From a virus: a DNA stretch of 42,748 bases. The notes under the pieces are model-generated. The model had not been told where the DNA came from and made no database searches. It saw only the letters and a list, made by a program, of their open reading frames with translations. The translations under genes were made by a program, and so were the position numbers. This document shows positions 1 to 42,748 of the stretch, piece after piece; position 1 is the first letter of the stretch; each line of letters begins with the position of its first letter. The stretch spans positions 1 through 42,748 of the IMG/VR virus record IMGVR_UViG_3300044957_000285. One strand, given 5' to 3'.

Positions 1-1230
1 CGCCTTGCGAATACGTTCTTCGATGCCATGCGTGCTGATCCGCCGCTGGCCACCGCCACCTACGGCATACACGATCCCGTCGTTGCCCACAACTACCACC
101 TCAGGGTCCAGCAACACGTCCGTACCGGGAAGAGCGCCGATGCTGAACGAGCGGCCCTGAAACTGGCTGAAAGGCGCGTCGCCGTCGCCCGACAGGTAGA
201 ACGCATCGGTCGACTGCTTGTTGAAGCACCAGACTTGGTCGCCGACGGTGCGCAGGCTGATGCCGTCGTCCGGCAAGCTCTCGCTCTCGAAGAAGTCCAG
301 CGGGTCAATCTGGAACTCGCCCGGCCGGATGAAGTAGATACGCTGGCTGTTCGAAACGAGACACAGCACAAAGCCTCCTAGAACGGCCAAGGAGACGATT
401 GCCACGTCGTCGGGTGTGGTGATGCCGCTGAGCGCGTTAGCGGCGCCACCGCTCATCGTAGCCCCGCCAAACGAGCCTGTGGCCATGGTGTCGGTCGTCG
501 CATAGCTGTTACCGATCACGCCGCCGTTGAGTGCGGTGAATTCAAGTGTCACGTTCGGGGGCGTCGGCGACAGCGGACTGTAGGCGGCCGCGATGAACGC
601 GTTCTTCACCGTCGAAGCGTTGTAGGCGACGCCGGACGTTTCGGGGACCTTGTTCACGGCGTCCGCGAGGTTCTGGAGCGCTTCGGTTGTGTTGGCGCCG
701 AGAAACACGTCGTTAGCCACGGAGCCGACAAGCGAAGACCTGAAGGTGTATGTGGTACCCTGAAGAGTTACCGTCTCAAGCGCGGCTACAGCACCCGTGA
801 CAGTCAGCGTTGCCTTCGCGCGCGAGCCGACGCCGTCGTAGAACTGCAGCAGCGTGCCGTCGGCGATGAACAAGAACTGTCGCGTACCCGCAATAGAGGG
901 CGTCGCCGTACCCAGCACGGTGCCGTTGACCTGCGTCTTGACGCCGTCTTTGCTGTAGCGAAACAGCGCGCCGCCGGAGACCACAAACAGGTCACCGCTG
1001 AACGTGCCCTCTTGGGCAAACAACTTCCTGATCTTGCCGCCGCCAAAGGCGTCCAAACGCGTAGTTCCGGGGCGCGAGAGAAGCGCAACGTTGTCGACTT
1101 GGTTCGTCGGATTTTCTTCGAAGAAACGGTTGATCAGCCGCACCTCTGGCATCTTGCCGAAAGTGCGGTCGTAGGCTCCTACGCCCAGCGGAAGGGGATC
1201 GGGCTGTTCTTCGTCGTCTTGGATGGCCAT
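1..1230 (-). CDS. P22 gp10-like tail/DNA-stabilisation protein, open at window edge
   Basis: This reading frame starts with ATG at 1230, directly after the stop of the connector gene (TAAATG), and runs 410 codons off the left edge. It follows the gp4-like connector, as gene 10 does in P22. Towards the end it has RRISTHGIEERIRKA; gp10-family proteins carry a RISTH.IE motif at roughly two thirds of their length. That supports a tail-tube or plug protein that closes the portal after packaging. Residues about 143-264 look like an inserted beta-rich domain (ETVTL..TTYTF to ATMSGG), and the same domain occurs near the C-terminus of the LamG protein at 40058-42220. If the window ends are joined, the frame continues for 11 codons and stops at 42713, losing the usual C-terminal third. 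Family call good; completeness uncertain. Confidence 0.75.
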   Translation of the reverse strand, partial: MAIQDDEEQPDPLPLGVGAYDRTFGKMPEVRLINRFFEENPTNQVDNVALLSRPGTTRLDAFGGGKIRKLFAQEGTFSGDLFVVSGGALFRYSKDGVKTQVNGTVLGTATPSIAGTRQFLFIADGTLLQFYDGVGSRAKATLTVTGAVAALETVTLQGTTYTFRSSLVGSVANDVFLGANTTEALQNLADAVNKVPETSGVAYNASTVKNAFIAAAYSPLSPTPPNVTLEFTALNGGVIGNSYATTDTMATGSFGGATMSGGAANALSGITTPDDVAIVSLAVLGGFVLCLVSNSQRIYFIRPGEFQIDPLDFFESESLPDDGISLRTVGDQVWCFNKQSTDAFYLSGDGDAPFSQFQGRSFSIGALPGTDVLLDPEVVVVGNDGIVYAVGGGGQRRISTHGIEERIRKA

Positions 1231-1980
1231 TTAGACCCCCCAGAAGCCGATGTTCGTGTACGACTGGATCGAGTTGAACAGCCTGTCGGTGGGCAGGATG
1301 TTGACCGGGATGTCTTGCGCGTACCGCTGACGGAACTGGTCGCGGCCGATCTTCATGATTTCCGACGTGATGGCGTTGGGCTCTTTTCCATAGAGCGGCG
1401 CGATCCGCAGCGCGAGATACGCCACCCAAAAGTCGTCGAAGTGCTCAGGGAACGGCATGCTGGTAGTCGACAACAGTGGGAACGTCAACCGCTTCCACTC
1501 ACTGAGATCGGCGCGGTAGAACCAAGTGATCGGCGCGGTTGGCTGCGTGTTGATGACAATGCTTACAGCTCCCTCAATCAGCCGTCCGTTGGCGGATATC
1601 GTGACCGGGTTGGTGACAAAGTCGTTGCTAATGTTCACCAGCGCCATACGCGCGCCGTCAGACGGCGCTTTGGGAAAGAAAATCTCGGTCGGCGTGTCCG
1701 CAGTAGTCAGGATGCGCGAGTTCGCCGGCGGGGCGCGCACCTGCTCGTCGGTGAGCCTCTGCTCCGACGGGTAGAGCGGATAGTTCGCGTTGTCGACGGC
1801 GGCGTAGGGCGACGGCCAGTCTGAAAGCAATTCGCCGACGTCCGTGCCGATGGTGGACTGTATGACCCGGTTCAAATAGTCAAGGCCCTCAGCGGCTTGC
1901 GCCGCTGAAGGCAGTTTGCCAAGCGCGAGAAGGTTGTTCTCGCGAAAGCAGCGATCAACAATTTGACCGGCAGTCGCCAC
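1231..1980 (-). CDS. Head-to-tail connector, P22 gp4-like
   Basis: The 249-residue protein begins MATAGQIVDRCFRENNLLALG and continues with a helical segment (AAEGLDYLNRVIQS). That N-terminus is typical of P22 gp4-type tail accessory factors, which bind under the portal ring and seal the packaged head. The C-terminal part (HFDDFWVAYLALRIAPLYGK, then a helix with FRQRYAQDIP) is also a recurring feature of this family. It lies between the coat-side genes and the gp10-like gene, as in P22, and ends one base before the start codon of the gp10-like gene, which suggests translational coupling. At 249 residues it is longer than P22 gp4 (about 166); a beta-rich middle region (about residues 90-170) accounts for the difference. 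Confidence 0.72.
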   Translation of the reverse strand: MATAGQIVDRCFRENNLLALGKLPSAAQAAEGLDYLNRVIQSTIGTDVGELLSDWPSPYAAVDNANYPLYPSEQRLTDEQVRAPPANSRILTTADTPTEIFFPKAPSDGARMALVNISNDFVTNPVTISANGRLIEGAVSIVINTQPTAPITWFYRADLSEWKRLTFPLLSTTSMPFPEHFDDFWVAYLALRIAPLYGKEPNAITSEIMKIGRDQFRQRYAQDIPVNILPTDRLFNSIQSYTNIGFWGV

Positions 1981-1998
1981 GGTTTATCCCCCGGCAGG

Positions 1999-2328
1999 TT
2001 AGCTAGTCGCCACGCGCGGGCGGCCGCGCGGTCGAGCAAGCACGACAGCTTCGGTGTCTTCGGCGGTCGACGCTTCAACAGTTTCCGGTTCGGCAAGCGG
2101 AGGCGGGTTGGTGGACGGCGGATCGGCGGCGATAGCAGCGGCGATTGCTTCCGGGCTCAGCGCAATGTGCGCGGCGTGCGTTCCGACCTTGTCGGGGTGG
2201 TCCACGTAGCCCGCCGCAACAGCTTCTGCGGCTTCTTCGTCGTTTCTGACAATGATCGTCACGCCGTTTTCGCCGTAGCGAACGGACGGGTACGGTTGGA
2301 AGATGTAGGGGGTGACGGTGTAGCGCAT
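1999..2328 (-). CDS. Small unknown protein in head operon
   Basis: About 109 residues, starting MRYTVTPYIFQPYPSVRYG at 2328, where an AAAGG-type ribosome site precedes the ATG. The frame can be extended upstream to 2379, but that would put codons close to the terminator hairpin and without a clear ribosome site. The N-terminal half looks folded and aromatic-rich. The C-terminal half is rich in Ala, Pro and Glu and ends in a basic RPRGRPRVATS tail, which looks like a flexible linker with an AT-hook-like end. The gene lies between coat and connector. I do not recognise the family; a small head accessory or head-completion protein is plausible from position only. Confidence 0.55.
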   Translation of the reverse strand: MRYTVTPYIFQPYPSVRYGENGVTIIVRNDEEAAEAVAAGYVDHPDKVGTHAAHIALSPEAIAAAIAADPPSTNPPPLAEPETVEASTAEDTEAVVLARPRGRPRVATS

Positions 2329-2381
2329 AGGCTTACCTTTCTTGCTGGCTGGCTGGCTGAACCATGCAGACAGTCTCACAA

Positions 2382-2410
2382 AGAAGGCCCGGCTGCAAGC
2401 CGGGCCTTCT
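2382..2410 (-). terminator. Strong hairpin terminator after the coat gene
   Basis: A perfect 13-bp stem (2382-2394 with 2398-2410) has a three-base loop and an all-GC centre. On the minus strand it is followed by a short T-rich stretch (TTCTTTG). It lies about 20 bases past the coat stop codon. It probably attenuates or ends coat transcripts, so coat mRNA can be made in excess over the downstream tail genes. Confidence 0.75.
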
Positions 2411-2430
2411 CTGTGTGCAGACAGGTAGTA

Positions 2431-3723
2431 TTAGGCGCCGTTGAAGCGCGTGCCGAGCAGACCGTCGACGACTTCTGCGCCGTAGGCCATGTCCCAGCGG
2501 TGGATGTGCAGGCCGGTGGCGATGTCCGATCCGCGCCAGTAGCGGATCGAGATGCCGGTGTCCGGGTCAGACGCGAAGGCGCAGATACCAGTCGTCGGCG
2601 TCACCAGACGGGCAGACACGAGCTGGATCGCAGACTTGTGCCACGCCGCGCGCTGCTGGAAGTTGGACGAGGGGTTGCCCGCCCATGCCAGAGCTGCGTT
2701 GTCAGCCGGCACCGCAGAGCAGGTCTGGAACACAGCGTTGAGGCGCTGGGTTTCAATAGAGCCCGACTGGGTGTTGACGATGATCGGCGGCGTAAACTGC
2801 AGGGTTGCGTTGCCCGAGCCGTCAGCGACCGCGTCAGCGACCAGCGTGAACTGCATGAGTTCCGTGTTGCCGGCCGCGTCGGTGACAAGCGCACCGGTGC
2901 GCGGGTTCGTACGAAACACGCCGGCAATCGTGAACACTTCGCCGCGACGGTAGGTAGCGCCAGCCGCCGCGCCGTCCACGACAAGGTTCTGCACCATCGT
3001 GTCCTTGACGGCCAGATAGTTCGAGAACTGGTTGGCGCCGTTGACGAGGGTGGTCGCGACCGCGCGGGTGCCGGTGGTGAGCACCGACGGGGCCTGCGTG
3101 CGGTAGTAGTCGATGTCCGACAGCATCGGAACCTGCGCCTTTTTCATGGCGGCAGATGCCTCGGCGGACATAAACTTGTCGATCAGCGAACCCTGAACGC
3201 CCGCGCTGTCCACGGCCGTCATGAAGCCCACGCGGTCCGTGGTGGGGACGGCGAGGTTTTCCAGACGGGTCCAGATCGGAATTTCCTGCTGGATCGTCGC
3301 GAGAGGACGGTCAAGCGCGGAGGCGCCCGGAGCGTTGACCCACGACGGGAAGCGCTGCACGAACGTGTGAAGGTAGCTGTCCAGACCCTGCGTCAGGGCC
3401 GAAGCAGCCGACTTCATCACCTGCGAGTGCAGGAGTTCGTTGTAGGACTGGATGCCCTGAAGATCGGTCACAGCAACGTGGACGCCGCTGTACTGGTCGA
3501 CGTCGATGCTGATGGAGCCAGACACGATGTCCTGCAGGTCCAGCGTCGGGCCGGACGTCATGAGGAACCGGGGCGGGCGCTTCACGTTGATGCGCAGACC
3601 GTTCTTGTCGGTCACTTGGTTGGTGAACTTCGTGTCGACGAGGTTGCCCATCACCGTGTTGTTGGTGACGAGGAGCAGCATCGTGTTGGCGAAAATCTGC
3701 TCGTTCAGAAATGCGTTTGCCAT
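2431..3723 (-). CDS. Major capsid (coat) protein, P22 gp5-like
   Basis: The 430-residue protein has the same length as P22 coat protein gp5 and sits at the same place, after portal and scaffold and before the connector. It begins MANAFLNEQIFANTMLLLV, and has a DLQDIVSGSISIDVDQYSG stretch followed by long helices, consistent with an HK97-fold coat with an extra inserted domain (about residues 210-330, rich in V, T, G and A). Many copies would form the icosahedral shell. A ribosome site (AAAGG) precedes the ATG. A strong terminator-like hairpin just downstream suggests its transcript is handled separately. The exact sequence relation to gp5 is distant, so the call rests on length, position and general pattern. 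Confidence 0.8.
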   Translation of the reverse strand: MANAFLNEQIFANTMLLLVTNNTVMGNLVDTKFTNQVTDKNGLRINVKRPPRFLMTSGPTLDLQDIVSGSISIDVDQYSGVHVAVTDLQGIQSYNELLHSQVMKSAASALTQGLDSYLHTFVQRFPSWVNAPGASALDRPLATIQQEIPIWTRLENLAVPTTDRVGFMTAVDSAGVQGSLIDKFMSAEASAAMKKAQVPMLSDIDYYRTQAPSVLTTGTRAVATTLVNGANQFSNYLAVKDTMVQNLVVDGAAAGATYRRGEVFTIAGVFRTNPRTGALVTDAAGNTELMQFTLVADAVADGSGNATLQFTPPIIVNTQSGSIETQRLNAVFQTCSAVPADNAALAWAGNPSSNFQQRAAWHKSAIQLVSARLVTPTTGICAFASDPDTGISIRYWRGSDIATGLHIHRWDMAYGAEVVDGLLGTRFNGA

Positions 3724-3757
3724 AGTTCAGAGCCTTTCAGGCCACGGGGTTGCGACT

Positions 3758-4840
3758 TTATCGTTTTGCCGCTTGCTGAGCCCTGTGCATGGCTTTGAAA
3801 GCAGCGAAGTCAGTTGTTGCGGGACTGACCTTGCTCGCCCCGCTCGCGCCGCGTGTACGCGACGTAGGAGCTGGTGCGCGCGGCAGGTCTGCGCCGCGTT
3901 TATTCCTGACCTCGCTTTGGTCCTGATCGGACGACGGTTGCGAGAACCGATCTTCCAGACGTCCAAACTCTGCTGCTTGCTTTGGCAGCGACAGCTTGAA
4001 AATCCGCCGGCTTTCATCCGGATTTGAAGCTAAATGATGCAGTACCCGATGACCCACGGGGCTGTCAACAGCCAATTCCCAGACTTGGCGAGAAAGTTGC
4101 CACGTGTCGTTGCCGGAAAGCACCGTTTCGTCGAAATCATCGATCTCTTCTTGGCCACGCACGACGGTTTCGGCCCACTGGTCGGCGATCTTTTCAGCCG
4201 CAGCCTCCTGTTCTTGGGCCGCCTGCTCGTCAGCTTCGTCCTGAGCGCGCTTGTTCATGGCCGCTTCGACACGCCAAGCGACCATGGCGTCCTGATATTC
4301 CGGATCGTACTCGCCAAACTCGAAGTCTGACGCTTTAGGCCGCCCGTCGGCGGCCTGTTTCGTTTGTTTCGTTTGCGGTTTTTCTGCAGGCGGCTGTTTT
4401 CCTGCACGCAGCTCGGCCAGCTCTGCTTCAAGCTGTTGGGCACGCGCCAAAGCTGCATTTTCCCGCGCGATAGCCTCGTGGCGGTCGCGCGTAAGCTGGC
4501 TAATCCGGCTCTTCGCGCCGGATTTGCGGGGTCCTTTGGCCTGAATGTGCTCCGGAAGCTGATCTTGGCCGTCGTACTCGCCGGGCTCGTCTTCATCGTC
4601 TTCGGGGAAGGCGTCAGGATCGACCGGCGGGTCAATTTCGGTCGGATCGTCGCCTTCTTCGTCCTCTTCCTCGGGCTCGTCAACCGGATCGACGTCAAGG
4701 CCGTGCTCTTCAACGTGCTTCAACGCGTCTTTGAACCCGACGAAATCCGCGAAACTGTCGTCCGGCTCGCCTTGGGCGTTGTTTGGGATCGACCCCGTCG
4801 AATGCACAACGATGGACTCAATTGGGATTTGGGTAGCCAT
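3758..4840 (-). CDS. Capsid scaffold-like protein
   Basis: The 360-residue protein lies between portal and coat, the position of scaffold gene 8 in P22. Its composition fits a scaffold: a very acidic N-terminal third (residues about 50-95, runs of E and D), then a long coiled-coil/helix (about 110-150, RENAALARAQQLEAELAELR), a Q/A/E-rich helical middle, and a basic C-terminal tail (FAAFKAMHRAQQAAKR). A basic C-terminal helix is what binds coat in P22 scaffold. It would direct coat assembly and then leave the procapsid. Function is inferred from position and composition, not from a recognised domain. Confidence 0.68.
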   Translation of the reverse strand: MATQIPIESIVVHSTGSIPNNAQGEPDDSFADFVGFKDALKHVEEHGLDVDPVDEPEEEDEEGDDPTEIDPPVDPDAFPEDDEDEPGEYDGQDQLPEHIQAKGPRKSGAKSRISQLTRDRHEAIARENAALARAQQLEAELAELRAGKQPPAEKPQTKQTKQAADGRPKASDFEFGEYDPEYQDAMVAWRVEAAMNKRAQDEADEQAAQEQEAAAEKIADQWAETVVRGQEEIDDFDETVLSGNDTWQLSRQVWELAVDSPVGHRVLHHLASNPDESRRIFKLSLPKQAAEFGRLEDRFSQPSSDQDQSEVRNKRGADLPRAPAPTSRTRGASGASKVSPATTDFAAFKAMHRAQQAAKR

Positions 4841-4841
4841 T

Positions 4842-7112
4842 TTACACCTGCTGCTCTGGGTTGGTAGTCGTAGCTTCGCCTTCCGCTTGAGGCGGGGGGA
4901 TCAATGCGTTGAGCGTTTCGGCGATGTTGATGTGCCGATTGTCTTCAGCGGCCTGTAGATCGACTTCGGCGCGTCTGATACGCAGCGCCTGCTCTTGTAG
5001 CGCGCCGGGCGCCATGGGGTCCGCCGGCTGTTCGAGCCCGATCTGACCGGTTTCGACCTCGATCTGCTGTCTCTGGGCGATGGACTTGTCGGCGTCCACC
5101 AGCGTCTTGACGGCGAGCGAGTTGGCTTGTCGCGTGCGCGCTTCGCTTTCGGCGCGCTGGGCCTGCATGAGCGCGATTTTCGCTTGCATTTCCGCGATTT
5201 GCAGCTCGACCTGCACCTGCTGCAGTTGAGCCTGCAACCGGGCCTGCTCCTGAGCGGCCGCAAACTGCTGCTGCTCCGTCGGCGTGAGTTCCGACGGGTC
5301 GATGTCGTCGGCGGCGATGGGGTTGGCCCTCTTGAGCCGCTTGGCGATGGCGTCGGCGTCCGGCCAGTCCATGGCGGACACCATAAGGTCGAGCGCGGGC
5401 GCCATGGCCTCCGGGTTGGCGTTCGAAAGCGACATCATGCTCTCGACAGCCTCCACGCGGCGGGTCGTGTAGCTCGGCCCGGTCGTGACGGTGATGCCGT
5501 AGGAGCCTTCGCGGATGTCCACGCCACCGGGGGCGTTGATCTCTTGCAGGTACGCTTTGCCGTCCTCGCCGACCTGACGCACCATGCGGACAGTGTCGTA
5601 GAAGTCCGGGATCAACTCGTTGATGACACGTCCGCACTCTTCGATGGCGTTGTTCTGATTGGTGAAATAGATCACGGCGCCCAGCTCGGCGACGCGCTGG
5701 CGCGCGTTGAGCGCGCGGCCGGACACTTCGTTCGACGCCTGCCCGAGCGCGGCCTCGTGCATGTTCAGCACGTCCTTGATGTCCTGCGAAGCCATGTTGG
5801 CCTCTTGGATCAGCGCGGGCTCGATCTGGGCAGGCGAGACTTCGGACGGCTCCTGTCCGCTGTCGCCGTTCCACAGCAGCAGCGGGTCGTCGGTGAGGTG
5901 CGAATTCCGCCAGTTGTGCTCGAAGCCCTGCACGGCTTCTTTGGTCGCCTTCCACTTCGCGCGGGGCGTCTGCATCAGCTTCTCGACGATCACGGACCGC
6001 CAGTAGTTGTGGATGCGCTGCGGGTCTTTGGCGAAGCGGATCATGCCCCAGCGATGGCGCTCTTGGCCGATGTAGACTTCCCAGCCGGGGACTCGGAACA
6101 CGGGCACGCGCGAACAGTTCAGCCGTGTGGGGCCTTCAAGGATGTTCGACGCCGACAGCTTGTAGATTTCGCAGTACGGGCGATTGGTCTCACGGATGTA
6201 GGGCTGGCCGGTCACCGGGTTGACGGCGACAAACTGCTCCCACTCCGCCGGGTCCATGTCCGTCACGTCGACGCTCTTGCCGCTCTGGTTGTGCAGGATC
6301 ACCGTGCGCTTCTCGTGCCGCATGCGGTAGAACTTCACGATCCGCACGGTGTCGCGCTGATACCAGCCGCTGGCCGCCAACATATCCTGTCGGGCGAGAC
6401 TGCCAAACTCAGACGCCTGCGCCCACGGGTATGCGCGCTCGAATGCCTTTTTTGACATATCTTCCGCAACGAATACGTGCGCGGCGTCGCGACCGGACGG
6501 GTCGATGGAGGCGCTGTCCCAGACGACGCACATCGGGTCCGGGAGGCGCGTGATCATCAGGTCCTGATAGAACACGTCGTACTTGGCGTAGTCGTGGTCA
6601 AGCGCGAAGTTGCCGATGCCTCCGATCAGGCTGCACTGGAGCGCCGTGTCGTAGGCGAGCTGCGCGCGCGAGGCTTTTTCGATGGCGCGGATCAAGCCCT
6701 GCCTGACGCGGGCTTTCTCCTTGGTGCCGCCTTCCTCGGGAATGACCTTGATGACCGTCTCGTTCAGCAGCCGGTTGCCCATGATTTGAGCGATGAACGC
6801 CGGCAGGCGGTTGACCGTGATGACCGGCTTCTTGGCATCGATGCGCCGCTGACGCGCTGTTGGGTCCCACTGCTCGCCCACGACGAACCTGTGGTCGTCG
6901 ATGGCGGCCATGGTGTTGATTTCGTCAGCCAGCACGTCGTTGTTGTACGTGTCTATGGCGTACCGCAGAAACGCCTGCTCGTCCACAAAATCTTCAGGCA
7001 GTTCGAACTCTGGCGCCTCGGCAAGCGTGTCGATCTCGCCCACGCGCGCGTCTGCGTCGGTCAGAATTGGCCGCGCTTCGAACACTTCCGGAGGGTTTAC
7101 AACTTCGGCCAT
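4842..7112 (-). CDS. Portal protein, P22 gp1-like
   Basis: The 756-residue protein is close in length to P22 portal gp1 (725). It has the family pattern: an N-terminal region with DEINTMAAIDDHRFVVGEQW, then ITVNRLPAFIAQIMGNRL, a RLPDPMCVVWDSASIDPSGRD stretch, and a C-terminal long alpha-helical barrel rich in Gln and Ala (about residues 610-720, QQFAAAQEQARLQAQLQQVQ), as in P22-type portals with a long barrel. Twelve copies would form the DNA gate at one vertex and bind the terminase. It lies between the large terminase and the scaffold-like gene, starting 49 bases after the terminase stop. Confidence 0.9.
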   Translation of the reverse strand: MAEVVNPPEVFEARPILTDADARVGEIDTLAEAPEFELPEDFVDEQAFLRYAIDTYNNDVLADEINTMAAIDDHRFVVGEQWDPTARQRRIDAKKPVITVNRLPAFIAQIMGNRLLNETVIKVIPEEGGTKEKARVRQGLIRAIEKASRAQLAYDTALQCSLIGGIGNFALDHDYAKYDVFYQDLMITRLPDPMCVVWDSASIDPSGRDAAHVFVAEDMSKKAFERAYPWAQASEFGSLARQDMLAASGWYQRDTVRIVKFYRMRHEKRTVILHNQSGKSVDVTDMDPAEWEQFVAVNPVTGQPYIRETNRPYCEIYKLSASNILEGPTRLNCSRVPVFRVPGWEVYIGQERHRWGMIRFAKDPQRIHNYWRSVIVEKLMQTPRAKWKATKEAVQGFEHNWRNSHLTDDPLLLWNGDSGQEPSEVSPAQIEPALIQEANMASQDIKDVLNMHEAALGQASNEVSGRALNARQRVAELGAVIYFTNQNNAIEECGRVINELIPDFYDTVRMVRQVGEDGKAYLQEINAPGGVDIREGSYGITVTTGPSYTTRRVEAVESMMSLSNANPEAMAPALDLMVSAMDWPDADAIAKRLKRANPIAADDIDPSELTPTEQQQFAAAQEQARLQAQLQQVQVELQIAEMQAKIALMQAQRAESEARTRQANSLAVKTLVDADKSIAQRQQIEVETGQIGLEQPADPMAPGALQEQALRIRRAEVDLQAAEDNRHINIAETLNALIPPPQAEGEATTTNPEQQV

Positions 7113-7161
7113 GGTATCCGTCTACTTAGGCGTGCAGACTAGCACGTCGCTTGTCGAAAAG

Positions 7162-8787
7162 TCAAAATGCCATCCATCCGTTCGTCTGAGTCGCACCGTG
7201 GACGGTGTATCGGTCGTGCAGTGTGTCCGCTGTGACGACGCGCGACGTGTCGTAGGGGTTGTCAGGCTTCGCGGGCTCGCTCCACGACGAGAAGTACGCC
7301 AAATCGGCAAAAGTCAAGGCAATGGCGTCCGACAAGTCCGAGCTGGGGATGCCTTTCGCCCGCATTTCGACCTTCGAAGTCAACAACAGGTCGTTGTCCA
7401 TGGTCGGTTTGATCGTCACAGCGGTCATGTCGGCCTGAATGTCGTCCCTGTCCGGAATTTGTACGCCTTCTTCGGACTCCAGCCACCTGTTTAGGCGCTC
7501 GTACATCTCTGCGCGGCGGTTTTTCGGTCCTGCGACCTTCGGTCGAGCGTGTTTCGCCTGACTTTTGGCCCCAAAGTTGACCATGTGGGTCACGGCCGCG
7601 TATTCCGGACCGCTTGCCTTCAGGAAATTGCCAAGATAGCGCCCGATGCCCCCGCTGTCGATGAAAACAGCAGCCGGCTTGTCGCTTCTGATGATGTCTT
7701 TGACCCACTGCAGAGCCTCTGGCTCTGTTATTTTCCTTCTGTACTCGACTTTCGTCACCCTGTGGCCCCGGCGCCACGCGATGGCAAACCTGTCGCCGCC
7801 GTCGCCGGCCGGGTCGACGCCGATGATTAACGGTCCGCTAGCCTCGACGTGGCGCTTGCGCGCGCGGAGCACGGTCAGCGGGCTGATCAGGCTCGACTTG
7901 TCGGCAGACTGAAACGCCTCGTCAGCAGTCGCCGGGTATTCCTGCTTGAACTTGCCGACGGAGCCCAGCTCCTGAATTTTGTAGCGGCGCCAGCACATCT
8001 GTTCGAGGTCCAGTTCGAACGTTTTGGCGTACTCAACTTCCGACATTTCGCCTTCGTCAGCCAAGTCGCTGAGTTCGAAGTGCTCCGGCAGCTCGCGCCG
8101 GTATTCCGGCGACCAAAACCACGGAATGAACACCGCGATGTAGTCGCCGACGCCGGCGACGGCGTCTTGCCACTTCTTCCAAAACTCGCCTGAGGGGCCG
8201 TTTGCAGTGCTCTCCAGCACCACTTCGGTTCCCGGCAGCAGCGCGACCGTTTGGACCGACGACGCAAAGTGCTCGGTGTCGCTTTTCCAGTAGGCGACCT
8301 CCGATCCATGGAACAACGTGTTGTTTTGGCCACGTCCGACGCCCTTGGAGCCCGCCGTCGCGACGACGTATTTTGACCCCATTTTGTCGAACACCAACTC
8401 CTTGACGTTGGAGCGGCCCGTGGACGGCGCGAGCGGGTTCAGCCGATGGTACCTGTCGACCATCTGGAACAGCGCGTCAGCCGACGTCTGCTCGTGCGAG
8501 AGGATGAACGCGTGCTGGTTCTTCCAAAGCGACGTGCGCCAGTAGAAACGCCCCTCCACGTAGGTCGAGCAGCCCTGCTGGCGGGCCTTGAGCACCAGCG
8601 CCCGGACGTAGCCCTTCTCCGCCCGCTGGCGCTCCAGCGCGTCGTGGATGTGCTTCTGCGCTGCGTTCATGCGGAACGGCACGATCTCTGAGGCTTTGTC
8701 GCGCAGTTTCAGGCACTGCGAGGCGAAAGTCTCGAAGTCGGTGCGGTAGAGCTTCGCGCGCTCGACGGCTGCGTCAACCTTAGCCAT
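7162..8787 (-). CDS. terL: Terminase large subunit
   Basis: I place the start at ATG 8787 (MAKVDAAVERAKLYR), which overlaps the stop of the small upstream gene, giving 541 residues; the frame is open further upstream but without support. The ATPase half carries the terminase-type Walker A variant ARQQGCST (residues 68-75), a GSEVAYW segment (161-167) and VVLESTANG (189-197). The nuclease half has IIGVDPAGDGGDRFAIAW (about 321-338), AAVFIDSGG and a late Asp-containing SDLSDAIALTFADL, the acidic residues of an RNase H-like headful nuclease. It cuts and pumps DNA into the procapsid. The neighbouring portal and P22-like head genes agree. Confidence 0.93.
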   Translation of the reverse strand: MAKVDAAVERAKLYRTDFETFASQCLKLRDKASEIVPFRMNAAQKHIHDALERQRAEKGYVRALVLKARQQGCSTYVEGRFYWRTSLWKNQHAFILSHEQTSADALFQMVDRYHRLNPLAPSTGRSNVKELVFDKMGSKYVVATAGSKGVGRGQNNTLFHGSEVAYWKSDTEHFASSVQTVALLPGTEVVLESTANGPSGEFWKKWQDAVAGVGDYIAVFIPWFWSPEYRRELPEHFELSDLADEGEMSEVEYAKTFELDLEQMCWRRYKIQELGSVGKFKQEYPATADEAFQSADKSSLISPLTVLRARKRHVEASGPLIIGVDPAGDGGDRFAIAWRRGHRVTKVEYRRKITEPEALQWVKDIIRSDKPAAVFIDSGGIGRYLGNFLKASGPEYAAVTHMVNFGAKSQAKHARPKVAGPKNRRAEMYERLNRWLESEEGVQIPDRDDIQADMTAVTIKPTMDNDLLLTSKVEMRAKGIPSSDLSDAIALTFADLAYFSSWSEPAKPDNPYDTSRVVTADTLHDRYTVHGATQTNGWMAF

Positions 8788-9007
8788 TAAAAAACACCAC
8801 GGCGCCGGTCGCAATGTCGGGTCGGTTCAGGAGTTCGGCCATGTTCTCGAAGCGCTCGAACTTGCGTGTGTCCATGAACAGCACCGCGTCTTCGACTTTG
8901 CCGTTCCACGCGTACCAGTAAGCGTCGTCAGGCGCTTTTTCCAGCGGCGCGCAGAAGATTTTACCGAAGTGGGCGGCGAGATCGGCGTAGTCGTCTTGAG
9001 ATGTCAT
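8780..9007 (-). CDS. Small unknown protein coupled to terminase
   Basis: The 75-residue protein MTSQDDYADLAAHFGKIFC... ends in VVFFNG with its TAA overlapping the ATG of the large terminase by eight bases, so the two are probably translationally coupled. Many Asp, Glu and aromatic residues; no HTH or known motif seen. A GAGGT ribosome site precedes the start and lies within one copy of an 11-base direct repeat. Position before terL might suggest a small terminase subunit, but it is too short and has no DNA-binding segment, so I leave the function open. Confidence 0.55.
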   Translation of the reverse strand: MTSQDDYADLAAHFGKIFCAPLEKAPDDAYWYAWNGKVEDAVLFMDTRKFERFENMAELLNRPDIATGAVVFFNG

Positions 9008-9009
9008 TT

Positions 9010-9047
9010 TGTGACCTCAACTTTGTGGTCGCAGACTGTGACCTCAA
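9010..9047. repeat. Two 11-base direct repeats at a gene start
   Basis: TGTGACCTCAA occurs at 9010-9020 and again at 9037-9047. Read on the minus strand, each copy contains a GAGGT ribosome-site core; the copy nearest the gene serves the small gene at 8780-9007. It may be a local duplication of the ribosome site region or a binding site. Confidence 0.5.
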
Positions 9048-9051
9048 ACAA

Positions 9052-9085
9052 AAGGCCCGTGCGCAGGAGAGGACGCACGGGCCTT
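9052..9085 (-). terminator. Hairpin terminator between decoration and terminase genes
   Basis: A perfect 12-bp stem (9052-9063 with 9074-9085, GC-rich core) has a ten-base loop and is followed on the minus strand by TTTTGTTTG. It sits in the 127-base gap after the decoration-like gene, so it would end or reduce transcripts before the terminase. No separate strong minus-strand promoter was seen between it and the terminase. Confidence 0.75.
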
Positions 9086-9134
9086 ACAGCGACGGTTTGG
9101 GGACGGGGGCTGAGCTAGGCCGTCGCTGTTGTTC

Positions 9135-9779
9135 TTAGCCGTTGAGCCACGCGGTGCCGTTCGAGTACACCGGGAGCACCAGCGAGCCGCCGCCGGCAGC
9201 AGCCGCACCGAAAACCGGGGAAGCCGGGCTGTCGGAGATGAACCGGCGAGCGCCGGAGCCGGCCGAGGCAGCGGTGGGCAGCGAGGCGAAGGTCACCGGG
9301 GTGAACACGCCCGGACCCGGACGGTTGATCAACACATCCACCAGACCGTTGACCGCAGTCGTGGCGCCGATGGTCTTGCCGAACACGCGCTCGTCGCCGA
9401 CGGAGGCCGCCGCGATCTGGCCGTTGGCCGCCGGGATGACGGACACGCCCTCGGTGATCGCCGCAGCCGCGCGGAGCGTAGCAATCGGGTAGCCACCGAG
9501 GATGACGGTGAAGATGTCGCCGGTCGCAAACGCGTCTTCCGGACGCTTGCCGGGGGTGGAGTTGTAGAAATCACCCGGATCGTAGTTCACACCGGTGCCC
9601 GAGCCCTGCGTGGGTCCAGCGCCGATGAAAATATCCGGCTGCGCGCCCACGCCAGCAATCGTGGCGGTGGGGATGTCGCCGGCGGCCGTGTTCGACAGCA
9701 CGTAAGGCGAGAAAGGAACGAGCGCCGCAGCAGGCCGCACAAGCAGCAGGTTGCGGAACGTAAAGGGTTGGCCGGGCAT
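9135..9779 (-). CDS. Head decoration-like structural protein
   Basis: The 214-residue protein is beta-rich, small-residue-rich and lacks catalytic motifs. Its ending (RRFISDSPASPVFG, then VVG-like glycines and LPVYSNGTAWLNG) resembles the C-terminus common in phage head decoration or head fibre proteins, where a final YxxGxAWxxG strand is frequent. It lies among the first late genes, upstream of terminase, and is flanked by its own terminator and a good ribosome site (AGAGGAG before ATG 9779), suggesting high expression as a virion protein. Alternative: a short tail appendage. The call comes from pattern and position. Confidence 0.55.
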   Translation of the reverse strand: MPGQPFTFRNLLLVRPAAALVPFSPYVLSNTAAGDIPTATIAGVGAQPDIFIGAGPTQGSGTGVNYDPGDFYNSTPGKRPEDAFATGDIFTVILGGYPIATLRAAAAITEGVSVIPAANGQIAAASVGDERVFGKTIGATTAVNGLVDVLINRPGPGVFTPVTFASLPTAASAGSGARRFISDSPASPVFGAAAAGGGSLVLPVYSNGTAWLNG

Positions 9780-9798
9780 ACTTAGTCTCCTCTGGTGT

Positions 9799-9810
9799 CG
9801 GCATATGCCG
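9799..9810. repeat. 12-base palindrome between late genes
   Basis: CGGCATATGCCG is a perfect 12-base palindrome lying in the 41-base gap between the decoration-like gene and the gene upstream of it. It could be a protein-binding site or a small mRNA hairpin next to the ribosome site; nothing else supports a role. Confidence 0.35.
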
Positions 9811-9820
9811 GCAGGGTTGA

Positions 9821-10198
9821 TTAGTCAGGTCTTTCTGCGTCTAGCACAGGGGCGGAAGCCGTGTCAACTGCCTGATCTGCGGCGCGCGCTTCGGCGTCCA
9901 AGACGTCGATGACGTCTTCGATAGTCCGAGCCGTGACGTCGACGTGTTGCTTCACCTTCTTCGCCCAAAACGTCTTGTAGAACTCGCTCTCGTGCTCGTT
10001 GGCCCACAGCGCGAAGCGCAGGTCGCCGCCCATGGCGGAGTAAGCCAAGTCAACAGACCTGTCGGCACGGCCGGGATCGACCGGTGTGGCCACGCCGAAC
10101 ACCTGCGGCAGCGGAAGACCCTGAGCGCGCGCCTCCAACTCGGCAAGCGCGGCGTTCTGGGCAATTTTAGCGACCTGAGCAGGGGTGAACGTGGTCAT
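9821..10198 (-). CDS. Possible terminase small subunit
   Basis: The 125-residue protein MTTFTPAQVAKIAQNAALAE... has an N-terminal helical region and a central GGDLRFALWANEHESEFYKTFW segment. A glycine followed by an aromatic-rich WA.....FY... stretch of this sort is seen near the C-terminus of several small terminase-type proteins, which recognise phage DNA and pass it to the large subunit. The position near the start of the late operon and upstream of terL is consistent. There is no clear HTH at the N-terminus, so the identification is weak. The C-terminal 40 residues are acidic and probably flexible. Confidence 0.4.
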   Translation of the reverse strand: MTTFTPAQVAKIAQNAALAELEARAQGLPLPQVFGVATPVDPGRADRSVDLAYSAMGGDLRFALWANEHESEFYKTFWAKKVKQHVDVTARTIEDVIDVLDAEARAADQAVDTASAPVLDAERPD

Positions 10199-10220
10199 GT
10201 TTCATGTACGGGGTCGGAGT

Positions 10221-10535
10221 CTACTTGGACTTCGTGCGCGGGTCGGCGGCTGCGCGCTTCCGAGCCGCCGCCATGCGCTCGTCAAGCGACTTGCGACGCA
10301 TCGCGTCTTCGAGGGCTTGGGCGTCGGTGGTACGCGCAGCCTGCGCCCGAGCGGGCGCAGCGGCTGCTTTCTTGGGCTTGAACCACTTGCTGGAGCCCGG
10401 CTGCGCCGACGGGTGCGCCCGTATGGACGGCGCCACGTCGACGGTCATCGGGTTGCCAGCAAGCGCTTTTTCCAGCTTTTCTTTGGCCGGAATTGTGCGT
10501 CGAGCGTTGCCTTTGCTGTCGTAGTGGCCGGGCAT
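10221..10535 (-). CDS. Basic small protein, MPGHY family
   Basis: The 104-residue protein begins MPGHYDSKGNARRT and is rich in Lys, Arg and Ala, with a low-complexity middle (KPKKAAAAPARAQAARTT) and a helical basic end (RRKSLDERMAAARKRAAADP). Its start resembles that of the next gene upstream (MPRHYPAGN), hinting that the two are related. Such basic, disordered proteins can be DNA-associated virion or packaging-time proteins. I do not recognise a family. It is transcribed with the late genes and lies one base from its upstream neighbour. Confidence 0.5.
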   Translation of the reverse strand: MPGHYDSKGNARRTIPAKEKLEKALAGNPMTVDVAPSIRAHPSAQPGSSKWFKPKKAAAAPARAQAARTTDAQALEDAMRRKSLDERMAAARKRAAADPRTKSK

Positions 10536-10536
10536 G

Positions 10537-10956
10537 TTAGTACATTCCAGTGTTGGCGGTACCGCGCATCATCTGAAGCGCCTTCATCTTTGATGCTTTG
10601 CGCCTGTCGGACGGGTTGGCGGGGCGTGCCGCTTTCGCCTTGTCACGGACGTTGTCGGCGGTGGAGTTGGCGTTGGCTTGGCGGTACTGGCCGTAGGTCT
10701 GCCCTTCGGACTGTGGCTTGTACTTGTGCTTGGCCATCGACCGGGTCTTGCTGGACACGGAGGCTGCGTTGGCGGGGGCCTCTTGGCCGTAGGTCTGGCC
10801 CTTGGACTGGGGCTTGAAGCGGCCGTTGGCTCTTGAGCCCACACCTTTGTCGATGGGAGCTGCGTTGGCGTTGGCCATGGGCTTTCCGGTCCGGTCCTTG
10901 GAGCTGGACTGCGGAGCGGAATAATCCTTGTTGCCGGCGGGGTAGTGTCTGGGCAT
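10537..10956 (-). CDS. Basic repeat-containing small protein, first late gene
   Basis: The 139-residue protein MPRHYPAGNKDYSAPQ... contains two near-identical motifs, KPQSKGQTYGQ and KPQSEGQTYGQ, about 36 residues apart, visible as a DNA repeat near 10687-10715 and 10783-10818. It is basic, lacks predicted hydrophobic segments and looks largely disordered. It is the first minus-strand gene after the long non-coding region, so it should be the first gene of the late transcript. Function unknown; a DNA-binding or internal head protein would fit the composition. Confidence 0.5.
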   Translation of the reverse strand: MPRHYPAGNKDYSAPQSSSKDRTGKPMANANAAPIDKGVGSRANGRFKPQSKGQTYGQEAPANAASVSSKTRSMAKHKYKPQSEGQTYGQYRQANANSTADNVRDKAKAARPANPSDRRKASKMKALQMMRGTANTGMY

Positions 10957-10983
10957 GACGGTTCTCGCGAAAATGGTTGTGGT

Positions 10984-11012
10984 TGATTAGCGCGGTTTGC
11001 GCGGGGCGTCAA
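10984..11012 (-). promoter_or_regulatory. Weak sigma-70-like promoter candidate for late genes
   Basis: On the minus strand TTGACG (11012-11007) is followed after 17 bases by TAATCA (10989-10984), about 28 bases before the ATG of the first late gene. The -35 box is good and the spacing ideal, but the -10 box matches poorly, so it may need an activator. Low confidence. Confidence 0.28.
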
Positions 11013-11313
11013 GCGGTGGTTTGTAAGTTGGGTTAGTTGAGTTGGCTTCGCGTGCTGGGCGAGCACGAAAAAGTTGTTGTAATACGGATCAGGCGCTACG
11101 CAGCGCACGGCGAACACACAACGAACCCATCCCCCCCCGTTAACCAAGTAACCACGCCGGCTTTGCCAGCTTAGCACACCATCGCCAGCCCGGCCGTACC
11201 GTGCAACCGACGTGCCATGTTGGCTGGGCGTGCTCGGTACCGCGCAGACTTCCCGAACATTGCGTGCGCCGGGTACCCGGTACCCTCCCCTTTGATTTGC
11301 TAGGCTTGGTGAG

Positions 11314-11367
11314 ACTGAGTGTACTGAGTGGGCTCGGCAGGCCGGGTGACAGGCTGGCGGACTGAGT
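11314..11367. repeat. Three ACTGAGT direct repeats (iteron-like)
   Basis: ACTGAGT occurs at 11314-11320, 11323-11329 and 11361-11367, with a degenerate ACTGGGT further right near 11393-11399. Short direct repeats beside a long inverted repeat and an AT-rich core are usual in phage replication origins, where they bind an initiator. The spacing is not regular, so chance is possible in this repetitive G-rich stretch. Confidence 0.4.
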
Positions 11368-11455
11368 AGGCTAGGCCGGCTGGGCGGCTCGGACTGGGTT
11401 GATATTCCGCTCGCCCGGCGGATGAATGGGGTTGACTTTTTCTGATTTTCTGGCA

Positions 11456-11582
11456 CGCGCGCGGGCGCGCGATCTTTTGTGGACCACTAGTTCAACAACA
11501 ATATATGTATGAAAGAAAGAACCAATATACTGTTTATTGTTGTCGATCACCTAGGCCAGAAAAGATCGCGCGCCCGCGCGCG
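11456..11582. repeat. Long inverted repeat around AT-rich core; replication origin candidate
   Basis: The arms 11456-11478 and 11560-11582 are perfect 23-base inverted copies, extending to 27 bases with one mismatch (11456-11482 and 11556-11582). Each arm is an alternating CG tract (Z-DNA-prone) ending in GATCTTTT/AAAAGATC. The 81-base centre is AT-rich and contains a second, nested inverted repeat, ACAACAATA (11495-11503) with TATTGTTGT (11535-11543). The structure lies in the non-coding divergence region and all genes point away from it. This fits a replication origin or a bidirectional control element; a large cruciform is possible. The repeat itself is certain, its role is inference. Confidence 0.7.
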
Positions 11583-11688
11583 CACGCGTACGCGAGCACG
11601 AGCGGGGGCAGGTACACCAAAAAATGCAGCAACGACGGGCCATCCCGGATGTAGTAATGAAATATTCACACCTATAGGCTATAGATTG

Positions 11689-11710
11689 TTGACATGATCG
11701 GTAGATCATG
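11689..11710 (+). promoter_or_regulatory. Operator-like inverted repeat overlapping a -35 box
   Basis: TTGACA (11689-11694) is overlapped by the perfect inverted repeat CATGATC-GGTA-GATCATG (11693-11710). A TTGACA box with a palindrome inside the spacer is the usual form of a repressed promoter. It lies 80 bases before the first plus-strand gene. The expected -10 region (about 11712-11717, GACACA) is poor, which is the weak point. A candidate ligand is the double-HTH protein at 16902-17318. Confidence 0.45.
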
Positions 11711-11789
11711 AGACACACGACTCAGCCCACCAAGTCCACCCAACCAACCACACACTAAATAAACCCCAGCAATCGCTAAGGATGCAATC

Positions 11790-11906
11790 ATGACCATCAC
11801 CTACGACCCCAGAGCCGCCAAAGCACGCCGCGACCGCGCCGAGCTGGCCCACCAGCGGAGTCTGGCCAAAGTCGAAAAATCGCCCCTCAAGGCCCTTTTT
11901 CGCTAG
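11790..11906 (+). CDS. 38-residue leader gene of the plus-strand operon
   Basis: A short frame starting ATG at 11790 with an AAGGA ribosome site seven bases upstream, coding for a basic helical peptide (MTITYDPRAAKARRDRAELA to SPLKALFR). It is the first plus-strand gene after the control region. Coding quality is good for its size: strong ribosome site, GC-rich third positions, no overlap. Phage leader genes of this kind often encode small host-interfering peptides, but no function can be assigned. Confidence 0.5.
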   Translation: MTITYDPRAAKARRDRAELAHQRSLAKVEKSPLKALFR

Positions 11907-11958
11907 TTCACGACCCCTTTGTGGCGCTAAAAACAAAAAATCGACACGGGAGCAAAAA

Positions 11959-12237
11959 ATGTCCTACAACGTCCCCACAACGCTTGCCGCCGCTCGTTCA
12001 CGGGTCCGCGCCACGCGCGAAGCCCTAGACACTCAGCTTGCCAAGTGCAATTACGACAACCTACAAGGCGCAGCGCTCCGCGCCGCCGAACGCGAATATG
12101 ACCGCCTTGAGGCCGAACACTTCCTCGCCCTTGACTGCGAGGAAGCGCACCTAGTCGCCCGCGACTGCGGCGGCTCATACGTCGACCATCTGCCCGCACA
12201 CATCCTTCTGGACTTCAACGTCCAACCCAACACCTAA
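11959..12237 (+). CDS. Small early protein, helical
   Basis: The 92-residue protein MSYNVPTTLAAARSRVRATR... starts after a GGGAG ribosome site. A long amphipathic helix (residues about 8-60, with KCNYDNLQGAALRAAEREYD) is followed by a Cys/His-containing segment (LDCEEAHLVARDCGGSYVDH) that could bind metal, although spacing matches no known finger. It belongs to the run of small unknown genes that opens the plus-strand operon. Not recognised. Confidence 0.6.
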   Translation: MSYNVPTTLAAARSRVRATREALDTQLAKCNYDNLQGAALRAAEREYDRLEAEHFLALDCEEAHLVARDCGGSYVDHLPAHILLDFNVQPNT

Positions 12238-12268
12238 CCCCGCGCCTAACCAAACAGGAGACAAACCC

Positions 12269-12577
12269 GTGAGCGATCCGGACAGCCCCAGATACTACGT
12301 CGCAACCGCGATGTCCTCGCACGCCCGCGCCAAAACCATCCGTGGCGAAGGATGCACGCCTCGCCAAGCCGTCGAAAGCCTAGTGCACCAGTACGCCGCG
12401 CTGACGCCGAGCAAGCGGCGCGCGTTCTCCACCGTCAACGTGGTCCGCGCTAGCCTAATCCGCACGGACGCCGGTCACGCGCTAGTGCAGGTTACCATGC
12501 GGGCGCCAAGCGTGCGCTTGCTCATCTCTGAGGCCGTGCTTCCGGGCGCGGTGGAGAAGCACACAGAGACCCTTTAA
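12269..12577 (+). CDS. Small early protein, unknown
   Basis: The 102-residue protein begins with GTG at 12269 (read as Met-Ser-Asp-Pro-Asp-Ser-Pro) after an AGGAG ribosome site. It has an alpha/beta pattern: YYVATAMS strand, helix HARAKTIRGEGCTPRQAVESLVHQY, and two strands near the end (ALVQVTMRAPSVRLLISEAVL). Not recognised. It is in the cluster of small genes transcribed first, a place where phages keep host-takeover and anti-defence genes. Confidence 0.6.
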   Translation: MSDPDSPRYYVATAMSSHARAKTIRGEGCTPRQAVESLVHQYAALTPSKRRAFSTVNVVRASLIRTDAGHALVQVTMRAPSVRLLISEAVLPGAVEKHTETL

Positions 12578-12605
12578 ACCCAAAACCCGAAAAGGAACCA
12601 GACAC

Positions 12606-12806
12606 ATGACCGCCAAACTCGACACACACGACCTGCTGTTGCAGCGCCTCGCGGACGTCCGCGCGATCTGCGAAGAACTGGTGGAAGAGGCCGACGCCCT
12701 CACCAACCTAGTGCGCGCCGCCGAGCGCCAGTCGCACGCGGACGCAATCGAGTTCGTCCAGCGCGTCGACGAAGCCGCAGCCCTCCTCGCAAACGCGGAC
12801 ATTTAG
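12606..12806 (+). CDS. Small acidic helical protein
   Basis: The 66-residue protein MTAKLDTHDLLLQRLADVRA... follows an AAGGA ribosome site. It is almost wholly helical, acidic and heptad-like (leucines at LLLQRLADV, LVEEADALTNLV), so a small coiled-coil dimer is likely. Its stop is two bases from the next start, suggesting coupling. No function assigned. Confidence 0.6.
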   Translation: MTAKLDTHDLLLQRLADVRAICEELVEEADALTNLVRAAERQSHADAIEFVQRVDEAAALLANADI

Positions 12807-12808
12807 CC

Positions 12809-13267
12809 ATGACCCGCAAGCACGCCCTTCACGCCCGGCGCCCGTTCGCACAAGACGCGCGGCCGCCCGAGGCTGAGTCCGTCTATCTCGACGCAGAGGA
12901 GCTGATCATCGGCCCGTTCCGCATCCCCGTTGGGTACATGCCAACACATGAGCTAATGGCGCTGGACGACTACCTGCGCGACTGCGTCGGCGGCGTTGAG
13001 CGGAGCGCAGAACTCGCCCACGATCTGCAGTACACAACAGAGGAGTATGACGACGCAGTCCGCGCGGCCCGCCGCGCGGCTTCGGATGAGTTCGCGGGGC
13101 TCGCTGACACGCGCGTCTCAGCCGCTGCGCTGGACGTACTTCGCCAAGCGACGACGCGAACCGAAATGCTCTACGCCCTGCCAGAAGAGCGTCTCGCCGC
13201 GCTCTGCGAAGCCGTAGACCTCGCCATTTACAACGCAATCGAGAAGGTCCGCGAAGTCGTGTTCTAG
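12809..13267 (+). CDS. Unknown early protein
   Basis: The 152-residue protein starts at ATG 12809, two bases after the preceding stop. After a disordered basic N-terminus there is a beta segment (ESVYLDAEELIIGPFRIPVG) and then helices rich in Ala, Glu and Arg (TTEEYDDAVRAARRAASDEF and EERLAALCEAVDLAIYNAIE). No catalytic motif, membrane segment or recognised fold. Part of the small-gene cluster. Confidence 0.6.
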   Translation: MTRKHALHARRPFAQDARPPEAESVYLDAEELIIGPFRIPVGYMPTHELMALDDYLRDCVGGVERSAELAHDLQYTTEEYDDAVRAARRAASDEFAGLADTRVSAAALDVLRQATTRTEMLYALPEERLAALCEAVDLAIYNAIEKVREVVF

Positions 13268-13316
13268 TGGGCATGGCTTTTGCGTACCGCACAACAGACA
13301 ACAGGAGAGAACCATC

Positions 13317-13526
13317 ATGAGCGACCAAGCCAACGAAGCATCCGAGGCGCCCAAAGCCGGCCGCGACGACCACGCCGTGCGCCTGTATGGCGTCGCAGCG
13401 GAACACGGCTTCAACTGGCGCATCGAGTATCAGGATTGGTTCATCCCGTGGACTGACATCGAAGTGTCCCCGGAAGTGCAGGAGGCGCTTGACTGGGCCG
13501 GCGAAACCCTCGCGGGCGAGGGCTGA
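13317..13526 (+). CDS. Small acidic protein upstream of the AAA+ gene
   Basis: The 69-residue protein MSDQANEASEAPKAGRDDHA... begins after a strong AGGAG site and ends three bases before the AAA+ ATPase gene. It is strongly acidic, with a Trp-rich centre (FNWRIEYQDWFIPWTDIE) that looks folded. The close spacing suggests it is made with the AAA+/vWA/SprT-like block. DNA-mimic inhibitors are small and acidic, but nothing beyond charge supports that here. Confidence 0.6.
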   Translation: MSDQANEASEAPKAGRDDHAVRLYGVAAEHGFNWRIEYQDWFIPWTDIEVSPEVQEALDWAGETLAGEG

Positions 13527-13528
13527 TC

Positions 13529-14872
13529 ATGACACGCACAAACACCATGCGCGGCGCCTCAAGGCTTATGAACATCGAGACTGTCGAAAACGCCGCCGGC
13601 TTCCGAACCTATCTGGTCACGGGCGACACATACGCCCATCGGTTCAAATTCGGGAGGCTCGGCGGGCGCTGGCAACAGTCCCCTAAGGGCTGGTCGTTCC
13701 CTGACAACGCAGCGACCATGCAGGCCGTCGAGATCATCGTGCGCGAGCACAACGCCGGCGCCGGGCAGGGCGCCAATCAAGACGACGCTGGCGCCGCAGA
13801 GCGCACCACGGGGCGTTTCAAACTGAAAGCGGACGACGCCAGAGAGACCATGGGCGCCGACTGGTCTGGCAAATGGTTGGAGTTTCGCGACCAGTTGCTT
13901 GAGGACGCGCGTGCAGCGAACCCACCGACGCCAAACACGCCTGTGCCCGCCGCGCCTACGTCAGATGCTCAAGTCGACTGGGGCCGGGTGCAGGCCATAG
14001 CCAACGGCGCCGCGACCTACCACGTCGCCCCGCTGGCCACGCAGCTTAGCGCGGCCCTTGATCTGGTCGCCTCGCTCCAGAGCGAAGTCATCGCCCTCAA
14101 GGAAGCGGCGCCGACCGTTGTCGAGCTACGCGAGGAGGGCAAGCCAACGAAGACCCTCAAGGGCGCCGCACACAAACAGCTTCCCGATTTGATCCGCGCG
14201 TTGTCGTGTAAGCGCAACGTGTGGCTGGCTGGTCCGTCCGGATCGGGCAAGACGCACGCGGCCGAGCAAGCAGCGGAGGCGTTGGGGCTCACCTTCGGCC
14301 TGCACGGGGCTATGACCATGCCGCACGAACTGGTCGGGTTCGTCGACGCGTCTGGTCGGTACCACACAACGCCATTCGTCCGCGCGTTTACAGAGGGCGG
14401 CTTGGTGTTGCTCGATGAGATCGACGCAGGCTCCAACGAAGCGTTGCTCGCCCTTAACGCTGCGCTGGCGAACGCGATCATGTGTCTGCCCTCTGGGGAC
14501 GTGGTGCGCCGACATGACAACTTCCGGTGCATCGGCGCCGCCAACACCTTCGGGCAGGGCGCGACGGCCGAGTATGTGGGCCGCAACCGGATCGATGCGG
14601 CGTTCCTACAGCGCTTCGGCGCCCGCATCCGCTGGGGCTATGACAACGCCATGGAACTGGCCATGTGCATGAACAAGGATTGGGTGAAGCGCGTTCAGAA
14701 GGCCCGCAAAACAGTGGAGAAAGCGGGCATAAAAGTCCTGATCACGCCCCGCGCCAGCCTAGACGGCGAAGCCCTGATCGCAGCCGGGTTCACGCCCGAT
14801 CAAGCGGCCGAGATGACTTATCTCGCAGGGCTCACGCCCGAACAGGTGCGTACGGTCGAAGGTACGCCATGA
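13529..14872 (+). CDS. AAA+ ATPase of the MoxR/CobS type
   Basis: The 447-residue protein has an N-terminal module (residues about 25-72) with GGRWQQSPKGWSFP, a disordered A/P-rich linker (125-145), a helical region, and an AAA+ core. Visible motifs are Walker A AGPSGSGKTH (234-243), Walker B GGLVLLDEIDA (290-300), sensor 1 GAAN (336-339) and an arginine-containing AFLQRFGARI (358-367). Sequences after Walker A (HGAMTMPHELVGFVD) resemble the CobS/MoxR group found in many phages. MoxR ATPases remodel partner proteins with vWA-domain cofactors, and the next gene is vWA-like and overlaps this stop (ATGA). Probable role: a chaperone-like motor acting with the next two proteins. Annotation as cobalamin CobS would be misleading, since no cobalamin genes are present. 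Confidence 0.85.
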   Translation: MTRTNTMRGASRLMNIETVENAAGFRTYLVTGDTYAHRFKFGRLGGRWQQSPKGWSFPDNAATMQAVEIIVREHNAGAGQGANQDDAGAAERTTGRFKLKADDARETMGADWSGKWLEFRDQLLEDARAANPPTPNTPVPAAPTSDAQVDWGRVQAIANGAATYHVAPLATQLSAALDLVASLQSEVIALKEAAPTVVELREEGKPTKTLKGAAHKQLPDLIRALSCKRNVWLAGPSGSGKTHAAEQAAEALGLTFGLHGAMTMPHELVGFVDASGRYHTTPFVRAFTEGGLVLLDEIDAGSNEALLALNAALANAIMCLPSGDVVRRHDNFRCIGAANTFGQGATAEYVGRNRIDAAFLQRFGARIRWGYDNAMELAMCMNKDWVKRVQKARKTVEKAGIKVLITPRASLDGEALIAAGFTPDQAAEMTYLAGLTPEQVRTVEGTP

Positions 14873-15777
14873 TCCGGCAGGCGAATAAACACATAAAGGG
14901 ACTGACCGGCGCGTCTGTCACTGCGCACGCCGACAACCTGACGGACGTGCACGACTGGTTGCGCGACGCCAAGGCCAGCCGCATGCCCAAAGACTCGCCC
15001 GCGTGGTCCGGCATGCTGCACGGCGACACCAAGTCGGTTCCGCGCGCCGAGAGGCTTATGGACAAGATCGCAGCGGAGACGCTGCTTAGGGTGCACCAGA
15101 AACGCGCCGTTGCGTCGCCTGTGGGCTCGCTGGCGTGCGTTCCCGACTATCTGGCGGGCTCCCCTACCCCGATGCGCTTGCGTCGCCCTACGCCCTCGCC
15201 AGCCCCGATTACGCTGGTTCTGGACATCACCACGTCTGCGGCCATCCCGAAGGAAGTGATCGCTACACGCGGCGCCGCGACGCTCGCGCTGGTCCAGTTG
15301 CTGATCCAAGCCGGCCACGCTGTCCAACTTATGGCGGGTTTCGCTGCGCAGCCCGATCTGGCGCTTAGGACAGGCAACAGCAACGTGCTGTTTTCCGTGA
15401 CCATGGAGAGCGCACCCCTTGACATTGCGCGCGCTGCTTGGACGCTCACCAGCGAGGAGGCGCAGCGCCACATGTGCTTCGCTGCGGGATATGAGGTTTC
15501 CGCGCCCGGCAGCTACGGACACAACATATTCTGGCCAAAAACGCCTGCAAAAGCCCGCGATTGGGTTGACACAGAGGGCGCGAACATGCCTCTACAGCGC
15601 TCCGCATGGGCGCAGGCGCTGGACTTGCCAGAGTCTGGACTGCTTGTGATACCTCCTCTTTTTGGGTACCACAAAAAGCATTATGAAAGCTTCCTGACGG
15701 ACGCGGGCGCCGCCGATTGGGTAACCGCACGCTATGCTGAAATCCTAGCTCTTGAGAAAAAGGACGACTGGTCATGA
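14869..15777 (+). CDS. vWA-like partner of the AAA+ ATPase
   Basis: The 302-residue protein starts at ATG 14869 inside the stop of the AAA+ gene; a longer frame exists upstream but would overlap that gene by over 200 bases. Residues 113-158 look like the beginning of a vWA/Rossmann fold: strand ITLVLDI, MIDAS-like D119-x-T121-x-S123, helix GAATLALVQLLIQAGH, strand AVQLMAGF. A DxTxS in place of DxSxS could still hold a metal. The N-terminal 100 residues are helical with a basic region, like CobT-type partners. Together with the neighbour it makes a MoxR-vWA pair. The fold is inferred by pattern only. Confidence 0.6.
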   Translation: MIRQANKHIKGLTGASVTAHADNLTDVHDWLRDAKASRMPKDSPAWSGMLHGDTKSVPRAERLMDKIAAETLLRVHQKRAVASPVGSLACVPDYLAGSPTPMRLRRPTPSPAPITLVLDITTSAAIPKEVIATRGAATLALVQLLIQAGHAVQLMAGFAAQPDLALRTGNSNVLFSVTMESAPLDIARAAWTLTSEEAQRHMCFAAGYEVSAPGSYGHNIFWPKTPAKARDWVDTEGANMPLQRSAWAQALDLPESGLLVIPPLFGYHKKHYESFLTDAGAADWVTARYAEILALEKKDDWS

Positions 15778-16457
15778 ACGTTGATACCCCGACCCTCATG
15801 CAGTATGCGCATTTCGAAGAGGCGTACGCAGCGCTTAACCTTGACCTGTTTCAGGGCCAGCTTCCTGACGTGATGCTGACGGTCGCCCCGTCCCGGCATG
15901 AGACGTCCTACATGCGCTACGACATATTCCAAGAGCGGCCAACAGAAGCAGGCGACTACTACAACGGTGGCGAGGAAGCCAAGAAATACGCAGAAATCGG
16001 CATCAACGCACGCATGCTGTCGAAGTGGGACGAAGCTACCACGCTGCGCATCTTGATCGTTGAAATGATCCGCCTTGCGGAGGCTATCGCAGGCCGGCCG
16101 ACTACGAATAGGTACGTCACCAAAGCCATGCGTGACCGCGCGTATGCGATTGGTCTTTCCGAAAGCGACAGCGCCGTAGGCGGCTGGTTCGCTGCTGGCG
16201 GCTCGCTCGCACACAGGGCTATCGCCAGCCTCATCGAGTCGGGCTGGCGCGTGCGCTACGCGGCCGAGGGCGCCAAGGAAGGCGGAGCCGGCGAAGCGAC
16301 CAAGAGCAGGTCCAGCAAGGTGCGCTATGTGTGTCCTGTCACCGGAGTTAAAGTCTGGGGCCGATCCGGGTTGCTGCTGTACACACACGAAGGCTCAATT
16401 CTTGAATGCCGTATGCTGGAAGGAGAACAGGGAAACGAACAGGAGGAGAGCGAATGA
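15774..16457 (+). CDS. SprT-like protein lacking the zinc protease site
   Basis: The 227-residue protein begins at ATG 15774, overlapping the vWA-like stop. The layout follows SprT/Spartan-like phage proteins: an N-terminal helix-strand region with LFQGQLPDVMLTVA, EIGINARML, a helix that normally holds HExxH, then RDRAYAIGLSESDSAVGG, and a C-terminal zinc-ribbon-like end (RYVCPVTGVKVWGRSGLLLY...ECRM). Here the helix reads LRILIVEMIRLAEAI: V96-E97-M98-I99-R100 stands where HExxH should be, so both histidines are missing, and the ribbon has lost at least one cysteine. This suggests a catalytically dead protein kept for binding. SprT relationship is by pattern, moderate certainty. Confidence 0.55.
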   Translation: MNVDTPTLMQYAHFEEAYAALNLDLFQGQLPDVMLTVAPSRHETSYMRYDIFQERPTEAGDYYNGGEEAKKYAEIGINARMLSKWDEATTLRILIVEMIRLAEAIAGRPTTNRYVTKAMRDRAYAIGLSESDSAVGGWFAAGGSLAHRAIASLIESGWRVRYAAEGAKEGGAGEATKSRSSKVRYVCPVTGVKVWGRSGLLLYTHEGSILECRMLEGEQGNEQEESE

Positions 16458-16900
16458 GAACCTACGGACCTACGCTGTTGAACGCGTCGTTGCTTGATCA
16501 GGCGTTGGCGCCCGCCATGGGCCTTGCGCTGGCGCAAGAGCGACACTCGACCGAGCAGACACGAGCCTACCTTACGGACACCTATGTGGTGTTCTTCGGG
16601 CTGGAGCCGAGCGCGCACAAGCGCTTGTCCAATTGGATTGCGTTCCGCCGGAACAACATCTTCCACCAAGCCGGCGGGACGCCCTTCCCGGACGACTCAG
16701 ACACGCTGGGGTGCGTCAAGCACATGATGTTCGCCTACAGCATTGGCGACGAACCAGAGCGTCACGACAGCGACGACGACCGACCAGCCATCAAGTTCCC
16801 GTCGTCCAACGGCGCCGAGCGGGTCATCGCCATGGACATCTGCGAAACGCTGGTGCTGCGCGGCGTCAAGTGTCAGCTTGTCATTCACCCGCTGGACTGA
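16454..16900 (+). CDS. Unknown protein in the AAA+/vWA block
   Basis: The 148-residue protein MRTYGPTLLNASLLDQALA... starts with ATG overlapping the preceding TGA. It appears globular: a helical N-terminus, a central strand-turn region with YLTDTYVVFFGLEPS, an acidic loop (EPERHDSDDDRP) and C-terminal strands (MDICETLVLRGVKCQLVIHP). No known motif. Overlapping translation with three upstream genes indicates shared regulation and perhaps a shared complex. Confidence 0.6.
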   Translation: MRTYGPTLLNASLLDQALAPAMGLALAQERHSTEQTRAYLTDTYVVFFGLEPSAHKRLSNWIAFRRNNIFHQAGGTPFPDDSDTLGCVKHMMFAYSIGDEPERHDSDDDRPAIKFPSSNGAERVIAMDICETLVLRGVKCQLVIHPLD

Positions 16901-16901
16901 C

Positions 16902-17318
16902 ATGCGCGAGACAATTGCGGTACCGCAAGGAGCTATTAAAGGGACGTTCACTAAGAGCAACCCTGCGCACGTCCGTGCGCGCGCACAAGCCATAGCGGAC
17001 ATGGCCGACGCAGGGTACACTCGTGCGGAGATCGCCAAGGCGCTTAACGTTAGCAAGCCCATGCTGTGCATGTGGGCGCGGCGCGAGAACATGCAGGAGC
17101 TGCACGACAAGGTCAAAGACATCCGCGACCCGCGCGCGTTCAACTACGAGAAAGTCAAAAGCAGGTTGCGCGACTTGATCGTTGCAAAAGAGAACGGCAT
17201 GACTCGCACGGAAGTAGCCCGTGCATGGGGCGTGTCGCCTGCGGCTGTAACGCAGTGGGTAAAGCGGAACGCGCCAGACGGCGTGGAAGACGCATATTCT
17301 GATTACATGGAGGACTGA
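16902..17318 (+). CDS. Double helix-turn-helix DNA-binding protein
   Basis: The 138-residue protein starts at ATG 16902, one base after the preceding stop. Two HTH-like segments are visible: YTRAEIAKALNVSKPMLCMW (residues 39-58) and MTRTEVARAWGVSPAAVTQW (100-119), the same pattern repeated, separated by about 40 residues. This resembles Xre/Fis-like or transposase-type HTH pairs. It may regulate phage transcription, or bind an origin. It is the only clear regulator candidate on the plus strand and is the likely partner for the operator-like inverted repeat at 11693-11710, but this is inference. Confidence 0.7.
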   Translation: MRETIAVPQGAIKGTFTKSNPAHVRARAQAIADMADAGYTRAEIAKALNVSKPMLCMWARRENMQELHDKVKDIRDPRAFNYEKVKSRLRDLIVAKENGMTRTEVARAWGVSPAAVTQWVKRNAPDGVEDAYSDYMED

Positions 17319-17319
17319 G

Positions 17320-18225
17320 ATGAACGACTTCGAAACCCTGCGCAACGACATTGAAGCGCTGCGCGCCGAGCTGACAGAGCTGCGCGAGCTGATCAAGCCT
17401 GCGGAGCAGAGAAAGCGCACGAAAAAGCCCGGCGCCAAGCCGAGCGTCGAATACTCGGTGCGCATGGACATCGTCGAAGCCGCGACCGGCCGCTTGTTTC
17501 TGGAGACCGACTGGGAAGAAAACGTGCTGGGAATGGATCTGGTTGTGCAGAAGGTCGCCGAGGCGCTGGTGGCGTTCGCCCCGGAGGGCTACATCGTTTC
17601 GACAGACGCGACCTACGAGCAACTGAGGACGCGCGCGAACTCTTGGCGCGTGGCGACCTACAACAGCAAGCGCCGCATGGCGCGGCCGGCGATAGAGTTC
17701 TCGTGGATTTCGGCGAACGACCAGAAGGCGTGCACCGCGCGGGTTTACGTCTGTATCGGCGCCCCGCAGGAATACGAGGAACAGGACGGCCGCGTGACAC
17801 CTTACGCGTACCGCGCAATTCGTGGCCAGCCCAACTTCCGCGACGCTCCGACGGCCGAACCGGTCAAGTGGAGCGACTGGTTTTTTGGAGCTGCTGGGAT
17901 CGACCATGCGGGGCGTCTTGCCGTTATGCTGGCGAAAGAATTGTATCCGGAAGCAGAAGATGTTATGCGTGACATTTATGCCGCACCCTACAACACGCCG
18001 GGACGAGTGACTGCTTGCTTGCGAAATTCGCTACGCAGGAGCGCGTACGGGATAGGAACATATGTGATTAGATTCGACTACATGATAGCAGCCGACCCGG
18101 ACAAGCCGAACGCGCGCATGGACGCGCTGATCCGGAAAAAGCCCGGTTTCCTCACGCTCGAAGTCACTGACCCCAAAAACGCAGAAAGGCTTAACGCAAC
18201 AGCACTTGCGCAGCATGGGCGGTGA
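17320..18225 (+). CDS. Unknown protein, coiled-coil N-terminus
   Basis: The 301-residue protein has a coiled-coil N-terminus (residues 2-30, FETLRNDIEALRAELTELRE) and a basic linker (RKRTKKPGAKP), followed by an alpha/beta body with YSVRMDIVEAATGRLFLETD and a Trp-rich segment near the middle. It starts one base after the HTH gene stop. Codon use near its 3' end is more AT-rich than its neighbours. I do not recognise the family. The N-terminal coil suggests oligomerisation. Confidence 0.6.
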   Translation: MNDFETLRNDIEALRAELTELRELIKPAEQRKRTKKPGAKPSVEYSVRMDIVEAATGRLFLETDWEENVLGMDLVVQKVAEALVAFAPEGYIVSTDATYEQLRTRANSWRVATYNSKRRMARPAIEFSWISANDQKACTARVYVCIGAPQEYEEQDGRVTPYAYRAIRGQPNFRDAPTAEPVKWSDWFFGAAGIDHAGRLAVMLAKELYPEAEDVMRDIYAAPYNTPGRVTACLRNSLRRSAYGIGTYVIRFDYMIAADPDKPNARMDALIRKKPGFLTLEVTDPKNAERLNATALAQHGR

Positions 18226-18264
18226 GAGCATCAATAGTCCGAGCAAGGACGTGGAGTTCTCCTG

Positions 18265-18534
18265 ATGACTTTCCAAGAAGCATTGCGGCTTCTATTGCCG
18301 GGTTGGCGTGAAAAGAAGTTGAGCGCCGCCGACACAGACACAGTGGTCAAGAACTACGCCCGGCTGATCCGGGAACACCACCCCGACATGGGCAAGCCCG
18401 GCAACCCGAAGGCGCTGGAAGCGCTGCAGCAAGCCAAAAGGTTCCTCATGGACAGGATCATCAAGAATGCCAACAGACCGCGCCGACGCCTGCCCCCGAC
18501 AGGCGCCAAACCCCGCTGGATAAGCAAACGCTAG
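18265..18534 (+). CDS. J-domain (DnaJ-like) protein
   Basis: The 89-residue protein contains the helix II-loop-helix III of a J-domain: YARLIREHHPDMGKPGNPK with the diagnostic HPD at residues 39-41, followed by ALEALQQAKRFLMDRI. The C-terminus is basic (RPRRRLPPTGAKPRW). J-proteins recruit and stimulate the host DnaK chaperone. It immediately precedes the primase-helicase, so it may help assemble or disassemble the replication complex, as lambda replication uses host DnaJ/DnaK. A short J-domain without extra domains occurs in many phages. Confidence 0.78.
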   Translation: MTFQEALRLLLPGWREKKLSAADTDTVVKNYARLIREHHPDMGKPGNPKALEALQQAKRFLMDRIIKNANRPRRRLPPTGAKPRWISKR

Positions 18535-18543
18535 GTAAGCGCT

Positions 18544-20808
18544 GTGGCTAGTCGAACAGAAGCACTTGCGCTCGCGGATCTTGCGCGAAGCGGGATCACC
18601 CGTCAGATGGCGGACAATGCCGGCATCTATTGGGTCGAGGACGCCTCGCTGGTGTACCCGGACTTCAAGCGCCAGCCCGCGTCCGTGCTCCCCTACTACC
18701 ACCCGACCAAGGCCGACGCAGACGGCATGGCGGAGCCTATCTACTTCGAACGCGACGGGGAGAAGACGCAGTTCGTCCGGGTGCGCTACCTGACTGACGA
18801 CGAGTTGAAGATGAGCGGTTCGAAGCGCCACCGCTACACGCAGCCGGGCGGCTCTGGCGTCCACGCCTACTTCTCCCCGCAAATCGACTGGCGGACGCTG
18901 GCGGCCGACACGGCGTCGCCGATCATCATCACGGAAGGCGAGAAGAAAGCGCTGGCGGCCTGCGAGCTGGGCTATCCCGTGATCGGTCTGGGAGGGGTGT
19001 TCAACTTCAAAGACAAGGCCGACGGCAACCCGCTGCTCACGATGCTGGCGGAAGAGTTCAAGTGGAAAGGAAGACTGGTTTGTATCGTCTACGACAGCGA
19101 CTACAAGCACAACCCCGCGATCAGGATGGCCGCTTCAAAGCTGGCTGCCGAGCTTTCTCTGCGGTACGGTGCAAACGTGAGGGTTGTGAATATACCCGAC
19201 GGGCCTTTGGACGCGAAAGGCAAGCCTGCAAAACAGGGCTTGGACGACTTCCTGCTGGCGCACGGATCGCAGGCGTTTGACGAGTTGCTGGACGCCGCGA
19301 TGGAGATGCGCTCGGCCGACGCGGAGGTGCTGCTGCTGAACTCGTGCCTCGCGTACATCGAGTGCGACGACATGATCTACGACTTCAAAACGCGCGGGTT
19401 TCTGAGCAAGGGCGCGCTCCTAGCCGGCTCAGACTACTCGAAAGACAAGGTCATGACCTACGATCCGTCGACCAACAAAATGATCGAGCGTCAGCTATCG
19501 CGCGTCTGGCTCACGCATGAGAACCACATATCGTATCGTGACACCACGCTGGACCCGTCTACACTGGAGCGGGCGATCCCGAGGGCAGAAGGCGGCTTCA
19601 GCCTGAACTTGTGGGAAGGACTGCCCCGCCCGGTGCAAGGCGACATCTCTCCGTTCATGCGTCTGCACGACTACGTGTTCCAGAACTGCCCCGACAGTGA
19701 CAAGCAGTTTGCTTGGAACATGCTGGCGTGGAAGGTGCAGAACCCGCACGAGATACCCCGCATCGCCATGGTGCTCATCGGGCCGCAGGGCTCTGGTAAG
19801 TCCATGTGGGCAAGTATCGCCCAGAACATGTTCGGCGCGCACGGTAAGTCCATCTACTCCGACACGTTGCTCCGCGAGTTCAACGCGTGGATGGAAAACG
19901 CGCTGTGTGTCGTGATTGACGAGGCCGAACCCGAGCACGTGGCGTCCGGCTCGCGGTTTCTCAAAAAGTACATCGCCGACAAGTCGGTCTACATGCGAGA
20001 TCTCTACCGCACCGGGCGGGAGATTACCAATCGGGCAATGTTCATCCTCACATCCAACAAGCTGGAAGTGGGCAACTACGATGAAGACGACCGCCGCATG
20101 TTCGTCATCGGTACGCCCGGCCCGCACCCGGACAAGGAGGCGTTCTACGATCCGATTGGAGAGTGGATATCTGACAACGGACCCGCCAAGCTGGCTTACG
20201 CGCTGCAGAACTACAACCTGAAGGGCTGGCGCCCTCCGGGCAGGCCGCCGATGACGGCCGAGAAGCGCATGGCTGCTGCCGAGAACCGCACGCCCATCGA
20301 GCGCGTTGGCATCGCGTTCAGGGAGGCGCAGGGCCACTCAGTCCTGCTCAACACCATCGACGTCGCATGGAACTGGTGCACCAACAACGCGGACAGCACA
20401 GACCACAAAATCAAGACCCTCGCGACCGACACCTACCGGGCGCTGGGCGGCTGGCCAATCCGTTCGTTCTACACGCCCGAGGAGCTGGCGACGATCCTGC
20501 CCGAAATCGTGGTCAAGCTAGGCTATGCGACACGTGGGTTCAAAGGTACCGCAAGCGGCCAGATCAGCAAAGAACTCCGCAAGGTCGGTAACCATTATCT
20601 GCTGTGTAAAGATCACCCCGAAGGATTTTTGTGGCGCGGGACGCGAAACCAGTATATTGTCGTCTCAGATCACGCCGAGCTGACGGCGCCGATTTCGCAA
20701 GCCGACTTCGAACGTCTTATGCAGAACGTCCAGACCTACGGCGAGCTGCGACTGAAAACCAGTTCGGTCCAGCCCCTGCTGGTCCGCAAGCAAGGAGAGA
20801 AAAGATGA
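18544..20808 (+). CDS. Replicative primase-helicase (toprim-like plus SF3/DUF5906)
   Basis: The 754-residue protein starts with GTG at 18544. The N-terminal half is a DUF3854-type toprim-like module: PIIITEGEKKALAACELGYP (residues 126-145), GLGG, IVYDSD (181-186) and KQGLDDFLLAHG. The C-terminal half is a virus-type superfamily 3 helicase: Walker A IGPQGSGKS (412-420), Walker B LCVVIDEAEPE (454-464), and sensor-like NRAMFILTSN. It would make primers and unwind DNA at the fork. It ends with TGA inside the ATG of the next gene. Toprim catalytic residues E131, D184 and D186 are present. The C-terminal 150 residues are probably a DNA-binding winged region. Confidence 0.88.
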   Translation: MASRTEALALADLARSGITRQMADNAGIYWVEDASLVYPDFKRQPASVLPYYHPTKADADGMAEPIYFERDGEKTQFVRVRYLTDDELKMSGSKRHRYTQPGGSGVHAYFSPQIDWRTLAADTASPIIITEGEKKALAACELGYPVIGLGGVFNFKDKADGNPLLTMLAEEFKWKGRLVCIVYDSDYKHNPAIRMAASKLAAELSLRYGANVRVVNIPDGPLDAKGKPAKQGLDDFLLAHGSQAFDELLDAAMEMRSADAEVLLLNSCLAYIECDDMIYDFKTRGFLSKGALLAGSDYSKDKVMTYDPSTNKMIERQLSRVWLTHENHISYRDTTLDPSTLERAIPRAEGGFSLNLWEGLPRPVQGDISPFMRLHDYVFQNCPDSDKQFAWNMLAWKVQNPHEIPRIAMVLIGPQGSGKSMWASIAQNMFGAHGKSIYSDTLLREFNAWMENALCVVIDEAEPEHVASGSRFLKKYIADKSVYMRDLYRTGREITNRAMFILTSNKLEVGNYDEDDRRMFVIGTPGPHPDKEAFYDPIGEWISDNGPAKLAYALQNYNLKGWRPPGRPPMTAEKRMAAAENRTPIERVGIAFREAQGHSVLLNTIDVAWNWCTNNADSTDHKIKTLATDTYRALGGWPIRSFYTPEELATILPEIVVKLGYATRGFKGTASGQISKELRKVGNHYLLCKDHPEGFLWRGTRNQYIVVSDHAELTAPISQADFERLMQNVQTYGELRLKTSSVQPLLVRKQGEKR

Positions 20809-21221
20809 ACTTCAAACCCCAGAAACCCGGCTCGCCCATGCCGGAGACCATGGGCTACACCGCCGATGAATACGCGCTGACGCGCGCGTTTCGTCTGCAA
20901 CTGGAGAAGCTGGTCGAGCCCGTGAAGCAGCGCGAAAGCGAGCTTCGTGAGCACATGGTCCGCAATCTCGAAAAGACCCGCATCGAAGGTGGAGACACCG
21001 GCGCCGCCGGCCGCTTCTACCGTGTGCAGATCAAGGACAAGCCGACGCCACGTGTCTCGGACTGGAAAGAGTTCTACGCCTACGTCCAGAAAGAAGGCCG
21101 GTTTGATCTTCTCCGCAGGCAGATCACCGAGCGCGCCACGATGGACCAGATCGAAGCCGGAGACGCTGTCCCCGGCGTCGAAATCATCCTCATCCCTGAC
21201 GTGTCTGTCGTCAAAATCTAG
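20805..21221 (+). CDS. Conserved phage replication-associated protein, unknown
   Basis: The 138-residue protein MNFKPQKPGSPMPETMGYTA... starts in the stop of the primase-helicase (ATGA). It has a long helix (EYALTRAFRLQLEKLVEPVK), and then RFYRVQIKDKPTPRVSDWKEFYAYVQKEGRFDLLRRQIT, ending PGVEIILIPDVSVVKI. Proteins with this KPTPxVxDW..FY.Y....FDLL pattern recur next to phage DNA polymerase genes; the function I do not know. A Gam-like nuclease inhibitor is sometimes suggested for such helical-N-terminus proteins; I cannot confirm this. Confidence 0.65.
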   Translation: MNFKPQKPGSPMPETMGYTADEYALTRAFRLQLEKLVEPVKQRESELREHMVRNLEKTRIEGGDTGAAGRFYRVQIKDKPTPRVSDWKEFYAYVQKEGRFDLLRRQITERATMDQIEAGDAVPGVEIILIPDVSVVKI

Positions 21222-21232
21222 GAGAGCAACAC

Positions 21233-21994
21233 GTGACCAGTCTTGTCAAAACCACCACCGGCGCCCTGACGCCGAAGCAGGCGGAGGATCGCTGGAAGGT
21301 CGCTGCCAGCAAGGCCCGCCAGTACGAGCCCGAGCGGGCCGGCACGTGGTCGATCCGTGGGGGCGTGTTCCGCCACGGCGAAGACGAGTACGGCTCCGAG
21401 CTGTGCGTGATCATCGTCGAAGCGCTGCGGGAGAACACCTACTACCCCAAGCGCTTCACACAGGGCGAGAAGAACGTCCCCGTGTGCTACGCCTACGGCC
21501 ACGCCGAAGGCGACATGGCTCCGCACGAGAGCATGGCGTCCAGCCCCTACTTCCAACCGCAGGCCGAAGCCTGCAGCGGCTGCCCGAAGAACGTCTGGGG
21601 CTCTGCGGACAAGGGCGAGGGCAAAGCGTGCCAGAACCGGCGCCGCTTGGCCATGCTGCCCGCCGGCGTGTTCGGCGAAGACGAGAGCGGCCGCGTGCTC
21701 GACCTGTTCGACACGCCCGAGCACTACGAGCGCGCGGACATGACGCAGATCAGACTGCCTGTCACGTCCGTGAAGTTCTGGAAGGAGTACCTGAAGCATC
21801 TCGACACCAAGGTGGGCCGGCCGCCGTGGGGCGTGATCACTCGCGTGTTCCTGAAGCCCGACGCCAACGACCAGTTCCACGTGCAGTTCGAGCTGATCGA
21901 CGTGGTGCCCGACGAGCTGTACGACGTGCTGGAAGCACGCGCGCAGCAGGCGGCGCCGCAGATGGTGCAGGTCTACCAAGCTCCGGAGGACTGA
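21233..21994 (+). CDS. Possible ssDNA-binding protein (unknown family)
   Basis: The 253-residue protein begins GTG at 21233 after a GGAGAG site. It is beta-rich with a distinctive Cys cluster, ACSGCPKNVWGSADKG, plus GEGKACQNRRRLAML, which may bind a metal. It ends in an acidic, Gln-rich tail (AAPQMVQVYQAPED), as many phage ssDNA-binding proteins have an acidic C-terminal tail that recruits replication partners. Located between primase-helicase and DNA polymerase, a place where phages often carry an SSB. The call is from position and shape; no OB-fold sequence can be proved by eye. Confidence 0.45.
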   Translation: MTSLVKTTTGALTPKQAEDRWKVAASKARQYEPERAGTWSIRGGVFRHGEDEYGSELCVIIVEALRENTYYPKRFTQGEKNVPVCYAYGHAEGDMAPHESMASSPYFQPQAEACSGCPKNVWGSADKGEGKACQNRRRLAMLPAGVFGEDESGRVLDLFDTPEHYERADMTQIRLPVTSVKFWKEYLKHLDTKVGRPPWGVITRVFLKPDANDQFHVQFELIDVVPDELYDVLEARAQQAAPQMVQVYQAPED

Positions 21995-21995
21995 T

Positions 21996-22178
21996 ATGGA
22001 CCCCGATGACAAAGTGAAAATTATCAGGTCGATCTTGAAAAACTACGACGACGCAAGAGCGGCGTACAAGGCGATGGCTGAAAAATCTAGGGCCGGCATG
22101 CTTCTGACTGAGCAACCAGAGTACACACGGCTTTCGCTCGCCAAGCGTCTTCTGGCTACAATCAGCGTGCCCGAATGA
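21996..22178 (+). CDS. 60-residue helical protein
   Basis: MDPDDKVKIIRSILKNYDDA... is a short protein, predicted helical and amphipathic, starting one base after the SSB-like gene stop and overlapping the next gene by four bases (ATGA). No known motif. Coupling on both sides indicates it is expressed with the replication genes. Confidence 0.6.
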   Translation: MDPDDKVKIIRSILKNYDDARAAYKAMAEKSRAGMLLTEQPEYTRLSLAKRLLATISVPE

Positions 22179-22423
22179 GTGCGTACTACAACGAGATCGA
22201 GCCCTACGCGGCGGAGTGGCTGCGCAACCTTGTCAAGTACGGCCACATACCCTTCGGAGATGTCGATGAGCGAGACCTGTGGGACGTCAAACCAGACGAC
22301 CTCAAGCGGTACGACCAAGTGCATCTGTGCGCCGGGATCGGCGTGTGGAGCTACGCCCTGCTTCTGGCTAAGTGGCCAAGAGACCGTGCCGTCTGGACCG
22401 TCTCCTGCCCCTGCCTACCCTAG
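22175..22423 (+). pseudogene. Truncated DNA cytosine methyltransferase (N-terminal fragment)
   Basis: The 82-residue product MSAYYNEIEPYAAEWLRNLV... matches the start of phage DNA cytosine-5 methyltransferases: a YYNEI.P.AA.WLRNL entry, a VDERDLWDVKPDDL stretch, and motif I AGIGVWSYALLLAKWP (canonical F-x-G-x-G, here LCAGIG). It breaks off at motif IV: where the family has CPCQPFS the gene reads CPCLP and stops. The catalytic cysteine position is just retained, but the remaining 200-plus residues, including the target-recognition domain, are missing, and 30 bases later the next gene starts. It is a broken remnant or a shortened protein without methylation activity. Confidence 0.8.
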
Positions 22424-22453
22424 TTTCGACTACCAACCCCCAAGGAGACTAAA

Positions 22454-22906
22454 ATGGCTGACCTCAAAAAAGCTAAGAAGTGCCCGCCCATCATCATCTT
22501 CGGCCCACCGGGCTGCGGAAAGACGACCATGCTTCATCTTTTCATGCGTTTCTTCGAGGCCGAACACGTCGAAGACGGCGTGGACTTCGACACGACGCCG
22601 CCGTTCAAAGTGACCGGAAACCCTATGCAGGACATGGCGAACCTACAGGCGCACAAAGACATGTCGGCGAAGCTCGCAGACCAGCTTGCCGAGCTGCAGC
22701 CCGACACGCTCTACATCACGAGCGCGAATTTCTCTGATGGTTCTCGGATGGCTGCAGCGGCCGTCTATGGCATTATGGTCATAAACTTCTGGACAGCGGT
22801 CGAAGACTTGGGCGAAGCCGACGGGCGCCCCGCGATGGAGCTGTACGCCCACCGCTACGCGAAGCTGGTCGCCGATCAGCAGCTCTCCGCGCTGAAGAAG
22901 CAGTAG
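22454..22906 (+). CDS. Small P-loop NTPase
   Basis: The 150-residue protein has a clear Walker A, IIIFGPPGCGKTTMLHLF (residues 13-30), after a short basic N-terminus. A canonical Walker B is not obvious; DTLYITSANFSDG (84-96) may fill the place. It overlaps the DNA polymerase start by one base. It is short for an AAA+ protein, resembling a nucleotide kinase or a truncated ATPase core. An AGGAG site precedes the ATG. Role within replication unclear. Confidence 0.65.
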   Translation: MADLKKAKKCPPIIIFGPPGCGKTTMLHLFMRFFEAEHVEDGVDFDTTPPFKVTGNPMQDMANLQAHKDMSAKLADQLAELQPDTLYITSANFSDGSRMAAAAVYGIMVINFWTAVEDLGEADGRPAMELYAHRYAKLVADQQLSALKKQ

Positions 22907-24783
22907 TGCTCGCGGTCATCGACTTCGAGACGCATTCGGTGACGGATGACGTCGCATGGGCTCCGCCTGAACCTACCGGGTTGGCCATACGGCTGCCCGG
23001 TAGGCAGGAGCGCTATTTGCGCTGGAACCACCCCAATGGGAACAACACGACGCGGAAAGCCGTCGCCGCGCTGCTGAAGCACCTGTGGGAGTCCGACTTC
23101 GAGCTGCTGTTCCACAACGCGAAGTTCGACCTCGCCGTGGCGCGAGCGCACTTTGGGTTGGAAGTCCCGCACTGGTCCAGAATACATGACACCATGTTTC
23201 TGGCGTACCTCTACAATCCGCACGCCTTCCAACTGGGCCTGAAAGAGCTCGCCCGTGATCTGCTCGGTATGGAGCCTGAAGAACGGGACACCGTCAGCGA
23301 CTGGCTCTGGACCTACCGCGCGAAGGTGTACGAAAAGACCGGGCGTCGCCTGTCGCGCACCAAGGGCCGTGTGGGCCGCGCCGGCGAGTTCTACTGGCTG
23401 GTCCCCGGCGACGTGCTGGAGCCCTACGCCTGCGGCGACGTGCGCCGCACGGAGGCCCTGTTCAACGCGCTGGCTCCAGAGATCAAGCTGCAAGGCATGT
23501 GGGGCGCCTACAACCGAGAGCGTCAGCTCCTCCCGATCCTGATGGAGAACGAGCGGCTGGGCATCTGTGTCGACGTCCCCGCGCTGGAGAACGACATTCC
23601 TGCATATCAGGACGCGTTCATAGTTGCCGAGAAGTGGCTCCGGGACCGTCTCGACGCGCCGGGCCTCAACTTCGACGCCGACCGGGACGTTGGAGCGGCC
23701 CTCCAGCGCGCCGGTGTGCTCTGTGGTGAGCTTAAGCACGGCAAGCTAGGGTACCTGTCGGTCAGCAAGGAAAACCTCACTGCAGCGAATTTCAGCGACG
23801 CTGACGTGTTCCTCGCGTTGGGCTACCGCAACCGCCTGAAGACCTGCATGGAGATGTTCATGCTCCCGTGGCTGGCGCAAGCCAAGCGGCGGGGCGACGG
23901 CAGGATCAGCACGAACTGGAACCAGACGCGCGGCGGGGACGGCGGCACGCGCACCGGGCGCCCGTCCACGACGAACCCGAACCTGCTGAACATCAGCAAG
24001 GACTTCGAAGGCCGCCCGGATGGCTACACGCACCCCGAGTTTCTGGGTGTCCCCAAGCTGCCGCTGGTCCGCAAGTACGTGACGGCCGACGAGGGTCACG
24101 TGTTCGTCGACTTCGACTTCAACGGTCAGGAGCTGCGGGTCTTCGCACACTTCGAGAGCGGCAAGCTCTATCGCGCGTACCACGAAAATCCGAAGATCGA
24201 CGTGCACCAGATGGTCGCGGACGACATCAAGCGCATCTCGCCGACGACGAAGCTCGACCGGATGAAGACCAAGATCATCAACTTCCGCTCGATCTACGGC
24301 TCCGGCGTCCGGGGCGTGGCGCAGTCCCTCAACTGCGACTACGAAACCGCCAAGGAGTTCAAGCGCGTTCACTCGCAGGCGCTGCCCGGACTGGCCGTGC
24401 TGAACAACGAGATCAAGCGCATGGTCGCGCTTGGCGAGCCCATCGTCACGTGGGGCGGGCGCCGGTACTTCCCGGAAGAGCCGAAGATGGACGAGGAGAC
24501 GGGCGAGAAGCGCACGTTCGAATACAAGCTGATCAACTACCTGATCCAAGGCTCAGCCGCCGACCTTACGAAGCAGGCGATCATCGACTGGTACAACCAC
24601 CCCAACCGTGATCCGCGCACGCGTCTGCTGGTCACGGTCTACGACGAGATCGCCATAAGCTGTCCGCCGGATGTGCTTGACGAGCAATCGGCGCTGCTCA
24701 AGGAAGTAATGGAATGGGATAGGCTGGATGTGCCCATGTTGGCTGACGGGGCCAGCGGGGCTAACTGGGCTGAGGCTAAGTGA
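22906..24783 (+). CDS. Family A DNA polymerase with 3'-5' exonuclease
   Basis: The 625-residue protein starts with GTG at 22906. Exonuclease motifs: Exo I VIDFETH (D6, E8), Exo II FHNAKFDLAV, Exo III YACGDVRRTEAL. Polymerase motifs: A FVDFDFNGQELRVFAHF (catalytic Asp), B RMKTKIINFRSIYGSG, C VTVYDEIAIS (VYDE in place of VHDE). No 5'-nuclease domain, as in T7-like phage polymerases. It is the replicative polymerase and sits in the replication block after the primase-helicase. The gene ends one base before the Mom-like gene. A change of H to Y in motif C is tolerated in this family. Confidence 0.95.
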   Translation: MLAVIDFETHSVTDDVAWAPPEPTGLAIRLPGRQERYLRWNHPNGNNTTRKAVAALLKHLWESDFELLFHNAKFDLAVARAHFGLEVPHWSRIHDTMFLAYLYNPHAFQLGLKELARDLLGMEPEERDTVSDWLWTYRAKVYEKTGRRLSRTKGRVGRAGEFYWLVPGDVLEPYACGDVRRTEALFNALAPEIKLQGMWGAYNRERQLLPILMENERLGICVDVPALENDIPAYQDAFIVAEKWLRDRLDAPGLNFDADRDVGAALQRAGVLCGELKHGKLGYLSVSKENLTAANFSDADVFLALGYRNRLKTCMEMFMLPWLAQAKRRGDGRISTNWNQTRGGDGGTRTGRPSTTNPNLLNISKDFEGRPDGYTHPEFLGVPKLPLVRKYVTADEGHVFVDFDFNGQELRVFAHFESGKLYRAYHENPKIDVHQMVADDIKRISPTTKLDRMKTKIINFRSIYGSGVRGVAQSLNCDYETAKEFKRVHSQALPGLAVLNNEIKRMVALGEPIVTWGGRRYFPEEPKMDEETGEKRTFEYKLINYLIQGSAADLTKQAIIDWYNHPNRDPRTRLLVTVYDEIAISCPPDVLDEQSALLKEVMEWDRLDVPMLADGASGANWAEAK

Positions 24784-24784
24784 A

Positions 24785-25363
24785 ATGTTGAACGATAATA
24801 CTTTGCACTTGCGAGCATCTGATTACGCAGTAAAAGATGTAAAGCATTCTGTTGCCGCTGAGTTTATACGCAGACATCATTACAGTAAAGGGTGCTCCAA
24901 CACTCAAGTTTTTGGACACGGAATGTTTGACAGTGCAGGCGAGCTTAAAGGTGTCGCCATGTGGCTGCCGCCAACTCGCGTGGCAGCTGAGAGCGTAGAC
25001 CGAGAAAAATGGAAGCAAGTTCTAGCTCTCACGAGACTTGCCGTGGACGATAGCGTTCCAACCAACGGCGCGTCGTTTCTTCTTGGACGTAGTTTGAGGT
25101 TGGTTAGGTCTTCTAAAAAATGGTTGTGGGGCGTGACTTATGCCGACGAAAGCCAAGGCCACACCGGTGCGATCTACCGCGCCACTAACTGGACTTATAT
25201 AGGCCGCACAGGACCCTACCCGCGTTGGATAAGCCGTGACGGCGTACAAGTAGCGGTTAAAGCAACCACCACGCGTACAAAAGCGCAAATGGAAGAGCTT
25301 GGACACAGAGAAGTTGGGCGTTATTACAAGCACAAGTTTACCATATACTTGGGGAGGTCATGA
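24785..25363 (+). CDS. Mom-like DNA adenine modification protein
   Basis: The 192-residue protein shows the pattern of phage Mu Mom and its relatives, a GNAT-like fold: an AAEFIRRHHYSKGCSNTQVF segment (25-44) with the HHYS signature, GVAMWLPP (56-63), LALTRLAVDDSVPTNGASFL (80-99), a WLWGVTYADESQGHTGAIYR stretch (113-132), and NWTYIGRTG. Mu Mom makes N6-carbamoylmethyl adenine and shields DNA from restriction. GC is about 50% by hand count, and near 43% in the first 180 bases, against about 63% in the polymerase, so it was probably acquired recently. It ends overlapping the next start (ATGA). Mu needs Com to translate mom; no Com-like gene is seen here. Confidence 0.72.
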   Translation: MLNDNTLHLRASDYAVKDVKHSVAAEFIRRHHYSKGCSNTQVFGHGMFDSAGELKGVAMWLPPTRVAAESVDREKWKQVLALTRLAVDDSVPTNGASFLLGRSLRLVRSSKKWLWGVTYADESQGHTGAIYRATNWTYIGRTGPYPRWISRDGVQVAVKATTTRTKAQMEELGHREVGRYYKHKFTIYLGRS

Positions 25364-26097
25364 AAATGTCTATTTGCGTGCTTGGCTTTGACAGTACCCA
25401 AGACGACAAGGGCAAGCCCCTCACGTTCCCCGACGCGTGGAGCTACAGCCGCTTGTCCGACTACGAGACGTGCCCGGCGATGTTCGCCTACAAGCACGTC
25501 ATCAAGATACCAACCGAAGACAACGAGGTGTTCAAATATGGGCGTAGGATACACAAACTTGCTGAGGACTACGTTAACGGCGTTGGGTCTGAAGAAGTTC
25601 CGCCCGAGCTTCAAAAGTTTGCTACTCTGTTCCGCGAGCTACGCGGCGCTAAGGGCGTTTTTACCGAAGAACAGTGGGCCTTCGCGCAGGACTGGTCGGT
25701 AACTGGCTGGTTCGCCAAGCCGCCGAAGAAGGCCCCGTGGGTCCGCAACGTCATCGACCTCGGCGTGCTCTACGCCGACGAGGGCCACGTGCTGCTGATC
25801 GACCACAAGACCGGCAAGATGCGGGACACGAACGAAGACCAGATCGAACAATTCGCCATGTCAGCGTTTCTCCGGTACCCGACGGTCAACACTGTGGAGG
25901 CCAGACTCTGGTACATCGACAGCGGCGACGAGGTGATCCGCAACTACAGCCGCGAGGCGCTTGGCGACCTCAAGGCCAAGTGGAAGCGACGCACCGAGCC
26001 GATGTTCAACGACAAGGTCTTCGCTCCGCGCAAAAACCCGAAGTGCGCCTACTGCGACTTCAGCAAAAAGCAGGGCGGGCCATGTCGGATCGCGTGA
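25360..26097 (+). CDS. Cas4/RecB-like PD-(D/E)XK exonuclease with Fe-S cysteines
   Basis: The 245-residue protein starts at ATG 25360 (a second ATG at 25366 is also possible). It has a conserved His in GRRIHKLAED (H65), D133 in VIDLGVLY, and the catalytic LLIDHKTGK (D148, K150), the Cas4/AddB-type nuclease core. Four cysteines, C38 in YETCPAMF and C229, C232, C242 in CAYCDFSKKQGGPC, match the Fe-S cluster arrangement of that group. It would trim DNA ends in recombination or repair. It overlaps the VRR-NUC gene by 16 bases. No CRISPR array is present, so an adaptation role is unlikely. Confidence 0.85.
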   Translation: MKMSICVLGFDSTQDDKGKPLTFPDAWSYSRLSDYETCPAMFAYKHVIKIPTEDNEVFKYGRRIHKLAEDYVNGVGSEEVPPELQKFATLFRELRGAKGVFTEEQWAFAQDWSVTGWFAKPPKKAPWVRNVIDLGVLYADEGHVLLIDHKTGKMRDTNEDQIEQFAMSAFLRYPTVNTVEARLWYIDSGDEVIRNYSREALGDLKAKWKRRTEPMFNDKVFAPRKNPKCAYCDFSKKQGGPCRIA

Positions 26098-26432
26098 CAG
26101 GGAAGCTTGAAGCAGAGGTCCGCGACCCGGTTGTGAAGTGGGCCAAGGCGAACGGTGTTCTCCACGAGCGCAACCACAAAGGCCGAGGAGCGGGGACGGG
26201 TTGGCCGGACGACAGGTTCTACTTCGGGCAGGGCCGAACCTACCTCGTCGAGTTCAAGCGCGAGCGCAACGGCAGGACGACCAAGAGACAAGAGTTGATC
26301 ATCCAACTACTCAGAGACGCGGGCCATGACGTCGACATTCACAACGACACAGACAAGGCGCTTGCAGCTATCCGCACGCGTCTGGAAGCCTTCGGAAGGG
26401 CAATCCCGCGCGGTCGAATTCCTCACCCGTAA
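26082..26432 (+). CDS. VRR-NUC domain nuclease
   Basis: The 116-residue protein starts ATG 26082, inside the last codons of the Cas4-like gene. It carries the VRR-NUC core: G40-W-P-D43-D44, then TYLVEFKRERNG (E57, K59), then KRQELIIQLLRDAGHDVDI with Q70. These endonucleases cut branched or junction DNA and are common phage replication and repair companions. The last third overlaps the N-terminus of the helicase gene in another frame for about 100 bases. The basic C-terminus (RAIPRGRIPHP) may be only a by-product of that overlap. Confidence 0.88.
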   Translation: MSDRVTGKLEAEVRDPVVKWAKANGVLHERNHKGRGAGTGWPDDRFYFGQGRTYLVEFKRERNGRTTKRQELIIQLLRDAGHDVDIHNDTDKALAAIRTRLEAFGRAIPRGRIPHP

Positions 26433-28386
26433 CGGCTCCGCCGCTCTGTGGGCCGACCCCGGCGCGGGCAAGACCAGCATCGCCTTGACAGCGTTCTCTG
26501 AGTTGCAGAAGGCCGGCGTCGCGAGGAAGATGCTCGTCGTGGCGCCGCTCCGCGTCTGCCAGCTCCAGTGGCGCCAAGAGGCCGCCAAGTGGGAGCACAC
26601 GGAGCACTTGAAAGTGGTGCTAGTCCACGGCGAGAAAAAGGCTCGCGTACTGAACGAAGACGCCGACGTCTACCTGATCAATTACGAAGGGCTTCCTTGG
26701 CTCTGTGAGCGGTACCGCGTAGACGGACTTTTGCCGTTTGACACCATCGTCGCCGACGAGATCACACGTCTGAAGAACGCCCAGACCGAGCGCGCCAAGG
26801 CGCTCAGGAAGGTCACACAGAGAACGCCGCGCAAGTGGGGCCTGACCGGTACGCCCGCACCGAACGGGTATCTCGACCTGTTCGGGCAGTTCTTGTGGCT
26901 CGACGGCGGCGCGTCGCTGGGCAAATACTTCTCGCACTACAAGGAGAATTTCTTCAAGCCCTCGTGGGATGGCTTCGGTTGGGACCTGCAGAAGGGCGGC
27001 GAGGAGCGGATCACGGCGGCGCTGAAGGACATCGTGCTCCGCCTGTCCTACACCGACCTGCCGGCGATCCGAGACAACGACATCAAACTGCAGATGGACC
27101 CGGAGGCCCGCAAGAAGTACGACGAGATGGCCAAGGAAGCCCTCGTCGACTTACCGGCAGGAATGATTACTGCCAGCAACCAAGCGGCCGTGTATTCCAA
27201 GTTGAAGCAGATGGCGAACGGCGCAGTGTACCTGCCGGAGGTGCTGGGCCAGCCGCGCGAGTGGGTTCACCTGCACGACGCGAAGCTCGACGCGCTGGTG
27301 GAGCTGATCGAGAGCCTGCAGGGCCAGCCGCTGCTTGTGGCGTATCAGTTCCGACACGATTTGGAGCGCATACAGGTACGTCTGAAGAAAGAGCTGGGGA
27401 TCGACGTCCCGTTCATGGGAGCGGGCGTGTCTGAGAAGCGAGCAGCCGAGCTGCAGACGCTATGGAACGCCAACAAGCTCCCGGTGATGCTCTGCCACCC
27501 CGCCAGCGTGGGCCACGGGCTCAACTTCCAAGAGGGCGGCGCAGGCCACCTTTGCTGGTTCTCGTGCGACTTCAATCTGGAGCTGTACGAGCAGTTTATT
27601 CGCCGTATCCGTAGACAAGGAAACCCCAATGAGCGCATAGTCAATCACCGACTGATAGTCGAGAAAACGCTTGACGAAGAAGTCTTCGCCGCCTTAGAGG
27701 CGAAGGACACTACGCAGGCACGTCTTTTGCACGTGCTGCAGAAATCACTTGGCGCAAAGCCCCCTCAGGAGAACGACATGCAGCGTAGGCTGATGACACA
27801 AGCGGAAGCGCAAACCGCTTCCAAGACCCCCACCAACCCGCCAGCGATCAAAGCGTCGACCGAGACCGGTAAACCGCTCGCGGGATGGACTGTCCGCAAG
27901 TCGCCGACCCCGACGCCGGCGCAAGAGCAGCAGACGGCGATACAGAGCAAGCTTAAAGGCGAACCCACGAGCAAACCACCGCCGACTGACGAAGTCGAGA
28001 AGATTGAGACGACCGTGCCCAAGAACGATGAAGACCTTGCGACGGCCGCACAGACCTTCTTCGACGACGCGCTCAACGCCGCTCCGCCGGCTGAGGAAGA
28101 CGCCGACGTCGCAAAGGAGACGGCTCCGGCCGAAGCCGCTCCGCCCAAGACGTCGCGCGGTCGCGCGAAGAAAGAGGCGGTCACCCAAGAGACCGTCACG
28201 CCACAAATCGCGGCGTCTGGCGTCTACGCCAACCTCAAGGACGCGGTGAACAACCCCGGCGTCGACTACATCGGCGGCTTGGGAACAGCGGTGGCGCAGA
28301 TGGCTCCGCAAGCGACCGTTACGATCACCTTCACCGGCACCGACGCTGCAAGCGTCCGGCGCCTGATGGCCGCCTTTCTGGGGTAA
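26326..28386 (+). CDS. SNF2/DEAD-type superfamily 2 helicase
   Basis: The 686-residue protein has the SF2 set: Q-like start WKPSEGQSRAVEFL, Walker A LWADPGAGKTS (41-51), VVAPLRV, motif II IVADEITR (141-148), motif III LTGTPAPNG, and motif VI QFIRRIRRQG. It resembles the SNF2-like helicases of many phages, next to a VRR-NUC gene. It probably remodels recombination or fork intermediates. The ATG at 26326 makes the gene overlap the VRR-NUC frame by 107 bases; TTG near 26361 would shorten this but still overlap. After residue 485 follow a disordered P/T/A/K-rich linker and a compact C-terminal domain (VTITFTGTDAASVRRLMAAFLG). Confidence 0.85.
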   Translation: MTSTFTTTQTRRLQLSARVWKPSEGQSRAVEFLTRNGSAALWADPGAGKTSIALTAFSELQKAGVARKMLVVAPLRVCQLQWRQEAAKWEHTEHLKVVLVHGEKKARVLNEDADVYLINYEGLPWLCERYRVDGLLPFDTIVADEITRLKNAQTERAKALRKVTQRTPRKWGLTGTPAPNGYLDLFGQFLWLDGGASLGKYFSHYKENFFKPSWDGFGWDLQKGGEERITAALKDIVLRLSYTDLPAIRDNDIKLQMDPEARKKYDEMAKEALVDLPAGMITASNQAAVYSKLKQMANGAVYLPEVLGQPREWVHLHDAKLDALVELIESLQGQPLLVAYQFRHDLERIQVRLKKELGIDVPFMGAGVSEKRAAELQTLWNANKLPVMLCHPASVGHGLNFQEGGAGHLCWFSCDFNLELYEQFIRRIRRQGNPNERIVNHRLIVEKTLDEEVFAALEAKDTTQARLLHVLQKSLGAKPPQENDMQRRLMTQAEAQTASKTPTNPPAIKASTETGKPLAGWTVRKSPTPTPAQEQQTAIQSKLKGEPTSKPPPTDEVEKIETTVPKNDEDLATAAQTFFDDALNAAPPAEEDADVAKETAPAEAAPPKTSRGRAKKEAVTQETVTPQIAASGVYANLKDAVNNPGVDYIGGLGTAVAQMAPQATVTITFTGTDAASVRRLMAAFLG
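27778..28386 (+). CDS. Internal in-frame start within the helicase gene
   Basis: Inside the helicase frame, ATG 27778 (MQRRLMTQAEAQT) is preceded by a good AGGAG ribosome site six bases away. Translation from here would give a separate 202-residue product comprising only the linker and C-terminal domain of the helicase. It may be the former boundary of a fused gene, or a genuine second product. No other feature decides between the two. Confidence 0.4.
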   Translation: MQRRLMTQAEAQTASKTPTNPPAIKASTETGKPLAGWTVRKSPTPTPAQEQQTAIQSKLKGEPTSKPPPTDEVEKIETTVPKNDEDLATAAQTFFDDALNAAPPAEEDADVAKETAPAEAAPPKTSRGRAKKEAVTQETVTPQIAASGVYANLKDAVNNPGVDYIGGLGTAVAQMAPQATVTITFTGTDAASVRRLMAAFLG

Positions 28387-28387
28387 A

Positions 28388-28421
28388 CACGCGTTGCCCT
28401 CTCCCTTCAACACAACGCGTG
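28388..28421 (+). repeat. Inverted repeat just before the terminator
   Basis: CACGCGTTG (28388-28396) and CAACGCGTG (28413-28421) are perfect 9-base inverted copies, a hairpin with a 16-base loop directly after the helicase stop codon. It sits immediately upstream of the T-tailed terminator hairpin, making a tandem hairpin region. It may stabilise mRNA 3' ends or assist termination. Confidence 0.6.
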
Positions 28422-28427
28422 GACCTT

Positions 28428-28456
28428 CCCGGCGCTAACACCGCCGGGATTTTTTT
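28428..28456 (+). terminator. Rho-independent terminator ending the replication operon
   Basis: A 7-bp GC stem (CCCGGCG at 28428-28434, CGCCGGG at 28442-28448) with a seven-base loop is followed by A and then seven T. It is a textbook plus-strand terminator, between the helicase and the spanin genes. Downstream genes need read-through or a further promoter. Confidence 0.9.
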
Positions 28457-28474
28457 GATCAGGGGAGTTGACAC

Positions 28475-28774
28475 GTGCAAAATTTGAAGCAAAAGTCGCG
28501 TATGCAAAAAGTGATCGAATCTATTGGAATGACGTTTGCAGCGTGGCTGGTGCTGGCCACTGTGTTGTGCTATTTCGTGTTCCGCGTTAGAAGCATCAAC
28601 AGGAAACTGGACGAAGCTTCGGACGAGCTGGAACTAGAACAGTACCGCAGGGCGATTGAGGAAAAGGCAAATGGCATTGTTAAAGCCGATGAGGCTCGTC
28701 GCACTCCTGACGCTCACGACAACCCTAACATCGTGTCAGGCGATCAGCTCCCTCCTTGGCTCCGCCGCGATTGA
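28475..28774 (+). CDS. i-spanin (Rz-like)
   Basis: The 99-residue protein starts with GTG at 28475 after AGGGGAG. It has one N-terminal membrane segment (MTFAAWLVLATVLCYFVF, residues about 19-36) followed by a charged coiled coil (RSINRKLDEASDELELEQYRRAIEEK), the layout of inner-membrane spanins that span the periplasm. The next gene begins inside it in another frame and encodes a lipoprotein, the classical embedded Rz/Rz1 arrangement. Role: fusion or disruption of the outer membrane in the last step of lysis. Confidence 0.8.
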   Translation: MQNLKQKSRMQKVIESIGMTFAAWLVLATVLCYFVFRVRSINRKLDEASDELELEQYRRAIEEKANGIVKADEARRTPDAHDNPNIVSGDQLPPWLRRD

Positions 28775-29048
28775 GTATCCGACGTCTGACGAATATCTGA
28801 CGAAAGACGCAGTGCGGCGCCTGTTTCCGCCGATCCGACTGTCGCAGTACGACAGTCTTACCTACGGCACGGCCTGCCAGATGATCGAGCACAACGCCCG
28901 CGTTTGGTGCATGTTTCCCGAAACGCAGCCCAAAGGCTTCCCGACAGAGATGTGCCTACCCGGCGTCAAGGTGTGCGAAGAAGCGTTGGGGCCGGAGCCT
29001 ACTCCGCCTTCGCCACCCTCGCCCGCCCAGTCCGTGGGCGACTTCTAA
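28671..29048 (+). CDS. o-spanin (Rz1-like outer-membrane lipoprotein)
   Basis: I choose ATG 28671 (AAGG ribosome site), giving 125 residues; ATG 28656 is a possible earlier start. The signal peptide MRLVALLTLTTTLTSCQA ends in a lipobox L-T-S-C with C22 as the lipid-modified cysteine. The rest is secreted: an Asp/Pro-containing region with four more cysteines and a Pro-rich tail (EPTPPSPPSPAQ). It overlaps the i-spanin gene for about 104 bases, then continues beyond it. It would sit in the outer membrane and bind the i-spanin. Confidence 0.82.
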   Translation: MALLKPMRLVALLTLTTTLTSCQAISSLLGSAAIEYPTSDEYLTKDAVRRLFPPIRLSQYDSLTYGTACQMIEHNARVWCMFPETQPKGFPTEMCLPGVKVCEEALGPEPTPPSPPSPAQSVGDF

Positions 29049-29068
29049 GACCACAGCAGGAGAGACGC

Positions 29069-30850
29069 ATGCGTCGGAATACCACGATCACGGACGCTGA
29101 CCTTGAGGAGGTCAAGCGTCTGATGGAGAAGCACGGCGGCAACCGACTTGTCGTGTGCGAAGAGCTGAAGATCAGCGGACGATCTCTCCGCGAGCGCCTA
29201 CAGCGCATCAGTTTTCTCTGGCCCGACTGGGAGATGCCACGCCCCAAGCAGCCCACACGCGTTTCGCAATTGACCGCTGACGAGCTGGAAGAAACAGTCG
29301 AAGCGATTGTCACACAAGGCTCGAAGGCCGGCGCGGCGCGTTCGCTAGGTATGAGTATCGGCGCGCTTAACCACCGCATCTCGCAAGCTACGCTTCGAAG
29401 CGACTGGACGCCCGGCGGCCGCGCGGACGCTCCGGAGCCTGAAGTCAAGGAGCTGCCGTCGGCTTCGGGCAACGGCAAGCGCTACATCCTGACGTGCGCC
29501 CAGTCCGGCACGAAGCTGCACGAGCTTACGTGGGACGCGCTGAAGGAAGTCGCGAAATTCTACAACGCCGAGATCATGATCTCGACGTTCTCCTACGTCC
29601 ACAGGCTGGAGGGATCAGCCAAGCGTGGCACCGAGACCGAGAGCGAGCGCGACTGGTACGATCCGAGGATCGAGGAGTTCGTGCAGGACAAGCCGATCCT
29701 GCTGGCGCCGGACCTGATCTGGCACGGCAACATGAACATCACCCCCACAGCCGTGGACCCACTGAGCGGCTTCGACGCCTACGGCGGCCAGAAGTCGGGC
29801 GTGTTCCCGCATGTGAAGGTCGCCCTCCGGTCCATCGCGACGGTTGGTGCGGTACCGGCGAAACTGCAGTACACGACGGGCACGGTCACTCAGAGCAACT
29901 ACATCCAGCGGAAAGCCGGCCTGAAAGCTGAGTTCGACCACGTCTACGGCGGCCTGCTGGTGGAGGTGGACCACAACGGCGACTGGTGGGCGCGACATTT
30001 GATCGTCGACAAATACGGCTGCGTCTATGACGGCGACATGAAGTGGCTGCCCGAGCAGAACGGCTGGCCGCTGGTGACCGATTGTGCCGCCATCATTCTG
30101 GGAGACGTACACGTCGCGCAACTCCAGCACGAGCGGGAGGAGCAGATATGGGGCCAAGACGGCCTGATCGAGACGATGCGGCCGAAGGCTCAGATACTGC
30201 ACGACCTGCTGGACTTCGAGAGCAGGTCGCACCACGCCCGCAAAGACCCTCACGAGATGTTTCGACTTCACAAAACCAAGCGCGAGTGCGTCCAGACGGA
30301 GCTGCACAACGTCAGGCGTCTGCTGGAGCGAGCATGCGGCTGGTCGCACGTGTACGTGATACATTCGAACCACGACCGGCACCTGCACCGCTGGCTCAAG
30401 GAAGTCGACTGGCGCAACGACCCGGTCAACGCACGGTTCTATCTCGACATTCAGAGCGCGTGGATCAAAGCAATCGAAGAGGGCCAAGAGTTTGACCCGT
30501 TCGAGTGGGCGGTGAGCCCTTGGCATGACCCGGTGTTCAAAGCCACGTTCATGAAGCCCGGCCAGTCGCTGGAGATGCACGACGTGGAACTGTCCTTGCA
30601 TGGCGACCTTGGACCAAACGGCGCGCGCGGATCGGCCGCGTCGCTGGCCAAACTTGGGAGGAAGACCGTTGTTGGACACTCTCATCGTGCTGGTATTTAC
30701 GGTGGCTGCTATCAGGTGGGTGTCGCGGCTACACTCGACATGGCGTACAACCGCAGCGCGCCGAGCGCGTGGTCGCACACGGACTGCATCTTGCACAACA
30801 ACGGAAAGCGCCAGCTTGTGACGTGGCGCGCGGGGAAATGGAGACTCTGA
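29069..30850 (+). CDS. T5 A1-like metallophosphoesterase/DNase
   Basis: The 593-residue protein starts at ATG 29069 after AGGAGAG. The C-terminal half has metallophosphoesterase motifs in order: ILGDVH (D346, H348), IHSNHDRHLHRW (N434, H435, D436), LSLHGD (H511) and VGHSHRAGIYGG (H537, H539). The N-terminal part carries two HTH-like segments (LVVCEELKISGRSLRERLQR and KAGAARSLGMSIGALNHRI). Proteins of this layout are annotated as A1 of phage T5, needed early for host DNA breakdown and DNA transfer. It may degrade host DNA or nucleotides. It lies between the spanins and the nucleotide enzymes. Confidence 0.78.
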   Translation: MRRNTTITDADLEEVKRLMEKHGGNRLVVCEELKISGRSLRERLQRISFLWPDWEMPRPKQPTRVSQLTADELEETVEAIVTQGSKAGAARSLGMSIGALNHRISQATLRSDWTPGGRADAPEPEVKELPSASGNGKRYILTCAQSGTKLHELTWDALKEVAKFYNAEIMISTFSYVHRLEGSAKRGTETESERDWYDPRIEEFVQDKPILLAPDLIWHGNMNITPTAVDPLSGFDAYGGQKSGVFPHVKVALRSIATVGAVPAKLQYTTGTVTQSNYIQRKAGLKAEFDHVYGGLLVEVDHNGDWWARHLIVDKYGCVYDGDMKWLPEQNGWPLVTDCAAIILGDVHVAQLQHEREEQIWGQDGLIETMRPKAQILHDLLDFESRSHHARKDPHEMFRLHKTKRECVQTELHNVRRLLERACGWSHVYVIHSNHDRHLHRWLKEVDWRNDPVNARFYLDIQSAWIKAIEEGQEFDPFEWAVSPWHDPVFKATFMKPGQSLEMHDVELSLHGDLGPNGARGSAASLAKLGRKTVVGHSHRAGIYGGCYQVGVAATLDMAYNRSAPSAWSHTDCILHNNGKRQLVTWRAGKWRL

Positions 30851-30851
30851 T

Positions 30852-31343
30852 ATGGATTTGTCAGACGGGGAAGAGAAGATCATCTACATGAAATACGGCC
30901 GGCGCCACGACCGCCCGGTTAAGCCGAACATCGTGACCCAGCCGCCGGGGCCGACGAAAGAATTTCCGCATGCAAAAATCGGTTACGACGTCGAGATTGG
31001 CGCGCATGTAAGGATCGGTAACGGCGCCACGATACACCGCAAGGCGACGTTGGCTCCGATGAGCAGAATAGCTCCGCACCACGAAGTGGCCCCATACAGC
31101 GTCACGAGCTGCAAATATCAGCTCGACAAGGATAAAGTCTACCCACTGACGCTCTACTGGCTGGTCGACGGGCGGTATGCGTGGACGTGGGGCAACGCGT
31201 CGGGGGTTGATGATCTTCCCTCGCACCTATCGGCCAACCGCTATGGCGACCTTGCTGACGGGCCGCTGAAGCAGCTCAAGATGTTCATCGACGCTATTCA
31301 GGTCAACGACGAAAGACCACGTGGTAAGAAAGAGGAGGACTAA
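30852..31343 (+). CDS. Unknown protein with hexapeptide-repeat-like segment
   Basis: The 163-residue protein begins one base after the A1-like stop. Residues about 43-75 show a left-handed beta-helix hexapeptide pattern, IGYDVEIGAHVRIGNGATIH, typical of acyltransferase and anhydrase-like LbH proteins, but only about four turns are visible, shorter than for a full enzyme. The remainder has Trp/Tyr-rich strands (YPLTLYWLVDGRYAWTWGN) and an acidic-basic tail. Function unknown. It could be a small binding protein rather than an enzyme. Confidence 0.55.
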   Translation: MDLSDGEEKIIYMKYGRRHDRPVKPNIVTQPPGPTKEFPHAKIGYDVEIGAHVRIGNGATIHRKATLAPMSRIAPHHEVAPYSVTSCKYQLDKDKVYPLTLYWLVDGRYAWTWGNASGVDDLPSHLSANRYGDLADGPLKQLKMFIDAIQVNDERPRGKKEED

Positions 31344-31344
31344 C

Positions 31345-31899
31345 ATGCATTACAAACTGGTTGGCTTTACCGGCGCCGCCGGCTGCGGCAAGTCTACAGC
31401 AGCGTCCGTGTTTGTCATGCACGAATACGAGGAGCTGCCTTTTGCCAGACCGTTGAAGGACATGCTCCGGGTTATACTGGTCGCACGCGGCTGCCCGGAC
31501 CCTGACGCCTACCTGCACGGCAACAAGAAGGAAGTGCTGACGCCTTACCTCATGGGCAAGAGCGCTCGACACGCCATGCAGACGCTGGGCACGGAGTGGG
31601 GCCGGAACAGCATCCACAACGAGTTGTGGGTCAACACATGGTTCGTCATGGCCAAGAAAGAGCTGGACGCAGGCGGCCGCGTCGTGGTGGCGGACGTTCG
31701 GTTTCAGAACGAGGCCGACGCGATCAAGCGGCTCGGCGGCCACGTGGTGGAGATCACCCGGCCGGCGCACCTGAAGCTCATGGGCGACACAGCCCAGCAC
31801 GGCTCCGAGTACGGCGGTATCCTTGCAGATCGGCGCATCGAAAACGACGGCGTCAACATCGCCGGGTGGAAGTGCAAGATCGAGGGGATTTTCTTTTGA
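31345..31899 (+). CDS. Deoxynucleoside monophosphate kinase
   Basis: The 184-residue protein has the P-loop GFTGAAGCGKSTAA (Walker A at residues 10-18), followed by FARPLKDMLRVIL, MQTLGTEWGRNSIHNELWVN and VVVADVRFQNEADAIKRLGG. This is the signature of phage dNMP kinases of the T4 gp1 kind, which phosphorylate dNMPs for replication. About 185 residues is shorter than T4 gp1 (241) but common for phage relatives. An AGGAGG site precedes the ATG. The TTGA overlap couples it to the HD hydrolase. Confidence 0.88.
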   Translation: MHYKLVGFTGAAGCGKSTAASVFVMHEYEELPFARPLKDMLRVILVARGCPDPDAYLHGNKKEVLTPYLMGKSARHAMQTLGTEWGRNSIHNELWVNTWFVMAKKELDAGGRVVVADVRFQNEADAIKRLGGHVVEITRPAHLKLMGDTAQHGSEYGGILADRRIENDGVNIAGWKCKIEGIFF

Positions 31900-32504
31900 C
31901 CACTTCGCCGGCTGAGCCGTGGGTTCTGACTTGGACCGGCGCGGCGTTCGAGTACGACAACCCGACGGAAATCCACGTCGAAGACATCGCACATCACCTG
32001 TCGCATGTCTGCCGCTACGGCGGCGCCACGCGATTCCACTACTCGGTGGCCCAACACAGCCTCCACATCGCGTGGGCGCTGTGGCGGGACCACCAAGACC
32101 CGTTCCTGTCGCTCGACGGGCTCCTGCACGACGCCGCAGAAGCCTACGTCGGCGACATGCCGAGCCCGCTCAAGCAGAAGTTCCCCGAGTTTGTGGAGTA
32201 CGAGAAAAGGCTCGACGCCCACATCCGGGCCGTACTCGACTTCGACGGCATTCCCGTGCCGCTGAGGGAAGACCCGATCACCAAGCACTACGACATGCGC
32301 ATTCTGTTGGATGAGCGGAGCCTGCTGCTGCCGAACGCGCGGCACGCATGGAACCTCCCGGACAACCTTCAGCCGTTGGGGATAGAGATAGCCCCGAAAC
32401 ACCCGTCAGAGGTGAAAAGGGCGTGGTTGGACAGCCTGACGTTCTACAGCCACGCTGTTCCGCCCTCCTCGGGAGGGATCAAAAGGTTGTATGGCCTTCA
32501 GTGA
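31896..32504 (+). CDS. HD-domain nucleotide phosphohydrolase (YfbR-like)
   Basis: The only start consistent with the upstream gene is TTG 31896, overlapping its stop, giving 202 residues. HD residues are visible: RFHYSVAQHSLHIAW (H48, H54), LLHDAAEAYVGDMPSPLK (H78-D79, E82) and a later Asp (HYDMRILLDE). The set matches YfbR-type deoxynucleotide hydrolases, which remove phosphate from dNMPs or dNTPs. With the dNMP kinase it would adjust nucleotide pools, and could favour a modified or limited base. It is the last plus-strand gene. Confidence 0.82.
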   Translation: MTTSPAEPWVLTWTGAAFEYDNPTEIHVEDIAHHLSHVCRYGGATRFHYSVAQHSLHIAWALWRDHQDPFLSLDGLLHDAAEAYVGDMPSPLKQKFPEFVEYEKRLDAHIRAVLDFDGIPVPLREDPITKHYDMRILLDERSLLLPNARHAWNLPDNLQPLGIEIAPKHPSEVKRAWLDSLTFYSHAVPPSSGGIKRLYGLQ

Positions 32505-32506
32505 GC

Positions 32507-32920
32507 CTAGTCGTCGCTTTCGTGTTCAGCGAATTCGATGTCCGAGTAATAGGCTAGGCGAGCTTCAACTTCGCGACGCAGCGCCGACCATGCTTTGGTC
32601 GCAAGACGCAACGAGTCTCCTAGTGGCTCCAGCTCTTCCGGCGACCAATAAGGCGTTTCGAGAACGGCTCTGTATTCTTCCCTGATGCGCCGCTTGACCA
32701 GTTCTCGGCGCGCTTCGAACTTTGTCGGGTGGTGGTTAGACGCAAACTTGTTGCACTCAAGACACGCCGGAAGAAGATAACCGGTCAGAGTGTAGCTGTG
32801 CGGCGGGAAGTGGTCCCAGCACGTTCGTGGATTACCGCAATAGATGCAGTCATCACCGTCGACGCGCGTGCGGAACATACGCGAAACCTTGCGTTTTCTG
32901 GTTCGCGTCCGGACGGGCAT
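32507..32920 (-). CDS. HNH endonuclease
   Basis: The 137-residue protein has paired zinc cysteines CIYC (near residue 25) and CLEC (near residue 54), around a WDHFPPHSYT segment with the catalytic His, followed by NKFASNHHPTKFEAR: the HNH arrangement with an extra zinc knuckle. Its start overlaps the holin stop (TAATG) and it ends two bases from the convergent HD gene. Phage HNH genes may be free-standing homing nucleases or assist packaging, but the latter usually lie next to terminase. A later start (Met15) is possible. Confidence 0.8.
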   Translation of the reverse strand: MPVRTRTRKRKVSRMFRTRVDGDDCIYCGNPRTCWDHFPPHSYTLTGYLLPACLECNKFASNHHPTKFEARRELVKRRIREEYRAVLETPYWSPEELEPLGDSLRLATKAWSALRREVEARLAYYSDIEFAEHESDD

Positions 32921-33192
32921 TAGGGCTCTTTGACTTCGTTGAGATCGGCGATCTCTGCTTGGACCTGCTCAAGTTTTAGCTTGTGCAGGTCCCGCTCGCG
33001 CTTTTCGCGCACGTAGGTCACCCAGACGTTCAGCGCAAAGCCAGCGACGGCTACGAGCATGGCAGTCACTGTAGCAGCCTCCGACAAACCAAAGCCGACT
33101 GAGCCCACGGTGGCGGCCGCACCGCCGTAGAGAGCTGTGTTGCCTGTGACATCCAGAAAAGCGTTATTCGTCGGGGTCACGGGAGGCTTCAC
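32920..33192 (-). CDS. Holin candidate
   Basis: The 90-residue protein starts at GTG 33192, overlapping the end of the large ejection gene by 29 bases. It has two hydrophobic segments (residues about 19-36 and 39-60, AATVTAMLVAVAGFALNVWV) and a charged C-terminal tail (REKRERDLHKLKLEQ), the layout of class II/III holins. A GTG at 33180 would also keep both segments. It would form holes in the inner membrane at lysis. Neither an endolysin nor spanin is adjacent, which is unusual; the spanin pair is on the other strand. Confidence 0.65.
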   Translation of the reverse strand: MKPPVTPTNNAFLDVTGNTALYGGAAATVGSVGFGLSEAATVTAMLVAVAGFALNVWVTYVREKRERDLHKLKLEQVQAEIADLNEVKEP

Positions 33193-35872
33193 CTACGGTT
33201 GCGGCTGCGGCGCCGGTTGCAGCTCGGTTGAGGGCGCTTGCGATCTGCTTACGGATTTCTTTGGTTTTGCCAAGCCGATTGATGACGTTTTCGAGGTACG
33301 CACCATCGCGCCGCACCAGCGCGTCTACCATAGCCTTCCCGGCTTTGTCGGAGATGCCGTAGTTCCGCGTCAGCTCGATGAAGCGCTTCAGAATCGCCGT
33401 CTGGTAGCCCGGACCCGCGCGGCCGAACGCCGACGCCGCGACTTCCATCGCGATGCCCACCTCGGAGGAGATGACGTTTTCCTTCTTCACCCGAGCGGCC
33501 GCGATGGACCGGTTGGCGACCTGACGCTCTGTAAGTGCGCCAATATCCGCGAGCCTATCGGCCGTTTCTTTGTCCGTGACCTGAGCGACCTTCCTACCCG
33601 TAGACGCCTCCCGGAGCTGGCGGGCGACACCGATTGCCTCGCCGGAGCCCTGAGCCGCGTCGTCGGCGATGCCGCCCAGAGCGACCCTGCCCAAGTCGCT
33701 CCGTCCGGAGCCGGAGACAGCCGCGTTGAACTCGCTGCCGCGTGTGTTCAAAATGTTGTCAGCCGCGCGTATCGCGTCGCGGTCCTTGGCAAAGCGCGCG
33801 TTCAGCGCGTCGATCTGAGCCTTCGCGGTACGGCGCAGCTTCTCAAGGCGCGGCGCGAGAGAATCAGACGCAGCTTCGCGGGACAACTGAGCTGCCTCAG
33901 CCACGTCGGCGATCTCGTCGCGGATTTTCTGGACGTTGGCAAGCACCTTGCGAGACATCTCCACAAGGTCGCCGACGCCGGCGGCAGTGAGTTCTTCTGC
34001 GTTGTCGACCATGTTCGCGGCAGTTCTGAGCGCAGCTTCGGCGTTCTTTGACGTACCGAGAATGGCAGAAAGCGCTCCTTCGCGGGCTCCCTGACGGATC
34101 GCCTGCAGGTCGATGCCGGCGCGGGCGTTCTCAGCCGACAGGGCCAGCTCATCGGCCGCGCTCGCCGAGCCCGCGCCAGTCGTCTTCCCGCCGAGCGCAC
34201 GGGCCTCCAAGCCACGCTGAGTGGCCCGGAACGCGTCGATGACCGCGTCTTGATAGACCGGGTACTGGTTGCCGATCTCGTCACGCAGGCTCTTGGCGAC
34301 GTTCTGCAACTCGATTGTGGTGCCGGCGACGTCGACGGGCTTTGAGAGGAAACGTCGGAGGTTGTCAGCAACTTCCACCGGCAACACGATCTCGTTGCCC
34401 ACGCCAAGCGCGTCCATGGCGTCGACAAGAGCCTCGCGCTCCTGCCCAGCGGGGAGCGTGTCGATCCTCTTCCGCAACACCGCGCCGATGGCCGACGGGT
34501 TCTCCGGGAAGTTTTGGGCCAGCCAGTCCGAGCTAAGCCGCACCGGCTGCTTGGCGATGCCGTTGGCGCCGCGCATGACGTTAGAGACGTACTTCGACAG
34601 CTCGTCTTCGACGCGGGCGTCCGAGGCGATGTTGGCGGCCGTCCTACGGACGGTGTCAGACATCTGCTGCCCTTCGCGGGTGATGTCGCTTTCGAGCGCG
34701 GCCTTCTGTGCCTTCTCGGCGCGAGTGATGGCCCGACCCTCATCACGCACGAGCTGCGTGGTTTCAGCCTGCCGGCGAGCAAGCTGCTCTTCGACGTCGC
34801 CAGTCGCTCGTGTGGCGCTGGCGTCCACGTCGGACAGCGCGGCCGCGCGCGAAGAAGTCGGTCCGGTTCGCGATACGCCGCGCGCGACCTGCTCCGGGAG
34901 CGCCTGCAGACCCTGCTCCTCGGCGGCCTGAAGCGCGCGGGCGAGGTTTGGCCGGGCGCCGGCGAGCTGTTCGATGTTCTCGACCGACTTGCGACCGAGT
35001 ACAGCCAGCAGGTCCGGGGACTCGCCGAATGCCCGCTGGTACCGCTGAATTTCGGCGCGCACGACGTCGACGGGCTCGTCGATCTGCGACGCGAGCGCGG
35101 CGATCTCCTGCTCCGGTATCTTGAACTCGGCCGTCGCCTTGGCTCCCTTCGCGGCGCGCACGCGTTCGAGGCGGGGAACGATGTACTCAAGGATTGGCTT
35201 GGCCGCGCGGTTCAGCCCGATCTCCAGCAGCTTGCCGCCGGCGGCCGCGATGACCCCGCTGGTGGCCGCTTCAGCCGCGTCCAGCTCCTCGCCGCGCTCG
35301 ACGTTCTTACCGAGCGACTGAGCCGCCGTGACGGTAAAGGCTTCGCCGGCCACGCCAAGCTTGGCGCCCTTACCAGCGCGAAGCGCCTTGCTGCCAGTGT
35401 CCACGGCCTTGCCGATAGCCCTGCCGCCGAGACCGAGGCCGATGATCTCGCCCGTGAAGTTGGCGAGGCCCTGCTCCTCGCGGAGCTGCTTGCTGTCAGC
35501 CTGCGCCTTGGCGAAGTTGTCTTTGAAGCTGCCCATTCCGAGCGCTGTCCCGATGCCGGCGACTGCCGTCTCTTTGGCGCCGGGCACGAGGTCAGCGACG
35601 CCCGAGCCGAGCGACTGCACGCCGCGCACAGCCCCGGTAGCAAAAGTGCTTCGAGCATCTTCGCTAGTTAGGAGCTGTGGCAGGCGTGCAGCACCTCGCC
35701 CGAGCTTGTCAAAGAAACCCTGCTTGGGCTGACGCGGAGCCTGTTGCTGCTGCGGTGCGACGCCGACGACTTTCTCGCCCGTGATCTGGGACACGAGCGC
35801 GTTGATCTCGTCGTCCGTCGCGTCGTCAGGAACGTCGAGTATCACGTTGTCGGGAAGCTGAACCTTGGCCAC
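33164..35872 (-). CDS. Large internal virion/ejection protein
   Basis: The 902-residue protein begins MAKVQLPDNVILDVPDDATD, followed by a Q-rich linker, a glycine/alanine-rich region with possible membrane-active helices (about residues 75-235), and then long alpha-helical stretches rich in Ala, Glu and Arg to the end. No peptidase or lysozyme motif seen. Position (last of three consecutive tail-side genes) and composition match the large ejection protein of P22-like phages (gp16 place), which travels with the DNA into the cell. Recognition is by shape only. It abuts the next upstream gene with a one-base overlap. Confidence 0.6.
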   Translation of the reverse strand: MAKVQLPDNVILDVPDDATDDEINALVSQITGEKVVGVAPQQQQAPRQPKQGFFDKLGRGAARLPQLLTSEDARSTFATGAVRGVQSLGSGVADLVPGAKETAVAGIGTALGMGSFKDNFAKAQADSKQLREEQGLANFTGEIIGLGLGGRAIGKAVDTGSKALRAGKGAKLGVAGEAFTVTAAQSLGKNVERGEELDAAEAATSGVIAAAGGKLLEIGLNRAAKPILEYIVPRLERVRAAKGAKATAEFKIPEQEIAALASQIDEPVDVVRAEIQRYQRAFGESPDLLAVLGRKSVENIEQLAGARPNLARALQAAEEQGLQALPEQVARGVSRTGPTSSRAAALSDVDASATRATGDVEEQLARRQAETTQLVRDEGRAITRAEKAQKAALESDITREGQQMSDTVRRTAANIASDARVEDELSKYVSNVMRGANGIAKQPVRLSSDWLAQNFPENPSAIGAVLRKRIDTLPAGQEREALVDAMDALGVGNEIVLPVEVADNLRRFLSKPVDVAGTTIELQNVAKSLRDEIGNQYPVYQDAVIDAFRATQRGLEARALGGKTTGAGSASAADELALSAENARAGIDLQAIRQGAREGALSAILGTSKNAEAALRTAANMVDNAEELTAAGVGDLVEMSRKVLANVQKIRDEIADVAEAAQLSREAASDSLAPRLEKLRRTAKAQIDALNARFAKDRDAIRAADNILNTRGSEFNAAVSGSGRSDLGRVALGGIADDAAQGSGEAIGVARQLREASTGRKVAQVTDKETADRLADIGALTERQVANRSIAAARVKKENVISSEVGIAMEVAASAFGRAGPGYQTAILKRFIELTRNYGISDKAGKAMVDALVRRDGAYLENVINRLGKTKEIRKQIASALNRAATGAAAATVGEASRDPDE

Positions 35873-37134
35873 TACTGTGCCCTCACAAGGTTCCCGTTAG
35901 CGTCGCGCACGTAGGTGATGGTTCGGGTTTGCGTGGCTGTGCTCTGGCCTTCCGGCGAGACGCCCGGAACCTTACCCGCGCGCACCAGCGCGGCGTTCCG
36001 AGCAATGGCTTGGTTCCGCGCGGTGATCAGCGCGTCGCGCCGCGTCTCGTAGGTGCCCTTGTTGCCGAGGGTCGAGAGCATGGCGTTCATTTCCGCCGGG
36101 GTGTCGAACAGGCGCGTCTGGCCGGTACCCGCTTGCGAAATCGCGCTGAAGATGGCGCGGGCGTTCGCTTCGACGCGCTCTGCGGCCGCGCCGCGCGCGG
36201 TGCCCGACACGCGGCCGGCAATCGTGGCGCCTTGGCCCACGAGGTTGTCGAGCGGGTTGCTGGTCGCCGTCGGGACGGCGCCGATGTTCTTTGCCTCCTC
36301 CAAGTCGGCGAGCGCCTTGTCGTACAGGCTGATGAACCCGGCGATCTTGTAGGGATCGTTTTCGTCGTCTCCGGCCTTCTTGGCCGCCGACGCACGCGAA
36401 GCGGCGGCTGACGCGTTTGTCGCGTTGATTTGGGCGCGGAGGAGCTTCTGCTCCAGCGCGCGGTCTTCCTCAGCCTGCTTACGCGAGAGACCAACGGGAG
36501 CGACGCCCTGCACTTCGCCGGGCGCAGCTTCGGAGCCGATACCCATGGTGATGAGGTTGCCGTCGGCGTCGTAGCCTTCAAGGTACTGCGAAACCGTCTC
36601 GGGGCTTCCCAAGCCGACGCGGACAGCGTGGATGTTCTGAGCGAAGTCGCCCTCGTTCTGACCGACGAGGTCAATTAGCTGCATGATGTCAGTGGCGGCG
36701 TCAGGATCGCCGAATGCGCGGGCGAGGCCGTCGCTGGAGCGCTGCACCCACGCCCTGGCGGACGCCGCATCCGTGGCGCCGGACTGGGCGAGCATACCAA
36801 GGGCGCGGGACATATTCGAGCGCTCGCGATCCTGTGCGTTGTTGTCGAGCGTGGTGCGCATGCCGCGATTGGTGAGGTCCTGCGTCTCCAGCCGGCCGGG
36901 CTGCAGAGCCTCCTCACGCTCGCTGGCGCGCATGTTGCTGAAGTCCGCCACGTTGGCGGCCTCTTCGCCGAACCGGTCAATTCTTGCCCGTCGAGCCGCC
37001 AATTCCTGCTGTACAGTCTCGTCCTTGTCCGCATCGTCGATAGCCGCGCGACGCTGGGCGTACTCGAACTCATCTTGAGCGCGCCGATCCTGCCGGCCCG
37101 CGAGCAGGGAGTTGATGATGTTAAATTCGGCCAC
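35872..37134 (-). CDS. Internal virion/ejection protein, P22 gp20 position
   Basis: The 420-residue protein starts MAEFNIINSLLAGRQDRRAQ and is helical, hydrophilic and rich in Ala, Arg, Asp and Gln. The middle (about 220-260) is an Ala-rich helix. It lies between the gp7-place protein and the large ejection protein, which is the place of gp20 in P22. Such proteins form part of the conduit for DNA in the periplasm. No enzymatic motif. Stop and next start overlap by one base. Confidence 0.58.
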   Translation of the reverse strand: MAEFNIINSLLAGRQDRRAQDEFEYAQRRAAIDDADKDETVQQELAARRARIDRFGEEAANVADFSNMRASEREEALQPGRLETQDLTNRGMRTTLDNNAQDRERSNMSRALGMLAQSGATDAASARAWVQRSSDGLARAFGDPDAATDIMQLIDLVGQNEGDFAQNIHAVRVGLGSPETVSQYLEGYDADGNLITMGIGSEAAPGEVQGVAPVGLSRKQAEEDRALEQKLLRAQINATNASAAASRASAAKKAGDDENDPYKIAGFISLYDKALADLEEAKNIGAVPTATSNPLDNLVGQGATIAGRVSGTARGAAAERVEANARAIFSAISQAGTGQTRLFDTPAEMNAMLSTLGNKGTYETRRDALITARNQAIARNAALVRAGKVPGVSPEGQSTATQTRTITYVRDANGNLVRAQ

Positions 37135-37136
37135 GA

Positions 37137-37910
37137 TTAGCCTCCCAAGAAGTTAGTGCTTGGTCGAAGTCTGGGCTGCGGAAGAGTGCCGAGCGCGGCT
37201 TTGTAGTCGACCGGCGGCGGCGTCAGAATTGGAGTTCGTCCTTGTGGTACCGGCGAAACAAACGGGTCCTGCAACGGCTGCTCAGCACGCGGCTTCCTGC
37301 CGAACATGCCAAGCCCGTACATGCCCGCGACGTTCTGAGCAGCGTCGCCAATGGCGCTGCCAATAGCGTCAGTGGAGCCCTGAATGCCGCCCGCGCGCGC
37401 CGAGCCAACGCGGTCGGCCGTGCCTGTGTAAACGCCGGCCAGCGTTGCGTCCGCCGCTGCGCCGCGATCCGCCGCGCCCATGAGCTGGTTGATGTAGTTC
37501 GTGAAATACTGTTGGCCCAGACCCGCGCCGAAGCGCTGAGTGGCTTTGAGCGTGGCTCCGGAGTTGAGCATGCCGCGCGCGGCCGCATTCGCATTGATCG
37601 CGTCGTTGCCTGCGTCGCGCTGCGCCCCGTAGCCGGTGCTGGACTGGAAGTCTTGGAAAGCCTGTTGGCTGGCCGTCAGATCACCCGGAGCCGCGCCTTC
37701 GCGCCGCACGCCGAGCAGATCGAGCGCCTGCTGGCGAGCCTGCGCGCCGCCAGTCGAGGCGGCGCGCAGCCCGGTGTTTTCAATTACGTTACGCTGACCT
37801 TGTTCCGCCGCAGCCGCAGCCGCCTTGCCGGCCTTCTTGGCGCCGCGCGATTTGATCAGCCCGCCGATCAGCGGAGCGCCAAGAGAGAGTAGGCCGCCAA
37901 AAATAGGCAT
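37137..37910 (-). CDS. Ejection protein, P22 gp7 position
   Basis: The 257-residue protein starts with a hydrophobic, glycine-rich helix (MPIFGGLLSLGAPLIGGLIK) followed by a basic SRGAKKAGKAAAAAAEQG. Then a Gln/Ala/Gly-rich body with YGAQRDAGNDAINANAAARG and a Pro-rich C-terminus. A membrane-seeking N-terminus followed by such a body is common in small DNA-transfer proteins of short-tailed phages. It would leave the capsid early and help to open a path across the envelope. Call from composition and position. Confidence 0.58.
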   Translation of the reverse strand: MPIFGGLLSLGAPLIGGLIKSRGAKKAGKAAAAAAEQGQRNVIENTGLRAASTGGAQARQQALDLLGVRREGAAPGDLTASQQAFQDFQSSTGYGAQRDAGNDAINANAAARGMLNSGATLKATQRFGAGLGQQYFTNYINQLMGAADRGAAADATLAGVYTGTADRVGSARAGGIQGSTDAIGSAIGDAAQNVAGMYGLGMFGRKPRAEQPLQDPFVSPVPQGRTPILTPPPVDYKAALGTLPQPRLRPSTNFLGG

Positions 37911-37914
37911 GTCG

Positions 37915-38178
37915 TTATTCGGTCGGCTGGCGACCGGCCTTTGTGTTGGTGATGAGTCGCAGGAGCATGTTCACCGCGCCCAGAAGGGTCATGATGGCGG
38001 CGACGATGGCGTCGAACTTCGCGCCGACGGCGTCGGGCGAGAAGCCGGCAGCGTCAGCCGGGGAGAGCACGCCGAACGCGACGAGCAGGCCCACGACGAC
38101 AGCGACCGCGTTGACGATCAGGGTACGATAGCCTTTCAGGGCGTTCAGGTCGGGGAGCTTGGGAAGGAAGTCGAACAT
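37915..38178 (-). CDS. Small two-helix membrane protein (possible holin)
   Basis: I take ATG 38178 (MFDFLPKLPDLNALKGYRTL), which has an AGAGG ribosome site seven bases upstream, instead of the longer frame from 38211. The 87-residue product has two hydrophobic segments (residues about 17-37 and 54-74) joined by a short loop with a Pro-Ala-Asp turn, and a polar C-terminus. The KGYRTLIVNAVAVVVGLL opening is seen in small phage membrane proteins annotated as holins. With the protein at 32920-33192 there are two holin-like genes; one may be an antiholin. Confidence 0.55.
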   Translation of the reverse strand: MFDFLPKLPDLNALKGYRTLIVNAVAVVVGLLVAFGVLSPADAAGFSPDAVGAKFDAIVAAIMTLLGAVNMLLRLITNTKAGRQPTE

Positions 38179-38218
38179 GAGGCGCCTCTCTTTTCTCAGG
38201 GTTGAACCCACCTGTTAA

Positions 38219-38236
38219 CGCGCGCGCGGGCGCGGG
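38219..38236. repeat. Alternating CG tract shared with the origin-like repeat
   Basis: A run of alternating C and G in the short gap between a tail gene and the membrane-protein gene. Its 14 bases at 38221-38234 are identical to 11456-11469, the outer part of the long inverted-repeat arm. Z-DNA-prone. It may be chance in GC-rich DNA or a second copy of a recognition element. Confidence 0.45.
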
Positions 38237-38246
38237 TCAAGGTGCT

Positions 38247-39227
38247 TTACAAGGTCCACGCCATAATGAGTTGACCAGTGACGAACCCGGTACCGGTAAG
38301 ACCTGTGACAGGACAATTGTCGGTGAACACCCCAAAATGAGTTATGTTCGCGCACCACGCGGTCTTCGACTCCTGAAAGCCGGCGGTGAAGAACTCGCCG
38401 TCATAGCTAAAGTCCAAACGCGCGTTGGTGGAGTCCACAACCAGCCGGAGCCAAATCGGGCCGCCGTAGCTGTGGTTGCCGGTGTTGAACGTAGAGTCGA
38501 ACGAGTTGATGTTGTTGAACCTCATCCGCTTGAACGAAGGTGTTGTGTTGGTGGCGGTTTCGACGCCGAGCGCCAAGAAGTTAATCCTGCCCGTTGCATT
38601 GTCGCGGAAGTAAACCCCGTAGGACGAGAACAGGTTTAGAGGCTGGAGCGGCACAAGCAAGGTCGTGAACGTGAACGTCGAGCCCGGCGCAACGGCGTCT
38701 GCCAGAACGATGTTGTCGTTGGCTGGAACGGTGGCGTTTGCGGTCAGCCGCATGCCTCTTGAGACGTTGGTCAGCGTACCGACGCCGGGACCGTCCTCAA
38801 TCATGGTCACGCCCGTCCCCGCGATAGTCGGAGGCGTGGGTTGAACAGCCCAAAACGGCGAGTTGGCGCCCGAGCTGGAGCCGTTGGCCGCTACCGTGAT
38901 GCGTCCAGTGGCGTCCACAGTCAGGTTCGTGTTCGTGTACGATCCCGGCGTCACTCCGGAGTTAGCCAGACCGATAGGCGTCAGCGTCTCGCCCAGCAAA
39001 CCGCCGCCGGTGATCGGCGCGGTCGTGTTGAGAGGGTTTTCAGCGATCAGGTTGGCCAGCTCGATAGCCTCGTCGACCGTCTCGGCCGACCCGCTGTTGT
39101 TCGAGCGCTGCCCGAGCATGTTCCGTAGGAACTCACGCGTGGGTGTACCGTCCGGATTGACGATGGGAACGTCGGACCTGAACGGGTCAATGCCGCGACG
39201 GGAGTTGAGAAGGGTGCGCTTGACCAT
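38247..39227 (-). CDS. Tail fibre/tip protein with lectin-like C-terminus
   Basis: The 326-residue protein has an N-terminal adaptor-like segment (about 1-60: NPDGTPTREFLRNMLGQR), a Gly/Thr/Asn-rich shaft-like stretch (60-160), and a C-terminal beta-sandwich-like region with IWLRLVVDSTNARLDFSYDG and ITHFGVFTDNCPV, like a concanavalin-type carbohydrate-binding domain. It would recognise the host surface. Its ATG overlaps the upstream stop (TAATG). No depolymerase motif seen. Domain assignment is by pattern. Confidence 0.62.
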   Translation of the reverse strand: MVKRTLLNSRRGIDPFRSDVPIVNPDGTPTREFLRNMLGQRSNNSGSAETVDEAIELANLIAENPLNTTAPITGGGLLGETLTPIGLANSGVTPGSYTNTNLTVDATGRITVAANGSSSGANSPFWAVQPTPPTIAGTGVTMIEDGPGVGTLTNVSRGMRLTANATVPANDNIVLADAVAPGSTFTFTTLLVPLQPLNLFSSYGVYFRDNATGRINFLALGVETATNTTPSFKRMRFNNINSFDSTFNTGNHSYGGPIWLRLVVDSTNARLDFSYDGEFFTAGFQESKTAWCANITHFGVFTDNCPVTGLTGTGFVTGQLIMAWTL

Positions 39228-40045
39228 TACCGCTCATCCTTCGTAGCCCGGTCGATGCGCGCAACGCCGCCCGAGTCCTTGACACGAATGACGCGTCCCG
39301 GCGCGCGGAAGGCGCCGAGCGAAAGCCACTCAATCTCTTGGAAATCGTCAAGCGGATCAATAGTGACCAGACCATCAGCCGGTACCTCATAACTGACCCC
39401 AAAGTCATCTGAGTACGACAGTTCTATGGTCGCCGGGGTCGCCGACGGGTCGCCGACAGACGCATAGAGACGCACTGCGTCGAGAACACGCCAAGGACTA
39501 CCAGTGTGCGTCAGGATCGCCGTTACTTCGCGCACGATGGGTTTGAACCCCTCGTCTACGAATGTGTCGGGGTCCACGATCCAGACTTCGGGGTTCTGTC
39601 TGTCCCCGGCGACGACGATCTCCTCGGAGCCCCAGTTAAGACCCAGATGGGCGTTCCAGCTCGCGGTGTATCCGCTCGTGATCCATTCGGACCACTGCCC
39701 TGTGGTGAAATCATAGACAAACGTCCCTTCCTCGCCAACGTGGAGCACGTACATTCTGTGCCCGTCCATGGTGTAGCCCCACGCCCGCAGACTGAGATCG
39801 GCCGGGGCGCCGTCGCCATAGACGGCCAAAACAGGATACTGCGACGTGCGCACGACCAAATCAGGCGTCTGCGCGTCCGAGATCACCGCCAGCACGACAG
39901 TCTGAGGCGTCTTAAGCGACGGTGCGACTATGGACAAGTCGATAGCCGCCATCGCGCCGACAAACGACGAACGCGAGCCCAAACCCACGCGGCTGTCGAC
40001 CGACAGAGCACCGGTAAAGTCTGCCTTGGTAACTAGCGCTGGCAC
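39227..40045 (-). CDS. Tail protein, C-terminal half resembles gp10-type
   Basis: The 272-residue protein has DGHRMYVLHVGEEGTFVYDF, TGQWSEWITSGYTA, VAGDRQNPEVWIVDPDTF, then IELSYSDDFGVSYE and GAFRAPGRVIRVKDSGGVAR. These are the motifs of the C-terminal propeller-like part of P22 gp10-like proteins (GH.FYVL, T..W, VGD, LSYSDD.G, PGR.FRV). The first 90 residues differ. Free-standing tail proteins of this sort are known to occur in other podoviruses. It may complement the gp10-like protein at 1-1230, which lacks this half if the ends are joined. Confidence 0.68.
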   Translation of the reverse strand: MPALVTKADFTGALSVDSRVGLGSRSSFVGAMAAIDLSIVAPSLKTPQTVVLAVISDAQTPDLVVRTSQYPVLAVYGDGAPADLSLRAWGYTMDGHRMYVLHVGEEGTFVYDFTTGQWSEWITSGYTASWNAHLGLNWGSEEIVVAGDRQNPEVWIVDPDTFVDEGFKPIVREVTAILTHTGSPWRVLDAVRLYASVGDPSATPATIELSYSDDFGVSYEVPADGLVTIDPLDDFQEIEWLSLGAFRAPGRVIRVKDSGGVARIDRATKDER

Positions 40046-40057
40046 AAACGCCTCCTG

Positions 40058-42220
40058 TTAGGCGGTGCGGTTCAGTCGCACCCGTCCGTTCAGCACCGAA
40101 GTAGGCGTCAGCGCCGCCGACGTCGACGGGTCCTGCTCCACGACGTCGCCCCTGTAAGTGGGCGTGGTGGTCATGGAGTTGTTGGCTCCTGCTGCAACGC
40201 TGGCGCCAACCACAAACGACTTCTGCTGCGACGCGGTGTCGGCGTCCACGAACGCGCGGTCGATGATGAACAGCGCCCGGAGACCGGTGGCTTGTGGTGG
40301 GAGCGGCGACAGCGTGTATTCTGCTGCGGCCGGGATGTTGACGCCGCCGGTCATGGTGGCGCCGCTAGTCCAGCTTCCGTTGACAAGCGTTTCAGTCGTG
40401 GCGATGGAGTTGCCCGCCGTGCCGGCCGTGATCGCAGTGATGGTCATCTCGACCGACGTCGGACCGAGTTGCGCCGTCACCTGCGTGTTGACCGTCGTGC
40501 CGGTACCATAGCGCGTACCGATGCCGGGACCAAGGTTGATGGCGTCCGTCAGGTTGGTCAGAGAGTCAAAGAACGTCGCACCGATCAAGATCGAGTTGGC
40601 GCCGCCCAACGTGGTGTTGAACGTGTAGGTGCGCGACCCAATCGTAACGGTTTCGGCGTTGTTGGCGTTGCCCGTCATCCGCAAGAAGTTGGTCGCCGCT
40701 ACGAACGGCGCTTCCATGTAGCGGTCGTCGAACGGAACAATCTGGTTGAACACCTGCACCGACGCGGTGCCGTCAATTGGCACTTCGCGGAAGGCGCCGC
40801 CGCGCGCGGCAATTGTCTTCGGCGACGTCGTGCTTTCGTCTACGACAAGATCGTCAAAGCCAACGAGAAGCTGCACGCTGGCGAAGCTGGGGTCGCCGCC
40901 GATGTTGCGCGGGAAAATCACGTTCAGCGGCGTGAAGTTGGCGGTGTACCTGCCGACGCCGACAGTGACACGAATTTCATCCATGCGCCCGTTGAACACC
41001 GGTCCGACGATTGGGTCGATACCGGTACCGAAGAACTCGCCGCCGGCGGAAAACCGTGCGTTGACGCCAGCCGCAAAGTACACGTTGCTGTCGCTGACTG
41101 CGTTGCCCTGCTGGATGCCGTCGATGAACATCCGCGTGAGGCCAGCCGTGCGGGACATGGCGAGATTGTACCAGCGGCCGATGACTGGCGTCCAGTTTGC
41201 GGCTTGGATCGTGATAAGACTGGCGAGCGTGCCTGCTGTCGTGATTTCGAACCGAAGCTGGCCGTTGTTGATGCCCGGACCGTACTTGACGAGCCGGTAG
41301 CTGCGGGCGTTGGTGCCGTCGCTCCACTTACCAAAGATCGTGCAAGCCTGCGTCGTGTTCGGAAGTTGGCTGAAGCGTATCCAAGTCTCAAGCGTGTAGT
41401 CGCCCGAGCCGAGATCGTAGCCCGTGGACGTGCCGCCGTCGAGCGCACCCGGATGGTTGCTCACCATGACGCCGGCCCCGATCCTGCGATACGGGCGCGG
41501 CGTGAACGTGTCGATTGGTGCTGAAGTCGGAACCAGCGTCGCCACGCGCGAGATCGAAGGGAAGTTGTTGTTGTACGTCCCGGTCAGGCTGTAGGGCACG
41601 AAGAAGTCGGTGCCGAACCCGCCGCTGTCAGTGAACGCACTGTCGCCAACGCGCTGGCCAACGATGCCGATAGTGCCGGGCATGTTGAGCGCCGTTGCGG
41701 GGACGCTCGACGAGCCGCCGATGACGGCGACGTTGTCAACACGGACTTCGACGACGCCGGTGCCGGCTCCCATCGTGAACTGAGCTTGGATTTTGTGCGC
41801 CGTGTTGTTGACGATGGGCGGTACCGTCGTCTGCACCAAGAGGGTGCCCACGTTGTTGAAGACCTGTAGGTTGCCGGACGGCGTGACGCTGAGTGTCGCC
41901 ACGATGCTTGCAAACGAGTCCATCAGCATGATCAGCCGCGTCGGATGAATGTTGCCGCTGGGCATGAAGTTCATGTAGATGCGTGTGACTACGCCGACGG
42001 CGTTGATTGCTCCGCCCGGAAGAGCGCGGGTCCAGCCCGCGCCGCGACCACCGACGTTCATCCAGTTCTTCGTCGGATCATAGGCCGGCACAAACGGGGC
42101 GCTTTCGGCGATGCCGAGCACGCCCTGTCCGAGCGTCAGGTAGAAGCCCTGAAGCATGCGTGCGGCGCCGGCCGATGCGGAGCCATAAATGTCAAAATTT
42201 TCGGCAAATATTACGGACAC
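40058..42220 (-). CDS. Large tail protein with two LamG/concanavalin-like domains
   Basis: I place the start at GTG 42220 (VSVIFAENFDIYGS), just inside the HNH stop, giving 720 residues; a longer frame exists but overlaps HNH. Domain 1 (about 15-215) is a lectin-like sandwich (PTRLIMLMDSF...HKIQAQFTMGAGTG). Domain 2 (about 290-460) is LamG-like: SGDYTLETWIRFSQLPN, ARSYRLVKYGP, WYNLAMSRTAGLTRMFIDG, FNGRMDEIRVTVG. Then residues about 520-630 contain the TYTF...ATMTGGVN domain shared with the gp10-like protein. It is probably a tail appendage or fibre binding the cell surface. Confidence 0.75.
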   Translation of the reverse strand: MSVIFAENFDIYGSASAGAARMLQGFYLTLGQGVLGIAESAPFVPAYDPTKNWMNVGGRGAGWTRALPGGAINAVGVVTRIYMNFMPSGNIHPTRLIMLMDSFASIVATLSVTPSGNLQVFNNVGTLLVQTTVPPIVNNTAHKIQAQFTMGAGTGVVEVRVDNVAVIGGSSSVPATALNMPGTIGIVGQRVGDSAFTDSGGFGTDFFVPYSLTGTYNNNFPSISRVATLVPTSAPIDTFTPRPYRRIGAGVMVSNHPGALDGGTSTGYDLGSGDYTLETWIRFSQLPNTTQACTIFGKWSDGTNARSYRLVKYGPGINNGQLRFEITTAGTLASLITIQAANWTPVIGRWYNLAMSRTAGLTRMFIDGIQQGNAVSDSNVYFAAGVNARFSAGGEFFGTGIDPIVGPVFNGRMDEIRVTVGVGRYTANFTPLNVIFPRNIGGDPSFASVQLLVGFDDLVVDESTTSPKTIAARGGAFREVPIDGTASVQVFNQIVPFDDRYMEAPFVAATNFLRMTGNANNAETVTIGSRTYTFNTTLGGANSILIGATFFDSLTNLTDAINLGPGIGTRYGTGTTVNTQVTAQLGPTSVEMTITAITAGTAGNSIATTETLVNGSWTSGATMTGGVNIPAAAEYTLSPLPPQATGLRALFIIDRAFVDADTASQQKSFVVGASVAAGANNSMTTTPTYRGDVVEQDPSTSAALTPTSVLNGRVRLNRTA

Positions 42221-42723
42221 TCGAATTTCTCCACGTATTTCAGCAGTCGCTGCAGACTTTCTCGTGTGTTGGCACCCTTCAACATGTTGGCGCGCCAAGA
42301 TATGACTTGTACGTTTCCTACCACGTAGCCCTTGGACGTGTCTACTCTATCCAGTGTCGGCGTGTTTGGGTCTCTTGTGCAGGTCCCGAACAAAAATGGC
42401 GTACCAAAAACAGGGCACGCGTCTGGTATGCTGATATCAGCCGGACTGATGTCGAATGGAAGATTGGCTTTCTTGGCGCGCTGCTTGGCCGACGAAAGAG
42501 CCCACTTGCGCCAGCCCTCTGGCGTGGACTTCATTTTCTTGTACACCTCTTTTCCGCCCCGGCGATAGTAGGCGTCGAGCCCTTGTCGTCTAGTTTTGTC
42601 CGGGTCTTTTGCCCTACGGCGGCGTTGGGCTTCTCTTACTTTTTCAGGGTTTTTGGCTTGCCAGCGCTTAGTTCGTGCCGTAGCCAGCGCCCGTTCGTGC
42701 GCCGTCTTCTCCTCAGGAGACAC
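42211..42723 (-). CDS. HNH-type homing endonuclease-like protein
   Basis: The 170-residue protein begins GTG at 42723 with an AAAGGA site upstream. The basic N-terminal half (ARTKRWQAKNPEKVREAQRR) is DNA-binding in character. The C-terminal half has CPVFGTPF, then PTLDRVDTSKGYVVGNVQVI and SWRANMLKG (residues 123-150), a well-known phage HNH-like motif. It probably is a free-standing homing nuclease. If the window ends are joined, its start lies inside the last codons of the gp10-like frame, so it may have inserted into that gene. Its stop overlaps the LamG gene start by 10 bases. Confidence 0.82.
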   Translation of the reverse strand: MSPEEKTAHERALATARTKRWQAKNPEKVREAQRRRRAKDPDKTRRQGLDAYYRRGGKEVYKKMKSTPEGWRKWALSSAKQRAKKANLPFDISPADISIPDACPVFGTPFLFGTCTRDPNTPTLDRVDTSKGYVVGNVQVISWRANMLKGANTRESLQRLLKYVEKFECP

Positions 42724-42748
42724 TAGGCTGTCCTTTCCGCTTTCCGCG

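What the first reader, a model, noticed from the sequence alone, without database searches (positions are those of the whole stretch)
13317..17318. Tightly coupled AAA+ (MoxR type) / vWA-like / SprT-like block: candidate undescribed system
Six genes, four of them overlapping by ATGA: acidic small protein, AAA+ ATPase with an N-terminal GGRW..GWSFP module, vWA-like partner with DxTxS, SprT-like protein without its metal site, unknown 148-residue protein, and a double-HTH protein. MoxR-vWA pairs are chaperone machines; adding a dead protease-like reader suggests a system that pulls apart DNA-bound or host protein complexes, perhaps a defence complex or DNA-protein crosslink.
Basis: partly seen in the sequence, partly recalled or inferred. 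Interest (0 to 1): 0.75.

Follow-up and report, generated by a model that had tools for sequence, protein, structure and literature searches.

The report
Phage AAA+/vWA motor with dead SprT
This phage carries a three-gene machine, an ATP-driven protein-remodelling motor, its partner protein and a protease-like subunit that has lost its zinc site; related phages carry the same trio with an intact protease, which suggests a phage version of the motor-plus-protease systems that strip proteins off DNA.

Summary
At 13317-17318 six genes lie head to tail, four of them joined by ATGA overlaps. The core is a MoxR-class AAA+ ATPase (13529-14872), a vWA-fold partner of Pfam DUF7192 (14869-15777) and an SprT-like protein (15774-16457).

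The AAA+/DUF7192 pair is a known, widespread phage pair, usually annotated "CobS/porphyrin biosynthesis": 80 of 80 fetched relatives have both genes. It scores far below the CobS equivalog cut-off (21.5 against 558.6 bits).

New here: an SprT-type zinc metallopeptidase gene lies directly beside the pair in 25 of 80 relatives, in both gene orders. The window's nearest relative (L127) has the same order with an intact HEMVH site. In the window's copy all three zinc histidines are replaced (V, R, V) and the zinc ribbon is broken; 38 of 38 aligned relatives keep the histidines.

Best reading: an early ATP-driven machine that remodels or removes DNA-bound proteins, with SprT as protease in most relatives and as a dead targeting adaptor here. 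Anatomy is shown; the target is inferred. The 69-, 148- and 138-residue neighbours are not part of the conserved core. A metallopeptidase-vWA fusion with MoxR was already described in jumbo phages, so this is a new variant.

The parts
13529..14872 (+). MoxR-class AAA+ ATPase (PHROG 249, 'CobS-like'), 447 aa; Walker A GPSGSGKT, Walker B LVLLDEID, sensor GAANTF, arginine RF; N-terminal GGRW..GWSFP module not seen in relatives
   Evidence: Pfam AAA_5 1.2e-14; PHROG 249 2.5e-58; motifs conserved in alignment A1; nearest PDB relatives midasin, CobS, CbbQ, NorQ
14869..15777 (+). vWA-fold partner, DUF7192 / phrog_1909, 302 aa, D-x-T-x-S at the MIDAS-like site
   Evidence: DUF7192 6.7e-12; phrog_1909 5.2e-16; AlphaFold model pTM 0.80 matches NorD VWA domain, E 5.8e-5
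15774..16457 (+). SprT-like pseudo-protease, 227 aa; HExxH -> VExxR, third His -> Val, zinc ribbon Cys -> Thr
   Evidence: model pLDDT 78, best PDB match SPRTN 6mdx
13317..13526 (+). 69-aa acidic protein directly upstream, with a GGAGAG Shine-Dalgarno-like site; no relatives found (not part of the conserved core)
16454..16900 (+). 148-aa protein joined by ATGA overlap; no relatives found (not part of the conserved core)
16902..17318 (+). 138-aa double helix-turn-helix protein; same operon, not part of the conserved core
   Evidence: HTH_23 5.6e-15, two stretches; no relatives beside the pair

Best explanation
The block encodes a three-subunit phage protein-remodelling machine. Shown: a MoxR-class AAA+ motor with intact ATPase motifs, a vWA-fold partner resembling NorD, and an SprT-fold subunit; the first two are a constant phage gene pair, and SprT-type genes were placed beside it repeatedly. 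Inferred: the AAA+ ring and the vWA protein grip and pull a target protein while the SprT subunit brings the machine to protein on DNA, early in infection when the phage genome is being replicated. In most relatives SprT would also cut the target, as SPRTN does with the p97 motor. In this phage the SprT subunit has lost its zinc site and would work only as a targeting or scaffold subunit, so the machine would remodel or displace its target without cutting it, or pass it to a host protease.
For: AAA+/DUF7192 pair in 80/80 relatives. SprT-type metallopeptidase directly adjacent in 25/80, upstream in 22 and downstream in 3; reciprocal: 59/63 of the upstream-type SprT genes with enough flank directly precede the ATPase, and 77/77 keep HExxH. 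About 10 of 53 ATPase clusters at 70% identity hold a trio; at least 3 gains or losses forced on the tree, best count 8. Two different SprT subfamilies beside the same pair: the A4 type and the window/L127/L049 type, plus a complete trio in the isolate genome Geminisphaera colitermitum TAV2 (L273). The window's SprT keeps the fold and an open frame between two ATGA junctions while losing every zinc histidine. DNA context: the + strand operon ahead of primase, DNA polymerase, exonuclease and helicase, opposite the packaging/head genes; 9/9 trio representatives tested lie beside a divergently transcribed large terminase; standalone phage SprT genes sit beside SSB, RecA/exonuclease or polymerase genes. 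Literature: SPRTN acts with, and recruits, the AAA+ unfoldase p97, and its protease activity needs DNA (PMC7782752).
Against: No direct evidence of a complex, of DNA binding or of any target. 55/80 pairs have no adjacent SprT, so the motor can act without it, and most SprT genes lie away from the pair. Known MoxR-vWA pairs often insert metals or activate enzymes rather than unfold DNA-bound proteins (PMC13036017). Without close relatives, purifying selection on the dead SprT could not be measured; it could be a gene in decay. The SprT model matches SPRTN only weakly (E 0.024, TM 0.36-0.44).
Confidence: 0.45

Rival explanations
1. Virion-assembly chaperone: the MoxR-vWA pair helps build head or tail, with SprT as maturation protease, as proposed for jumbo phages and for the tail of Acidianus two-tailed virus.
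For: Published proposal for MoxR + metallopeptidase-vWA fusions in jumbo phages (PMC7824862); trios lie close to terminase genes; one small ORF overlapping the phiM5 ATPase gene is noted as seen in particles.
Against: The block is transcribed away from the head and packaging genes and lies in the operon with primase, polymerase, exonuclease and helicase. The trio occurs beside terminases of unrelated families (phrog_38, 2, 979, 15), so it does not follow one virion type. A dead protease cannot process virion proteins.
Confidence: 0.2
2. Metal insertase or enzyme activator: the pair loads metal into a client enzyme, like NorQ-NorD or CobS-CobT, and SprT is a client or an accidental neighbour.
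For: Closest structural relatives are NorQ/NorD, CbbQ and CobS; NorQD inserts iron by twisting the NorD linker (PMC13036017); phage pairs have been read as cobaltochelatase subunits (PMC8651126).
Against: TIGR01650 (CobS) score 21.5 against a cut-off of 558.6, and no NCBIfam hit for the partner. The pair keeps its SprT neighbour in the window although SprT can no longer bind zinc at the usual site, so zinc loading of SprT cannot be the reason here.
Confidence: 0.2
3. The SprT-like gene is a decaying remnant and the working unit is only the AAA+/vWA pair.
For: All zinc histidines lost; long terminal branch in the SprT tree; most pairs have no adjacent SprT.
Against: Uninterrupted 227-codon frame, overlapping both neighbours by ATGA, fold-determining residues kept (166.5 bits), codon-position GC like neighbours. 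Decay would not be expected to single out all three histidines and the ribbon cysteines.
Confidence: 0.15
4. Counter-defence or host takeover: the machine pulls apart a host defence or transcription complex on phage DNA.
For: Early-operon position, patchy occurrence across unrelated phages; limited-distribution phage SprT proteases have been proposed to cut host proteins (PMC7824862).
Against: No link to a known defence family; the same pair is carried by phages of many hosts, from Staphylococcus to Mycobacterium, which fits a general role better.
Confidence: 0.1

Closest known systems
Phage CobS/CobT-like gene pairs (PHROG 249 + phrog_1909/DUF7192; PMC8651126)
   Same: Same ATPase family and same partner position; 80/80 relatives, and in Staphylococcus, Listeria, Mycobacterium, Sinorhizobium and Acinetobacter phages
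   Different: Published reading is cobaltochelatase, without an SprT subunit; the CobS equivalog model is not met here
Jumbo-phage MoxR AAA+ with vWA fused to an N-terminal metallopeptidase (PMC7824862)
   Same: Same three functions: MoxR motor, vWA partner, metallopeptidase
   Different: There one fused protein; here a separate SprT-like gene, adjacent on either side in relatives, and catalytically dead in the window
NorQ-NorD (MoxR AAA+/vWA metal-insertion complex, PMC13036017)
   Same: ATPase class and vWA fold
   Different: NorD has a linker and a metal-insertion target; no protease partner
SPRTN (DNA-protein crosslink protease) with p97 (PMC7782752)
   Same: SprT fold coupled to an AAA+ motor
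   Different: p97 is a different AAA+ type; the window's SprT lacks the catalytic site; DNA dependence untested

Membership tests
MoxR AAA+/vWA pair | AAA+ ATPase of MoxR class with intact Walker A, Walker B, sensor and arginine motifs | tested here: met
MoxR AAA+/vWA pair | vWA-fold protein encoded next to the ATPase | tested here: met
   ATGA junction; fold match to NorD VWA E 5.8e-5; 80/80 relatives
MoxR AAA+/vWA pair | MIDAS metal site in the vWA domain | tested here: inconclusive
   Window has D-x-T-x-S; the first Asp is D in 23 and N in 40 of 90 relatives
MoxR AAA+/vWA pair | Hexameric ring and physical complex | not testable with these tools
   single-chain prediction only
Cobaltochelatase CobS/CobT | CobS equivalog model TIGR01650 above cut-off | tested here: not met
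   21.5 bits against 558.55
Cobaltochelatase CobS/CobT | CobT recognised by a curated model | tested here: not met
   no NCBIfam hit for the partner
SprT metalloprotease | SprT fold | tested here: met
   profile 166.5 bits; family profile to SPRTN E 1.2e-4; model to SPRTN prob 0.96, E 0.024
SprT metalloprotease | HExxH and third zinc histidine | tested here: not met
   V-E-x-x-R and V in the window, H-E-x-x-H and H in 38/38 aligned relatives
SprT metalloprotease | C-terminal four-cysteine zinc ribbon | tested here: not met
   second and third Cys replaced by Thr
Jumbo-phage MoxR + metallopeptidase-vWA fusion (PMC7824862) | metallopeptidase fused N-terminally to the vWA protein | tested here: not met
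   separate genes
MoxR-vWA-beta-propeller ternary systems | bpMoxR model (PF20030) above cut-off | tested here: not met
   20.4 bits against 27
Known anti-phage defence systems (PADLOC) | convincing match to a component model | tested here: not met
   only marginal matches

The most novel reading that the evidence does not exclude
A phage counterpart of the p97-SPRTN system: a MoxR-type AAA+/vWA motor dedicated to stripping proteins from replicating phage DNA with an SprT protease subunit, including lineages in which the protease has become a pure targeting adaptor.
Probability: 0.3. Interest if true: 0.85.

Novelty: new variant of a known kind. Interest (0 to 1): 0.6.

Why it matters
Hundreds of phage genomes carry the 'CobS/porphyrin biosynthesis' ATPase, usually with its DUF7192 partner, and I found no tested function for the pair. 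Repeated placement of SprT proteases beside it, from two subfamilies and on either side, points to protein remodelling on DNA rather than vitamin B12, and gives the pair a directly testable function. A dead SprT in one lineage is a natural test of whether SprT is needed as a protease or as an adaptor, a question that also bears on SPRTN and p97.

Tried and rejected
Single-protein scans of viral contigs with the window's own proteins found nothing; no close relative of the window exists in the collections searched, so dN/dS was not possible. Alignment A2 and, in genome contigs, A1 were too divergent to scan with. Cobaltochelatase membership was tested and rejected; known defence systems were tested and rejected. 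The GGRW module gave no Pfam match even at E 10. A six-gene unit was rejected because the 69-, 148- and 138-aa genes have no relatives beside the pair. A cultured phage with the full trio was sought and not found: the actinophage, Dinoroseobacter, Escherichia, Pseudomonas, Burkholderia, Acinetobacter and Bordetella SprT genes examined have no adjacent pair. The promoter scan found no more than shuffled sequence, and the terminator scan little more.

Full report
Observation. AAA+ (13529-14872), vWA (14869-15777), SprT-like (15774-16457) and a 148-aa gene (16454-16900) are joined by three ATGA overlaps; the 69-aa gene ends 2 bases before the ATPase start and the double-HTH gene starts 1 base after the 148-aa gene. 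The window is a 42,748-base IMG/VR virus record with no close relative in the collections searched.

What the three core proteins are. The ATPase matches Pfam AAA_5 (1.2e-14) and PHROG 249, 'porphyrin biosynthesis' (2.5e-58); its nearest solved relatives are midasin, CobS, CbbQ and NorQ, all of the MoxR class or close to it, and its ATPase motifs are conserved in the alignment. The second protein is DUF7192 / phrog_1909. Its AlphaFold model (pTM 0.80, 41-sequence alignment) matches the VWA domain of NorD in NorQ-NorD complexes at E 5.8e-5, so the vWA reading is supported, although the first MIDAS aspartate is not conserved in the family (D 23, N 40 of 90). The third protein scores 166.5 bits against a phage SprT profile in whose seeds it was included; independently, tblastn finds it in six phage records at E 1e-4 or better, its model (pLDDT 78) matches human SPRTN best, weakly (E 0.024), and the family profile finds SPRTN at 1.2e-4.

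The dead site. In an alignment with 38 relatives every one has H-E-x-x-H, the third histidine and the first three ribbon cysteines; the window has V-E-x-x-R, V, and C-T-T. Of 92 hits of this subfamily only one other, L022, lacks HExxH, by a single change (HEMVR). The window gene is open, overlaps both neighbours by ATGA and has codon-position composition like its neighbours. Its nearest relative by tree distance is the SprT of L127, where the protein is intact (HEMVH with the CPHC ribbon motif) and lies in the same order AAA+-vWA-SprT. The simplest history is a trio in the common ancestor and metal-site loss in the window's line.

The association is real and recurring. Of 80 ATPase relatives fetched from IMG/VR, 80 have DUF7192. 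A profile built from five adjacent SprT genes showed an SprT-type gene with HExxH immediately beside the pair in 24 loci, 22 upstream and 2 downstream; with L127 this is 25/80. Conversely 59/63 of those SprT genes with enough flank directly precede the ATPase, 57 of them with DUF7192 as well, and 77/77 keep HExxH. At 70% identity the ATPases form 53 clusters, of which 10 hold a trio; on the tree the state changes about 8 times, at least 3 by well-supported branches. L049 has a divergent version in the window's order, with a different, vWA-like middle gene. A trio also lies in the isolate genome Geminisphaera colitermitum TAV2 (L273). Limits: the fetched sets are the best-scoring 80 of 541 and of 389 candidates, not a random sample; many are near-copies; and outside these close relatives most SprT genes have no pair beside them (59 of 62 loci; 79 of 80).

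Where it sits. The window's head and packaging genes (terminase 7162-8814, portal, scaffold, major head protein) and connector genes are on the - strand; the trio is on the + strand ahead of primase (18544-20808), DNA polymerase, a Mom-like gene, exonuclease, helicase and a nucleotide phosphatase. In nine of nine trio representatives tested a large terminase of one of several unrelated families is transcribed away from the trio; exonuclease, polymerase or primase genes lie downstream in several. Phage SprT genes without the pair also sit in DNA modules, next to SSB, RecA/exonuclease or DNA polymerase.

How it most likely works. The motor and vWA partner would form a NorQ-NorD-like ring that exerts force on a target; the SprT subunit would place it on DNA-bound protein. 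In eukaryotes SPRTN is both a DNA-activated protease and a recruiter of the unfoldase p97 (PMC7782752), so an SprT subunit that keeps its fold and loses its zinc site could still recruit the motor. Shown: genes, folds, motifs, association and context. Inferred: complex formation, early timing, DNA targeting, target removal.

What is known. Phage cobST pairs have been described and read as cobaltochelatase (PMC8651126); here the CobS equivalog test fails by a wide margin. A MoxR ATPase with a metallopeptidase-vWA fusion was described in jumbo phages and read as virion assembly (PMC7824862). A cyanophage relative (S-ShM2) has a 722-aa 'peptidase' gene with HEVGH near its cobS-like gene, possibly a fused form. 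I found no paper describing the split SprT gene beside the pair or the dead form; subscription literature was mostly not searchable. The result is a new variant of a known kind.

Noticed in passing
window 11456-11503 / 11535-11582: A 48-nt inverted repeat (83% complementary, 31-nt gap) with CGCGCG-rich arms lies in the gap between the divergent terminase side and the + strand operon; possible hairpin, terminator or regulatory site.
   Followed up: partly
window 24728-25363: Mom-like DNA modification protein (PHROG 1384, 1.3e-38) between DNA polymerase and exonuclease; suggests modified phage DNA.
   Followed up: no
window 18265-18534: Small DnaJ-like protein (Pfam DnaJ 4.6e-5, below cut-off) just downstream of the block and ahead of the primase; may be a co-chaperone.
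   Followed up: no
window 13568-13768 (ATPase residues ~14-80): GGRW..GWSFP module fused to the N-terminus of the ATPase in this phage only; no Pfam match; it recalls HARP-like modules from memory only.
   Followed up: partly
L022:6935-7618: Another phage SprT-like protein with a single zinc-histidine loss (HEMVR), without the AAA+/vWA pair.
   Followed up: no
L013:720-2888: Cyanophage S-ShM2 'peptidase' of 722 aa with an HEVGH motif near its cobS-like ATPase (only a glutaredoxin gene lies between); no Pfam match, possibly a fused metallopeptidase-vWA protein.
   Followed up: partly
L265-L313 (genome contigs): Many Sphingomonadales genomes carry SprT-type genes of this subfamily without the AAA+/vWA pair, some in more than one copy and several as shortened frames.
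   Followed up: no
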